A stretch of DNA of 50,381 bases, taken from contig JAISOJ010000003.1 in NCBI GenBank assembly GCA_031275735.1, forward strand, positions 1 to 50,381, read 5' to 3'. The stretch comes from Dysgonamonadaceae bacterium (GTDB lineage Bacteria; Bacteroidota; Bacteroidia; Bacteroidales; Azobacteroidaceae). Both the position numbers and the translations under genes were made by a program. Below, piece by piece: positions 1 to 50,381 of this stretch. Position 1 is the first letter of the stretch. The number at the start of each line of letters is the position of its first letter. Below the pieces are notes generated by a model. It was not told the DNA's origin and did not search any database. It worked only from the letters and a program-made list of their open reading frames with translations.

Positions 1-35
1 CGCTGCTGTTCCCTAATTACCAACACGATACGCCG

Positions 36-74
36 TCATGTCGACCGAGCGTAAGCGAGTGGAGACATCTAAAT
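36..74. repeat. Imperfect inverted-repeat element, possibly dispersed
   Basis: A non-coding, GC-richer block stands out in AT-rich surroundings. ATGTC near its start (38-42) is mirrored by GACAT near its end (64-68), and a GAGCG/GCGAG core lies between, so it can fold into an imperfect hairpin. Similar blocks with the wording 'tcgaccgagcg...gcgagtgga' are, as far as I recall, scattered between genes in several Bacteroidota genomes. Only one copy is in this window, so dispersal is an inference. Confidence 0.35.
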
Positions 75-223
75 CTCAATTTTCGTGCGTTTGCCCCTGT
101 AAAAAAGAAACGTTTATCAATCTAAATAAATCTTTTATGCAATGAAATCTTATATTTTCTCTGCCTTGTAAGAAAAAATACGAGACTACTCTATTTTTCG
201 GTATGAAAATCCGTTTTTTTTTG

Positions 224-231
224 TACTTTTG
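224..231 (+). promoter_or_regulatory. -7 promoter element for pyrophosphatase gene
   Basis: TACTTTTG matches the Bacteroides -7 consensus TAnnTTTG and lies about 50 bases before the start codon at 282. No clean TTTG is found 19-21 bases upstream, so the -33 element is weak. The rest of positions 1-281 holds no convincing gene. Confidence 0.5.
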
Positions 232-281
232 CCAAAGTTTTTACGATATACCAAAAACAAAATATTTAACATTTAGAAATT

Positions 282-902
282 ATGTATAGACAATATAAAG
301 CGCATCCGTGGCATGGCGTTAGTATTGGTAATATGTATCCGGAAGTAGTAACCGCCTATATAGAGATCGTTCCCACCGATACTGTGAAATATGAAGTGGA
401 TAAGGAAAGCGGTTATCTTTCGATAGACCGGCCTCAAAAATATTCCAACGTCATACCCGCACTTTATGGTTTTATTCCACAAACCTATAGCGGTCACCAA
501 GTAGCCGAATTAAGCAATCTTTCCCTTAATCGTCATGATATTATCGGCGATAACGACCCTATCGATATTTGCGTACTGACGGAAAAAGACATTGTACATG
601 GCGATTTGTTGGTCAAGGTACGTCCTATCGGCGGATTTCGTTTGATTGACGACGGACAAGCAGACGATAAAATCATTGCCGTATTGTACAACGATGCAAT
701 TTATGGCTCCTATCAACGCCTTGCGGATATACCTACTCTGGTGATCGAACGACTGCGGCATTATTTCACCACATATAAGGATATTCCGGGCACCGACCAA
801 AAAAAGACCGAATTAACCCATGTTTACGACGTGGACGTCGCTCACGAAGTAATTATCCGGGCAATCAACGATTATAAAGAAAGTTTTTGGAAAATCGGAT
901 AA
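282..902 (+). CDS. ppa: Inorganic pyrophosphatase (family I)
   Basis: Hydrolyses pyrophosphate to two phosphates in the cytosol, pulling biosynthetic reactions such as nucleic acid and aminoacyl-tRNA synthesis forward. The 206-residue protein carries the family I signature DNDPID at residues 90-95, whose aspartates bind the catalytic Mg2+ ions, and an upstream Y-G-F-I-P segment (62-66) typical of the active-site wall. The length fits the family, which is about 175-210 residues in bacteria. The start at 282 is supported by the -7 element at 224-231. The gene is alone on this strand until the next promoter at about 996. Function is confident; the exact N-terminus is less so. Confidence 0.9.
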   Translation: MYRQYKAHPWHGVSIGNMYPEVVTAYIEIVPTDTVKYEVDKESGYLSIDRPQKYSNVIPALYGFIPQTYSGHQVAELSNLSLNRHDIIGDNDPIDICVLTEKDIVHGDLLVKVRPIGGFRLIDDGQADDKIIAVLYNDAIYGSYQRLADIPTLVIERLRHYFTTYKDIPGTDQKKTELTHVYDVDVAHEVIIRAINDYKESFWKIG

Positions 903-995
903 AATAGGGCATGTAATCTGTATCCTTCTTCCTATTACTTACGAGCAAAAACGATACCCGTGAAATAAAAAGCGAGTTTTTACAATAATTATGTA

Positions 996-1003
996 TATCT
1001 TTG
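996..1003 (+). promoter_or_regulatory. -7 promoter element for the NAD(P)H-hydrate repair gene
   Basis: TATCTTTG fits TAnnTTTG. A start of transcription near 1010 would give a leader of about 95 bases before the ATG at 1106. That leader contains the 12-base perfect palindrome ACGATATATCGT at 1052-1063. Confidence 0.5.
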
Positions 1004-1105
1004 TATCGAAATTTCTTGTATTTACGAGAGGCATTACGGTAAAAGGTACTAACGATATATCGTAGATGAATTTGTTTTGATTCTAACAATAAAATTTATA
1101 CGATC

Positions 1106-2638
1106 ATGAAAATATTTAACATTTCTCAAATCAGCGAAATAGAAAAATCTACTATTAATCAGGAACCTATTGTTTCTATAGATTTAATGGAACGAGCGTC
1201 CATTCAATTTGTAAAATCTTTTACCAAAGAAGTTTCCATCCATCGTCGAATATTTATTTTTGCCGGACCCGGAAATAACGGAGGAGACGCTTTGGCTATT
1301 GCCCGGCTTTTGGCTGCCGAAAATTATCCTATAAAATGCTATCTTTTAAACACCAAAGACAATCTTTCGGAAGATTGTAAAATAAACAAATCCAAAATTT
1401 TATCTATTCCATCTGTTTTTTTCTACGAAATCAAGGACCGTTTCACCCCTCCTAAAATAGAAAAAGACGATATAATTATTGATGGTATATTCGGTTCCGG
1501 ATTAAATAAGCCTTTAACCGGCGGTTTTGCAGCGCTTGTAAAGTATATCAACAGTACGGATGCTAAAATCTATTCCATCGACGTCCCTTCCGGTTTATTT
1601 ATCGACGATAACTCTCAAAATACAAAAGAAACAATTGTAAAAGCCTATAAAACTTTTACTTTTCAATTTCCGAAGTTAGCATTCTTGCTGCCCGATTCCG
1701 GCCCTTATGCAGGCGATTGGGAAGTATTGGATATCGGTTTGAATCCGGAAACGATTATTCAACAAGATACTTCTTTTTATTACCTTGAAAAACAAGATGT
1801 TTCATCTCTCCTTCAAACAAGAGAACGTTTTGCTTATAAAAATAACATGGGTCATGCACTAATTGTGGCCGGCAGCAGAGGCAAAATCGGCGCTGCTATT
1901 TTATGTACAAAATCTTGTTTAAGAATCGGAGCCGGTTTAGTGACCGGTCTTCTACCGGCTTGCGGCGAAAACATTATGCAGACCGTTTTCCCCGAAGCAA
2001 TGGTAATCGCCGATACAGAAAACAATTTCATCAGCGAAACTCCCGATATATCTACTTATTCTGCCATTGGAATCGGGCCGGGAATTGGAAAAAATACCGC
2101 AACCGAAGCTGTTTTGTCCGAAATTCTTTCCCAATGCCAAGTACCGATAGTCTTGGATGCAGATGCTTTGAATATCCTGAGTCAAGGGAAAGAATGGTTG
2201 AAAATCATTCCTGCTAATTCTATTTTAACCCCTCATATAGGTGAATTTGACCGCTTAGTGGGGGCAAGTACATCTTCTTTTGAACGATTGCAAAAAGCGC
2301 TGGATTTAGCCGCTATTTTAAAAAGCGTTGTTGTTCTAAAAGGAGCTTATACGGCTATTTGTACTTCCGAACGAGAAATTTACTTTAATTCGACAGGTAA
2401 TCCCGGAATGGCGACCGCCGGAAGCGGCGACGTTTTAACAGGCATTATAACGGGGCTTCTCGCCCAAAATTATTCTCCTTTAAAAGCCGCAAAAATTGGG
2501 GTTTATATACACGGTTTGGCTGGTAATATTGCAGCTAAAAAACATTCACAAGAAAGTTTAGTCGCCGGCGATATTATCGATAGCATAGGAATCGCCCTCC
2601 AAACGATTCGTCAATTACCGGATACTAAAGAATTATAA
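1106..2638 (+). CDS. nnr: Bifunctional NAD(P)H-hydrate epimerase / ADP-dependent NAD(P)H-hydrate dehydratase
   Basis: Repairs damaged NADH and NADPH. The N-terminal YjeF_N domain (about residues 1-215) interconverts the R and S hydrates, and the C-terminal ribokinase-like domain (about 230-505) dehydrates the S form using ADP. The epimerase part shows the glycine-rich GPGNNGGDAL loop near residue 54. The dehydratase part shows the family signature NPGMATAGSGDVLTGII near residue 432. At 510 residues it matches other fused bacterial enzymes. The next gene follows after 30-75 bases on the same strand with no visible terminator, so the two may be co-transcribed. Confidence 0.93.
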   Translation: MKIFNISQISEIEKSTINQEPIVSIDLMERASIQFVKSFTKEVSIHRRIFIFAGPGNNGGDALAIARLLAAENYPIKCYLLNTKDNLSEDCKINKSKILSIPSVFFYEIKDRFTPPKIEKDDIIIDGIFGSGLNKPLTGGFAALVKYINSTDAKIYSIDVPSGLFIDDNSQNTKETIVKAYKTFTFQFPKLAFLLPDSGPYAGDWEVLDIGLNPETIIQQDTSFYYLEKQDVSSLLQTRERFAYKNNMGHALIVAGSRGKIGAAILCTKSCLRIGAGLVTGLLPACGENIMQTVFPEAMVIADTENNFISETPDISTYSAIGIGPGIGKNTATEAVLSEILSQCQVPIVLDADALNILSQGKEWLKIIPANSILTPHIGEFDRLVGASTSSFERLQKALDLAAILKSVVVLKGAYTAICTSEREIYFNSTGNPGMATAGSGDVLTGIITGLLAQNYSPLKAAKIGVYIHGLAGNIAAKKHSQESLVAGDIIDSIGIALQTIRQLPDTKEL

Positions 2639-2713
2639 AAATAATCAAATATAAAAGTCTTAAAGTGTATGAAAATTATCACTTGTTACTTATCGTATAT
2701 TACGCACCTACAA

Positions 2714-3811
2714 ATGAAATCGCGGAAAATTTATACCGTCCCGATCATAATGGGTGCATTGTATTTATTTAATATACAATTAAATGCTCAAACGAATGTT
2801 ATCAAAATAAGCGCTGTAAAAAGCAATGATTACGGCGTCCAATACTTTTTGCCTAAAACCGTATTGGAAATAGAAGTAGAATACAGCGTAACCGAACAAA
2901 AAGCCGGCGCTTACGCCAAATATGCATCTAAATATTTGGGAATAAGCGAACAATCGGTAATATCAGAAAATTTGACGTATTATACTTTAGATAAAATCAA
3001 TGTCAAAGAAGTGGGAATACCAAACAAAAATGAATCGTATCTGATTGAATTTAAAGCAAAAACGACTGCTCCTTTCGTTTATTTGACGGAAAACGGCATG
3101 ATTTGTACTATTAATGCCGAATATACTCAGGATCGTAATGAAACAAAAGTAGCGGATCAATCCAATACGGCAACAACAACGACTTCTTTAAATCCTCAAT
3201 CTGTTTTTACCGAAGAATACCTGTGGGCAGGTTCGATTAGTAAAATGGCGGAAATCGCCGCCAAGCAAATTTATCGGATACGGGAAAGCCGCTCCGATAT
3301 ATTGACCGGAGAAGCAGAAAATGCACCTAGGGATGGAGAAGCTCTAAAAATTGTCTTGGCAAATCTGGATGCACAAGAAAAAATATGGGTAGAATTGTTT
3401 ACCGGTTTTAAATATACCGAAAAGAAGAAGAATAAATTTCGCATTGAACCACTGGCAGATATGGAAAAAGAAGTCTTGTTCCGTTTTTCAAAATACAACG
3501 GAATCGTAGATATCGACGATTTAAGCGGAAGTCCTGTTTACATTAATATCAAGGATTTGAAAACGGTCGACGTCAGGGAAATAGATCCGAAAAGAAAAAG
3601 CAAAGAACCGCAAAGTATCGTATATAACGTTCCTGGAACAGCCTCTGTGGAAATATTTTACGGAATTACTCAGTTGTACAGGGACGAATGTCAGGTTACA
3701 CAATTTGGGACTACCCAAATACTGGCTACTTCTTTGTTTGAAGATAAAAAAGCGCCGGTGCAAATCTATTTTTATCCTAATACCGGAGCAATAAAACAGA
3801 TTGTCCAATAA
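2714..3811 (+). CDS. DUF4831-type exported protein of unknown function
   Basis: A 365-residue protein that begins with a signal peptide (K-R-rich start, hydrophobic core, likely cleavage after LNAQ near residue 26), so it is expected in the envelope. The body resembles the Bacteroidales DUF4831 family by overall pattern: an N-terminal beta-rich stretch with repeated 'YGVQYFLP..LEIEVEYS' wording and a conserved middle containing a Y-L-W-A-G segment. No catalytic motif is evident. The frame can be read from 2669, but I chose 2714 because the signal peptide starts there and the extra 15 residues would spoil it. It follows nnr closely; no functional link to NAD repair is known to me. Confidence 0.7.
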   Translation: MKSRKIYTVPIIMGALYLFNIQLNAQTNVIKISAVKSNDYGVQYFLPKTVLEIEVEYSVTEQKAGAYAKYASKYLGISEQSVISENLTYYTLDKINVKEVGIPNKNESYLIEFKAKTTAPFVYLTENGMICTINAEYTQDRNETKVADQSNTATTTTSLNPQSVFTEEYLWAGSISKMAEIAAKQIYRIRESRSDILTGEAENAPRDGEALKIVLANLDAQEKIWVELFTGFKYTEKKKNKFRIEPLADMEKEVLFRFSKYNGIVDIDDLSGSPVYINIKDLKTVDVREIDPKRKSKEPQSIVYNVPGTASVEIFYGITQLYRDECQVTQFGTTQILATSLFEDKKAPVQIYFYPNTGAIKQIVQ

Positions 3812-3880
3812 TTTTGCTCAAATTATCATTTTCTGTGCAATTTCTTTTCTGTTTTCGCTCGTTTCTATTTAAAAATGCAT

Positions 3881-3888
3881 TACTTTTG
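3881..3888 (+). promoter_or_regulatory. -7 promoter element for the etfBA-acd operon
   Basis: TACTTTTG fits TAnnTTTG, 40 bases before the etfB start. The expected -33 TTTG is not clear. This probably drives etfB, etfA and the acyl-CoA dehydrogenase gene together. Confidence 0.5.
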
Positions 3889-3927
3889 TAACTTCATTTT
3901 AGTTTATTTTCTTTAATATAATACACA

Positions 3928-4800
3928 ATGAGTCTAAAAATTATTGTATTGGCTAAACAAGTACCGGATACGCGAAATGTAGGGAAAGATGCTATGAAAG
4001 CCGACGGAACAGTGAATCGAGCGGCTCTACCTGCAATTTTTAATCCTGAAGACTTGAATGCCTTGGAACAAGCATTGCGCTTGAAAGATGAATTTCCCGG
4101 TTCAACCGTTACGTTGCTCACCATGGGGCCATCTCGTGCGGCAGATATTATTCGTGAAGGTTTATTTAGAGGAGCAGACGACGGTTATTTGCTTACTGAT
4201 CGCGTTTTTGCCGGTGCAGACACATTAGCGACCAGCTATGCGCTTCACATGGCTATCAAAAAAATCGGACGGTTCGACCTGATTATTTCAGGACGACAGG
4301 CTATCGATGGCGATACGGCTCAGGTAGGACCGCAAGTAGCTGAAAAATTAGGAATTTCCCAGATTACCTATGCCGAAGAAATTCAATCTGTCAAAAATGG
4401 AAAAATCACCGTTAAACGCCGCTTGGAACGAGGAGTAGAAATTGTAGAAGGAAAATTACCCGTCCTTGTAACAGTGAACGATTCCGCTCCTAACTGCCGG
4501 CCTCGGAATGCCAAACTGATTCAGCGATACAAATATGCTAAAACAGCATCTGAAAGACAAGCCGAGAGCAACGATTATGTAAACATCTGTAATTCGCGTG
4601 CTTGCATCAACATAGAAGAATGGAGCGCCACCGATGTTAACGCCGATGCAAAACAATGCGGTCTTTCCGGCTCCCCGACAAAAGTGAAGAAAATCGAAAA
4701 CGTAGTTTTCCAAATTAAAGAAAATAAAACCTTTGATTCTTCCGACTCACAAATCGAAGCATTAATGGTGGAATTAATTACCAATCATACAATCGGATAA
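3928..4800 (+). CDS. etfB: Electron transfer flavoprotein, beta subunit
   Basis: Beta subunit of the heterodimeric flavoprotein that takes electrons from acyl-CoA dehydrogenase. The 290-residue protein has the alpha/beta-ETF nucleotide-binding fold, seen in the N-terminal 'IIVLAKQVPDT' strand, the P-A-I-F-N-P-E-D segment (about 36-43) and the G-R-Q-A-I-D-G-D-T-A-Q-V-G-P turn (about 119-132) that contacts the AMP or FAD moiety. The stop TAA shares its last A with the ATG of etfA, so the subunits are translationally coupled. The FixA-like sequence and its acyl-CoA dehydrogenase partner match the usual Bacteroidales arrangement. Whether it bifurcates electrons cannot be told from this. Confidence 0.93.
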   Translation: MSLKIIVLAKQVPDTRNVGKDAMKADGTVNRAALPAIFNPEDLNALEQALRLKDEFPGSTVTLLTMGPSRAADIIREGLFRGADDGYLLTDRVFAGADTLATSYALHMAIKKIGRFDLIISGRQAIDGDTAQVGPQVAEKLGISQITYAEEIQSVKNGKITVKRRLERGVEIVEGKLPVLVTVNDSAPNCRPRNAKLIQRYKYAKTASERQAESNDYVNICNSRACINIEEWSATDVNADAKQCGLSGSPTKVKKIENVVFQIKENKTFDSSDSQIEALMVELITNHTIG

Positions 4801-5822
4801 TGATGAATAATTTATTTGTATATCTCGAAATAGAAAACGGTAAAGTAGAAGACGTTAGCCTTGAACTACTTACCAAAGGTCGTACGCTCGCAAGCAAATT
4901 GAACTGCCGCTTAGAAGCGGTTGCTGTTGGTAGCCAATTGGAAAAAACAGGCGAACAAGTTTTTCCTTATGGCGTGGACGTTCTCCATCTTTTCGACGAT
5001 GCCCGCCTGTATCCTTACACATCCCAACCTCACACTTCCGTTTTAGTAAAACTTTTCAAAGAAGAAAAGCCTCAAATTGCTCTGATGGGCGCTACCAGTA
5101 TTGGACGGGATTTAGGCCCACGTGTTTCTTCGGCATTGTTTAGCGGCTTAACTGCCGACTGTACAGCCCTGGAAATCGGCGATCATGAAGAAAAGAAAGA
5201 AGGAAAAACTTACGCCAATCTTTTGTACCAAATCCGCCCGGCTTTCGGAGGAAACATTGTGGCGACCATCGTCAATCCCGACAACCGCCCGCAAATGGCA
5301 ACTGTGCGCGAAGGCGTAATGAAAAAAGAAATACTAAATGCCGATTATCAAGGAAAAACAATTATTTACGACGTAAAAAAATATCTTTCAGAAACCGATT
5401 TCGTAATAAACGTAATTGAACGGCATATTGAATCCTCTAAAGTAAACATCAAAAGCGCTCCGATTATTGTATCGGGAGGATACGGAATGGGTTCGAAAGA
5501 GAATTTTCAGTTACTCTATGATTTGGCTAATACCATCGGCGCAGAAGTGGGCGCTTCACGCGCGGCGGTAGATGCAGGTTTTGCCGAACACGAACGCCAA
5601 ATCGGCCAAACCGGAGTTACCGTCCGTCCGAAATTGTACATTGCTTGCGGTATTTCCGGACAAATCCAACATATTGCCGGCATGCAGGACGCTTCGATGA
5701 TTATTGCCGTCAATAACGATCCGAATGCTCCTATCAATGCGATCGCCGACTACGTGGTCACGGGAGACGTAGAACAAGTGATTCCGAAAATGATTAAATA
5801 TTATAAGAAAAATAGCAAATAA
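4800..5822 (+). CDS. etfA: Electron transfer flavoprotein, alpha subunit
   Basis: Alpha subunit, 340 residues, which carries the FAD. The C-terminal FAD-binding domain is plain: V-S-G-G-Y-G-M-G near residue 222, then R-A-A-V-D-A-G, Q-I-G-Q-T-G-V-T-V-R-P and Y-I-A-C-G-I-S-G-Q-I-Q-H, with the I-A-V-N-N-D-P-N-A-P-I closing segment. The start overlaps the etfB stop by one base; an ATG three bases later is an equally good start. The acyl-CoA dehydrogenase gene follows after 87 bases. Confidence 0.94.
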   Translation: MMNNLFVYLEIENGKVEDVSLELLTKGRTLASKLNCRLEAVAVGSQLEKTGEQVFPYGVDVLHLFDDARLYPYTSQPHTSVLVKLFKEEKPQIALMGATSIGRDLGPRVSSALFSGLTADCTALEIGDHEEKKEGKTYANLLYQIRPAFGGNIVATIVNPDNRPQMATVREGVMKKEILNADYQGKTIIYDVKKYLSETDFVINVIERHIESSKVNIKSAPIIVSGGYGMGSKENFQLLYDLANTIGAEVGASRAAVDAGFAEHERQIGQTGVTVRPKLYIACGISGQIQHIAGMQDASMIIAVNNDPNAPINAIADYVVTGDVEQVIPKMIKYYKKNSK

Positions 5823-5909
5823 TGTTTATCGGTAATTAGATTTTATCATTGCTGCAAAATCCTTTTGTCGATTTTTACATTATATAATAACTTAAAATTT
5901 AAAATAATA

Positions 5910-7616
5910 ATGGCTAATTTTTATTTAGATAATCCGTCATTGAAGCATCATTTGCATCATCCGCTAATGAAACGCATCGTCGAATTGAAAGAACGGAATT
6001 ATACCGAAAAAGATTTATATGATTATGCTCCCTTCGATTTCGAAGACGCTATGGACAATTACGAAAAGGTAATGGAAATTGCCGGAGAAGTAATTGGAGA
6101 AGTAGTAGCGCCTAACGCCGAAGAAGTGGACGCTCAAGGGCCGAAAGTGATTAACAATCGGGTAAAATACGCCGAAGGAACTGTCGAAAATCTGAAAGCA
6201 ACGACTCAGGCTGGATTGATGGGACTTTCGATGCCTCGCCGTTACAACGGATTGAATTTCCCAATGGTAACTTTTATCATGGCGTCTGACATGTCAGCTC
6301 GCGCCGACGCCGGTTTTTGCAACCTATGGGCTTTACAAGATTGTGCAGAAACCTTGTACGAATTTGGTAACGAAGCGCAACGTCAACAATTTATACCCCG
6401 CGTATGTGCCGGAGAAACCATGTCGATGGATTTGACCGAACCCGACGCAGGGTCCGACTTACAATCCGTGATGCTGAAAGCCACGTACGACGAAGCTAAC
6501 GATTGCTGGCGATTGAATGGAGTTAAACGATTTATTACCAATGGAGATTCTGATATTCACTTAGTTTTGGCACGTTCGGAAGAAGGGACAAAAGACGGTC
6601 GCGGGCTTTCGATGTTCGTCTATGACAAGCGCGACGGAGGCGTAAACGTCCGCCGTATCGAAAACAAGATGGGAATCAAAGGCTCTCCCACTTGTGAACT
6701 GACGTACAAAAACGCTAAGGCGCAACTTTGCGGTTCCCGTAAACTGGGACTCATCAAATACGTCATGTCTTTGATGAACGGCGCCCGTTTGGGTATTATG
6801 GCACAAGCAACCGGCTTGTCGGAAGCAGCTTATCGCGAAGCCGTCGCGTATGCCAAAGACCGGAAACAATTTGGTAAAGCTATTATCGAATTTCCTGCAG
6901 TTTACGAAATGATTGCCAATATCAAAGCCAAATTAGACGCTTCGCGAGCGATACTCTATGAAACTTCCCGTTTTGTAGATATCTATAAAGCATTGGAAGA
7001 CATTGAAAAAGAGCGCAAGTTAGAACCGATGGAAAAAGAAGAACTGAAAAAATACAAAAAATTGGCTGATGCTTTTACGCCCTTGGGAAAGGCCATGAAT
7101 ACCGAATATGCCAATCAGAATACTTACGATTGTATTCAGATACACGGAGGTTCGGGTTTTATGAAAGATTACCCGTGCGAGCGTTACTATCGCGATGCTC
7201 GCATCACCAATATTTACGAAGGAACTACTCAATTGCAGGTGGTAGCAGCTATCCGCCACGTTTTGACGGGGACTTATCTCTCTCAGATGAAGGTTTATCA
7301 AGGAGAACAACTCAGCCCCGAATTAGATACATTGAAAACTCGTTTGGTTAAATTATCCGGAATATACGAACAATTGGTTACCGAAGTAGCGGATACGAAA
7401 GACAACGAATACATCGATTTTCAAGCGCGTCGCTTGGTAGAATGTGCCGGACATATTATTCTCGGTTATCTGCTATTGTTGGATTCCAACCGCGCTCCGG
7501 AAATTTTCAAACGTTCGGCAGAAGTATATATCAGCTATGGAGAAGCGGAAGTGCATAAAATACGGGAATTCATTAAAGGGTTTAATATCGAAAGTTTAAG
7601 CTACTATAAGCAATGA
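5910..7616 (+). CDS. Acyl-CoA dehydrogenase family protein (long form)
   Basis: Flavin enzyme that oxidises an acyl-CoA to the enoyl-CoA and passes electrons to EtfAB, whose genes precede it. At 568 residues it is longer than classical 380-residue members and matches the long form common in Bacteroidales, with an added C-terminal helical region. Visible motifs are M-D-L-T-E-P-D-A-G-S-D (substrate and flavin loop, about 173-183), D-R-K-Q-F-G-K (FAD contact), I-H-G-G-S-G-F and Y-E-G-T-T-Q-L-Q, where the glutamate is at the usual catalytic-base position of the short-chain group. I chose 5910 rather than 5865 because the MANFY start is preceded by an AT-rich leader and the upstream 15 residues are not family-like. 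The substrate is unknown. Confidence 0.9.
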   Translation: MANFYLDNPSLKHHLHHPLMKRIVELKERNYTEKDLYDYAPFDFEDAMDNYEKVMEIAGEVIGEVVAPNAEEVDAQGPKVINNRVKYAEGTVENLKATTQAGLMGLSMPRRYNGLNFPMVTFIMASDMSARADAGFCNLWALQDCAETLYEFGNEAQRQQFIPRVCAGETMSMDLTEPDAGSDLQSVMLKATYDEANDCWRLNGVKRFITNGDSDIHLVLARSEEGTKDGRGLSMFVYDKRDGGVNVRRIENKMGIKGSPTCELTYKNAKAQLCGSRKLGLIKYVMSLMNGARLGIMAQATGLSEAAYREAVAYAKDRKQFGKAIIEFPAVYEMIANIKAKLDASRAILYETSRFVDIYKALEDIEKERKLEPMEKEELKKYKKLADAFTPLGKAMNTEYANQNTYDCIQIHGGSGFMKDYPCERYYRDARITNIYEGTTQLQVVAAIRHVLTGTYLSQMKVYQGEQLSPELDTLKTRLVKLSGIYEQLVTEVADTKDNEYIDFQARRLVECAGHIILGYLLLLDSNRAPEIFKRSAEVYISYGEAEVHKIREFIKGFNIESLSYYKQ

Positions 7617-7653
7617 ACAATTGTTGCGAATAGTCATTTTTTAATAATTCAAT

Positions 7654-7712
7654 AGGCAAATATGCCTCGTCCTGCTGAATACTTAATTTAGTAAGATGTA
7701 GCATATTTGCCT
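7654..7712. terminator. Bidirectional hairpin terminator between convergent genes
   Basis: AGGCAAATATGC (7654-7665) is perfectly complementary to GCATATTTGCCT (7701-7712). The 35-base loop holds a smaller TACT/AGTA stem. A T run follows on the plus strand. It sits between the acyl-CoA dehydrogenase gene (+) and the protease gene (-). Confidence 0.6.
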
Positions 7713-7771
7713 CAGTTTTTAAATTATTTACTTGACCTTTTCTTCAGATTTCCACAAAACTTTTTTTGCTT

Positions 7772-10582
7772 TTAATCCTCTTTCACTCCCGTCATAACAA
7801 CTTCGATGAAGTTATTCGAATCGGCAAACGACCGAGCTGTCTTTTGAATATCCGCCGGCGTTACTTCATTCAATGTTTTCACGTAATCGTTGTACGCATT
7901 GTAACCGGTGCGGTAGTACTGAACAATGGTCGACGCCCAATAAGCATTTTCCTGTTCCTGTTCTTGTTGCTTTTTCAACATAAATTCCTTGACCTTGTTG
8001 AAATCTTCCAGACGGGGACCTTCTTCTACTATACGCTGAAATTCTTTCCGGACAATTTCGTTGAGATTTTCGGCTTTTCCAGGCTCTGTTTCATAATAAA
8101 TCTGAAGAGGAGTTTGTCCTTTCGGATAATCGGAAATAACCGACGAAACGCTGACTCCATAAGTTCCGCCTTCGTCTTCCCGCACTTTTTCGGTATAAAC
8201 AATATCCAAAATTTGCTGTAACATATCTGTTTCAATCCGGTTTTTCAACGTGGGTTCCAAAACCGTCCAATAGAGATTGAACACTATCGATTTGATATTT
8301 TCCATTTTCCGACTGAAACTGTTTTTCTTCACGCCCGGATTTAAGTTTGCGTTGACGGCTATATAGTCTTCACTCCGGTTGATGGAAGGAAGCGCACCTA
8401 AATATTGAGCGATTAAAGCTTTGGATTTTTCAGGGTCGATATTTCCGGTAAATACAAAAGTGAAATCGCTAGCGTCGGCGTAACGGTCTTTCCGCCAAGT
8501 CAGAATGGTTTGGTAATTTGCTCTTGCTAAATCGTCGGCTTTCAATCGTTTTTCGCGAATCTGATTGGCATACAGTTCTTTTATGATGGTGTCCGAGATT
8601 GCAATTTCAGGGTTGGCTTCAATGCTTTCCAACTGCGATTTTACCCGGGCAATAAACGACTGATAAGCCTCTTCGTCCGTTCTCGGAGCGGTAAAGTTCA
8701 GGTAAATCAACTGCAATAGGATTTCAAAATCCTTCACGCCGGAAGAACCGGATAGTCCTTCGTAAGTCAGGGTCATGGCCGGATTCAAGGAAACTTTCTT
8801 ACCTGCCAGCGCTTTGTTCAGTTCGGTTTGACTGAAATTGCCGAGTCCGCCCAGACTGGCTACGGAACTGTATATTTTGATATTGACGTCTTCTGTTTCG
8901 GGGAAATGCGAAGAGCCGCCCGGACTGGTTGCTCTTACAATGATTTCATCGTCTTTGAAGTCCGTTGGTTTGATGGCTACTTTCACTCCATTGGATAAAT
9001 GGTAAACGGTCGTTCCAAAATTGCTGTCCTGCAATTCGGACACAATGCTTCCTCCTACCGGAATTTCTTTTAACAAAGGTTCATTGCTCGTTTCTTCTTT
9101 CAAGGGCTGAATGTCTTCATTTTTAGCTTCGGAATACCATTTGATTAGATCTTCTTTTGTGGGGAGAAGTAAGTCTTCTTTTTCGGGAGCCGTCAGGGTA
9201 AGAACGATATTTTTATCCCCTATCAATTCTGCAAGGTATTGATTAACCATTTCCACCATAATTTGGGAGGCGACCGAGGAAATCAGATTGTATTCCATTT
9301 CGATGCCGGGTATGTAGCTGCCGACTGTGAAATGGTGAACGTATTTGTTGGCATAAGCGGAATTGCGCGTTTTATCTTTTTCTTTGAAAGCGCTTTCGTA
9401 TTGCATCAACAGTTTGGTTTTTGCCCGTTCGTATTCCGCTGCAGTAAAGCCGTATCTTTTTACTCGTTCGATTTCACGGACGATTGTTTTCAATCCTCCC
9501 TCAATTTCTTTGTTCTTTACATAAACCGTACCCGATAAAGCGTCCATTGTCGCGGTGTTAGCAAAAGCGCCATCGCTTACGTTTGCGTTCAGGAACGGCG
9601 GGTCAGCTTGTTGCAAGAGATCATTAATACGTTCTCTCATAACGTAATAGATGATTGAATTGAAATAGTTCATCGACAAGCCGGCTAAAGTTCCTCTTAA
9701 TTCTTTGGGAAGCTTTTCGTGTTTGAAATTAATGGTAACTCTTGTATGGGTGGCTTCTTTGTCGGAGGCGATTCCGACCAGTGGTTCCGTATTGTCGGCT
9801 ACCGGATAATAAACCCGTTCAGCCGGATTAGCCGGAGCCGGAATGTCGGCAAACAAAACTTTTAGTTTGTTCTCGATTTGCTCGGGGTCGATATCTCCGA
9901 TGATAATCAAAGCCTGCAAATCAGGACGATACCATTTTTTGTAAAAGGCGTGCAGGGTTTCCGGTTTGAAATTCATGATAATCTCTTCCGTGCCAATGAC
10001 ATTGCGCTTGGAATAGGGATTGTCTGGGAGGATTTCAGGGAGGATTTTTTCGTTCAAACGTTGATTGGCGCCGCCGTAAGTGCGCATTTCTTCCCGAATA
10101 ACTCCTCGTTCTTTGTTGATTTCTGTTTCTTCCAATAACAGAGAACCCGACCAGTCGTGCAAGATTAACAGGCAACTGTCTAAGACTCCTTCCCTGATGG
10201 TGGGTACATCGGAAATGTTGTAAACCGTCTGGTCGTAGCTGGTACCGGCATTCAGGTTTTGCCCAAATTTCACGCCGATGGTTTCCAGGTAGCTAATCAC
10301 TAAATTTCCGGGGAAATGGGTCGAGCCGTTGAACGCCATGTGTTCCAGAAAATGCGCTAAACCGTTCTGGTCGTCTTCTTCCAAAACAGCTCCAACGTTC
10401 TGGGCAATGTAAAAATCGGCTCTTTCTTTCGGCAATTCGTTGTGCCGGATGTAGTAAGTGATGCCGTTGTCTAACTTCCCGTAACGGATGTTCGGGTCGA
10501 TAGGAAGTTCTTGTACTTGCTGTGCAAATGTGTGGACAAGATAAACAAGGACAAATCCTAAAATAAATACAATTTTTTTCAT
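7772..10582 (-). CDS. Exported M16 family zinc metallopeptidase (insulinase/pitrilysin type)
   Basis: A 936-residue peptidase of the periplasm or outer envelope. A signal peptide ends near VHTFAQ (residue 21). The inverted zinc motif HFLEH is at residues 77-81: His77 and His81 bind zinc, Glu80 is the catalytic base, and the distal zinc-ligand glutamate lies in the E-E-T-E-I-N-K-E-R-G segment near 155-165. Two M16 halves follow, the second without a zinc motif, as is normal for the fused one-chain form. This is a common Bacteroidales architecture of about 930-950 residues. It lies 113 bases downstream of recA on the same strand. Its substrate is unknown. Confidence 0.9.
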   Translation of the reverse strand: MKKIVFILGFVLVYLVHTFAQQVQELPIDPNIRYGKLDNGITYYIRHNELPKERADFYIAQNVGAVLEEDDQNGLAHFLEHMAFNGSTHFPGNLVISYLETIGVKFGQNLNAGTSYDQTVYNISDVPTIREGVLDSCLLILHDWSGSLLLEETEINKERGVIREEMRTYGGANQRLNEKILPEILPDNPYSKRNVIGTEEIIMNFKPETLHAFYKKWYRPDLQALIIIGDIDPEQIENKLKVLFADIPAPANPAERVYYPVADNTEPLVGIASDKEATHTRVTINFKHEKLPKELRGTLAGLSMNYFNSIIYYVMRERINDLLQQADPPFLNANVSDGAFANTATMDALSGTVYVKNKEIEGGLKTIVREIERVKRYGFTAAEYERAKTKLLMQYESAFKEKDKTRNSAYANKYVHHFTVGSYIPGIEMEYNLISSVASQIMVEMVNQYLAELIGDKNIVLTLTAPEKEDLLLPTKEDLIKWYSEAKNEDIQPLKEETSNEPLLKEIPVGGSIVSELQDSNFGTTVYHLSNGVKVAIKPTDFKDDEIIVRATSPGGSSHFPETEDVNIKIYSSVASLGGLGNFSQTELNKALAGKKVSLNPAMTLTYEGLSGSSGVKDFEILLQLIYLNFTAPRTDEEAYQSFIARVKSQLESIEANPEIAISDTIIKELYANQIREKRLKADDLARANYQTILTWRKDRYADASDFTFVFTGNIDPEKSKALIAQYLGALPSINRSEDYIAVNANLNPGVKKNSFSRKMENIKSIVFNLYWTVLEPTLKNRIETDMLQQILDIVYTEKVREDEGGTYGVSVSSVISDYPKGQTPLQIYYETEPGKAENLNEIVRKEFQRIVEEGPRLEDFNKVKEFMLKKQQEQEQENAYWASTIVQYYRTGYNAYNDYVKTLNEVTPADIQKTARSFADSNNFIEVVMTGVKED

Positions 10583-10695
10583 ACGCGAATAAATTACAGA
10601 TTATAAATCATTGATTGTTAATGCTTTATTACTTACAGGATGAGTTGCAATTCTTTTCTGTTTCCTGTATTGCTACTTCATTATCCCTATGGGCC

Positions 10696-11724
10696 TTAAC
10701 TTTTCAGTTTTTCCATTATTTTAGTTTCAATTTCTTCCGCTAATTCGGGATTATCGCGTAAACAATCTTTGGCAGCTTCACGTCCTTGCCCCAATTTGGT
10801 ATCATTATAGCTATACCAACTACCACTTTTTTTGATAATTTCCATGTCAGAACCTAAATCCACTAATTCACCTGTTTTAGAAATACCTTCGCCGAACATG
10901 ACGTCAAATTCAGCTTTACGAAAAGGGGGAGCTACTTTGTTTTTCACGACTTTCACCTTGGTTTGGTTTCCTTTTACTTCTTCTCCGTCTTTGATAGGAC
11001 TTCCTTTTCGGATATCTAAGCGGACCGAGGCATAGAATTTCAAAGCGTTACCTCCAGTAGTTGTTTCCGGATTACCAAACATAACGCCGATTTTATCGCG
11101 CAACTGGTTGATGAATACGCAAGTCGTGTTGGTCTTATTGATAGCCGCTGTTAGTTTTCGCAAGGCTTGCGACATCAAACGGGCTTGCAAACCCATTTTG
11201 GAATCACCCATTTCGCCTTCTAATTCCGCTTTAGGCGTTAATGCTGCCACCGAGTCAATGACGATGATGTCGATTGCCGAAGAACGAATTAATTGTTCGG
11301 TAATTTCCAAAGCTTGTTCACCGGAATCGGGTTGGGAAACCCAGAGGTTTTCGACGTCCACGCCTAGTTTCTCGGCATAAAAACGGTCAAAAGCATGTTC
11401 TGCATCAATGAAAGCGGCAATACCTCCTGCTTTTTGCGCTTCGGCGATGGCATGAATAGCTAAGGTGGTTTTACCGGAAGATTCGGGACCATAGATTTCA
11501 ATAACCCTTCCTCGTGGATAACCTCCTACGCCCAGAGCGGCATTTAGAGAAACGGACCCGGTAGGGATGACTGCAATTTCTTCTACGGCTCTATCACCCA
11601 TTTTCATAATGGAACCTTTGCCGTAATTTTTTTCAATTTTGTCCATTGCCATTTTCAATGCTTTCAACTTTTCGGCATTAGATGGCTGTTCTTTTGCTTC
11701 TGTGTTTTTTACCTTTTCACTCAT
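10696..11724 (-). CDS. recA: Recombinase RecA
   Basis: DNA strand-exchange ATPase that drives homologous recombination and triggers the SOS response. The 342-residue sequence has the Walker A loop GPESSGKT at residues 79-86, a Walker B strand ([10 protein letters not shown], about 156-165), the L2 DNA-binding loop around [18 protein letters not shown], and an acidic, lysine-containing C-terminus. There is no intein or truncation. I see no strong promoter in the 64 bases upstream, so it is probably transcribed with the carboxynorspermidine synthase-like gene in front of it. I found no obvious SOS box in the spacer. Confidence 0.97.
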
Positions 11725-11788
11725 ATTTGTAATTATTTAATTAATAAGGGTTTTGGAAACCAAAAAAATCATTTTCACTTTTAGTTTT

Positions 11789-12997
11789 TTATATTTCCAG
11801 ATCTTCATTGAATTTTTCGTGCCAAGGCAAGCCTTGTTTATTCAATTGTTCTAAAAACGGGTCAGGATCCAATTCTTCTACATTAAAAACGCCCGGTTTC
11901 CGCCAGACGCCTTGGGCAAACATCAGTGCGCCAATAGTAGCAGGGACGCCTGTGGTATAACTAACACCCTGTGCTCCGGTTTCTTTATAAGCATCCTGAT
12001 GGCGGCAATTATTGTAAATATAATAAGTCAATTCTTTCCCTTCTTTATCCAAACCTTTGATTCGGCAACCAATGCTTGTTTCTCCCGTATAGTTTTCTCC
12101 TAATTCTCCCGGATCGGGCAATACGGCCTTCAAAAATTGGATAGGAATGATTTCCATTCCTTTATACATGACGGGGTCAATGCGTGCCATACCAATGTTT
12201 TGGATCACTCGTAAATGAGTCAGGTATTCTTGTCCGAAAGTCATCCAGAAGCGGGCTCTTTTCAAGGTAGGAAAATTTTTTACTAACGATTCCAATTCTT
12301 CGTGATAAATCACATAAGATTCCTTTGGTCCTATATTCGGGTAATTCAATGGTTTATGTATTTCGTGCGGTTGAGTAATTACCCATTGCCCGTTTTCCCA
12401 GTATTTACCTTTTTGGGTGACTTCGCGAATATTAATTTCGGGATTGAAATTGGTGGCAAACGCTTTTCCATGGTCGCCGGCATTACAATCCACGATATCC
12501 AAGTATTCCATTTTACTAAAATAGTGTTTAGCTGCGTAGGCTGTGAAAATACTCGTCACGCCGGGATCGAATCCGCAACCCAAAATCGCCATTAAACCGG
12601 CTTTTTTGAATTTATCTTGATAAGCCCATTGCCATTTGTATTCAAATACAGCTTCTTCTTTCGGTTCGTAATTTGCCGTGTCCAAATAATTAACTCCCGC
12701 TTCCAAGCAAGCGTCCATAATGCTTAAGTCCTGATAAGGGAGCGCTACATTGATCACCAATTCCGGTTTAAAATTATTGAACAAGTCCAATAATTCAGAA
12801 ACATTGTCTGCATCGACCGAAGCCGTTCGAATTTTTTTGTTACCATACTTTGTACCGATGGCATTTGCCAAGGTTTCACATTTGGAGAGGGTACGGCTTG
12901 CCAGCATTATATCAGAGAAAACTCCGTGATTTTGAGCTGTTTTGTGAGCAACGACCGTTCCTACGCCTCCAGCGCCGATAATAAGAATTTTTGACAT
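11789..12997 (-). CDS. Saccharopine dehydrogenase family protein, probable carboxynorspermidine synthase
   Basis: NAD(P)H-dependent reductase of 402 residues. The N-terminal Rossmann fold begins ILIIGAGGVGTVVAHKTA. The C-terminal catalytic region has the wording expected of carboxy(nor)spermidine dehydrogenase, which condenses aspartate semialdehyde with a diamine, rather than lysine-pathway saccharopine reductase: C-G-F-D-P-G-V-T near residue 141, D-C-N-A-G-D-H-G near 170, and C-R-H-Q-D-A-Y near 336. This enzyme starts the alternative spermidine route found in many Bacteroidota. The matching decarboxylase gene is not in this window. A -7 element is at 13020-13027, and recA follows 64 bases downstream. 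Confidence 0.8.
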   Translation of the reverse strand: MSKILIIGAGGVGTVVAHKTAQNHGVFSDIMLASRTLSKCETLANAIGTKYGNKKIRTASVDADNVSELLDLFNNFKPELVINVALPYQDLSIMDACLEAGVNYLDTANYEPKEEAVFEYKWQWAYQDKFKKAGLMAILGCGFDPGVTSIFTAYAAKHYFSKMEYLDIVDCNAGDHGKAFATNFNPEINIREVTQKGKYWENGQWVITQPHEIHKPLNYPNIGPKESYVIYHEELESLVKNFPTLKRARFWMTFGQEYLTHLRVIQNIGMARIDPVMYKGMEIIPIQFLKAVLPDPGELGENYTGETSIGCRIKGLDKEGKELTYYIYNNCRHQDAYKETGAQGVSYTTGVPATIGALMFAQGVWRKPGVFNVEELDPDPFLEQLNKQGLPWHEKFNEDLEI

Positions 12998-13019
12998 AGA
13001 TAGATTGTTTTTTGCTACG

Positions 13020-13027
13020 CAAATATA
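13020..13027 (-). promoter_or_regulatory. -7 promoter element for the polyamine enzyme-recA unit
   Basis: Read on the minus strand this is TATATTTG, a fit to TAnnTTTG, 23 bases before the start codon. The nearest TTTG is 23 bases upstream, slightly beyond the ideal spacing. Confidence 0.45.
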
Positions 13028-13486
13028 GGGATATTTATTGAATTAAAAATCAAAACCGAACCAATCAATTATTTTATTCCGCCAAAACCACGGCAAGAGG
13101 AATTTTTGAAAAAATATGCAGGTAATAAAAACTTGAGGAGTTTATCGGATTTATGAGGTATGAGGCAGAACGGCAATGGGTGTCGTGTTTGCTACATAAG
13201 CTAATCGGTTGTACTGGATTAGATAAACCCGTATCAATAGTGCAACAAACTTCATAAGTCTCAAATTATAAAATAATTAATCCTAATACTATTTTTCCGT
13301 AAATGACCCCGATGCCAACTTTTTACTTTTTCCAAGATAACTTCAGGGGGTCTTTAAAGGAAGAATGATACCCTGATTAAACAACATTTTATAACTGTCT
13401 GCAAAGATAGATTTTTTTCCGAATCACATTGTGCAATTTCCCTTTTCTCCTTTCCTCCCTGAATTTACATTAGCGTTAATAAAAAA
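13028..13486. other. Long intergenic region without a gene
   Basis: Part of the 606 bases between the polyamine gene and dps. I see no coding frame that resembles a protein. GACCCC (about 13306) and GGGGTC (about 13348) could pair. A minus-strand TATCTTTG at 13402-13409 could be a -7 element of a long leader or a short RNA, but its -33 element is absent. Nothing else is supportable. Confidence 0.4.
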
Positions 13487-13504
13487 TATATATGTCGATA
13501 TATA
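13487..13504. promoter_or_regulatory. Inverted repeat upstream of the dps promoter, possible operator
   Basis: TATATAT and ATATATA flank a GTCG core, a perfect 7-base inverted repeat ending ten bases before the dps -33 element. It is a plausible site for a redox or iron regulator. AT-rich repeats arise easily by chance, so this is an inference. Confidence 0.35.
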
Positions 13505-13514
13505 AATTATTGAT

Positions 13515-13545
13515 TTTGTTTATACTTTTATTTGTTATATATTTG
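13515..13545 (+). promoter_or_regulatory. Bacteroides-type promoter of dps
   Basis: TTTG (13515-13518), exactly 19 bases, then TATATTTG (13538-13545): an ideal match to the primary-sigma consensus of this phylum. The leader to the ATG at 13604 is about 50 bases. Confidence 0.75.
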
Positions 13546-13603
13546 CATAGAATTTAGAAGAGAAAAATAACAAATAAAGTTTAACATATTAAATAATAAA
13601 ATT

Positions 13604-14086
13604 ATGAATGCAAATGTAAAGAACAATCTGGGATTAGATTTTACTACGACTAATCCGGTAATTGTAAAATTAAGCGAACTGTTGGCAAACTATCAAGTAT
13701 TTTACACTAATTTGAGAGGTTTTCATTGGAACATCCAGGGCGATAAGTTTTATGAATTACATGAACTTTATGAAAATTATTACGACGAGATTGCAGAAAA
13801 GATCGACGAGATTGCAGAGCGTATTGTAATATTGGGGGGAACGCCGGATAATAATTTTTCGGATTATTTGAAATTAGCGAATGTAAAAGAAATCTCGAAA
13901 GTTTCCAATTGGAAAATAGGCGTAAATAATGTGCTGGAAACATTGCAATTGTTACTAGATAAATTGAGAGAACTCCACGGATTAGCTATCAAATCGGGAG
14001 ACCAAGGTACTGTTTCTATAGCCAATCACGGTATCAAGAGTTTTGAAAAGAAGATATGGATGCTTTCAGCTTATTTGAAAGATTGA
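13604..14086 (+). CDS. dps: Dps ferritin-like DNA-protection protein
   Basis: Forms a hollow dodecamer that oxidises and stores iron with peroxide, guarding DNA in stress and starvation. The 160-residue length is typical. The ferroxidase site between subunits is visible as the H-W-N-I-Q-G-D-K-F-Y-E-L-H segment (about 41-53), followed by the acidic helix Y-Y-D-E-I-A-E-K-I-D-E-I-A-E-R. These supply the His, Asp and Glu ligands. A lysine-rich N-terminal DNA tail is not present, so DNA binding may be weak. It is monocistronic: its own strong promoter lies upstream and a hairpin terminator immediately downstream. Confidence 0.93.
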   Translation: MNANVKNNLGLDFTTTNPVIVKLSELLANYQVFYTNLRGFHWNIQGDKFYELHELYENYYDEIAEKIDEIAERIVILGGTPDNNFSDYLKLANVKEISKVSNWKIGVNNVLETLQLLLDKLRELHGLAIKSGDQGTVSIANHGIKSFEKKIWMLSAYLKD

Positions 14087-14097
14087 CAAAATGTTGT

Positions 14098-14123
14098 TTG
14101 GGCGGATGGAAAAATCCGCCCAA
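14098..14123. terminator. Rho-independent terminator after dps
   Basis: TTGGGCGGAT (14098-14107) and ATCCGCCCAA (14114-14123) form a 10-base stem with a GGAAAA loop, followed by TCTTTTA. It also serves the convergent hemW gene. Confidence 0.8.
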
Positions 14124-14145
14124 TCTTTTATCTACCTCTCATTTT

Positions 14146-15261
14146 CTAAATCATAAGGGCGCTCATAATTCCATCCGATACAAAGAGTCCTTTTTTTGTC
14201 AATTTCAAACGGTTGGTTTTTATTTCTAATAAGCAATCCTTAATATATTTCTGCGCTTGTTCCAAACAATATCCTTTCATTTTTTCCCCAAAAAGCATAG
14301 CTAACTCAGGAAGCTCAATCCCTTCCACTCTTCTTAATCGTGTAATAATAAAGTCATTATAAGCCATTTGAGAAGTAAGTATTTCTTTTGTAACCTCCCT
14401 GTAATTTGGCCCTTCCGTTTTTTTATTCCATTGCCGGCTAAATCCATTGTAAGAATGTGCCGATGCTCCAATTCCTAAATAATGCGTTCCGTCCCAATAA
14501 GAAGAATTGTGTTTAGAACGATACCCTTGTTTCGAAAAATTAGCTATTTCATAATGCTCAAAACCCGCTTCATTCAATTTTTGAATAAGTAGTTCGAATA
14601 ACTGTACGCTCAGTTCTTCTTGCACCGGCTCGACCAAGCCCTGTTTCAATAGTTGAAATAAGGGCGTATTTTCCTCATAAATCAAATGATAAGCAGAAAT
14701 ATGCTGAATATCAAGCATAAGAGCTTTGGCTAAATTATCTTCCCAAATTTCCAAAGTTTGCCCCGGCAAACCGTATATTAAATCAATGCTGATATTACTA
14801 AACCCATTTTCCTGCAATTGTTTAATAGCTCGTATGGCGGATTCCGAATCATGGCGGCGACGCAAAAACCGTAATTCTTTATCGTTAAAACTTTGTATCC
14901 CTAAGCTAATTCGATTGAAAGGCAAATGTTTGATTAAATTCAGATATTCCGAACTCAGATCATCCGGATTGGCTTCAAGAGTGATTTCCAAATTTTTCTT
15001 ATTTTCAGAAATTTCCGGATAACAAGTATCTATTGTTTGAAAAATTTTTTCAAAATTTTGCGCCGATAATTGAGAAGGAGTACCTCCTCCGAAATAAATT
15101 GTTTGGATAGACTGCCCTGGCAAATAGCCTTTCCTATCCATTAATTCCTTACACATAACGTCCACATACAATTCTTTTTCTTTCAAAGAAGTAGAAGAAA
15201 AAAAATCGCAATAGATACAACGCGACCGACAAAAAGGAATATGAAAATAAATACCGGACAT
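14146..15261 (-). CDS. hemW: HemW, radical SAM heme chaperone
   Basis: Radical SAM protein of the HemN-like group. HemW hands heme to respiratory proteins and is often misnamed oxygen-independent coproporphyrinogen oxidase. The 371-residue protein has the cluster motif CRSRCIYC at about residues 11-18 (C-x3-C-x2-C), followed by the Y-F-G-G-G-T-P-S glycine motif. It lacks the N-terminal extension of true HemN, and its length agrees with HemW. A -7 element lies at 15285-15292 on the minus strand. Confidence 0.88.
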   Translation of the reverse strand: MSGIYFHIPFCRSRCIYCDFFSSTSLKEKELYVDVMCKELMDRKGYLPGQSIQTIYFGGGTPSQLSAQNFEKIFQTIDTCYPEISENKKNLEITLEANPDDLSSEYLNLIKHLPFNRISLGIQSFNDKELRFLRRRHDSESAIRAIKQLQENGFSNISIDLIYGLPGQTLEIWEDNLAKALMLDIQHISAYHLIYEENTPLFQLLKQGLVEPVQEELSVQLFELLIQKLNEAGFEHYEIANFSKQGYRSKHNSSYWDGTHYLGIGASAHSYNGFSRQWNKKTEGPNYREVTKEILTSQMAYNDFIITRLRRVEGIELPELAMLFGEKMKGYCLEQAQKYIKDCLLEIKTNRLKLTKKGLFVSDGIMSALMI

Positions 15262-15284
15262 TATTGGGCGTTTTTATATTGTGA

Positions 15285-15292
15285 CAAATATA
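15285..15292 (-). promoter_or_regulatory. -7 promoter element for hemW
   Basis: TATATTTG on the minus strand, about 24 bases before the hemW start codon. No clear -33 element. Confidence 0.4.
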
Positions 15293-15375
15293 ATAAAAAA
15301 TCGATAATTTGGAAACTTATTACAGGGCAGTTCTTTGCGACTAGGTGTAACGAATTGGAATAACAACCTTCGTCA

Positions 15376-16665
15376 TTACAATTGCATCGTGAAGCAGCTT
15401 CCTTTTTCCGGCTCAGAACGAACCGAAATCACCCCTCCATGCAGATTAACTATCTGCCGGCAAATACTCAATCCGATTCCCGACCCGGTCGATTTAGTAG
15501 TAAAAAAGGGGATGAATATTTTATCCAAAACCTCCGGCAAGATACCGTCGCCATTGTCGGAAACCCGGATGACCGGACGTTGATATTCATTTTTAGAAAT
15601 GCTCACCTTCACCGCGACCGGTCTGTCCGGCGACGATTCGCAAGCATTTTTGATCAAGTTAATCAAGACCTGTTCCATCAGTCCCCGATCGGCAACGATG
15701 CAAATATCCTGCGGTTGAACGCAATAATCAAAGACAAAACCGCCGGCTCGCAACAGGCGGTTGATGTCGTCTATCCATTCGCGAGCAGAAAACGAAGCGA
15801 AAACCGGCGACGGAATATGCGTCAGTTTTTTGTAATTGTTCACAAAATCGACCAGACCCTTGCTTCTGCGATGAATTGTTTGCATGGCGTGACTCATCCA
15901 TTCACGGTTTCCTTCGTTCGTTTCCGAAAACGTTTCAGACAAGGAAATAATAGGCGTCAACGAATTCATAATTTCATGCGTCAACACCCGGATTAATTTT
16001 TTCCAGGCATCGCTTTCGTTTTCTTCCAATACCGATTGAATATTTTTCAAACTAATCAATTTCAATTCTTTACCCTCCAAAATAAAATAGATAGCCGTCA
16101 CTGCCAACTGATGAATCACTCTTTCCCGCTCAATACGGATAATTTTTGTTTCGCGCGAAACAAGTTTATCCAAAACCGCAGGTAAATCGGGCCAAACGCT
16201 CTTCAAATCGTCCAGGATACGCGGTTGCGGCTTCCCCAGTACGTCCAGAGCCATCTTGTTAATCCAGTTGATTTTACCCTGTTTGTCGATAACGATGATA
16301 CCGAAATCGATCCGATTCAACAACGTTTCATAAAAATTCTGTTCGGTCTGCATTCTCCGAAGCTTCATATTGAAACGTTCGATAGAAGCCTCCATGAGCG
16401 GAATTAAATCCGCAGCTAATCCTTTCTCCGCAAAGTTTTTGAAAGAAATATTAAATTCCGAAAAACGGACCGCGTCAATCAGGCGTTTCATGTCTTTCAC
16501 CGTTCTTGCCTGGAAACGGAACAAGCGATGACCCGCCCAAACAGTCGCCCAAAAGCAGAAAAAACTTACCCCCTCTAACCGGAGAAATAAGGTAGCGCCG
16601 GTTGCTCCGGCTAACAGTCCTATTGTTAAAATCCGGCTAAACAGTTGGGATGAATAACTTTTCAT
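15376..16665 (-). CDS. Membrane sensor histidine kinase (NtrY/AtoS-like)
   Basis: Sensor of the two-component pair that probably controls the divergent efflux operon. Of its 429 residues, the first 50 form two close membrane segments with almost no external loop. A HAMP-like linker and a PAS-like domain follow (about 105-215). The phospho-acceptor box V-L-T-H-E-I-M-N-S-L-T-P has His230. The ATPase domain shows the N box (N-L-I-K-N-A-C-E-S, about 336-344), G1 (D-N-G-D-G-I, 370-375) and G2 (G-S-G-I-G-L-S, 394-400). Its ATG lies inside the stop of the regulator gene (4-base overlap), so the two are translationally coupled. The lack of a periplasmic sensor suggests the signal is sensed within the membrane or cytoplasm, or through the transporter. 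Confidence 0.88.
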   Translation of the reverse strand: MKSYSSQLFSRILTIGLLAGATGATLFLRLEGVSFFCFWATVWAGHRLFRFQARTVKDMKRLIDAVRFSEFNISFKNFAEKGLAADLIPLMEASIERFNMKLRRMQTEQNFYETLLNRIDFGIIVIDKQGKINWINKMALDVLGKPQPRILDDLKSVWPDLPAVLDKLVSRETKIIRIERERVIHQLAVTAIYFILEGKELKLISLKNIQSVLEENESDAWKKLIRVLTHEIMNSLTPIISLSETFSETNEGNREWMSHAMQTIHRRSKGLVDFVNNYKKLTHIPSPVFASFSAREWIDDINRLLRAGGFVFDYCVQPQDICIVADRGLMEQVLINLIKNACESSPDRPVAVKVSISKNEYQRPVIRVSDNGDGILPEVLDKIFIPFFTTKSTGSGIGLSICRQIVNLHGGVISVRSEPEKGSCFTMQL

Positions 16666-18011
16666 TCTTTTTTTATCTTACGATACAAAGCGTAGCGGGT
16701 GATTCCGAGCAATCCGGCTGCTTTATTGAGATTACCCCCGCTCCGTTTCAATGCCTTTTCGATGGCTTCCCGTTCAATATCACTGAGATTCAAATTCTCG
16801 CTTTCCTTTTTTTTCTCGCCGCTTTGCAGGGTGATACTTTCCGCTTTCAGGATTTTGTCGGACGAAAGAATCACCGCTCGTTCCATCACATTTTGTAATT
16901 CGCGCACATTTCCCGGCCAGGAATAATGCCTGATTTTGTTTTGAGTTTCTTTCGTTAAACCGGTGATACTTTTTTTGTATTTATGGGAAAATTTCTCCAA
17001 AAAACAGTTTGCCAGGAGCAGCACATCTTGTCCGCGTTCGCGCAACGGCGGAATATGTATCTCGATGGTATTGATACGATAAAGCAAATCCTGACGGAAA
17101 ATCCCCGACTGCACCGCCTCGTAAATATCCAGATTAGTAGCGCTGATAAACCGCACATCCATCGGTAAAGTTCGGGTAGAACCCAAACGCGAAATTTGTT
17201 TCTTTTCGATGGCAGTAAGCAATTTAGCCTGCATGGGAAGTGAAAGATTTCCGATTTCGTCCAAAAATAAAGTACCGCCGTTAGCAATTTCCATTCGTCC
17301 GGCCTTCTCCGTTTTAGCGTCGGTGAACGCTCCTTTTTCGTAGCCGAACAATTCGCTTTCGAAAAGCGCTTCGGGAATGGCGCCTAAATCAAGCGTAGTA
17401 AAAATCTTCTGCGAACGCGGAGAGTGATGGAAAATAGCCCGCGCAACCATGTCTTTTCCTGTGCCGTTTTCGCCCAAAATCAAGATATTCGCTTCCGTAT
17501 CGGCAAGTTTTTGAATCAAAGAAAACAATTCAAACATGCTTTCCGATTCGCCGATGATTTCAGGATAATCAGGATTGCTCAACGACTGTACTTGTAGCGT
17601 GAGATTTTCAATTTGCCGGCGCGAATCCTTCAATCTCAGTGCAGACGTAATGGTAGCCAGCAATTTATCTTTCTCCCAAGGCTTGGAAATAAAATCAGCA
17701 GCGCCCATTTTGATAGCTTGTACCGCTTTTTCGGTATCAGCATAAGCCGTCATAAAAATAACGACAGCCTGCGGGTCGGTTTGCAATATCCGGTTCAGCC
17801 AGAAAAAACCTTCCTTACCGCTCACCACATCCCGGTGAAAATTCATATCTAAAAGGATGAGGTCGGGACGAAACGTTTCCATGTAATGTTCGATTTTTTC
17901 GGGATGAACGCTCACTTTTATTTTCTCCGTATAAGGTAAAAGCAAAGCATTCAAGGCGAAAAGCACATCTTCGTTGTCGTCGACAATCAATATTTTCCCC
18001 TTTTTCTCCAT
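16662..18011 (-). CDS. Sigma-54-dependent response regulator (NtrC family)
   Basis: Activates sigma-54 promoters after phosphorylation. Of 449 residues, the receiver domain (1-125) has the acidic pocket D11-D12, phospho-acceptor D55 in L-L-D-M, and K110. The AAA+ domain (about 150-385) has Walker A GENGTGKD (180-187), Walker B L-F-L-D-E-I (248-253) and the sigma-54 contact loop as GAFTDA (227-232), where the textbook form is GAFTGA. A Fis-type helix-turn-helix closes the protein (about 410-449). I start at 18011 (MEKKGKILIVDD); a frame from 18098 would add 29 unlike residues. It is encoded just before its kinase and divergent from the efflux operon, the likely target. Confidence 0.92.
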   Translation of the reverse strand: MEKKGKILIVDDNEDVLFALNALLLPYTEKIKVSVHPEKIEHYMETFRPDLILLDMNFHRDVVSGKEGFFWLNRILQTDPQAVVIFMTAYADTEKAVQAIKMGAADFISKPWEKDKLLATITSALRLKDSRRQIENLTLQVQSLSNPDYPEIIGESESMFELFSLIQKLADTEANILILGENGTGKDMVARAIFHHSPRSQKIFTTLDLGAIPEALFESELFGYEKGAFTDAKTEKAGRMEIANGGTLFLDEIGNLSLPMQAKLLTAIEKKQISRLGSTRTLPMDVRFISATNLDIYEAVQSGIFRQDLLYRINTIEIHIPPLRERGQDVLLLANCFLEKFSHKYKKSITGLTKETQNKIRHYSWPGNVRELQNVMERAVILSSDKILKAESITLQSGEKKKESENLNLSDIEREAIEKALKRSGGNLNKAAGLLGITRYALYRKIKKE

Positions 18012-18032
18012 CTGATTCTTGAAAAATTGGTA

Positions 18033-18040
18033 CAAATATA
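18033..18040 (-). promoter_or_regulatory. -7 promoter element for the two-component genes
   Basis: TATATTTG on the minus strand, 22 bases before the regulator start. A CTTG lies 20 bases upstream, a partial -33 match. Confidence 0.45.
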
Positions 18041-18069
18041 AGTATTGTTTATTTGCAAAACAAGTGCGG

Positions 18070-18098
18070 AAATGCACGCCATTTGTGCATTTATGCAC
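18070..18098. promoter_or_regulatory. Probable enhancer site for the sigma-54 activator
   Basis: AAATGCAC (18070-18077) and GTGCATTT (18085-18092) are a perfect inverted repeat with a 7-base spacer, followed by another ATGCAC at 18093-18098. Its centre is about 75 bases upstream of the -24 element and close to the regulator's own promoter. That is a normal place for a dimeric NtrC-type activator to bind, and it could also give autoregulation. Confidence 0.55.
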
Positions 18099-18154
18099 AG
18101 GTTTTTATTCCCGTATAAAAATGTAATATACTTATATATAGTTATTTAAACGAA

Positions 18155-18170
18155 TGGCACACGTTTTGTT
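18155..18170 (+). promoter_or_regulatory. Sigma-54 (-24/-12) promoter of the efflux operon
   Basis: TGGCAC (18155-18160), five bases, TTGTT (18166-18170). GG and GT are separated by exactly ten bases, as required for -24/-12 promoters; only the usual GC at -12 is GT. Transcription would start near 18181, leaving a short leader to the ATG at 18204. A sigma-54 activator is encoded divergently next to it. Confidence 0.75.
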
Positions 18171-18203
18171 ATAATTCTGTTAATCAATTTTATGAATGGA
18201 TAA

Positions 18204-19685
18204 ATGAAACGGCTGTTTACTATATTATTTACCTTGCTGCCGGTCTGCGTTTGGGTTTATGCGCATCAACCGGGCGATTCAATCTTAACGTTTACTTTAC
18301 CTCAAGCCGTTGAACTCGCCCGACGGCAATCGCCCGACGTGCTGTACGCCCGTCACAGTTTCCGTTCCTCCTATTGGAATTACTGCTACTACAAGGCGAA
18401 TTACCTGCCATCGTTGAATTTCAGTTCCACGCCGAACTTCAACCATATTATTAACACGATTACCTTGCCGGACGGAACGTCGGAATATATCCAGCAAAAC
18501 CAGCTGACTACCGACGCCTCATTGTCCATCACTCAGAATGTTTCCCTCACAGGCGGAACCTTCTCCGTACAGACAAGCTTACAACGCTTAGACCAACTCG
18601 ACAACAACAGCCATTCGTATAAATCGACTCCGGTAACGGTCGCTTACAGCCAGTCTCTGTTCGGTTACAACCAGCTGAAATGGGACAAAAAGATTGAACC
18701 ATTGCGTTTTGAAGAAGCCAAACGGAACTATGTTGAAGCATTGGAACTGGTAGCGGCAAAAGCAACTGCGAAGTTTTTCAACCTGGCAAAAGCCCAAACC
18801 AATCTGGAAATCGCCCGAACCAATTATGCCAATGCTGATACGCTTTACTCCTTTGCACAGGGACGTTACAACATCGGAACGATCACCGAAAACGAGATGC
18901 TTCAATTGGAAATCAACAAATTGACAGAAGAAATCAACCGTCTCAACGCCCAATTGGAAGTGGACGATTGTACGGAAGAACTCCGTTCCTTTTTGGGAAT
19001 CCGCGAATCGCATCCAATTGCGGTAACAATAGACGAAAAAATCTCACTCCGCTTTGTCGATGTGAACAAAGCGCTGCAATACACCGTCGAAAACAGTACG
19101 GAAGTAGTGTACATGCAACGGCTCAAACTGGAAAGCGAAAGCCGGATAGCCGGTGCGAGGGCAAACGCCGCTCTACAGGCGGATCTGTACTTGCAGTTCG
19201 GACTGGCGCAAACAGGCAGGGAAATAGAAGCAGTTTACCGGAAACCGGACAACCAGCAATACGTGGAAGTAGGCTTCCGCCTTCCTGTTTTGGACTGGGG
19301 ACGGGGAAAAGGACAGGTGCAGGTAGCTAAATCCAACCGCGACAGGGTATATGCACAAATAGATCAAGACCGGAATACTTTGGAGATGAATGTCATGAAA
19401 ACCGTCAAACAATTCAATCTCCAGACCAACCAGTTGCAAGTAGCCGTCAAAGCGGACTATACTGCCGGACGGCGAAGTGACGTCGTCCGGAAACTGTACC
19501 TGCTGGGAAAGTCGAACATACTCGACCTGAACGCATCCATCTCCGAAAAAGACGCTGCTAAAAGGAATTATATCAATACCTTGTCCAACTACTGGACGCT
19601 TTACTATACTCTACGAAGCCTCACGCTGTTCGATTTTGAAAAAAATATTCCGATTACAGAAGACTATAAAATGCTGATACAATAA
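18204..19685 (+). CDS. TolC-family outer membrane efflux protein
   Basis: Outer membrane channel of a tripartite exporter, 493 residues. A signal peptide is cleaved near residue 21 (V-Y-A-H). Two outer-membrane-efflux repeats of long helices follow, with the typical opening 'LTFTLPQAVELARRQSPDV'. It is the first gene of a four-gene operon behind the sigma-54 promoter; only three bases separate it from the adaptor gene. Its codon and base usage is more GC-rich than the flanking housekeeping genes, like the rest of this operon. Confidence 0.88.
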   Translation: MKRLFTILFTLLPVCVWVYAHQPGDSILTFTLPQAVELARRQSPDVLYARHSFRSSYWNYCYYKANYLPSLNFSSTPNFNHIINTITLPDGTSEYIQQNQLTTDASLSITQNVSLTGGTFSVQTSLQRLDQLDNNSHSYKSTPVTVAYSQSLFGYNQLKWDKKIEPLRFEEAKRNYVEALELVAAKATAKFFNLAKAQTNLEIARTNYANADTLYSFAQGRYNIGTITENEMLQLEINKLTEEINRLNAQLEVDDCTEELRSFLGIRESHPIAVTIDEKISLRFVDVNKALQYTVENSTEVVYMQRLKLESESRIAGARANAALQADLYLQFGLAQTGREIEAVYRKPDNQQYVEVGFRLPVLDWGRGKGQVQVAKSNRDRVYAQIDQDRNTLEMNVMKTVKQFNLQTNQLQVAVKADYTAGRRSDVVRKLYLLGKSNILDLNASISEKDAAKRNYINTLSNYWTLYYTLRSLTLFDFEKNIPITEDYKMLIQ

Positions 19686-19688
19686 TAT

Positions 19689-20939
19689 ATGGATATACAA
19701 TTAAAAAAAAAGCCACTGTGGATCCGGTATAAATATTCCATTCTTGCAGGAATTTTATTTACTGCATTTTTGATTTATTTAATCATCGCAAGTTGGGGGC
19801 CGCAGCGCATACGTTACGACCGCGACAAACTGACTATTGCAGAAGTCAGGGAAGCGAAATTTATGGAATACCTCGACATAGAAGGCGTCGTTCAACCCAA
19901 GCTGACCGTCAAGCTGAACAGCATCGAAGGCGGTAGCGTAGAACGAATCGTTGCCGAAAACGGCAGCCTGCTCAAAACCGGCGATACCATACTGGCGCTG
20001 ACTAATCCCGAATTGCTACGAGCCATCGAAGACGAACGCGACGAACTGTCGAAACAACAGATCAGTTACCGGGAAAAACAAATACAGATGGAACGGAAGT
20101 CTTCGGAACTGAAGCGGCAAACATTGGAAACAATCTACAAATTAGACCGTTTAAGCAAAGAAAACACCCTGAACCAGGAAGAATACAACATCGGTATCAA
20201 AAGCAAGGCGCAATACGAAGTAACACTGGATGAATTTCTGTTCAATCAGGAAAATACCCGCCTGTTGCTGGAGGAACTGAAACACGACTCGCTACTGAAC
20301 ATTATCCAGAGCAATCTGATGTATAACGACCTGAAACGCGAGGAAAAACGTTTTGAACGTAACCTCGACCGGCTGAACAACCTGATTGTACGCGCACCTT
20401 TCGACGGACAACTGAGCTTCGTCAGCGTCATTCCCGGCGAAAGGCTATCCGCCGGAAGCAATATCGGCGAACTGAAAATCGTAGATCAAGTCAAGCTCTG
20501 CGCCCGGGTCAACGAATACTACATCGACCGGATTGCCACCGGATTGCCGGCAACCGTCGCCTACCAGGACGGGAAATATCCCCTGAAAATTACCCGCATC
20601 AATCCCGAAATCAAAGACAGGCAATTCGACGTCGATATGCTTTTCACCCGAAAACAGCCGGAAAACATCCGGATCGGAAAAAGCTACCGCGTGCAAATCG
20701 AAATGGGACAAGCGGAAAACGCCATCGTCGTCGAGCGCGGCAATTTCTTCCATTCCACCGGCGGACAATGGATTTTCCGCCTGAACGAATCGGGCGATAA
20801 AGCCGTCCGTATCAATATCTCCATCGGACGGCAAAACCCGCGGCAATACGAAATACGGGAAGGACTTCGTCCGGGCGACCGCGTAATCATCTCCGGATAT
20901 GATAATTTCGGCGATGCAGAAGAAATTATCCTAAAGTGA
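19689..20939 (+). CDS. HlyD/MacA-like periplasmic adaptor protein
   Basis: Membrane-fusion protein linking the inner membrane ABC transporter to the TolC channel. The 416-residue protein has one N-terminal membrane helix (about 13-33), a lipoyl/biotinyl-like half (about 60-100), a long coiled-coil hairpin rich in E, K, Q and R (about 105-215), the second lipoyl half with V-R-A-P-F-D-G (about 235-241), and a beta-barrel/membrane-proximal C-terminus ending in the D-R-V-I-I-S-G-Y segment. It has no lipobox, so it is anchored by the helix. The MacB-like permease follows after 48 bases. Confidence 0.87.
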   Translation: MDIQLKKKPLWIRYKYSILAGILFTAFLIYLIIASWGPQRIRYDRDKLTIAEVREAKFMEYLDIEGVVQPKLTVKLNSIEGGSVERIVAENGSLLKTGDTILALTNPELLRAIEDERDELSKQQISYREKQIQMERKSSELKRQTLETIYKLDRLSKENTLNQEEYNIGIKSKAQYEVTLDEFLFNQENTRLLLEELKHDSLLNIIQSNLMYNDLKREEKRFERNLDRLNNLIVRAPFDGQLSFVSVIPGERLSAGSNIGELKIVDQVKLCARVNEYYIDRIATGLPATVAYQDGKYPLKITRINPEIKDRQFDVDMLFTRKQPENIRIGKSYRVQIEMGQAENAIVVERGNFFHSTGGQWIFRLNESGDKAVRINISIGRQNPRQYEIREGLRPGDRVIISGYDNFGDAEEIILK

Positions 20940-20956
20940 TTAGCGGTTAAAAGTTC

Positions 20957-20984
20957 TTAGTTTTTAACTTTTAGTTTTTAGTTC
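20957..20984. repeat. Heptanucleotide tandem repeat before the permease gene
   Basis: Four 7-base units of the form TTAGTTT (TTAGTTT, TTAACTT, TTAGTTT, TTAGTTC), with a degenerate fifth unit before them, end three bases before the permease start codon. They lie in the only sizeable gap inside the efflux operon. Related heptamer arrays lie at 32903-32930 and 45775-45816. Confidence 0.6.
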
Positions 20985-20987
20985 ATT

Positions 20988-23330
20988 ATGATTAAACATT
21001 ATTTAAAAGTCGCATTCCGCAACCTGCGGAAATACCGCCTGCAATCGCTCATCAGTATTGCCGGATTAGCCGCAGGATTTGTGTGCTTTGCCCTGTCCGT
21101 TTTGTGGATACGCTACGAAATGACTTACGACAATTTTCTCCGCGACGCCGAACGAATTTATTGCATAAACAGACCTGTCACGCTTTTGGAGTACAAAACA
21201 TCCAGATCTTTCTACCGTGCTGCGGCGAATTATTTAAAAACAACTTTTCTTGAAATAGAAGATGCCATTGCGCTTGCTCCGAATTGGCCGGGTAATAAAA
21301 TCAAAATTGAAGGCGAAGAATATCCTGCTGATATTATCAAGGTCGATTCGTCGTTTTTTCGAATGTTTGACGTGCAAATCATCGAAGGCAACCGGAATTT
21401 CCTGACCATCGGAAGTGAAGAGATAGCCATCACGCAAGAAAAGGCGCATCAATGGTTCGGAGACGAAAGCCCTGTCGGGAAGATGGTCGATTATTATGGA
21501 GAACATAAGATATGTGCCGTGGTGACCGGTTTACCTAAACGGAGCAATTACCGGTTTGATATTCTTGAGGCATTTCCTTCGTATACTTGGCAAGACGACG
21601 GATGGGCGGTTACCTTCGGAGAAAATGTGCTGATTAAGTTAGCGGCCGGCGTGGATGTCGAAGCATTTGAAAAAAAGCTCTATGAACATGAAATAAAACG
21701 GAATAACCAGCAAATCAAAAACATGATGCTGACCCCGATTACGCAATTGCGTTATAGCGATACAGATATAAAGCGCGACGTCCGCTTTCAACATATTCTT
21801 ATATTTACCCTGGCGGGCTTTTTACTGATTCTGTGCACACTGTTCAACTATCTGATGCTGTTTGTCAGCCGCTTCCGTGTAAGGCAAAAAGAGATGGCGC
21901 TACGGACGGTGTGCGGAGCATCGGGACGCTCATTACTCGCCCTTTTATCGGTTGAATTTTGCATTTCCCTGTTGCTTGCTTTTCTGCTGGGAATGTTTTT
22001 CATCCAACTGCTTCACGAATCTTTTCAAAGACTGGCGGACATTCAAATGGACTTGCCGGCCGTTTATGGCGAATCGTCGCTGTATGCCGGAAGCGTCATC
22101 CTGGTATCTTTGCTGTTCTTTTGCTTGCTGCTGTCCCTGTTTCGACGCCAGACATTACATGCCGCTATCCGCCGCAGACGCAAGGCGTTTTTCCGCAAAG
22201 GGTCGATAGTCGTTCAGTTACTTATCAGCATCGGTTTTGCCTTTTGTTCCATTGTCATCCTGAAACAAATGTATTATCTGAGTCACACGGATTTGGGATT
22301 TACGCTCAAAAACAGAGCTTCCCTCGAAGTGTGGAATGTCGATTACGATGTACTTGCCGGTCAGCTCAAACAAATACCGGAAATCACGGATGCGTTCCCC
22401 TCAGTCACATCTTTGATGCCTAAGTTCATTTACATGACAAACAAAGCAGAATCGTGGGATGGAAAATCCGAAGGAGAAGAACCTGAAGGAGAAGATTCTT
22501 GGAATATCGAATTTATATTCGTTACTGAGCAATATATCTCATATTATGAATTTCGTTTCCTGGAAGGCGAAACGTTGACCGATTCGGACACTCACAATCA
22601 GGTATTGATTAATGAATCGGCAGCAAAAGCCTTTGGTTGGGACAAAGCGGTCGGGAAAAAGTTTAAGACCATGGGAAATTATTATACGGTAAAAGGCCTG
22701 ATAAAGGACGTCTATTATGCTACGCCAACCGTTCCGCCCAAGCCGTTTTTCTGCGCACAAAAGGAGAAGGCTGACGTGCCGTATAATATGGCAATGAACA
22801 CCCTAATGTTCAGCTACGAGCCGGGTACATGGAAAACATGCAAAGCTAAAATAGAACAGCTTGTTCAAAAGGAGTATCCCAACAGCAGCGTCTCTTTGTC
22901 CCTGGCCGAAGATGAATACGACAAATATTTGACGTCCGAAAATACTCTATTAAAAATTCTCTCGTTTGTTTCGGCGGTCTGCATAATGATTTGCGTATTT
23001 GGCTTTGTATCGCTCGTATCGCAAACCTGCGAAGAACGGCGCAAAGAGATGGCCATCCGCAAAATCAGCGGCGCGACAGTCAACAATCTCTTGTCGAACT
23101 TTTCCAAGGAATATCTCCTTTTACTGCTCATTGGGTCGGCAATCGCTTTCGCTGCGGGTTATTCCGTCATGAAACGCTGGATGGAGCAATACACCTTACA
23201 AACGAGTATTTCGGCATGGATCTATGCGGCAATCTTTGGCGCTATGACGCTGATTATCGTACTGGGAGTCGGCTGGCGGGTGTATCGGGCAAGCATCGAA
23301 AATCCGGCAGACGTTGTCAAAAGCGAATAG
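20988..23330 (+). CDS. MacB/FtsX-type ABC transporter permease
   Basis: Inner membrane subunit of the efflux ABC transporter, 780 residues, the double-length form common in Bacteroidota. It has an N-terminal membrane helix (about 21-42), a MacB-like periplasmic domain, three FtsX helices (about 287-385), a second helix and periplasmic domain, and a final FtsX block of three helices (about 665-770). The segments 'RKEMAIRKISGA' and 'RQKEMALRTVCGA' are the paired cytoplasmic coupling motifs of FtsX domains. The ATPase is a separate gene 26 bases downstream. The substrate is unknown. Confidence 0.87.
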   Translation: MIKHYLKVAFRNLRKYRLQSLISIAGLAAGFVCFALSVLWIRYEMTYDNFLRDAERIYCINRPVTLLEYKTSRSFYRAAANYLKTTFLEIEDAIALAPNWPGNKIKIEGEEYPADIIKVDSSFFRMFDVQIIEGNRNFLTIGSEEIAITQEKAHQWFGDESPVGKMVDYYGEHKICAVVTGLPKRSNYRFDILEAFPSYTWQDDGWAVTFGENVLIKLAAGVDVEAFEKKLYEHEIKRNNQQIKNMMLTPITQLRYSDTDIKRDVRFQHILIFTLAGFLLILCTLFNYLMLFVSRFRVRQKEMALRTVCGASGRSLLALLSVEFCISLLLAFLLGMFFIQLLHESFQRLADIQMDLPAVYGESSLYAGSVILVSLLFFCLLLSLFRRQTLHAAIRRRRKAFFRKGSIVVQLLISIGFAFCSIVILKQMYYLSHTDLGFTLKNRASLEVWNVDYDVLAGQLKQIPEITDAFPSVTSLMPKFIYMTNKAESWDGKSEGEEPEGEDSWNIEFIFVTEQYISYYEFRFLEGETLTDSDTHNQVLINESAAKAFGWDKAVGKKFKTMGNYYTVKGLIKDVYYATPTVPPKPFFCAQKEKADVPYNMAMNTLMFSYEPGTWKTCKAKIEQLVQKEYPNSSVSLSLAEDEYDKYLTSENTLLKILSFVSAVCIMICVFGFVSLVSQTCEERRKEMAIRKISGATVNNLLSNFSKEYLLLLLIGSAIAFAAGYSVMKRWMEQYTLQTSISAWIYAAIFGAMTLIIVLGVGWRVYRASIENPADVVKSE

Positions 23331-23355
23331 TAAAATTTTTAAGACATAAAACAAA

Positions 23356-24030
23356 ATGATTAAAACAGAAAATTTATCGAAAATCTTCCGTACGGAAGAA
23401 GTGGAAACACACGCATTGAGCGGTGTAAGTACCGAAATCAGCAACGGAGAATTTGTCGCAATAATGGGTCCTTCGGGTTGCGGCAAATCCACCTTCTTGA
23501 ATATACTGGGCTTGCTCGACAACCTTAGCGACGGCAAGTATTACCTTAACGGAACAGACGTCAGCCGGTTCTCCGAATCGGAACGCACCAAGATACGGAA
23601 AGGCTTGATTGGTTTCGTATTCCAGAGTTTCAACCTGATCGACGAACTGAACGTTTATGAAAACATCGAACTGCCTCTGCTCTACATGGGCGCAAGCGCC
23701 TCGGAACGGAAACGGAAAGTAATCGAAACCATGGACAGAATGCAAATCAGACATCGTAGCAAGCATTTCCCTCAACAGTTATCCGGCGGACAGCAACAGC
23801 GTGTCGCCATTGCACGCGCGGTGGTTGCCAACCCGAAGCTGATTCTTGCCGATGAACCGACGGGTAATCTGGATTCCAAAAACGGGATGGAGGTGATGAA
23901 TCTGTTGACCGAACTCAACAAAGATGGAACGACCATCGTTATGGTTACGCACAGCCAACATGACGCCGGTTTTGCCGGACGTGTGCTTAACTTGTTCGAT
24001 GGACAATTAGTGACGGAAACTACACTGTAA
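23356..24030 (+). CDS. ABC transporter ATP-binding protein (LolD/MacB type)
   Basis: Powers the efflux permease encoded before it. The 224-residue protein shows Walker A GPSGCGKST (38-46), the Q-loop F-V-F-Q-S-F-N-L, signature L-S-G-G-Q-Q-Q-R, Walker B L-I-L-A-D-E-P-T-G-N and the H-loop histidine in V-T-H-S. Its size and motifs fit the MacB/LolD branch. It is the last gene of the operon; a strong terminator follows at 24065. Confidence 0.92.
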   Translation: MIKTENLSKIFRTEEVETHALSGVSTEISNGEFVAIMGPSGCGKSTFLNILGLLDNLSDGKYYLNGTDVSRFSESERTKIRKGLIGFVFQSFNLIDELNVYENIELPLLYMGASASERKRKVIETMDRMQIRHRSKHFPQQLSGGQQQRVAIARAVVANPKLILADEPTGNLDSKNGMEVMNLLTELNKDGTTIVMVTHSQHDAGFAGRVLNLFDGQLVTETTL

Positions 24031-24064
24031 ATCGTTATCGACCATTACGTACAAATACGCGCCA

Positions 24065-24098
24065 AAAAAGACTGTCTCTCTTTTGAGACAGTCTTTTT
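24065..24098 (+). terminator. Strong terminator of the efflux operon
   Basis: AAAAAGACTGTCTC (24065-24078) pairs perfectly with GAGACAGTCTTTTT (24085-24098), with a 6-base loop and a built-in T run. The A/T-rich ends allow it to work in both directions. Confidence 0.85.
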
Positions 24099-24125
24099 GA
24101 AAATGCGCGCCAATCATCCGTTTTT

Positions 24126-24696
24126 TTATTTTACAATAAATTTTATGGATTTAACGTCCGAAGCAGATATGGATACGCGCTACATATACTCCTTTTGCCC
24201 AATTGCTTGTATTTACTGTGTGATCGTATTTATTTAATCCGTTTGCCGATTGATAAACAAGACTGCCTTTTATATTAAAGACACTTATCTTGTCTATCAA
24301 GTGATAGGTTTCGGCTACCAAAGGATGGGAGTCGGTAATTCTCATGTTTGAAATCCGCCAACCGGTCTTTTTACCCTTTCGGTATATATCGGTTCACCTA
24401 AAAAATAGGCACCGATAGCAATAGATAAATCATAATTAATCGAATATACGTTGATTTTCAGCTCTTCATTTTCTTTCTCGGGCACTTCGCCAAACAATAC
24501 CGTAATCGAAATAAGCTCGTCGTCCTTAAGAAGTGTGAATAAATTTCCTATTGGGTGACCCAGAACAGAAACAATAACCTCCCCTTCGGCAATTATCTGT
24601 CCCTGACTTACCGATACGAACTTCAAGATCGTCCGTATAATCATACTCGCCTCCCCCAATAACTAAAACTAAAGTCAAAAGCGCCTGGTTCCAGAT
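24126..24696 (-). pseudogene. Frameshifted remains of a type IX secretion cargo gene
   Basis: Read on the minus strand, the 3' part encodes a typical type IX sorting domain (Por_Secre_tail): the I-S-V-F-N-I-K-G-S-L-V-Y-Q-S strand, then W-A-K-G-V-Y-V-A-R-I. This frame stops at 24151, but shifting one base just after A-R-I recovers I-S-A-S-D-V-K-S-I-K-F-I-V-K and a stop at 24126, the usual end of such domains. Upstream, the sequence continues open in a different frame (24342-24659), and a third frame near 24650-24696 reads L-E-P-G-A-F-D-F-S-F-S-Y-W-G. So at least two or three frame changes separate the pieces. No signal peptide or complete 5' end is left. The original function cannot be told. 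Confidence 0.65.
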
Positions 24697-24805
24697 TAAA
24701 ACAAGAAGTGTATAATAGTAGATAAAAGTTAGATATTACAAAGTTACATGAAAATCTTACGGTTTCCAAGTGTATGAATGGGAAAGTTTTTTATAGAGAA
24801 AAAAA

Positions 24806-24837
24806 TTTGCGTAATTAAAAAAGGACTACTACTTTTG
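24806..24837 (+). promoter_or_regulatory. Promoter of rbfA
   Basis: TTTG (24806-24809), 20 bases, then TACTTTTG (24830-24837), a good Bacteroides promoter match. The ATG of rbfA follows 30 bases later. Confidence 0.65.
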
Positions 24838-24866
24838 CCAAGAGATATTTGAAACAATGCAAAATT

Positions 24867-25202
24867 ATGGATAATACAAGATTGCAAAAAATAGAACGAT
24901 TGGTGCAAAAAGATTTGAGCGAAATCTTTTTGTTGCAAACCAGACAGACGCCCGGTGTAATGGTATCCGTAACTAATGTGCGGATGAGTTCCGATTTAAG
25001 TCTAGCCAAAGCCTATTTAAGTATTTTCCCTTCCGGGAAAGGAACAGAATTGATGAAAAATATTCATTTGAATACAAAATCTATTCGTTATGAATTGGGA
25101 TTGCGCATTGGCAAGCAAATTCGCAAGGTGCCCGAATTGGCGTTTTTCTTAGACGATTCGATCGATTATTTGGAAAACATTGATAATTTGCTCAAACATT
25201 GA
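24867..25202 (+). CDS. rbfA: Ribosome-binding factor A
   Basis: Small KH-fold protein, 111 residues, that binds the maturing 30S subunit and assists 16S rRNA 5'-end processing. It shows the family pattern: an N-terminal R-L-x-K-I-E-R-L-V-Q-K-D-L-S-E-I helix, a central V-S-V-T-N-V-R-M-S-x-D-L-S-L-A-K-A-Y strand and a C-terminal P-E-L-A-F-F-L-D-D-S-I-D segment. I start at the ATG at 24867; an in-frame TTG at 24849 would add six unlike residues and shorten the leader. Its stop overlaps the start of the next gene. Confidence 0.9.
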   Translation: MDNTRLQKIERLVQKDLSEIFLLQTRQTPGVMVSVTNVRMSSDLSLAKAYLSIFPSGKGTELMKNIHLNTKSIRYELGLRIGKQIRKVPELAFFLDDSIDYLENIDNLLKH

Positions 25203-26419
25203 AACTTTCCCTATACATAGCGAAACGCTACCTCTTTTCAAAGAAAACGCACAATGCCATCAATATTATTTCGTCGATAGCCATATGCGGCGTAGCCGTT
25301 GCCACGATAGCTACCGTTTGCACGATGTCGGTTTTTAACGGTTTTCAAGGTCTGGTTTCGGGAATGTTCGGTTCTTTCGATCCGGAATTAAAGATTACTC
25401 CGGTTAAGGGCAAAGTCTTTGACCCGACCGATGGTAAACTACCCGAAATCTACATGCTTCCCGAAATCGAACATGTTTCGGAAGTATTGGAAGACAATGC
25501 ATTTATTCGTTACCGAGATAGGCAAGTCCCGGCAATAGTAAAAGGCGTTTCTGAAAATTTCGCAGAATCGACGCATATGCAAGATATTTTGCTCGACGGA
25601 GAATTCAAACTTCAGGACGAAATCAATAAGTATGCTTTTTTGGGTATAGGGTTGGCAAACAACTTGAATGTGAATGCCGGTTTTATTTATCCTATGGATA
25701 TTTATGCTATTAAAAGAAAATCGCAGGTAAATTTAGCTAATCCGGCTTCGTCGCTCAACAGGGAATATGCCTATATCGGAGGCGTTTTTAGAGTTAATCA
25801 AGCGGTGTACGACGAAAATTACCTGATCGTACCTATTGATTTAGCGAGGCAATTGTTTAATTACGAAAAGGAAGTGAGCGCATTAGAAATCAAGTTAAAA
25901 ACAAAAACAACTATCGACAGGGTGCAAAAAAACATCAGGGAAATTGTCGGCAACGATTATTATGTTAAAAACCGCTATGAACAACAAGAAGCCGCTTTCA
26001 AAATGATTAATGTCGAGAAATGGATGACTTTCCTGATATTGTGCTTTATTTTGCTGATAGTTGCTTTCAATATTATCGGCTCCCTTTCTATACTGATGGT
26101 CGACAAACAATCCGATATAATTACGCTCCGCAATTTAGGCGCCGATAATCGATTGATTTCAAGAATTTTTCTTTTCGAAGGATGGCTGATATCAGTCGTT
26201 GGAGCCGTTGCCGGAATCATTTTGGGAGTCTTGGTTTGTTTAGGACAACAACATTTCGGATGGTTGCAATTAGGAGAGCAAGGAACTTTTGCCGTTAATG
26301 CTTATCCGGTTGTGGTAGCGTTTAGCGACTTAGCCTTGATTATGTTTTCCGTATTGACTATCGGATTCCTGAGCGTTTTGTATCCGGTACGGTACTTATC
26401 TAAAAAATGGTTGAATTAA
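25199..26419 (+). CDS. LolC/LolE-type FtsX-like ABC permease
   Basis: Inner membrane permease, 406 residues, of the lipoprotein-releasing family. It has an N-terminal helix (about 21-45, after the Y-I-A-K-R-Y-L-F-S-K-K-T-H-N-A-I-N motif of LolC/E), a MacB-like periplasmic domain and three C-terminal helices with the I-I-T-L-R-N-L-G-A coupling segment. It probably moves lipoproteins to the outer membrane together with a LolD ATPase encoded elsewhere. The start appears to be TTG at 25199, overlapping the rbfA stop in TTGA; no ATG is nearby, and the conserved N-terminus demands this start. Confidence 0.85.
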   Translation: MKLSLYIAKRYLFSKKTHNAINIISSIAICGVAVATIATVCTMSVFNGFQGLVSGMFGSFDPELKITPVKGKVFDPTDGKLPEIYMLPEIEHVSEVLEDNAFIRYRDRQVPAIVKGVSENFAESTHMQDILLDGEFKLQDEINKYAFLGIGLANNLNVNAGFIYPMDIYAIKRKSQVNLANPASSLNREYAYIGGVFRVNQAVYDENYLIVPIDLARQLFNYEKEVSALEIKLKTKTTIDRVQKNIREIVGNDYYVKNRYEQQEAAFKMINVEKWMTFLILCFILLIVAFNIIGSLSILMVDKQSDIITLRNLGADNRLISRIFLFEGWLISVVGAVAGIILGVLVCLGQQHFGWLQLGEQGTFAVNAYPVVVAFSDLALIMFSVLTIGFLSVLYPVRYLSKKWLN

Positions 26420-26553
26420 GACCTTAAAAGTTAAAAAATCTATATTTTAATGTTTTTTCACTTATAAAATTGGCGTATTAATAAAAAATTAAGGTTTTAT
26501 TAATGCTCTACTCTTTTCTTTGTACAAAAAAACAATGGAAAATCATCCGGAAG

Positions 26554-26561
26554 TATTTTTG
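26554..26561 (+). promoter_or_regulatory. -7 promoter element for the carbohydrate-active genes
   Basis: TATTTTTG fits TAnnTTTG, about 25 bases before the start of the beta-helix protein. A -33 element is not clear. Confidence 0.4.
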
Positions 26562-26585
26562 TATTATTAATTAATAAATATTATC

Positions 26586-27902
26586 ATGAAACATGCGATT
26601 AAGTTTTTGTCAGTAATTTGTTTTTTACTTTTTAATTTTAGTTTTTGTTCTGCCCAAAGTAAGAGCGTAGATATTCAGCCTTACCCCGAATCGGTAGACG
26701 TCGTTTCGGTAACGGACTTTGGAGCGCAAGGCGATGGGAAAACCGACGATACCCAAGCATTTCAAAAAGCGCTTAATTCTTTCGGCACAAAAGGAGGCAC
26801 GGTTTATGTTCCAAGAGGCATTTATTTGTTTGCCGGAAATTTGAATATTCCGCAAGCAGTTACATTAAAAGGTGCCTTTGAATCTGTGCCGTCTCACAAT
26901 GGAATACGAAACGCGGGACTTCCCAAGCCGGGCGACGACGGAACTACTTTTTTAATTACAGGGAACAAAGGCAATGAAAACGCTGAGGCATTTATTACTT
27001 TAAATACCAACAGCACGCTACGAGGAATAGTCATGTATTGGCCTTTGCAAGACCCCGAAAAGATACCCGACGCCTATCCGTGGGGAATTGCCATGAGAGG
27101 AAAAAATCCGGCTGTCCTGGATGTGGAGATGCTTAATCCGTACAACGCCATCGATGCTTCAAAAAACGAACGGGCGCTCATCCGTAACATCAGTGGGCAA
27201 CCTTTGCGGAGGGGTATCTATGTAGACGGCATATACGATATCGGGCGGATTGAAAATGTACATTGGAACCCTTGGTGGAGTATGAAACCGGCTCTTATCA
27301 AATGGCAGAAAGAAAACGGTGAAGCGTTTATCTTCGAACGCACCGATTGGCATTATGTAATTAACACATTTTGCTATGCTTACAAAGTGGGTTATAAATT
27401 CGGGGCAAGTTCGGGAAGTACGGGTGCTTGTAATGGAAACTTTTTAGGAATCGGCGCTGACGATTGTCAAAATTCTGTTCTGGTCGAACAAAGCGCTCCT
27501 TACGGTCTTTTAATTACCAACGGCGAATTTGTAGCCATGGAAGGCGCTGACCCTACAATGGTTGTTGTGACAGCTGCCAATCGGGGTAACGTACGTTTTG
27601 TTAATTGCGCTTTCTGGGGACCTTGTCGTCAAAACGCAAAAATAGACGGAACAGGAACTGTCGGCTTTTCCGATTGTATATTTGTCCAATGGGACAAAAA
27701 TAAAGAAGGAAGAGCTTCTATCCAAGCAAACGGAGGCTCTGTAGTAGTGCGCGGATGCGATTTCGGAAGCGAAGCGCCCCAAGTCTTTATCGGAGAAAAG
27801 GTTTCCCGCGCTATTGTCAGTGAAAATACAGTAAAAGGGAAAGTAAACGTGATTAATCATGCTGAAAATACCTATATACAAGGTAATTTAGGCACAGAAT
27901 AA
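26586..27902 (+). CDS. Exported pectate-lyase-like (beta-helix) protein
   Basis: A 438-residue protein with a signal peptide (cleavage near C-S-A-Q, residue 24). The N-terminal 'VTDFGAQGDGKTDDTQAFQKAL' pattern is the hallmark of Pectate_lyase_3 / GH28-like right-handed beta-helix enzymes, followed by T-V-Y-V-P-R-G-I-Y and many short beta repeats. Such folds serve pectin lyases, polygalacturonases and rhamnogalacturonan enzymes. I see no GH28 catalytic aspartate pattern, so the activity is undecided. It is 30 bases upstream of the GH43-GH95 fusion gene, suggesting they act on the same plant or mucin glycan. Confidence 0.75.
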   Translation: MKHAIKFLSVICFLLFNFSFCSAQSKSVDIQPYPESVDVVSVTDFGAQGDGKTDDTQAFQKALNSFGTKGGTVYVPRGIYLFAGNLNIPQAVTLKGAFESVPSHNGIRNAGLPKPGDDGTTFLITGNKGNENAEAFITLNTNSTLRGIVMYWPLQDPEKIPDAYPWGIAMRGKNPAVLDVEMLNPYNAIDASKNERALIRNISGQPLRRGIYVDGIYDIGRIENVHWNPWWSMKPALIKWQKENGEAFIFERTDWHYVINTFCYAYKVGYKFGASSGSTGACNGNFLGIGADDCQNSVLVEQSAPYGLLITNGEFVAMEGADPTMVVVTAANRGNVRFVNCAFWGPCRQNAKIDGTGTVGFSDCIFVQWDKNKEGRASIQANGGSVVVRGCDFGSEAPQVFIGEKVSRAIVSENTVKGKVNVINHAENTYIQGNLGTE

Positions 27903-27932
27903 AGAAATCGCATAAATTAAAAATATAGCAGA

Positions 27933-30900
27933 ATGAAAAAAAATCAAATTTTAGCAATATTAATATTGTTTTCTCAATTAGTTATTGCACAGAGCAATCC
28001 ATTTATACGAGATCTTTATACCGCCGATCCGTCGGCGCATGTATGGAAAGATGGGAGACTTTATGTGTATCCGTCGCACGATGTAGATCCTCCGCGCGGG
28101 TGCGATTTAATGGACAAATACCATGTATATTCTACCGACGATATGATTCATTGGACGGATCACGGGGAAATTCTCCATTCAGCTCAAGTATCTTGGGGGC
28201 GTCCGGAAGGCGGATTCATGTGGGCGCCGGACTGCGCCTACCAAAACGGTACTTACTATTATTATTTCCCTCATCCCAGTGGGACCGATTGGAACAATAC
28301 TTGGAAAATCGGGATTGCTACCAGTAAAAACCCCGCAAGCGATTTTCAGGTACAAGGCTATATAGAAGGTCTGCCTGAATTTGCCATGATCGATCCCTGC
28401 GTATTTGTAGACGACGACGGACAAGCTTATTTTTACTATGGAGGCGGAAGCCGATGCATGGGTGGCAAATTAAAAGAAAATATGATGGAAATAGACGGTT
28501 CTTTGCAGGATATGGTTGGTTTGGATGATTTCCATGAAGCTACCTGGGTACATAAACGGAATGGTATTTATTATCTTTCGTATGCCGACAACGAGCGACG
28601 GGGAAATCGGTTGAAATACGCTACCAGCGTTCATCCTTTAGGCCCCTGGACTTACAGAGGAATCCTCCTGGAAACAACAGGTTCGGGTACAAACCATGGC
28701 TCCGTGGTCGAGTATAAAGGACAATGGTACCTTTTTTATCACAATTGCGATCTTTCCGGACAAGGAAACTTGCGCTCAATTTGTTTTGACAAATTGTATT
28801 ATAATCCGGACGGAACTATTCAAAAGGTAATTCAAACGACGGATTTGGAAGCTAGTAAACGAAAAATACGCATTGACGCTAATTGGATCGATCGGGCGGA
28901 ATTTTCGGGAAAAGGCGCTAAACCCGAAGGAAAAAACGTATTGTGGTATCGCCGATCGGCTAAAGTTTGGGAAGAAGCGTTACCTATCGGGAACGGAAGA
29001 TTAGGCGCTATGGTATTTGGAGGCGTGGCAGACGAACGTATTCAGTTGAATGAAAACACTTTGTGGGATGGTTATCCATTGAATCCGGACAATCCTGAGG
29101 CTTTAAAAGCATTGCCGGAAGTTCGGCGTTTATTGTTTGAAAACAAAAATAACGAAGCGGTAAAATTGGCCGAACAGACCATGATGGGTATTCCTAAAGG
29201 AATTAATTCGTACCAATCTTTAGGCGAATTATGGTTTGATACGCCTGATAAAAAAGCGGAAAACTACGTCAGAAGCTTAGATTTATCTACGGCAATAGCA
29301 ACTACAAAATATATTGCCGAGGGGGTGACTTATACTCGCGAATATTTTGCTTCGGCGGTCGATAATGTAATTGTTGTCCGCATCATAGCCGATAAAAAAA
29401 ATAAAATCAATCTCTCGTTAACTTTGAGAAGAGCGCAAAACGCAATCTGTGAGGGAGTCGATAATTCTTCCTTAATACTTAGCGGGCAGACTCCGGCAAA
29501 AGATCAGGGAGGCAGCCCGCGCGGCATACGTTTTGCAGCTCAAGTAAAAGCCGTAGCAGATGGAGGAAGCGTGAATTTTATTAATGATATTTTTACTCAT
29601 ACGCGCTTGCTGACAGTTCGAGACGCCAACGTTCTCACTTTATACATCACGGGAGCAACCAATTACCCGGGAATGAAAAATCTGGCTAAAGGGAAAGCCG
29701 TTTTTTCTGACGATCCCAGACAGAAATGTGCAACTACGCTGGCAAAAGTAATGAATAAACCTTATGAACAATTAAAAGCGGATCATATTGCCGATCATCA
29801 GAATTATTTTAACCGAGTAAATTTGGATTTGGAGGAAATTCCTGCAGAGGTAGAAGCTTTGCCTACTAACGAACGATTGGATTTGGCGCATAAAACCGGT
29901 AAACCTGATTTAGGTTTGCTTGAAACCTATTTCCAGTTTGGTCGTTACCTGCTGATCGGCTCGTCGCGTCCGGGAGGCATGCCCGCCAATTTACAAGGGC
30001 TTTGGGTATGGCAAATGAATGCGCCGTGGAACGCCGATTTTCACACGAACATCAACTTCCAAATGAATTATTGGCCGGTAGAAATTACTAACCTTTCCGA
30101 ATTACATACTCCGTTTTTCGACTTAATGGATGTATTGGTAAAACCCGGAGAACGAAGCGCGAGCGCCACTTACGGCGCTCGCGGGTGGGTAGTGCACCAT
30201 TTGACCGATGCCTGGGGATTTACCGCCCCTGCAGATGGTCCGCAAGGAATTTGGCCTATGGGGTCGGCTTGGTTGGCTCAACATACTTGGGAGCATTATT
30301 GCTTCACCGGCGACAAAGCATTTTTGTCTAACCGGGCATATCCGCTTATGAAAGGAGCTGCTCGTTTTATTATGGACTTCCTGATAGAAGCGCCCGCAGG
30401 AACAGCTTATGCCGGTAAATTGGTGACTAACCCTTCGTATTCCCCGGAAAATGCATTTTTTCTCCCTGACGGAGAACAATCGGTATTCACTTATGGGGCA
30501 ACTATGGATTTGGAAATTATCCACAATCTATTGACTAATTGCATAGAAGCTTCAAAAGTTTTAAAAATGGATAAAGATTTTCGTTCCGAATGTGAAAAAA
30601 CGCTGAAACGATTACCGCCTATCCAAATCAGTAAGGAAACAGGACGTATTTTGGAATGGGCGGAAGACTACAAAGAAGTAGAACCTCATCACCGCCATAC
30701 TTCACATTTGTTCGGTCTGTATCCGGGCAACCAAATTACGGTAGTAGGAACGCCTCAATTAGCCGAAGCGGCACGTAAAACTTTAATTGCCCGTGGAGAC
30801 GACGGAACCGGTTGGGGATTGGCTTGGAAAATCAATATGTGGAATCGCTTACATGATGGCGACCATGCCTATAAATTATTATCGGTATTATTGAGTACAA

Positions 30901-31265
30901 AAACATTACCCAATTTATTCGACGACCATCCTCCGTTTCAAATCGACGGAAATTTCGGGGCGACTGCCGCTATTGCCGAAATGTTACTCCAAAGTCATTT
31001 AACAACTTCCGACGGTTCGTTCGACATTCACCTCTTGCCTTCGCTCCCAACGGCATTGGCCGCAAAAGGTTCGATCGAAGGACTACGCGCCCGCGGCGGC
31101 TTCCTAATTGATCTTTCTTGGGAAGACGGGAAACTGAAGGAAGCGACAATTGAATCTACCTTGGGTGGAAAATTACATCTTCGCACCGGAGAAAATTACA
31201 AAACGTATTCCACCCAAAAGGGTCAAAAGTTAAAGGTAAATGAAAAGCTTCAAGTAATAAAGTAA
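27933..31265 (+). CDS. Exported GH43-GH95 fusion glycoside hydrolase
   Basis: Two full enzymes in one 1110-residue chain behind a signal peptide (about 1-20). Residues 21-310 form a GH43 five-bladed propeller with the expected triad: Asp32 (A-D-P-S, base), Asp154 (M-I-D-P-C) and Glu202 (H-E-A-T-W, acid). After a linker of about 25 residues comes GH95 (about 336-1110), starting [20 protein letters not shown]. It contains H-T-N-I-N (N707, N709), the asparagine pair of GH95 fucosidases, and conserved acids at E861 and D1005. GH43 suggests arabinofuranosidase or xylosidase activity, GH95 alpha-L-fucosidase or alpha-L-galactosidase. The frame is open throughout, so this is a true fusion. The substrate is unproven. 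Confidence 0.9.
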
Positions 31266-31312
31266 CCTTCTTAATTGAATTTTATTTTGATCATTCTCCG
31301 CTCTTTCACATT

Positions 31313-32893
31313 TTATTGTGGAAGGGCGGTAGAATGTTCGGAAGGCGAGCTGAAATTATTTTCTATCCGGAAATAAGAAAATACTCCCGAATCATTGGTT
31401 TTATCTCCTACCAATAAACCGCAACGAAGTCCTTTTCCCCACTGCGGCAGGTCATATCCATTTATGTTTTCCCCGTATTCCGGATACGCGAGCCATCTTT
31501 CCTTGTCGGAAGACCAATAGAAGCGGAAATATCTTCCAGCAATCGATTCTATTCTTAGATAAATTTGGGAATCGTTTGTTTCTTGCGAAAATATTTCAGT
31601 TTTATTTCCTTTAGACAGCTTATATAATTCTATTCGATTTTTTTTTATTCCCCACGCAAACAGATTCGATTGATCTCCATAAATACATAAACCCTTGAAA
31701 TTTTCATTGTTATTCATTGCTAATGTTTCTATGGTGTAATTTCCTGTTTGAGGATTTATCCCCCAAAAGCATATCCCCATTTGAGCAAGGGTCAATTTCA
31801 AGTATTGGCCGTATTTTTCAATTACCGGCTTAGATAGGTTTAAATCCCACAACCAACATTTCTCCTTGTCTTGGGAGGTAAAATCATCAAAAAACACAGA
31901 TTCCCTTTGTTGAATCGTATTTTTGAATGGCGTTTCTGCTTGCAAAGACGGGATTCCGCCATTCTCGAAACGAGGCCAGTAAGTTTTTTCGTCCCACAAT
32001 ATTTCATCCAATAAGCATTGACGTCCTACAAATTCAAAATCAAATTGATGGTAAGCATGGTACAGATAGAAATACCGGCCGTCGGGCGTCTGGACTATTG
32101 TTCCATGTCCGGTGCATTTCCACAATTCCCCTCCTTGCAACACCGGATTTTGGTCGTATTGTATCCAGCCTTCCTTTAATTTTTTTGATCGAGCTACTTC
32201 TACCCGGTAATCGCATTTATTGTCGCAACACCCGCCTACGGAATAAAATAAATAGTAATAACCGTCGCGTTTCAGTATGCAATGTCCTTCGTCGCCTTTC
32301 CCCAGCCAACCTTGATCGTGCCGGGTCAAACTGAAATATTCTCCTTTCAATGATAAACCGTCATCAGTTAATTCGGAAGCCAATAATTCAATTGGACGTG
32401 ATTCATCCAAACCGTATGCTTTCCATGTAATATAAAGTTTATCATCGCTATCCTTGAAAACAAATGCATCAATTGCTTCATTTCCCCATTCGATAATGAT
32501 TCCTTGGTCAACAAACCCTTTTTTCGGATCGTTGGTGGTTGCTACGCCTATGCAAGAAACATTATCGCTTTTCTTACGCGCCGTATAATAAACATAATAG
32601 ACCCCTTTATTGAAAAAAAGTTCGGGAGCCCAACAACTGCCTTTAATCCAAGCGGGCGGATTATCGAAAATAGAGCCTATTCTTTCCCAATTTACTAAAT
32701 CGCATGAATGAAACAACGGGTAGTTCGGCGCAAAATCCGAAGATGTTGCTGCCGCATAATAATCTTCTCCTACTCTAATTATGGAAGGATCGGGATAATC
32801 GCCGGGAATAACCGGGTTTTTATAAATGCATCCGCTCTCCTGAGCGAGCGTATTTACCGAACATAAAAATAATAAAACAAATAGTCTTTTCAT
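31313..32893 (-). CDS. Exported GH43 family glycosidase with C-terminal beta-sandwich
   Basis: A 526-residue protein with a signal peptide (cleavage near T-L-A-Q, residue 18). Residues 23-320 form a GH43 propeller: Y-P-D-P-S-I (base Asp), A-I-D-A-F-V-F (pKa-modulating Asp) and G-D-E-G-H-C-I-L (acid Glu). The C-terminal 180 residues look like the beta-sandwich found in xylosidase/arabinofuranosidase subfamilies, which closes the active site. It converges with the GH43-GH95 gene, 47 bases away. No SusC/SusD pair is in the window, so the cluster is not a canonical polysaccharide utilisation locus here. A heptamer array lies ten bases upstream of its start. Confidence 0.87.
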   Translation of the reverse strand: MKRLFVLLFLCSVNTLAQESGCIYKNPVIPGDYPDPSIIRVGEDYYAAATSSDFAPNYPLFHSCDLVNWERIGSIFDNPPAWIKGSCWAPELFFNKGVYYVYYTARKKSDNVSCIGVATTNDPKKGFVDQGIIIEWGNEAIDAFVFKDSDDKLYITWKAYGLDESRPIELLASELTDDGLSLKGEYFSLTRHDQGWLGKGDEGHCILKRDGYYYLFYSVGGCCDNKCDYRVEVARSKKLKEGWIQYDQNPVLQGGELWKCTGHGTIVQTPDGRYFYLYHAYHQFDFEFVGRQCLLDEILWDEKTYWPRFENGGIPSLQAETPFKNTIQQRESVFFDDFTSQDKEKCWLWDLNLSKPVIEKYGQYLKLTLAQMGICFWGINPQTGNYTIETLAMNNNENFKGLCIYGDQSNLFAWGIKKNRIELYKLSKGNKTEIFSQETNDSQIYLRIESIAGRYFRFYWSSDKERWLAYPEYGENINGYDLPQWGKGLRCGLLVGDKTNDSGVFSYFRIENNFSSPSEHSTALPQ

Positions 32894-32902
32894 ATGTAAA
32901 TG

Positions 32903-32930
32903 AGTTATAAGTTATGAGTTATGAATTATG
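32903..32930. repeat. Heptanucleotide tandem repeat before the GH43 gene
   Basis: Four 7-base units of the form RAGTTAT (GAGTTAT, AAGTTAT, GAGTTAT, GAATTAT) lie ten bases before the start codon of the GH43 gene, inside its leader. A change in copy number would alter spacing at the ribosome binding region. Confidence 0.65.
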
Positions 32931-33021
32931 AGTCTTTTATCATTGTGGGATTGTACTATAATTTTCTTATTATCAAAATCTTGTGTATGTAAAATGCATG
33001 AATGTTTCGTATATGAATTTT

Positions 33022-33789
33022 TTAATAATTATTTATATTTTGCTGTTTTTCCGACCGTTTACTCCGATTATAGCTCCTGTAATCGTCCGGTTCAATTTCC
33101 TCGCCGGGCTCGATATATGTATCCCGCGGTTCGCAGATAAACCGGAGGTATTTAATATTCAAGCCCCTGGCTAACCATTGTTGTTCATAAAAAGTTTGAA
33201 TAGAGAGAATTTCATTAGCTAAACAGCTGTTGTATAGATTATTCGTTTTTATCAATATGGGAAATTGATTGGTTTGCGCCATCTTGCAAGTATAAGTAAA
33301 CATGAAAAGACTATCTGTCTTCAGATGAATTAAGCCATTGGTTGTCAATATTTCACTATAAAGTTTCATAAAACGGGTAGAAGTCATCCGTTTATTTACT
33401 TTACTCATTTGTGGATCAGGGAAAGTAATCCATATTTCGGAAACTTCGTTGGGTGCAAAAAAATGATTAATCAATTCAATATGCGTGCGTAAAAAAGCAA
33501 CGTTGCTCATACGATTTTTCCACGCATGTTTAGCTCCTGTCCACATTCTCGCGCCTTTGATATCGATACCGATGAAATTCTTTTCGGGAAAAAGCCGGCC
33601 CAATCCTACGGTGTATTCTCCTTTTCCGCATCCTAACTCCAAAACGAGCGGATGTTTGTTTTGAAAAAAATGTTCGTTCCATTTTCCTTTCATTTCAAAT
33701 CCTTTTTCTTGCAATACCGAGAATGGATACTGAAAAACGTTCGGAAAATCGTTCATTTCGTTAAATTTTTGTAATTTATTTTTTCCCAT
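33022..33789 (-). CDS. trmB: tRNA (guanine-N7)-methyltransferase
   Basis: Methylates G46 of tRNAs using S-adenosylmethionine. The 255-residue protein has the SAM-binding [10 protein letters not shown] near residue 50, the acidic G-I-D-I-K-G end of the second strand, and the TrmB signature [14 protein letters not shown] near residue 121. The C-terminal tail is longer and more basic than average. A -7 element lies at 33823-33830. Confidence 0.9.
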
Positions 33790-33822
33790 TAATAATTAAC
33801 TTAAAAATAATTTGTAAAGATA

Positions 33823-33830
33823 CAAATATA
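33823..33830 (-). promoter_or_regulatory. -7 promoter element for trmB
   Basis: TATATTTG on the minus strand, 34 bases before the trmB start. Confidence 0.45.
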
Positions 33831-33844
33831 TTAATATTTTCGTT

Positions 33845-33852
33845 TATTTTTG
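33845..33852 (+). promoter_or_regulatory. -7 promoter element for the unknown exported protein
   Basis: TATTTTTG on the plus strand, about 70 bases before the start at 33924. It is divergent from the trmB element. Confidence 0.4.
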
Positions 33853-33923
33853 TTCAGTCAAAATGAAAAATCAATCGGTGATCATAGATTAAAATATTTC
33901 GATTAAATTAATTTTGATTAATC

Positions 33924-34469
33924 ATGAATAGTTCTGTATTTAATAAAAAAGGGTTTTGGATCGGAGGATTTTTACTTTCGGTTTGTTTTATTTTTGCGCA
34001 GGAAAACGATTTATATAAACGATTAATTAAAGAATCTGTTACCATTAACAAGGACTTTCTCTTAGACCCGATACATAGGGATTTGTTTATTAATGATTCT
34101 ATTTCCGGTTATATTGAGTTGAACGTCAACAAAAAACCTATACCGCTATTAGGATTTAATTATAAACAAAACTCTTTGTATCTTCATTATAAAGATAGCT
34201 TGCCTTTGAAAAAACAAGAGACTATTTCACCCTATGCAACGGCGAATTACACCAATCAGGAACGATTTAGCCCTTCTTCTACCGAAACGACGGGCGACAT
34301 AATTGCAAATGGCTTTCTTACTCCTCTTTTGGGTATTTTAAAACCGGAAGTTCTTGTTTATTATCTGATGCGAATAGGCGTGTTGTCCGACGAACCTTTT
34401 GTTTCTAAGGAAAGCAAAAAGAAAAAAGCCTTACGGGAAATTAAAAACGTATATGGGATAGAAGATTAA
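33924..34469 (+). CDS. Unrecognised exported protein
   Basis: A 181-residue protein I do not recognise. It opens with a signal-peptide-like stretch (K-K-G-F-W-I-G-G-F-L-L-S-V-C-F-I-F-A-Q, cleavage near residue 26), so it should be exported. The rest is mixed polar sequence with a Ser/Thr-rich middle (about 100-125), a hydrophobic stretch near 130-150 and a lysine-rich end. It resembles small Bacteroidales-only envelope proteins of unknown function. It stands alone between divergent trmB and a convergent terminator. Coding is supported by a full-length frame, signal peptide and promoter element. Confidence 0.65.
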   Translation: MNSSVFNKKGFWIGGFLLSVCFIFAQENDLYKRLIKESVTINKDFLLDPIHRDLFINDSISGYIELNVNKKPIPLLGFNYKQNSLYLHYKDSLPLKKQETISPYATANYTNQERFSPSSTETTGDIIANGFLTPLLGILKPEVLVYYLMRIGVLSDEPFVSKESKKKKALREIKNVYGIED

Positions 34470-34690
34470 ATAATGGAAAATTATCAATCTCTTCCGGAAA
34501 GGAGTTTGAAAATAGTTACGGCAGTATTGACATTACCTATTGAAATAACTGCTTATCCGTTTCGGTCAAGTGCTTTGCATAGCAATATTGCTTGCTCAGC
34601 AATACTGCTTCAATAGATTGTTATATAAGTAAATAGACAGTTTTCCTTTTTTCTAAATATTAAGAACAGGAAGTAATAACAATCAACAGG

Positions 34691-34744
34691 GAGTGCATTT
34701 CAGATTGTCGTACCATATACAATGCGACAATTTGAGATGCACTC
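34691..34744. terminator. Long hairpin terminator between convergent genes
   Basis: GAGTGCAT (34691-34698) pairs with ATGCACTC (34737-34744), and the stem continues inward with a TCA/TGA step and ATTGTCG/CGACAAT, leaving a loop of about 14 bases. TCTTTTTT follows. It serves the unknown exported protein (+) and the DUF362 operon (-). The stretch 34570-34620 also has a small AGCAATATTGCT palindrome with a near copy. Confidence 0.75.
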
Positions 34745-34758
34745 TCTTTTTTCTGTTA

Positions 34759-35658
34759 CTATACGAAAGATTCTTCCTCCCAACCCAATTTCACTAATTC
34801 GATTTTAGCAGGGTCGGCTGTTCCCAGATGATAACGAGTATCTGCTAATTCGATATGCTTTGCCGGAGGATTTAATGGCCTGTCTTCCTGAAAAAAAGCG
34901 TTACGTTTGCCTTGTATGATGCGAAGTCCCACCGAGTCGACAGCAACCGGATCAAATCCAACAATCAAACCGCTGTATTTCCACATGTATTCTTCCGAAG
35001 CGTCTTGAGCTGTCCGGTGATGAAACAAGGGCTTGAACATCACCAGCACATGCAGGCGCGTTTTATTTTTTACTATCGGAAGTTCGTACAAAGTTGCCAG
35101 GCTGGCGCAGGAATCGTCGTGATAAGAAGAAGGTTGAGGCGAAAACATGATATAATTTTTGATGCATGAGCCGACTCCCGACCAAGCGTGCGTACGCATG
35201 GGACGTACATTAATTAAAGCCGTAGCCTTCTGGAATACAGGGTCTTTAAGCACTCCCCTATCATTAACGTTCACATTATCTTCACTTACACCTGTTTGAA
35301 GAACTCGCTCTTTCAATATGTCGTTCATAATTTCCGGCGTAGGAAACTTATTCCAAACATTAGTCTTAATACCAACAATATCAGCAGGTTTGATGATAGA
35401 CGCCCAAGCTTCTTTCACCGTGTTTTTTCCTGTAAGCGCACAAACGGCCTCATCCAGCATTTGAGCGGCAATCGTAGCATCCGGCTGTTCTTCACCGGCA
35501 AACAATTGCCGGTTGCGAATCAATATCACTTTACTTTTAGCATCTTTTCCTTTTGCCCATGCCCAAGCCGAAACCGGACGATTGAGAAGCACAGTTCCTC
35601 CTACAGCCATAAAAGCCGCCTTTTTCAATAAGTCGCGACGGGTAATTAATTTTTTCAT
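34759..35658 (-). CDS. Tat-exported DUF362 domain protein (second copy)
   Basis: A 299-residue protein, last gene of the four-gene unit. The N-terminus T-R-R-D-L-L-K-K-A-A-F-M-A-V-G-G is a twin-arginine signal, so it folds in the cytosol, perhaps with a cofactor, before export. DUF362 features are V-G-I-K-T-N-V, the A-W-S-G-V-G-S-C-I-K-N-Y-I-M-F core (about 163-177) and the F-D-P-V-A-V-D-S-V-G-L segment near residue 241. It has no 4Fe-4S ferredoxin motif. The sequence differs strongly from the other DUF362 protein in this unit, so it is an old paralogue. Function unknown. Confidence 0.8.
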   Translation of the reverse strand: MKKLITRRDLLKKAAFMAVGGTVLLNRPVSAWAWAKGKDAKSKVILIRNRQLFAGEEQPDATIAAQMLDEAVCALTGKNTVKEAWASIIKPADIVGIKTNVWNKFPTPEIMNDILKERVLQTGVSEDNVNVNDRGVLKDPVFQKATALINVRPMRTHAWSGVGSCIKNYIMFSPQPSSYHDDSCASLATLYELPIVKNKTRLHVLVMFKPLFHHRTAQDASEEYMWKYSGLIVGFDPVAVDSVGLRIIQGKRNAFFQEDRPLNPPAKHIELADTRYHLGTADPAKIELVKLGWEEESFV

Positions 35659-35669
35659 AACTCATTAGT

Positions 35670-36563
35670 TTACATATTATTAATAGTATCTTTAAATAAT
35701 TTTTCCGTTTGTTTGCGGGAACTTCCGTTAAAAATAGCTCCCAATTTATTTCCTTGTATCCAAACCGTAAACCAGGTCTCATCTTCCAATTCGACGATAA
35801 AATTAGTAGCGCTTAATTCCGGAGCGTATTTCTTTCGCAAATGTTCACAAGCTTCCATCGCCTCTTTTTCGTCGGGATACTCCACTATCAAAAGATAGCT
35901 ACGGGCATTGGCGTCGCCGTATTTAGCCAGAATAGCGTCGGTTTTCTCATTGATATTAATAATATCATAATCGGCAATAAAAAAATAAGCATTCAACCAA
36001 ATATAGTGATGAAAATACAGAAAACCCGCCGAAACCAAACCTTCTTCCGGTAAACAACGAGTAATAGGTGGTATTTTGCCCGTTTCGGGAATGGATTTAT
36101 CTATCAAACCAGCCAGGTACTTGATGGCTTTTTCACTTTCCGAAGTAACTTCCATCGTGTTGACAATGACAAAATACCGATCTTTCCAAAACAAGATAAA
36201 ATCGGGAAAACTTTGCGAACCCTGTCCGTAATCCTGTTCTTCTTTATCGCGGCTTTGCGTATAAACGCCGAAAGCATTGAAAGAACTTGTCATTTCGTAA
36301 ATTTCAACCGTAACCTGAGGTAAATCATTATCACCTATGTATTTACATCCTGTCATACTCGCCAATCCGTACGACAGGTACAACTCTGCTCCTCCATTGA
36401 TATAATCGTACAATTCTTTTCCTATATAATTCATTTTATCAGTAGCATGATACGACATAAAATGTTCAGGCAAATTATCGACGGAGAATTTTGCTTGTAC
36501 CAAGGCATATAAATTTGAACAGCTCATTACCAATAATAAAAAAAAATAAACAATGCGTGCCAT
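35670..36563 (-). CDS. DUF6599-like exported protein
   Basis: A 297-residue protein with an N-terminal signal sequence (M-A-R-I-V-Y-F-F-L-L-L-V-M-S-C-S). It contains Y-D-Y-I-N-G-G-A-E-L-Y-L-S-Y-G near residue 55, the hallmark of the DUF6599 family, which I know only as uncharacterised. I start at 36563 to avoid an 11-base overlap with the polyferredoxin gene and to keep the signal peptide at the front; 36584 is possible. It lies 10 bases after the polyferredoxin gene and 11 bases before the second DUF362 gene, so it is clearly in the same operon. Confidence 0.75.
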   Translation of the reverse strand: MARIVYFFLLLVMSCSNLYALVQAKFSVDNLPEHFMSYHATDKMNYIGKELYDYINGGAELYLSYGLASMTGCKYIGDNDLPQVTVEIYEMTSSFNAFGVYTQSRDKEEQDYGQGSQSFPDFILFWKDRYFVIVNTMEVTSESEKAIKYLAGLIDKSIPETGKIPPITRCLPEEGLVSAGFLYFHHYIWLNAYFFIADYDIININEKTDAILAKYGDANARSYLLIVEYPDEKEAMEACEHLRKKYAPELSATNFIVELEDETWFTVWIQGNKLGAIFNGSSRKQTEKLFKDTINNM

Positions 36564-36573
36564 CTGCTTTTTA

Positions 36574-38160
36574 TTAAAATCCAAAATCCAAGTCTTCGCT
36601 ATTGATTTTCTCTATTTCTTCCTCTTTCGGTTTGACAGCTACCTGATGAACTGCATTCGCCAACACATTAATGGCTTTTATCGGTCGAACAGGACAAATA
36701 GATTCACATCCACCGCAACCGATACACATTTCTTCATACACATGAGGAATTGTTAAGCCGTCGATATAGGGTTCCATTCTAACGGCTTGGACAGGACAGT
36801 GTTCCGAACAAGCGCCACAAGAAGTATTATCGGTAAAAACCACACAACGGTCTTTCACAAATCGAGCAATACCTACTTGAGTCACTTTCTTTTCCTCCGT
36901 AGTCAACCGCTCTATCGCCCCGTTCGGACAGATCTCCGAACAAACGGTACATTCGTAATTGCAAAAAGCCATTTCGTAAAACACCATGCGCGGCTTGAAT
37001 GCATAATTAATACCAAAATCAAATCCTGCCGGCTTTAAAATTTGCTGGGGGCAATGCGTCACGCACAAATGACAGGCTGTGCAACGTTCCTTGAAATGTT
37101 TCAAACTGCGGGAACCCGGAGGCGTAATAGGCGTCAATTTAGTAATATCAATCTCTTCATTCTTTTTTGCCCAAGCCGGAATAAAAGGGATAGTTGTTGC
37201 CATAGCGGTAGACGCTAAAATAAACGAACGACGATTTATTCCATATTCGCCTGTCATTTTATTTTGCTTTGCCGGTATATTTTTTTCGCTTACAGAATGA
37301 TAATTCTTCCTCAAAGAATAAGCAAAACGATATCCGATACCTTTTTTATTACATCGATCTAAACAATTGAAACAAGTTACGCAACGAGAATAATCGACCG
37401 TTTTTTCTTTACTGTTGATGCATTGCGACTTACATGCCTTTTCGCACAACCGGCAACCTGTACACCGCTTTTCGTCCAAAACTATTCGGAAAATAGCCCA
37501 TCGGGAAAACAATCCCAATAGCGAACCAACCGGACATATCGTGTTGCAAAATAAACGACCGCGCAAAAACGACATAATTCCCACCAACAACAAAGCTATC
37601 GCCGCAATGGAAAAAGAATAAGTCGTAACGGTATAAATAGTTACATGATAAAAATCATAATTGTTGAATTTCAAAGCAATCCAGTTAATTAAATTATTTC
37701 CCTCCATAACTACCGGACGGAAAATATTCACAGCAATACGACCGAAATTGCTGTATGGGTCTAATAAAAGAAGAGGCGTCGTAATCCCAAAAATCAAAAA
37801 TACGGCACAGATTGCCAGTAAAGAATATCGTAAAATAGTGTAAGGTTTAGCATAATTATACCAACGTTTTTTCTTATTTTTCTTCTTCCCTCTTTGGGTT
37901 AAACGCGCAATTATATCCTGAAAAATTCCCAAAGGACAAATGACCGAGCAATAAATCCGCCCGAACAAAAAAGCCAGTATCGCCAAGCCTACTAAAATCC
38001 AGATACTTCCGGCAAGAATAGACGGAACTAATTGTATCCGCAGCAAGTTTGAGAAGAAATCGGGAAAAATATCTGCAAAGTCGCAAAAAAATAAGAGAAC
38101 CAGAAGGAAAACTAATCCTGCTAAAATAATACGGATTACCTTCAGAATATTAAATTTCAT
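36574..38160 (-). CDS. Membrane polyferredoxin (NapH-like) with internal twin-arginine motif
   Basis: A 528-residue iron-sulfur protein. Residues 1-225 hold about five membrane helices with two C-x3-C-P motifs (C71/C75, C205/C209), as in NapH/RnfH-like proteins. Two 4Fe-4S motifs follow (C233-C243 and C260-C270). Then I-N-R-R-S-F-I-L-A-S-T-A-M-A-T-T (308-323) resembles a Tat signal in mid-protein. After it come four more cysteine clusters (C360-C370, C400-C411, C448-C455, C479-C489) like NapG. It therefore looks like a NapH-NapG fusion placing the last clusters outside the membrane to carry electrons to the DUF362 partners. It lies 39 bases after the first DUF362 gene. Confidence 0.85.
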   Translation of the reverse strand: MKFNILKVIRIILAGLVFLLVLLFFCDFADIFPDFFSNLLRIQLVPSILAGSIWILVGLAILAFLFGRIYCSVICPLGIFQDIIARLTQRGKKKNKKKRWYNYAKPYTILRYSLLAICAVFLIFGITTPLLLLDPYSNFGRIAVNIFRPVVMEGNNLINWIALKFNNYDFYHVTIYTVTTYSFSIAAIALLLVGIMSFLRGRLFCNTICPVGSLLGLFSRWAIFRIVLDEKRCTGCRLCEKACKSQCINSKEKTVDYSRCVTCFNCLDRCNKKGIGYRFAYSLRKNYHSVSEKNIPAKQNKMTGEYGINRRSFILASTAMATTIPFIPAWAKKNEEIDITKLTPITPPGSRSLKHFKERCTACHLCVTHCPQQILKPAGFDFGINYAFKPRMVFYEMAFCNYECTVCSEICPNGAIERLTTEEKKVTQVGIARFVKDRCVVFTDNTSCGACSEHCPVQAVRMEPYIDGLTIPHVYEEMCIGCGGCESICPVRPIKAINVLANAVHQVAVKPKEEEIEKINSEDLDFGF

Positions 38161-38199
38161 TGTGGATTAAAGTGACGAATGCCAAGGATTAAGCGCTTT

Positions 38200-39129
38200 T
38201 TATAGCTTTATCCGTTTAACATTCAATTTATTAATATTTTGAGTGCCTAATTTCAATTTTTCGCCATTGGCAATATGACCTACCTGTTTAATATCCATTT
38301 TTTCCACCTGATTAAATAAACCAATGGCGGCCGTATCGGCAGCAACAATATCGGTCGAAACAATCAGCGTTTTTAAAACACTAGTATCGGAAACCGAGCG
38401 GCCTTGCGGTCCATTTTTACGCATACAACGGTAAGCGTCGATGATATTCAAAGCCGGTTTTTTTGTCCAAGTACAGGAATCGGCAATACATTGCTGTAAA
38501 TCATTGGAATGGAAATAACCTCTGTCCCAAACGATTCCCATATAATTTTTCATAGCGATCGACATTTTAGCGCCACCATGATTTTTCAATACCGGCACAT
38601 TAAACCAAACATCGGCCTCCAACAAAGCTTGATGGATTTGGGTTGATTTTAGTTTTACTCCTTGCGGAAGTTTTACTTCTTTATAATAAATTTCATCATT
38701 ACCCGGAAGAACCGTTGCCCCAGCTGCTTCTGCAGCTTTTTTAATACCGGAATTTTCATAGCATTTTTGCCAATTATCGCAGGTATGATCAAAGACCGTC
38801 ACCTTTTTAGCGCCGGCATTAAGACATTGTTTTATTAATGCCGCCACTAATTCGGGGTTCGTATTTGCCGCAAAATCCGGCTTTTTATCCCAACCTATGT
38901 TGGGCTTAATTACGACACTTTGACCTTTTTTAACGTATTTCCCAATACCTCCCATTTCTTTCAACGCTCTTTCCAACAATTGAGTTGGTTCTCCGCCCAT
39001 GACAGCCACCATATCAGGAACTGCTTCTACCATTAAACTGTTCGTAGACATAGCAGCTTGCAAATTATCAAAAGTCAGTGCAGCAACACCCACAGCAGCG
39101 GTTGTTCTTAAAAAATCTCGACGTTTCAT
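38200..39129 (-). CDS. Tat-exported DUF362 domain protein (first copy)
   Basis: First gene of the four-gene unit, 309 residues. The M-K-R-R-D-F-L-R-T-T start is a twin-arginine signal. DUF362 core motifs: K-P-N-I-G-W near residue 75, V-P-V-L-K-N-H-G-G-A-K-M-S-I-A-M-K-N-Y-M near 180-200, D-A-Y-R-C-M and D-I-V-A-A-D-T-A-A-I-G-L. Cysteines are few and not in a ferredoxin pattern. The family is often annotated as iron-sulfur related because it occurs beside ferredoxins, as here. Its biochemical role is unknown to me. A -7 element is at 39164-39171. Confidence 0.82.
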   Translation of the reverse strand: MKRRDFLRTTAAVGVAALTFDNLQAAMSTNSLMVEAVPDMVAVMGGEPTQLLERALKEMGGIGKYVKKGQSVVIKPNIGWDKKPDFAANTNPELVAALIKQCLNAGAKKVTVFDHTCDNWQKCYENSGIKKAAEAAGATVLPGNDEIYYKEVKLPQGVKLKSTQIHQALLEADVWFNVPVLKNHGGAKMSIAMKNYMGIVWDRGYFHSNDLQQCIADSCTWTKKPALNIIDAYRCMRKNGPQGRSVSDTSVLKTLIVSTDIVAADTAAIGLFNQVEKMDIKQVGHIANGEKLKLGTQNINKLNVKRIKL

Positions 39130-39163
39130 TAGAATAATTATGTATATTAATTTAGATAATTGA

Positions 39164-39171
39164 CAAAATTA
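39164..39171 (-). promoter_or_regulatory. -7 promoter element for the DUF362 operon
   Basis: TAATTTTG on the minus strand, 35 bases before the first DUF362 gene. The -33 element is not clear. Confidence 0.4.
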
Positions 39172-39327
39172 ATATTTTTAATTCAAAAAATGAATAAGTC
39201 GCTCAATCATATTGCTAAAAAATGTAAATATGACACCTAAATTATAAGAAAAAATACGATTCTCTCGATTTTGCCAATGCGTATACTACCCTACCTTAAT
39301 TTAACTTGTAGCATTTCTCTTGATACG

Positions 39328-40914
39328 TTACACGTTGTTTGTTTCAGTTGTTTCCGAATTTTTCCCTTTCAATATGCCGGGTATGCCGGGTATCGTTTTC
39401 ATGATATCTGTTACCGGAGCAATAGAAGAAATCAATCCTGTGAGCAAATTGGTTAATGTGCCTCCTTGAGTGGTATCCATTACGTTCACATTACCCAAGT
39501 TGATGTGTTCGAACGCTTTCACCTGTTCGGCAGCAATTTCTTTCCATTGTTCGACCATTTTCCATTGGATAGCCACTTGCGGATTATTTTCGGCGACTTT
39601 CACCATCGCTTCAAATCCTTCGGCTTGCGCCATTAATGACGCCTTTTCGGCAGCCGCTTTAGCTAAACCTTGCTGTTCAATGACTTTCGCATGGGCTAAA
39701 CCTTCGGCAGCGATTGCTTCTCCTTTTCCTTTTCCTTCGGAGGCGATAGCGTCGGCACGCCCTTGGGCTTCGATGCGTTGCTGATTGGCATTGGCTTCCG
39801 CTTCTTTTTCCAATTTTAATTGATAAGCTTGTGCATCAATCAGTTTTTGTTGCTTGGCGATTTCAGCCGGAACGATTTGTTCGGCTTTCAAAGCAGCTTC
39901 CGTTCGTTTTGCTCGAGCTTCTTCCGCTTCTTTGCGAGCCAGTTCTTTGTTTTTTTCAATTTCTGCTAAAGCTCTTTCCGATGCCGATTGTGATAAGCCT
40001 TGCGATTCGGCTTTAATCACTTCCAACTCGGCATTGGATACGGTCACTTTTTTGGATGCTTCGATTTCCCCAATACGAGCTTGGGAATTATATTGAGCCA
40101 CGCTGATATCCCTGTTCTTTTGGGCTTCGGCCACTTTGGAGTCTCTTTCGGATTCTGCTTGCGCCACTGAGATGCTCTTATCTCTTTCGGCATTGGCAAT
40201 AGCAATCTGTTCTTCTTTCTTTGTTTCGGCTACCGTGGCGTTTTTGATTTTCAACTGCTCGGCTACTTTGGTTTCTCCTTCGCGTTCCGCTGTCGATATT
40301 TCTACATTTGCTTGATTAATAGCCTTTGCTTGGTCCTTTTTACCGAGAGCTACAATGTAACCTGCTTCATCGCGGATATCGGTTATATTAATATTAATCA
40401 AAAATAAACCGATTTTACGTAATTCAGTGTCGATGAGACCTTTGGCTTTCACCAAAAATTCATCACGGTCGGCGTTTAATTTTTCTATGGTCATATCGGC
40501 AATGATTGTACGCATCTGACCATAAACAATGTCTTTTACCAAATCTTCGATTTCCGGACGTCCTAAACCCAAAATTCTCTCGGCAGCCGCCTGCATCACA
40601 TCTTGTTCGGTACTAATACCTACAGTTACGGTGGTAGGGACGTCTACCCGGATGTTTTGGGACGACAAAGCCTTTTGTAGATTACAATCGAATTGAAGCG
40701 GCTTCAAGGACATATAAGCATATCCTTGTACGATAGGGATGACGAAAGCAGCGCCGCCTTGAATACATTTAGATGATCTGTTTCCGCCTGTTTTTCCGTA
40801 AATAACTAAAATTTCATCCGATTTACATTTCCTAAAACGGGATAAGATACCAATAAGGGTTAAAATGACAATAAAGATTAAAGCCCCAATAAGAAGAAAA
40901 AGATTCATATTCAT
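39328..40914 (-). CDS. Flotillin-like SPFH domain protein
   Basis: A 528-residue membrane scaffold protein of lipid microdomains. It has one N-terminal membrane segment (about 5-26), an SPFH/band-7 domain (about 30-210) and a long Ala/Glu/Lys/Gln coiled coil (about 215-430) with the repeated E-A-x-A family pattern, then a C-terminal oligomerisation segment. Size and order match bacterial FloT/YuaG. The upstream NfeD-like gene (13-base gap) is its usual partner. An alternative start lies two codons in (M-N-L). Confidence 0.87.
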   Translation of the reverse strand: MNMNLFLLIGALIFIVILTLIGILSRFRKCKSDEILVIYGKTGGNRSSKCIQGGAAFVIPIVQGYAYMSLKPLQFDCNLQKALSSQNIRVDVPTTVTVGISTEQDVMQAAAERILGLGRPEIEDLVKDIVYGQMRTIIADMTIEKLNADRDEFLVKAKGLIDTELRKIGLFLININITDIRDEAGYIVALGKKDQAKAINQANVEISTAEREGETKVAEQLKIKNATVAETKKEEQIAIANAERDKSISVAQAESERDSKVAEAQKNRDISVAQYNSQARIGEIEASKKVTVSNAELEVIKAESQGLSQSASERALAEIEKNKELARKEAEEARAKRTEAALKAEQIVPAEIAKQQKLIDAQAYQLKLEKEAEANANQQRIEAQGRADAIASEGKGKGEAIAAEGLAHAKVIEQQGLAKAAAEKASLMAQAEGFEAMVKVAENNPQVAIQWKMVEQWKEIAAEQVKAFEHINLGNVNVMDTTQGGTLTNLLTGLISSIAPVTDIMKTIPGIPGILKGKNSETTETNNV

Positions 40915-40927
40915 AATATTTACTTGT

Positions 40928-41434
40928 TTAAATTATAAAATTCACAGGATAAACTAATTGGCGAGTGCCGGAAACTTTTATTTTTTGTCCTTTTTCCAGA
41001 TTGATACCTTCAGCGCCTTGTAAAGTGATGGTAACCGGTCGTCCTTCCAAAGTAACAAATACTTCGCCTATTTTTTGATTTTCGTTCCAAAAATAGACCT
41101 CTGCATCCATTTCCTTTATTTCGTTAGTATATTTTATATTTTGCTCCAACTTTCTATAAACCATTTTATAAAGATAATACAATACGGCAACGAAAATGAT
41201 GCCCGTAAGTACTCCGATACCGACAGAGGTGAATGTTGCTCCTCGCATCAAGGTCAATGTCAATGAAAATCCGATAGCAAAATGAAGCAATCCTTTAAAA
41301 GATATAACGTCGCTTAGCAAAAAGTCGGCGTTCACATCCAAATCTACATCAACTTCGCCAAAAAATAGGGAAGCTATCGTAGAAAACAAAAACAATCCCG
41401 ACGAGACGATCAAAACAATTTCATACCAATTCAT
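40928..41434 (-). CDS. NfeD-like membrane protein, flotillin partner
   Basis: A 168-residue protein with an N-terminal helix (about 6-24), two further helices (about 48-65 and 71-92) and a C-terminal OB-fold-like beta domain (about 105-165) with G-E-V-x-V-x-L-E-G-R-P-V. This is the short NfeD/YuaF form without a protease domain, nearly always encoded beside a flotillin. The pair shares the promoter at 41485-41517. Confidence 0.75.
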   Translation of the reverse strand: MNWYEIVLIVSSGLFLFSTIASLFFGEVDVDLDVNADFLLSDVISFKGLLHFAIGFSLTLTLMRGATFTSVGIGVLTGIIFVAVLYYLYKMVYRKLEQNIKYTNEIKEMDAEVYFWNENQKIGEVFVTLEGRPVTITLQGAEGINLEKGQKIKVSGTRQLVYPVNFII

Positions 41435-41484
41435 AAGCGTTACTATTTAGTTAATTTTCATATAAATCATTGAAATCAATCATT

Positions 41485-41517
41485 CAAAGGTAATAAAAAA
41501 TAACTACATTTTGCAAA
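41485..41517 (-). promoter_or_regulatory. Promoter of the NfeD-flotillin pair
   Basis: On the minus strand TTTG (41517-41514), 21 bases, then TACCTTTG (41492-41485), followed by a leader of about 45 bases. A good Bacteroides promoter match. Confidence 0.6.
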
Positions 41518-41680
41518 ATATTTCAATAATTTATCTTAAAACTAAGTGATTGAGTAGATTTAGTGCGTCGTAGATAAAGAAAATATGCAGGTAAATTTGC
41601 GATATTGCACAAAATTTAGACCCCTTTATGGGTAATATGATTTATTTCTTGTAAATTTACGCTCAAAATTATTATAAAAT

Positions 41681-43516
41681 ATGAGACCTTCCACGTTGCA
41701 ATATCTTTATCTTCAAAAGCCATTAACTTCGTTGATAATTATTTCCGTTATCAGTTCCGTATGTTGGATCGGTATGAGCGATTTTTATACCAAAGGCGAA
41801 CCAAGGGAAGCTTCTGCTGCCCAATCAATGCTTAATGATAATCAATGGATATTACCTGAAATATATGCCGACGAAATAGCTTATAAACCGCCGTTCACTC
41901 ATTGGGCGATGGCGGTCTTTTCTTTGCCGCAAGGAAAAGTAACCCCTTTTACATCCCGCCTTCCGTCGGCAATTGCCTTTATCGTGTTAATTTGCTCTTC
42001 GTTCATTTTTTTCGGTAAACATCTGAAAATCCAAAATGCTCTCTTAATTTGCTTAATCTTGTTGACGTCTTTCGAATTACATCGAGCCGCTATAACTTCG
42101 CGCGTAGATATGATGCTAACATCGTTGATTGTCTATGGATTAATCCAACTATTCAATTGGGAGGAGAGAAAAAAATTAAAAGGTTTTCCTTTAGCTATTC
42201 CCTTTATCTTAGGATTGGCAACTCTTGTAAAGGGTCCGGTAGGAATTGTGCTTCCATTGTTGGTTGCCGGCATCTATTTCCTTGTTTTACGATATAACTT
42301 CTTGAAAATTACGTCTAAATTCCTTTTAATTGTTTTAGCTGCCCTAATTCTTCCTGCCGTATGGTATCTATTTGCTTACTTAACAGGTGGAAAAGAATTT
42401 TTGGATTTAGTTTACGCAGAAAATTTCGGTCGCTTTTTTGGTTCTGAAAATTTGAATATTCAATATGATTTGGGACATAGGGAATCTTTTGGGTATAATT
42501 TTATTACTTTGGCAGGCGGTTTTATCCCTTGGACGCTTTTCCTGTTTATTTCTTTATTCGGATTGAATTATTGTAAAAAAATTCCTAATATCAAAACGAT
42601 TAAACAAAAGTTATCTACCTTATCAAAAATCGAATTGTTTGCTCTGCTTGCAGCCCTTATTATCATTTTATTTTATTGTATACCGGTTAGCAAAAGAAGC
42701 GTTTACCTGATGCCGGCTTATCCTTTCATCGCTGTTTTTATGGCTCGATATATCCTTTATGTCACAGAATATCATCCTAAAGTGGGACGGATTTTCGGAT
42801 TTATTATTGGTTTCATCGCTTTTCTTGTCGTTTTCATCGCCGTAGCTACGGTATTTCACAAGATAGATCCGGTAGAAATAACCGGTTTATTCACCCAACA
42901 TACTAAAACATTGAATGACGTTGCGGCAACTGTACAAAACTTACATTTTAATTTTCTGTTCTTTATTTTGTTTTTATTCTTAATATGTACTCTATTTATT
43001 TTATTCAAAAATCTTTTGAAGAAAAATCATATCAAAGTTTTGTATGCGACAATTGCGGTTTACATAACTCTTTTTGTTGCTTTAGACGGCACATTTTTAC
43101 CTGCTTTCAAAAATGGCGTCAGTATCAAGCCTTTTGCCAAACAAATTCAAAAAAAATATCCTTTAGATGAAAATAATATGTTCGTTATGAATAATTTATT
43201 AGAATACAGCAATATGTATGGATTGAATTTTTATCTCAAAAACCGCTTCCATAATTTTGAGAAAGAACAATCTCCGGAAGGATATTTTTTTGTAGGAAAA
43301 GAAAGTTTTGAGAAGGTTTTGAAAAAATATGGAAAAACTTATCAGTTCCGATTTTTGGAAGAATATATGAATAAAAACCGCGATGGGGAACGGATCATAC
43401 AACTTTATCATTTTATGCAAATAAAAGGGCAGGAAAAGATCATCGAAAGTAAGGAAATGGAAAAACGGGCTTGCGAAAAAGGATCTCGTAATCATCCCTT
43501 GATAGAAGAACAATGA
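41681..43516 (+). CDS. GT39-like membrane glycosyltransferase (ArnT family)
   Basis: A 611-residue GT-C enzyme with about eleven membrane helices that moves a sugar from a lipid carrier to an envelope acceptor, as ArnT does with lipid A. The first loop has F-Y-T-K-G-E-P-R-E-A (about 35-44), where the acidic residues bind metal and substrate, followed by K-P-P-F-T-H-W (69-75). The C-terminal 130 residues form a soluble domain outside the membrane. The 246 bases upstream hold no other gene. Whether the acceptor is lipid A, a glycan or a protein cannot be told. Confidence 0.83.
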   Translation: MRPSTLQYLYLQKPLTSLIIISVISSVCWIGMSDFYTKGEPREASAAQSMLNDNQWILPEIYADEIAYKPPFTHWAMAVFSLPQGKVTPFTSRLPSAIAFIVLICSSFIFFGKHLKIQNALLICLILLTSFELHRAAITSRVDMMLTSLIVYGLIQLFNWEERKKLKGFPLAIPFILGLATLVKGPVGIVLPLLVAGIYFLVLRYNFLKITSKFLLIVLAALILPAVWYLFAYLTGGKEFLDLVYAENFGRFFGSENLNIQYDLGHRESFGYNFITLAGGFIPWTLFLFISLFGLNYCKKIPNIKTIKQKLSTLSKIELFALLAALIIILFYCIPVSKRSVYLMPAYPFIAVFMARYILYVTEYHPKVGRIFGFIIGFIAFLVVFIAVATVFHKIDPVEITGLFTQHTKTLNDVAATVQNLHFNFLFFILFLFLICTLFILFKNLLKKNHIKVLYATIAVYITLFVALDGTFLPAFKNGVSIKPFAKQIQKKYPLDENNMFVMNNLLEYSNMYGLNFYLKNRFHNFEKEQSPEGYFFVGKESFEKVLKKYGKTYQFRFLEEYMNKNRDGERIIQLYHFMQIKGQEKIIESKEMEKRACEKGSRNHPLIEEQ

Positions 43517-43574
43517 ACAACAGGGAAAAATCACGTTTTCACTCGCAAGCCGTACAACGTCACTTGCACCAAAG

Positions 43575-45980
43575 CTACTTTATTCTTCCCCTAATATGCT
43601 GATTAACAGGTATTACGCAGGAACTGATCCATATCTCTTTCTCGCTACTTACTGTCGTCGTTGAAGGGCATGCTATGCTTGACGTTAACATGCAGGAAAT
43701 TTTCGACTTGCCTTGATGCTGGTTCAGATTAGTAAGCTTATAACTATTTGTGATTCCTCCTACGGCAGAACCGTTTAAATTCCAGACATACGACGGAGCG
43801 GCGCCGCCATTGGTTGGAAGCGCAGTAAACACAATAGCCGTTGTATCGCCTTCGCAGATTATAAAATTCGGTTGCGCCGTAATGTCCACGGCGGGCGCAA
43901 GCCTCGGATTGACCGTTATCGTAAACCGTATACTGTCGCCCTTGTCATGGGGAATTACCGTGACTGTTCCGGAAATTGCTCCACTCGTGGCATTGGCAGC
44001 CGTAAAGGAAATGTTTCCGCTTCCGCCAGCTCCCAGTCCGATAGCGGTATTCGTGTTGGTCCACGTACACTGGCTCGCTACAATGTCGCTTCCTGTAAAA
44101 TTAACGGTAACGGTATCGCCCGGACAGGCGGGAGAAACGGAGGGTTGCGTCAGAACGGGAACTTTGGCGGAAGTGACTACCGTTTTGGTCGCGCCAACGC
44201 TTACATAACTGCTGTTGCTTCCACTCAAGCTGCCGATTGTCGTGGTATTGGCGGCGCCGGGTGCAGCCGTCGCCTTTGCCGTTACGTTGAAACGGATGCT
44301 ATCGCCGCCATCCGGAATAACAACGCTCGACGGAGCCGTGAAATCGGTCGTGTTGGTGTTGGAGAGATTGACTGTTAACGCGCCGTTGGCCTTTACACCG
44401 GCCGGCAGTTTTATCGTATAGCCGGTCGACTGTTCCCTGACAACGCTTACCGTATCGGCGGAAGTATAGTTTACCACCGACCTTAGGTTCAAAACGGCAG
44501 GCGCTATGCCGGCCGGATTTACGGTATAAATTAATCCGGAAAACTGCGAAGCCGCCATTGTCCAGCTGCCGTACTTGGCGGTCGAAACCGGTATTACCAG
44601 CTGGCCCGTCGTATTTATGGGTATGTTCGCTCCGCTGACCGAACAGGAAGTACTGCCGGCGCTTCCGGTATAGGTCCCGCCGGTGAAACCGGTGTGGGTA
44701 ACGGCCCCGCTTGCGGGCAGACCCGAAGGCATGGCTACGGTATAGCCTATGCCGGTAATTTGCGCCGTTCCCAGATTGGAAGCGTTTATTTTCAGACTGA
44801 CCGCCGTGCCGGCGGCAGCGTTCAGTATTTTGCGGTCGTTCCATGTCCAGTCCAGATTGGCATTGCTGGTAACATTCGAGGCAATAAAGGCGGAAGTATT
44901 TATAACCGTAATCTCTCCGGTGGGAATACTGTCGTAGGCAACGCCGATCCCATTATCAGTGGTACTATAATTAAATGTGTTGGCCACATTGTTTGTATTT
45001 AATAAAACCTGTCCATTATAGTTTCCTTTCAAATATTTCTGTGGACTTGCTACCGGACCATAATAAGCCGAATAGGCCCGGTCAAATTTCCTGCCGCCGT
45101 CGGCATAAAAACCGAACATGTCGTTTCCGTTTGCTGTTGTATTTATACATCCGATAAAATTCACGGTTTCCAGTTCGGCCTGCGTCAATGTATAAGTACC
45201 GCCGCTGTTGTTCAGGGACATTCCGTTCCTTACAATATCGGGAATTGTAATGGCTTTGGCATTGTCGTCTGCATTTACGTAAGTGTCAACTGCATAAGAG
45301 TAGGAAATCATTGTTCCCGCCGGTATCTTCGATACGTCGATGGTTGCAGTAAATGCCAGGCGGTCTTCTGCCTTATTGTAATCCACTCTCCAGCGTACTT
45401 CAAACGGGTAGTTATTATATTTCCCGCTGTATTTTTTTTCTATATGCATGACTGTTCCGGTGGTAGCGGCCGAAACGTCGGAAGCCGTCAAGACAGTTCC
45501 GATACCGGAAATCGATTGGCCTCCACAAGCGCCGCCACATTCTCCGCTTTTATATATGGAAGTTCCTATCTTTAAAGAAAAAAGCACCGCATTTGTAGAA
45601 TAAATTTGCTTGACGATACCGCCCGATGCGTTTTTTTTGTACAGGTTGTAAACGCCGTTGGATTTCAACTGGAATACCATTTTATCGTTGCCGCCGTCCA
45701 AGGTATAAGCCGTATCGGCTTTTGCATCATAGACCACTGTTAAAGCAGGCAACAGAAACAGTAGAGGGGTAAACAAGTGACGAGTGACAAGTGACAAGTG
45801 ACGAGTGACGAGTGAACGAATAAACGAATTGAGATTGAGCCGGGTCGATTGGAGCAGGCCGAAGCTGACGCTTTCTCGCAATCGCGAATTGCGGGCTTGA
45901 CTGCAATCGCAAAGCAATAGGCTTGGTTTAATCCATTTATTTTCAATCTTTTGTTTGTTTATTGAAGATGAATGTTTCAT
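43575..45980 (-). CDS. Large secreted multi-domain (PKD-like) surface protein, possibly truncated
   Basis: An 801-residue exported protein I do not recognise as a whole. A hydrophobic L-F-T-P-L-L-F-L-L-P-A-L segment ending D-A-K-A-D (about 70-90 from this start) looks like the true signal peptide. An N-terminal beta domain follows, then repeated Gly/Ser/Thr-rich beta modules and two PKD/Ig-like modules with C-P-G-D-T-V-T-V and C-E-G-D-T-T-A. It ends C-V-I-P-V-N-Q-H-I-R-G-R-I-K, which in related proteins I would expect to continue, so the C-terminus may be lost. The DNA is visibly more GC-rich than its surroundings. The start is uncertain: 46016, 45980, or a TTG at 45776 just beyond the repeat. 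Confidence 0.65.
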   Translation of the reverse strand: MKHSSSINKQKIENKWIKPSLLLCDCSQARNSRLRESVSFGLLQSTRLNLNSFIRSLVTRHLSLVTRHLFTPLLFLLPALTVVYDAKADTAYTLDGGNDKMVFQLKSNGVYNLYKKNASGGIVKQIYSTNAVLFSLKIGTSIYKSGECGGACGGQSISGIGTVLTASDVSAATTGTVMHIEKKYSGKYNNYPFEVRWRVDYNKAEDRLAFTATIDVSKIPAGTMISYSYAVDTYVNADDNAKAITIPDIVRNGMSLNNSGGTYTLTQAELETVNFIGCINTTANGNDMFGFYADGGRKFDRAYSAYYGPVASPQKYLKGNYNGQVLLNTNNVANTFNYSTTDNGIGVAYDSIPTGEITVINTSAFIASNVTSNANLDWTWNDRKILNAAAGTAVSLKINASNLGTAQITGIGYTVAMPSGLPASGAVTHTGFTGGTYTGSAGSTSCSVSGANIPINTTGQLVIPVSTAKYGSWTMAASQFSGLIYTVNPAGIAPAVLNLRSVVNYTSADTVSVVREQSTGYTIKLPAGVKANGALTVNLSNTNTTDFTAPSSVVIPDGGDSIRFNVTAKATAAPGAANTTTIGSLSGSNSSYVSVGATKTVVTSAKVPVLTQPSVSPACPGDTVTVNFTGSDIVASQCTWTNTNTAIGLGAGGSGNISFTAANATSGAISGTVTVIPHDKGDSIRFTITVNPRLAPAVDITAQPNFIICEGDTTAIVFTALPTNGGAAPSYVWNLNGSAVGGITNSYKLTNLNQHQGKSKISCMLTSSIACPSTTTVSSEKEIWISSCVIPVNQHIRGRIK
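45775..45816. repeat. Heptanucleotide tandem repeat (RAGTGAC) in the 5' end of a secreted protein gene
   Basis: Six consecutive 7-base units: AAGTGAC, GAGTGAC, AAGTGAC, AAGTGAC, GAGTGAC, GAGTGAA. They lie within the 5' part of the secreted protein gene and give the repeated S-L-V-T-R-H-L wording. As 7 is not a multiple of 3, gain or loss of a unit would shift the frame ahead of the signal peptide. Confidence 0.85.
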
Positions 45981-46023
45981 AAGAAAATATTTTTTATATA
46001 ATTTGTTTGTATCCAATAGAAAA

Positions 46024-46053
46024 CTTTATTCATTCGGAAATTAATGAATAAAG
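46024..46053. repeat. Inverted repeat upstream of the secreted protein gene
   Basis: CTTTATTCATT (46024-46034) and AATGAATAAAG (46043-46053) form a perfect 11-base stem with an 8-base loop. It lies 44 bases upstream of the chosen start, so it may be an operator or leader hairpin. Confidence 0.45.
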
Positions 46054-46739
46054 ATAAAAAATCACATTCCTTCTCCGCTGTATCCCTGAACAGGAAAGAT
46101 TTGCATAAATAAAAAACAATTTTTTAAATTCCACATGAGGCTATTGTGTATATGTACAAATAATTAAGAATAGCAAATTTACTTGTCAAAAAATACACTT
46201 TTTGTTTACAAAAAAGTAACTTAAAAACCCTCTGACATGTTTGAAATTCGTAACTCATAAAATAAATCTTATAAAGTCAGACAAATTCCATGCGAGTGGT
46301 TCGAACGGGGAGCGAGCTTGCGTGAAAAAATAAATGCAATCATTTTCCGTCCATCCGGAGCATGAATAGTTGATAAAAGATGTTTGCTCCCATTGATTTG
46401 AAAAACTGATGAATAATCTTCTTGGCATTGGTTTATATAATTACATAATAAATAACACTCAAAAACGAAAATAGTTTTTAAGTGTTACAAAAAAAGTGAA
46501 TTCTATGCTTCAATGTGCATTATAATATTTTGATAATCAAATAAATTTGGATGGAAGCATTTATCCTGTCCGGACAGGCATCGCAATACGGTTTATCTGT
46601 GTATCTGGAAAATGAAAGAATTGATCCATGCAAAACCCATAAACGGGACTTATTACCTTAATTTTTAGGCATTGCTAATTAAATATAAGTAAGTACTCAT
46701 CGTAAATTAGTTTAAAATATTTTGTATCTTTGTCCTATC
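46054..46739. other. Long intergenic region without a gene
   Basis: About 690 bases with many stops in all frames and no protein-like frame. It holds a perfect 14-base palindrome CCTGTCCGGACAGG at 46565-46578 and a GC-richer patch around 46290-46325. It ends at a -7-like TATCTTTG (46725-46732) directly before the transposase remnant. I see no recognisable terminal inverted repeats for that element. Confidence 0.45.
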
Positions 46740-47215
46740 ATGGGACGAGTAAATAGACCAATTTTAAGTGCATTGGCTCGTAAAGAGTTGGAAACGTGCT
46801 TCAGGTAGGGCAAGCGTCACTGTTTTCGTATGCGTTGCCAAAGCATCTTGCTGAAAGCAGCCGGAGGTAAATCCGAAGAAGTCGGCTTGATCACCGGTAT
46901 GTGTGCCATCAGCGTCAATCATTGGGTTGACCGATATAAGAGTGAGGGTATTGCAGGTCTGCAAACCAAGCCCGGTCGTGGCCGCAAGCCGCTCTTATCA
47001 CAAGTTGAAGACAAAGAAGCTATCCTTTCCGCCATCAAAGCCAACCGGCAACGTATGCGCACAGCCAAAGCGCAATGGGAGGCCGAAAGCGGGGAAAAAG
47101 TAGGTGATACTACTTTTAAGGCTTTTTTAAAAACGCTGGCGGACGATATAATCGGATAAGACGTCGAGTGAAAGGTAAACCGATGCGGGAAAGACAATTT
47201 TCGTTTCATTTTACA
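46740..47215 (+). pseudogene. IS630-type transposase remnant
   Basis: The ATG at 46740 opens M-G-R-V-N-R-P-I-L-S-A-L-A-R-K-E-L-E and runs into an in-frame TAG at 46806-46808. The same frame then continues with a helix-turn-helix half: the C-F-R-M-R-C-Q-S-I-L-L-K-A segment, S-V-N-H-W-V-D-R-Y and P-G-R-G-R-K-P. This is the DNA-binding N-terminus of an IS630/Tc1-like transposase. After L-K-T-L-A-D a frameshift occurs: one frame stops at 47159, and another recovers R-R-R-V-K-G-K-P. The catalytic DDE domain of about 170 residues is absent. So it is doubly broken and cannot move by itself. Confidence 0.8.
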
Positions 47216-47406
47216 CACTGTTTAAAGATTTTTAATTGAACCAAATTACTCATTTCCTTTCAGAATCTTGTTGCGTAAAATATTGAAAATCATAGAATTA
47301 AAATCATAATAGTGAGACTTTTTTTGTGGAATCCGATTACCCACTAAATTGCCACTAAAAACTTGCTCAAAACCGCTGTTTTTTGCGCCGCTTTAAAAAG
47401 ACAAAA

Positions 47407-47433
47407 TCCTTGAAATCTGTTTAATTTCAAGGA
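47407..47433 (-). terminator. Hairpin terminator downstream of the tRNA
   Basis: TCCTTGAAAT (47407-47416) pairs with ATTTCAAGGA (47424-47433) around a 7-base loop. On the minus strand it is followed by TTTTGTCTTTTT, a usable T run, 28 bases beyond the tRNA 3' end. Confidence 0.7.
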
Positions 47434-47460
47434 CTTGCGCTGTTTTTCTTTTTACTTTCG

Positions 47461-47534
47461 TGGTCCCACTTGGGCTTGAACCAAGGACTCCCTGATTATG
47501 AGTCAGGTGCTCTGACCAACTGAGCTATGGGACC
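47461..47534 (-). tRNA. tRNA with CAT anticodon (Met elongator, or Ile2)
   Basis: A full cloverleaf on the minus strand: acceptor GGTCCCA pairs with TGGGACC, the D arm contains AGCTCAGTTGGTCAGAGC, the anticodon stem CCTGA/TCAGG holds loop CTCATAA with CAT, and T arm CTTGG/CCAAG holds TTCAAGC. The discriminator is A and CCA is not encoded. CAT can mean elongator methionine or, if C34 is lysidine-modified, isoleucine (ATA codon). Sequence alone does not settle which; I favour Met. Confidence 0.9.
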
Positions 47535-47738
47535 TGTCCGTTATCTTCTTAAAGCGAGTGCAAAGTTAGCATTAAATTTTCACATTACACACAAACGAAT
47601 AAAAATAACTTTTTTATGTGCTTAATCAATATTCAAATTTGTATGAAAATATCCTGTTTAGACTTGGGCAAAGGTAAGACATTTTATGCAATTTATGATG
47701 AAAAAGTGATTCTTTAACAATTTTCATATCAATTCACC

Positions 47739-48740
47739 TCAAGGCCTATATTTTGCTTTTTTTAATAATTCATTATAATCAATAACCTCCATCAATTCAA
47801 GCAAGGAGGTATGGGGATGATTTTTCATATAAGAACCAACAATCCGGAAGCCTAGCCATACACCCACACGTCCCGGCGCTTCTATGGGCAAAAAAGCAGT
47901 ATAAGGAGCCGGTCTTATGTAACGTTCGGCAATCCGATAATCGGGAGTAAACAAATGTTTATTTTCCAGAATCGAAGTCCAAATTTTAGTTTCATGGTTG
48001 ATACACCATCGATACTGTTCTTCACTGTAACCTACATATTCCCAGACTTTCCTTTCAGGGAGTAGAAGAGAAAGGATATATCTTAATTTTCCTTCATATA
48101 AAATTTTATCCAACAAAATTTCATCATTTCCTTTAAATGGAAAATTAGCCATCATGAAGCCTAGTAAATAGTCCGGAACTATCCGATCAGGAGTCATCAA
48201 TTGTCTTTGATATTCGTAGAAAAAGTCCTGGTACAAAGGATAATCCGCTCCCATATACTTGTCTGCGGAAAGAGATAAAATATTTTCGGAAACTACGATA
48301 TTTTGATTCAATCCGGAAACATGCATATAAACACGGGGCCGCTTCAAAGAAGGAAAATTCATCAACAGCGTTTCCATTCCATAAGCTAATTCTTTGTTTA
48401 CACTGGTAATATCCTTCATTTTTTCTTGTTCATCCTCATATAAGTTTCGAAGAGTAAGTTCGGCAAAATAATTTTTCAGTCGTTCTTTAAAGCCTGCCGA
48501 ATCGGATGCGCCGATATAAATCACATTCACACCTAATTGGTCTAAAAAAGGACGGTTGATTTCGTTAAAAACAGAAGAATCTTCCGAAAGGAGATAAGCA
48601 TATAAATCCGTATCAAAACGTTGTATTTGCCATTCTGCGATTTCTTCTCCATATACTTTTTTCCTTGAACATCCGGAGAAGTAAAAACTTATAATAAGAA
48701 ACAAAACAATCAACGATCTTTTTATGCCAATTTTTCTCAT
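47739..48740 (-). CDS. gldB: Gliding motility / type IX secretion-associated lipoprotein GldB
   Basis: A 333-residue lipoprotein, with a signal sequence and lipobox F-S-G-C giving Cys24 as the lipidated residue. The body matches GldB: I-Q-R-F-D-T-D-L-Y near residue 38, a middle with P-R-V-Y-M-H-V-S-G-L-N, and the C-terminal G-R-V-G-V-W-L-G-F-R-I-V-x-S-Y-M. GldB is needed for gliding in Flavobacterium and is kept in many non-gliding Bacteroidales. It fits with the type IX cargo remnant at 24126. A minus-strand -7 element is at 48764-48771. Confidence 0.85.
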   Translation of the reverse strand: MRKIGIKRSLIVLFLIISFYFSGCSRKKVYGEEIAEWQIQRFDTDLYAYLLSEDSSVFNEINRPFLDQLGVNVIYIGASDSAGFKERLKNYFAELTLRNLYEDEQEKMKDITSVNKELAYGMETLLMNFPSLKRPRVYMHVSGLNQNIVVSENILSLSADKYMGADYPLYQDFFYEYQRQLMTPDRIVPDYLLGFMMANFPFKGNDEILLDKILYEGKLRYILSLLLPERKVWEYVGYSEEQYRWCINHETKIWTSILENKHLFTPDYRIAERYIRPAPYTAFLPIEAPGRVGVWLGFRIVGSYMKNHPHTSLLELMEVIDYNELLKKAKYRP

Positions 48741-48763
48741 CAGAATTATATAATTTTAGAGTG

Positions 48764-48771
48764 CAAAAATA
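48764..48771 (-). promoter_or_regulatory. -7 promoter element for gldB
   Basis: TATTTTTG on the minus strand, 24 bases before the gldB start; a second copy overlaps at 48772-48779. Confidence 0.4.
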
Positions 48772-48784
48772 CAAAAATAAGCAG

Positions 48785-48792
48785 TATTTTTG
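48785..48792 (+). promoter_or_regulatory. -7 promoter element for dusB
   Basis: TATTTTTG on the plus strand, only eight bases before the dusB ATG. It implies a very short or absent leader. Confidence 0.4.
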
Positions 48793-48800
48793 CATAATCT

Positions 48801-49775
48801 ATGAAAATTGGTAATATTGCATTTGACAATTATCCTGTCTTTTTAGCTCCGATGGAAGACGTTACCGATCTTCCTTTTCGGTTGTTGTGTAAAGAATTTG
48901 GAGCCGATATGGTTTATACGGAATTTATTTCGAGCGATGCTTTGATTCGGCATGTAAATAAGACGAGAGCGAAGTTGGAGATAAAGAATGAAGAACGTCC
49001 GGTCGCCATACAAATTTATGGGAAAGAAGTAAAGTCTATGGTTGAAGCCGCCTGTATCTGCGAAGAAATTCAACCGGATATAATAGATTTGAATTTCGGC
49101 TGTCCGGTGAAAAAAGTAGCAGGAAAAGGCGGAGGCTCCGGTATGTTGCGGAATCCCGAATTAATGTTGGAAATTACTCGGAAAGTAGTTCGTGCAGTTA
49201 AAATTCCGATTACCGTAAAAACCCGCTTAGGATGGGACAGCGAAAATAAAATTATTGTCGAATTGGCTGAAAAATTGCAGGACTGCGGTATAGCGGCGAT
49301 TACTATTCACGGACGTACCCGGGCGCAAATGTATACAGGAGAAGCCGATTGGACCTTAATCGGTGAAGTGAAAAACAACCCTTGTATGCATATCCCGGTT
49401 ATTGGAAACGGCGATATTACCTCGCCTGAATTGTGTAAACAAGCTTTTGACTGCTACGGAGTAGACGCCGTTATGATTGGACGTGCCAGTATAGGCGCTC
49501 CTTGGATTTTTAAAGAAATGAAACATTACTTAAAGTATGGCGAAAAATCGACCAAAGAATCTTTTACTTATTATTTGTCTATTTTAAAAAGGCAAATCTT
49601 ACAAAATGTCGTCCGTTTGGACGAAAGACGGGGTATTTTGCATGGTCGACGCCATATTGCCGCAAGCCCTCTTTTCAAGGGAATCCCGGATTTTAAACCG
49701 GTTAAAATCGCTTTGTTAAAAGCGGATACAATTGATAAATTATTTGACATTATGGATGGTATTATTCGATTTTAA
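48801..49775 (+). CDS. dusB: tRNA-dihydrouridine synthase B
   Basis: FMN enzyme that reduces uridines in the tRNA D-loop. The 324-residue protein shows A-P-M-E-D-V-T-D near residue 16, N-F-G-C-P-V-K-K-V (catalytic Cys about 100, with the K-G-G-G-S-G loop after it), K-T-R-L-G-W and I-H-G-R-T-R-A-Q-M-Y-T-G. These are typical of the DusB/NifR3 branch. The start at 48801 is set by the -7 element and the conserved N-terminus. Confidence 0.92.
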   Translation: MKIGNIAFDNYPVFLAPMEDVTDLPFRLLCKEFGADMVYTEFISSDALIRHVNKTRAKLEIKNEERPVAIQIYGKEVKSMVEAACICEEIQPDIIDLNFGCPVKKVAGKGGGSGMLRNPELMLEITRKVVRAVKIPITVKTRLGWDSENKIIVELAEKLQDCGIAAITIHGRTRAQMYTGEADWTLIGEVKNNPCMHIPVIGNGDITSPELCKQAFDCYGVDAVMIGRASIGAPWIFKEMKHYLKYGEKSTKESFTYYLSILKRQILQNVVRLDERRGILHGRRHIAASPLFKGIPDFKPVKIALLKADTIDKLFDIMDGIIRF

Positions 49776-49826
49776 TATCTTTTTGTAATAAATATCTTTC
49801 TATTAACATTTTTTAGTCTAAAAAAA

Positions 49827-49857
49827 TTGGAATATTACGAAAAAAGTTTTACCTTTG
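49827..49857 (+). promoter_or_regulatory. Promoter of a likely short RNA
   Basis: TTG (49827-49829), 20 bases, then TACCTTTG (49850-49857). A start near 49864 would make a transcript of about 75 bases that ends at the hairpin 49911-49932. Confidence 0.55.
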
Positions 49858-49863
49858 TAACGT

Positions 49864-49938
49864 AGTTTTTTCATAATAGTATTAGATTTAAGGTTAACAA
49901 AGATTGGATTAGGGAATTCGTGAGAATTCCCTTTTTTT
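49864..49938 (+). ncRNA. Candidate small RNA or transcription attenuator
   Basis: A short transcript bounded by a promoter and a terminator, with no open reading frame of note. The inner part, with wording ATAGTATTAGATTTAAGG and TTAACAAAGATTGG, looks familiar to me from leaders or short RNAs elsewhere in Bacteroides, but I cannot name it. As an attenuator it would need a downstream gene, and only a broken one follows. Confidence 0.4.
49911..49938 (+). terminator. Intrinsic terminator of the short transcript
   Basis: AGGGAATTC and GAATTCCCT form a perfect 9-base stem with a GTGA loop, followed by seven T residues ending at 49938. Confidence 0.8.
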
Positions 49939-50003
49939 ATTCCCCCTTTCGGAGGACTTGACGGATATGAATTGCACTCAAAAATTGGATAAAGTTTTTG
50001 GAT

Positions 50004-50295
50004 GTAATTTATCAATATCCGGACGGTCTGGCTATCGGATTGGCAAATTGCCCAACTGTTTGAGGTTTATCAAGCCAGGATTAACAGTAATATCCGGTCA
50101 ATCCTTAAATCCGGCGTTTTGAGAGCCGAAGACGTTTTCTATTGTCATCATTATGAAAATGGTAACTGTGTGGATTTGTACAATCTTGAAATGATTACGG
50201 CTTTGGCATTTCGTATTCAATCGCCGAAAGCGGATTTATTTCGGAAGTGGCTGATGAAGCAGATTATATTAAGTCTAATAAATATTTTCAATTAG
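50004..50295 (+). pseudogene. Frameshifted fragment of a putative DNA-binding or antirepressor-like protein
   Basis: One frame reads V-I-Y-Q-Y-P-D-G (50004-50027). One base later another frame continues W-L-S-D-W-Q-I-A-Q-L-F-E-V-Y-Q-A-R-I-N, then I-R-S-I-L-K-S-G-V-L and M-I-T-A-L-A-F-R-I, to a stop at 50293-50295. Joined, it looks like the N-terminal helix-turn-helix of RhuM-like or phage-related proteins, but this is a loose resemblance. No start codon in frame and no promoter are seen. The remaining 86 bases of the window carry no supportable feature. Confidence 0.45.
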
Positions 50296-50381
50296 ATTGC
50301 AGACCGACATTATCTGTTGTCCGGAGGTATGCTCGTGCCATTCATGGAAGTCTATCAGGCGTTGCTCCATTGATTTCACCC

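Follow-up and report, generated by a model that had tools for sequence, protein, structure and literature searches.

Introduction

Lactate racemase (LarA) works through a catalytic histidine, His174, and tethers its nickel-pincer nucleotide (NPN) to Lys184. A role in maturation has been proposed for MauM/MauN, and the protein family DUF362 (PF04015) is presumably the same as COG2006. Passages of PMC6195509 raise the possibility of a similar role for NapGH, in reductive maturation instead of electron supply. DUF362 and LarA (PF09861) share Pfam clan CL0471, and passages on the family use DUF362 as an outgroup for LarA and describe Fe-S motifs nested within DUF362 proteins (PMC11770544, PMC7955657). 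On the basis of association, COG2006 was predicted to have a redox role when a genome was re-annotated (PMC4510573), and a fusion of DUF362 with CBM9 has also been reported. The passages on the family contain no function assignment for DUF362, and a literature search for DUF6599 by name found no mention. In PMC11796402, about 15% of the analysed genomes have larB, larC and larE and lack larA, and which proteins use NPN there is posed as an open question.

Here we describe a four-gene operon that brings two DUF362 proteins together with a polyferredoxin and a DUF6599 protein. It lies in a stretch of 50,381 nucleotides (the window), which is contig C96 of a draft genome of 2.43 Mb that is 75.86% complete. 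Among the best 80 of 307 relatives of the second DUF362 protein, the nearest loci come from a Dysgonamonadaceae bacterium, a Prevotellaceae bacterium and Candidatus Symbiothrix. Symbiothrix-like Bacteroidales inhabit termite guts, and the host of the window is probably a termite gut Bacteroidales.

Results

Four closely spaced genes on the minus strand

The operon occupies 34759-39129 on the minus strand, in the order DUF362a, polyferredoxin, DUF6599 and DUF362b, with intergenic gaps of 39, 10 and 11 bases.

38200-39129, minus strand: DUF362a, Tat-signal protein of 309 residues with H184-x9-K194-N195 (PF04015, E 3.6e-51)
36574-38160, minus strand: polyferredoxin, 528 residues, with a NapH-like part (four hydrophobic segments, two clusters) and a Tat-signal NapG-like part (four clusters)
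35670-36563, minus strand: DUF6599, exported, predicted to have two domains (PF20244, E 9.4e-26), ATG at 36563 assumed
34759-35658, minus strand: DUF362b, Tat-signal protein of 299 residues with a predicted LarA fold and H157-x9-K167-N168, H180 and C184
34692-34743, minus strand: hairpin with inverted arms directly 3' of the operon, a possible terminator

The gaps of 39 and 11 bases are exact, while that of 10 depends on the DUF6599 start at 36563; the alternative TTG start given by the ORF tool, at 36584, would produce an 11-base overlap with the polyferredoxin gene. The ORF calls thus bear out the order and gaps of the four tightly spaced genes that had been described in a sequence-only reading of this DNA. 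The region around the hairpin (34675-34760) folds at -30.4 kcal/mol, a value reached by 0 of 200 shuffles. Its arm has no second match within the window at up to three mismatches, and counts of promoter and terminator patterns were close to the shuffled means. Elsewhere in the window, 27933-31265 encodes a single protein of 1110 residues that fuses a GH43 domain with GH95 domains.

The operon joins two conserved gene pairs

A search of named genomes with DUF362b yielded 307 relatives, and the 80 best of them were taken as loci; one relative comes from a Melioribacter genome (L086). Of these 80 loci, 50 were chosen for a search of the whole genome, which covered 49 genomes (all but that of L048). 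For DUF362a, 42 loci were compared, made up of the best-scoring 30 from DUF362b genomes and 12 from a sample of the host's phylum, the window's included.

Among the best 80 of 307 DUF362b relatives, DUF6599 directly precedes DUF362b in 78 loci, spread over many phyla; one of the two exceptions is without DUF6599 and the other begins at a contig edge. The DUF362a-polyferredoxin pair is present in 41 of the 42 best-scoring DUF362a loci, and the exception (L165) has no polyferredoxin match adjoining. A polyferredoxin was found in 6 of the same best 80 DUF362b loci. Five of the six are close relatives of the window; the sixth, L084, has the two pairs side by side on opposite strands. Among the 52 DUF362b loci in which 3 kb or more of sequence precedes DUF6599, a polyferredoxin was found in 3. 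Within these best 80 of 307 relatives, the four-gene order is confined to the window and loci closely related to it, and the low counts of the polyferredoxin at DUF362b loci rule out the foursome as a single widely conserved operon.

The two pairs nevertheless keep company within genomes. DUF362a was detected at E 1e-15 in 45 of the 49 genomes with DUF362b, and the other four showed none. In a sample of 395 genomes from the host's phylum, 7 carry DUF362b and 41 carry DUF362a; six of the seven DUF362b genomes carry both modules (Fisher p 5.7e-6, uncorrected for kinship), and the figure is 5/6 when the window's own genome is excluded (p 4.7e-5, likewise uncorrected for kinship). DUF362a is the more widespread part of the system, and DUF6599-DUF362b looks like something added to it.

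The operon is therefore two conserved, co-occurring pairs joined in this host lineage. The sequence-only reading had taken the four genes as one possible system, a view that free variation of their neighbours would refute. Neighbours do not vary freely within either pair, whereas the foursome does break up beyond the near relatives; what holds of the earlier view is that its parts are linked by co-occurrence, and what falls is a four-gene operon of wide conservation.

The polyferredoxin resembles a fusion of NapH and NapG

The polyferredoxin has hydrophobic segments at about residues 8-26, 48-66, 114-132 and 181-199, two CxxxCP motifs and enough cysteines for six [4Fe-4S] clusters, two of them at 233-243 and 260-270 and four further ones up to residue 489. 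After the membrane part comes a Tat-like RR (310-311), itself followed by a hydrophobic stretch, and this position suggests a location outside the membrane for the final four clusters.

Several Fer4 families of Pfam match the protein. In NCBIfam the protein matches NapG (residues 308-506) and NapH (best stretch 180-277) better than any other family, and both stay far under the curated cut-offs (68.8 of 269 bits for NapG, 67.8 of 213.05 for NapH); its matches to NapH/MauN and MauM/NapG models lie below cut-off. As judged from hydrophobicity and cysteine positions, the chain shows what we take to be the layout of a NapGH-type module: a NapH-like part with CxxxCP and two clusters, then a NapG-like part with a Tat signal and four clusters. 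Genome G284 (L193) has the NapH-like and NapG-like halves as separate genes, the second beginning with a Tat-like RR. A NapH-NapG fusion is the best reading of the protein's sequence. These results agree with the earlier description of a NapGH-like, multi-helix membrane protein with six ferredoxin-like cysteine clusters, with the two Nap families as best matches far below cut-off.

DUF362b is predicted to share the fold of LarA

Both DUF362 proteins pass the PF04015 cut-off of 24 bits, DUF362a with 174.5 bits and DUF362b with 34.3 bits (E 3.2e-8, profile positions 96-199 only). The weak match of DUF362a to NF052623, the Npun_F2552 family, reaches 61.4 bits against a cut-off of 500. The Tat-type signals noted earlier on both proteins were recovered as RRDFLR in DUF362a, where PF10518 scores 20.6 bits, below its 22.7 cut-off, and as TRRDLLKK in DUF362b, which has no Pfam match there and whose R7 and R8 are conserved in 90% or more of 50 rows. 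These rows are alignment A4, of 49 relatives and the window; alignment A5 held 47 relatives and the window, and A7 was made without L248 (partly masked) and L242.

Structure prediction gave DUF362b a LarA fold over about 170 residues, and we regard this fold as predicted with confidence. With Foldseek alone no PDB entry matched DUF362b at E 0.001; the LarA-like enzyme 9q3k came closest, at 1.6e-3. Solved relatives of DUF362 or DUF6599 were not found by sequence, and PF09861 is absent from the Pfam matches of both DUF362 proteins at E 0.01.

For DUF362a the likeness to LarA comes from an alignment. H184, K194 and N195 are present in 44/44 rows (42 distinct), and in a sub-region picked after the motif had been seen, H184 and K194 fall in register with His174 and Lys184 of L. 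plantarum LarA (P 0.0028, 0/100 shuffles). The motif region of DUF362b aligns in the same register but not significantly, 32 of 100 shuffles scoring as high, and whole-length profile comparisons of either DUF362 protein with LarA were not significant. With deeper rows the best local match was to the C-terminal domain of LarA (E 0.01), in a register different from that of the His/Lys alignment. Sequences that contained masked letters or were 560 residues or longer were kept out of the LarA set.

Equivalents of D72, R75, H108, K298 and H200 are present in 24/24 LarA rows. The N-terminal sub-regions of DUF362 gave no usable alignment with LarA. D-x-x-R occurs in DUF362a only at 5-8 and 231-234 (27 of 44 rows have R234) and is absent from DUF362b; a conserved histidine of DUF362a lies two columns off LarA H200 in the sub-region alignment.

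DUF6599 is exported and has two predicted domains

DUF6599 matches PF20244 with 91 bits against a cut-off of 27 and has an ordinary hydrophobic N-terminus. Its AlphaFold2 model (mean pLDDT 93.7) shows two domains, and PDB matches for each predicted domain point to a resemblance to sensor and binding domains. In L022/L044 the DUF6599 gene of a relative is broken by a stop and the adjoining DUF362b is open. A second type of DUF6599 lies directly 3' of an aldo/keto reductase gene in 9 of 11 loci (L024 at 6655-8703 on G000:C31, L004, L006-L010 and L012-L014; the reductase frame of L010 is in two pieces), and a 4Fe-4S domain was found in all six of the six reductases scanned.

NPN genes lie near DUF362a in some genomes

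LarC (PF01969) is divergent from DUF362a, 92-307 bases away, in 13 of the 49 genomes; two of these LarC neighbours were also checked with NCBIfam. In G284 a six-gene run (L193, 6648-11970) comprises DUF362a, the NapH-like and NapG-like genes, LarC, LarE and LarB, the Lar genes scoring above their NCBIfam cut-offs, and a search of G284 for LarA found none. The window's genome has larE-larB-larC adjoining a NicO-type nickel transport gene (L192, 8659-12373, G000:C90), and LarA was not found at E 1e-6 in this assembly, about 76% complete. In the phylum sample LarC occurs in 14/41 DUF362a genomes and in 10/354 without DUF362a (p 1.7e-9, uncorrected for kinship).

These neighbours bear on a reading in which DUF362a is an NPN protein other than LarA, loaded with NPN on its invariant lysine by LarB, LarE and LarC, exported, and driven in a redox reaction by the polyferredoxin. 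The predicted LarA fold of DUF362b and the aligned His/Lys of DUF362a would fit it. The wider distribution points the other way. Neither LarC nor LarE was found at E 1e-20 in 27 of the 41 DUF362a genomes, which rules out a general rule that DUF362a needs NPN, and two of the 14 LarC-bearing genomes have no LarE. The His/Lys motif is identical in all 44 DUF362a rows, carriers without LarC included, and LarC is absent from G610-G616, two of which (G610 and G612) carry the same operon as the window. In the 13 genomes with LarC next to DUF362a, LarA turned up elsewhere as a strong match in nine, as a weak one in three and not at all in one. On the DUF362a tree, built without two duplicate rows, a single origin of the divergent LarC is possible (12 labelled rows against 4 labelled others, 26 unlabelled), so the neighbourhood may be an inheritance. 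Among the 24 genomes with LarC, DUF362a is no more frequent in those lacking LarA than in those that have it (6/11 against 8/13, p 1). We consider this reading of DUF362a improbable.

DUF362b showed 2/7 with LarC in the phylum sample (p 0.06). PF09861 was rejected as a clean marker for the use of NPN: of 24 matching genomes, 11 have no LarC, mostly with weak matches. Separately, larC-larE-larB runs at L198 1662-5621 and L199 197-4153 stand beside an aldo/keto reductase that begins with a Tat-like sequence, in genomes that yielded no LarA.

Discussion

The two-module envelope system is widespread and likely has a redox role; it gives a place in many phyla to DUF362 and DUF6599, families so far without an assigned function. 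Our main reading, to which we give a probability of roughly 0.5, is an envelope redox system fed by quinol, in which exported proteins of the LarA fold act as acceptors and DUF6599 is an exported partner. The NapH-like part of the polyferredoxin would take electrons at the membrane, from quinol or a cytoplasmic donor, and we infer an outward direction of flow, through the exported NapG-like part. The acceptors would be the Tat-exported DUF362a and DUF362b, with invariant His and Lys where LarA has its catalytic histidine and tethered cofactor; a bound cofactor and a reductive reaction would belong to this step. DUF6599, made along with DUF362b, may be a binder of substrate or partner.

Reductive maturation is the alternative that survives best, although we think it doubtful. 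The polyferredoxin would reduce or assemble the DUF362 cofactor outside the membrane and feed no reaction, in keeping with the role raised for NapGH (PMC6195509) and with its sub-threshold matches to the NapH/MauN and MauM/NapG models. Against it, Tat carries fully folded proteins (PMC3712460), so cofactors are usually inserted before a protein is exported.

It is a long shot that DUF362a is a LarA-fold redox enzyme with a pincer-type tethered metal cofactor, exported by Tat and connected to the quinone pool through the NapH-NapG fusion; its cofactor would be NPN, or a relative made without LarC and LarE, loaded in the cytoplasm. If true, this would account for part of the NPN-making genomes without LarA. 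A LarA-fold family next to NPN genes is a direct test candidate for the question of who uses NPN in such genomes, even should the answer be negative.

It is very unlikely that the DUF362 proteins, once exported, bind a ligand or metal and have no redox role, the polyferredoxin serving another periplasmic enzyme: DUF6599 resembles sensor and binding domains and the DUF362 cofactor is only putative, but DUF362a and the polyferredoxin are tightly paired.

Compared with known systems, the polyferredoxin is like NapG/NapH and MauM/MauN in its four hydrophobic segments, CxxxCP and two clusters (NapH-like) and in its Tat-like signal and four clusters (NapG-like). Unlike NapG and NapH, it has both parts in one chain and scores far under their cut-offs, and no gene for Nap or methylamine dehydrogenase was noticed among its neighbours. 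Set beside DUF362 (PF04015) and the Npun_F2552 family, whose names imply no function, the DUF362 proteins here are exported and paired with a polyferredoxin or with DUF6599. They resemble LarA in the predicted fold of DUF362b, in the putative His174 and Lys184 equivalents of DUF362a and in the shared clan CL0471; they differ from it in their Tat signal, in a length of about 300 residues against about 420, and in occurring without LarC and LarE in 27 of the 41 sampled carriers.
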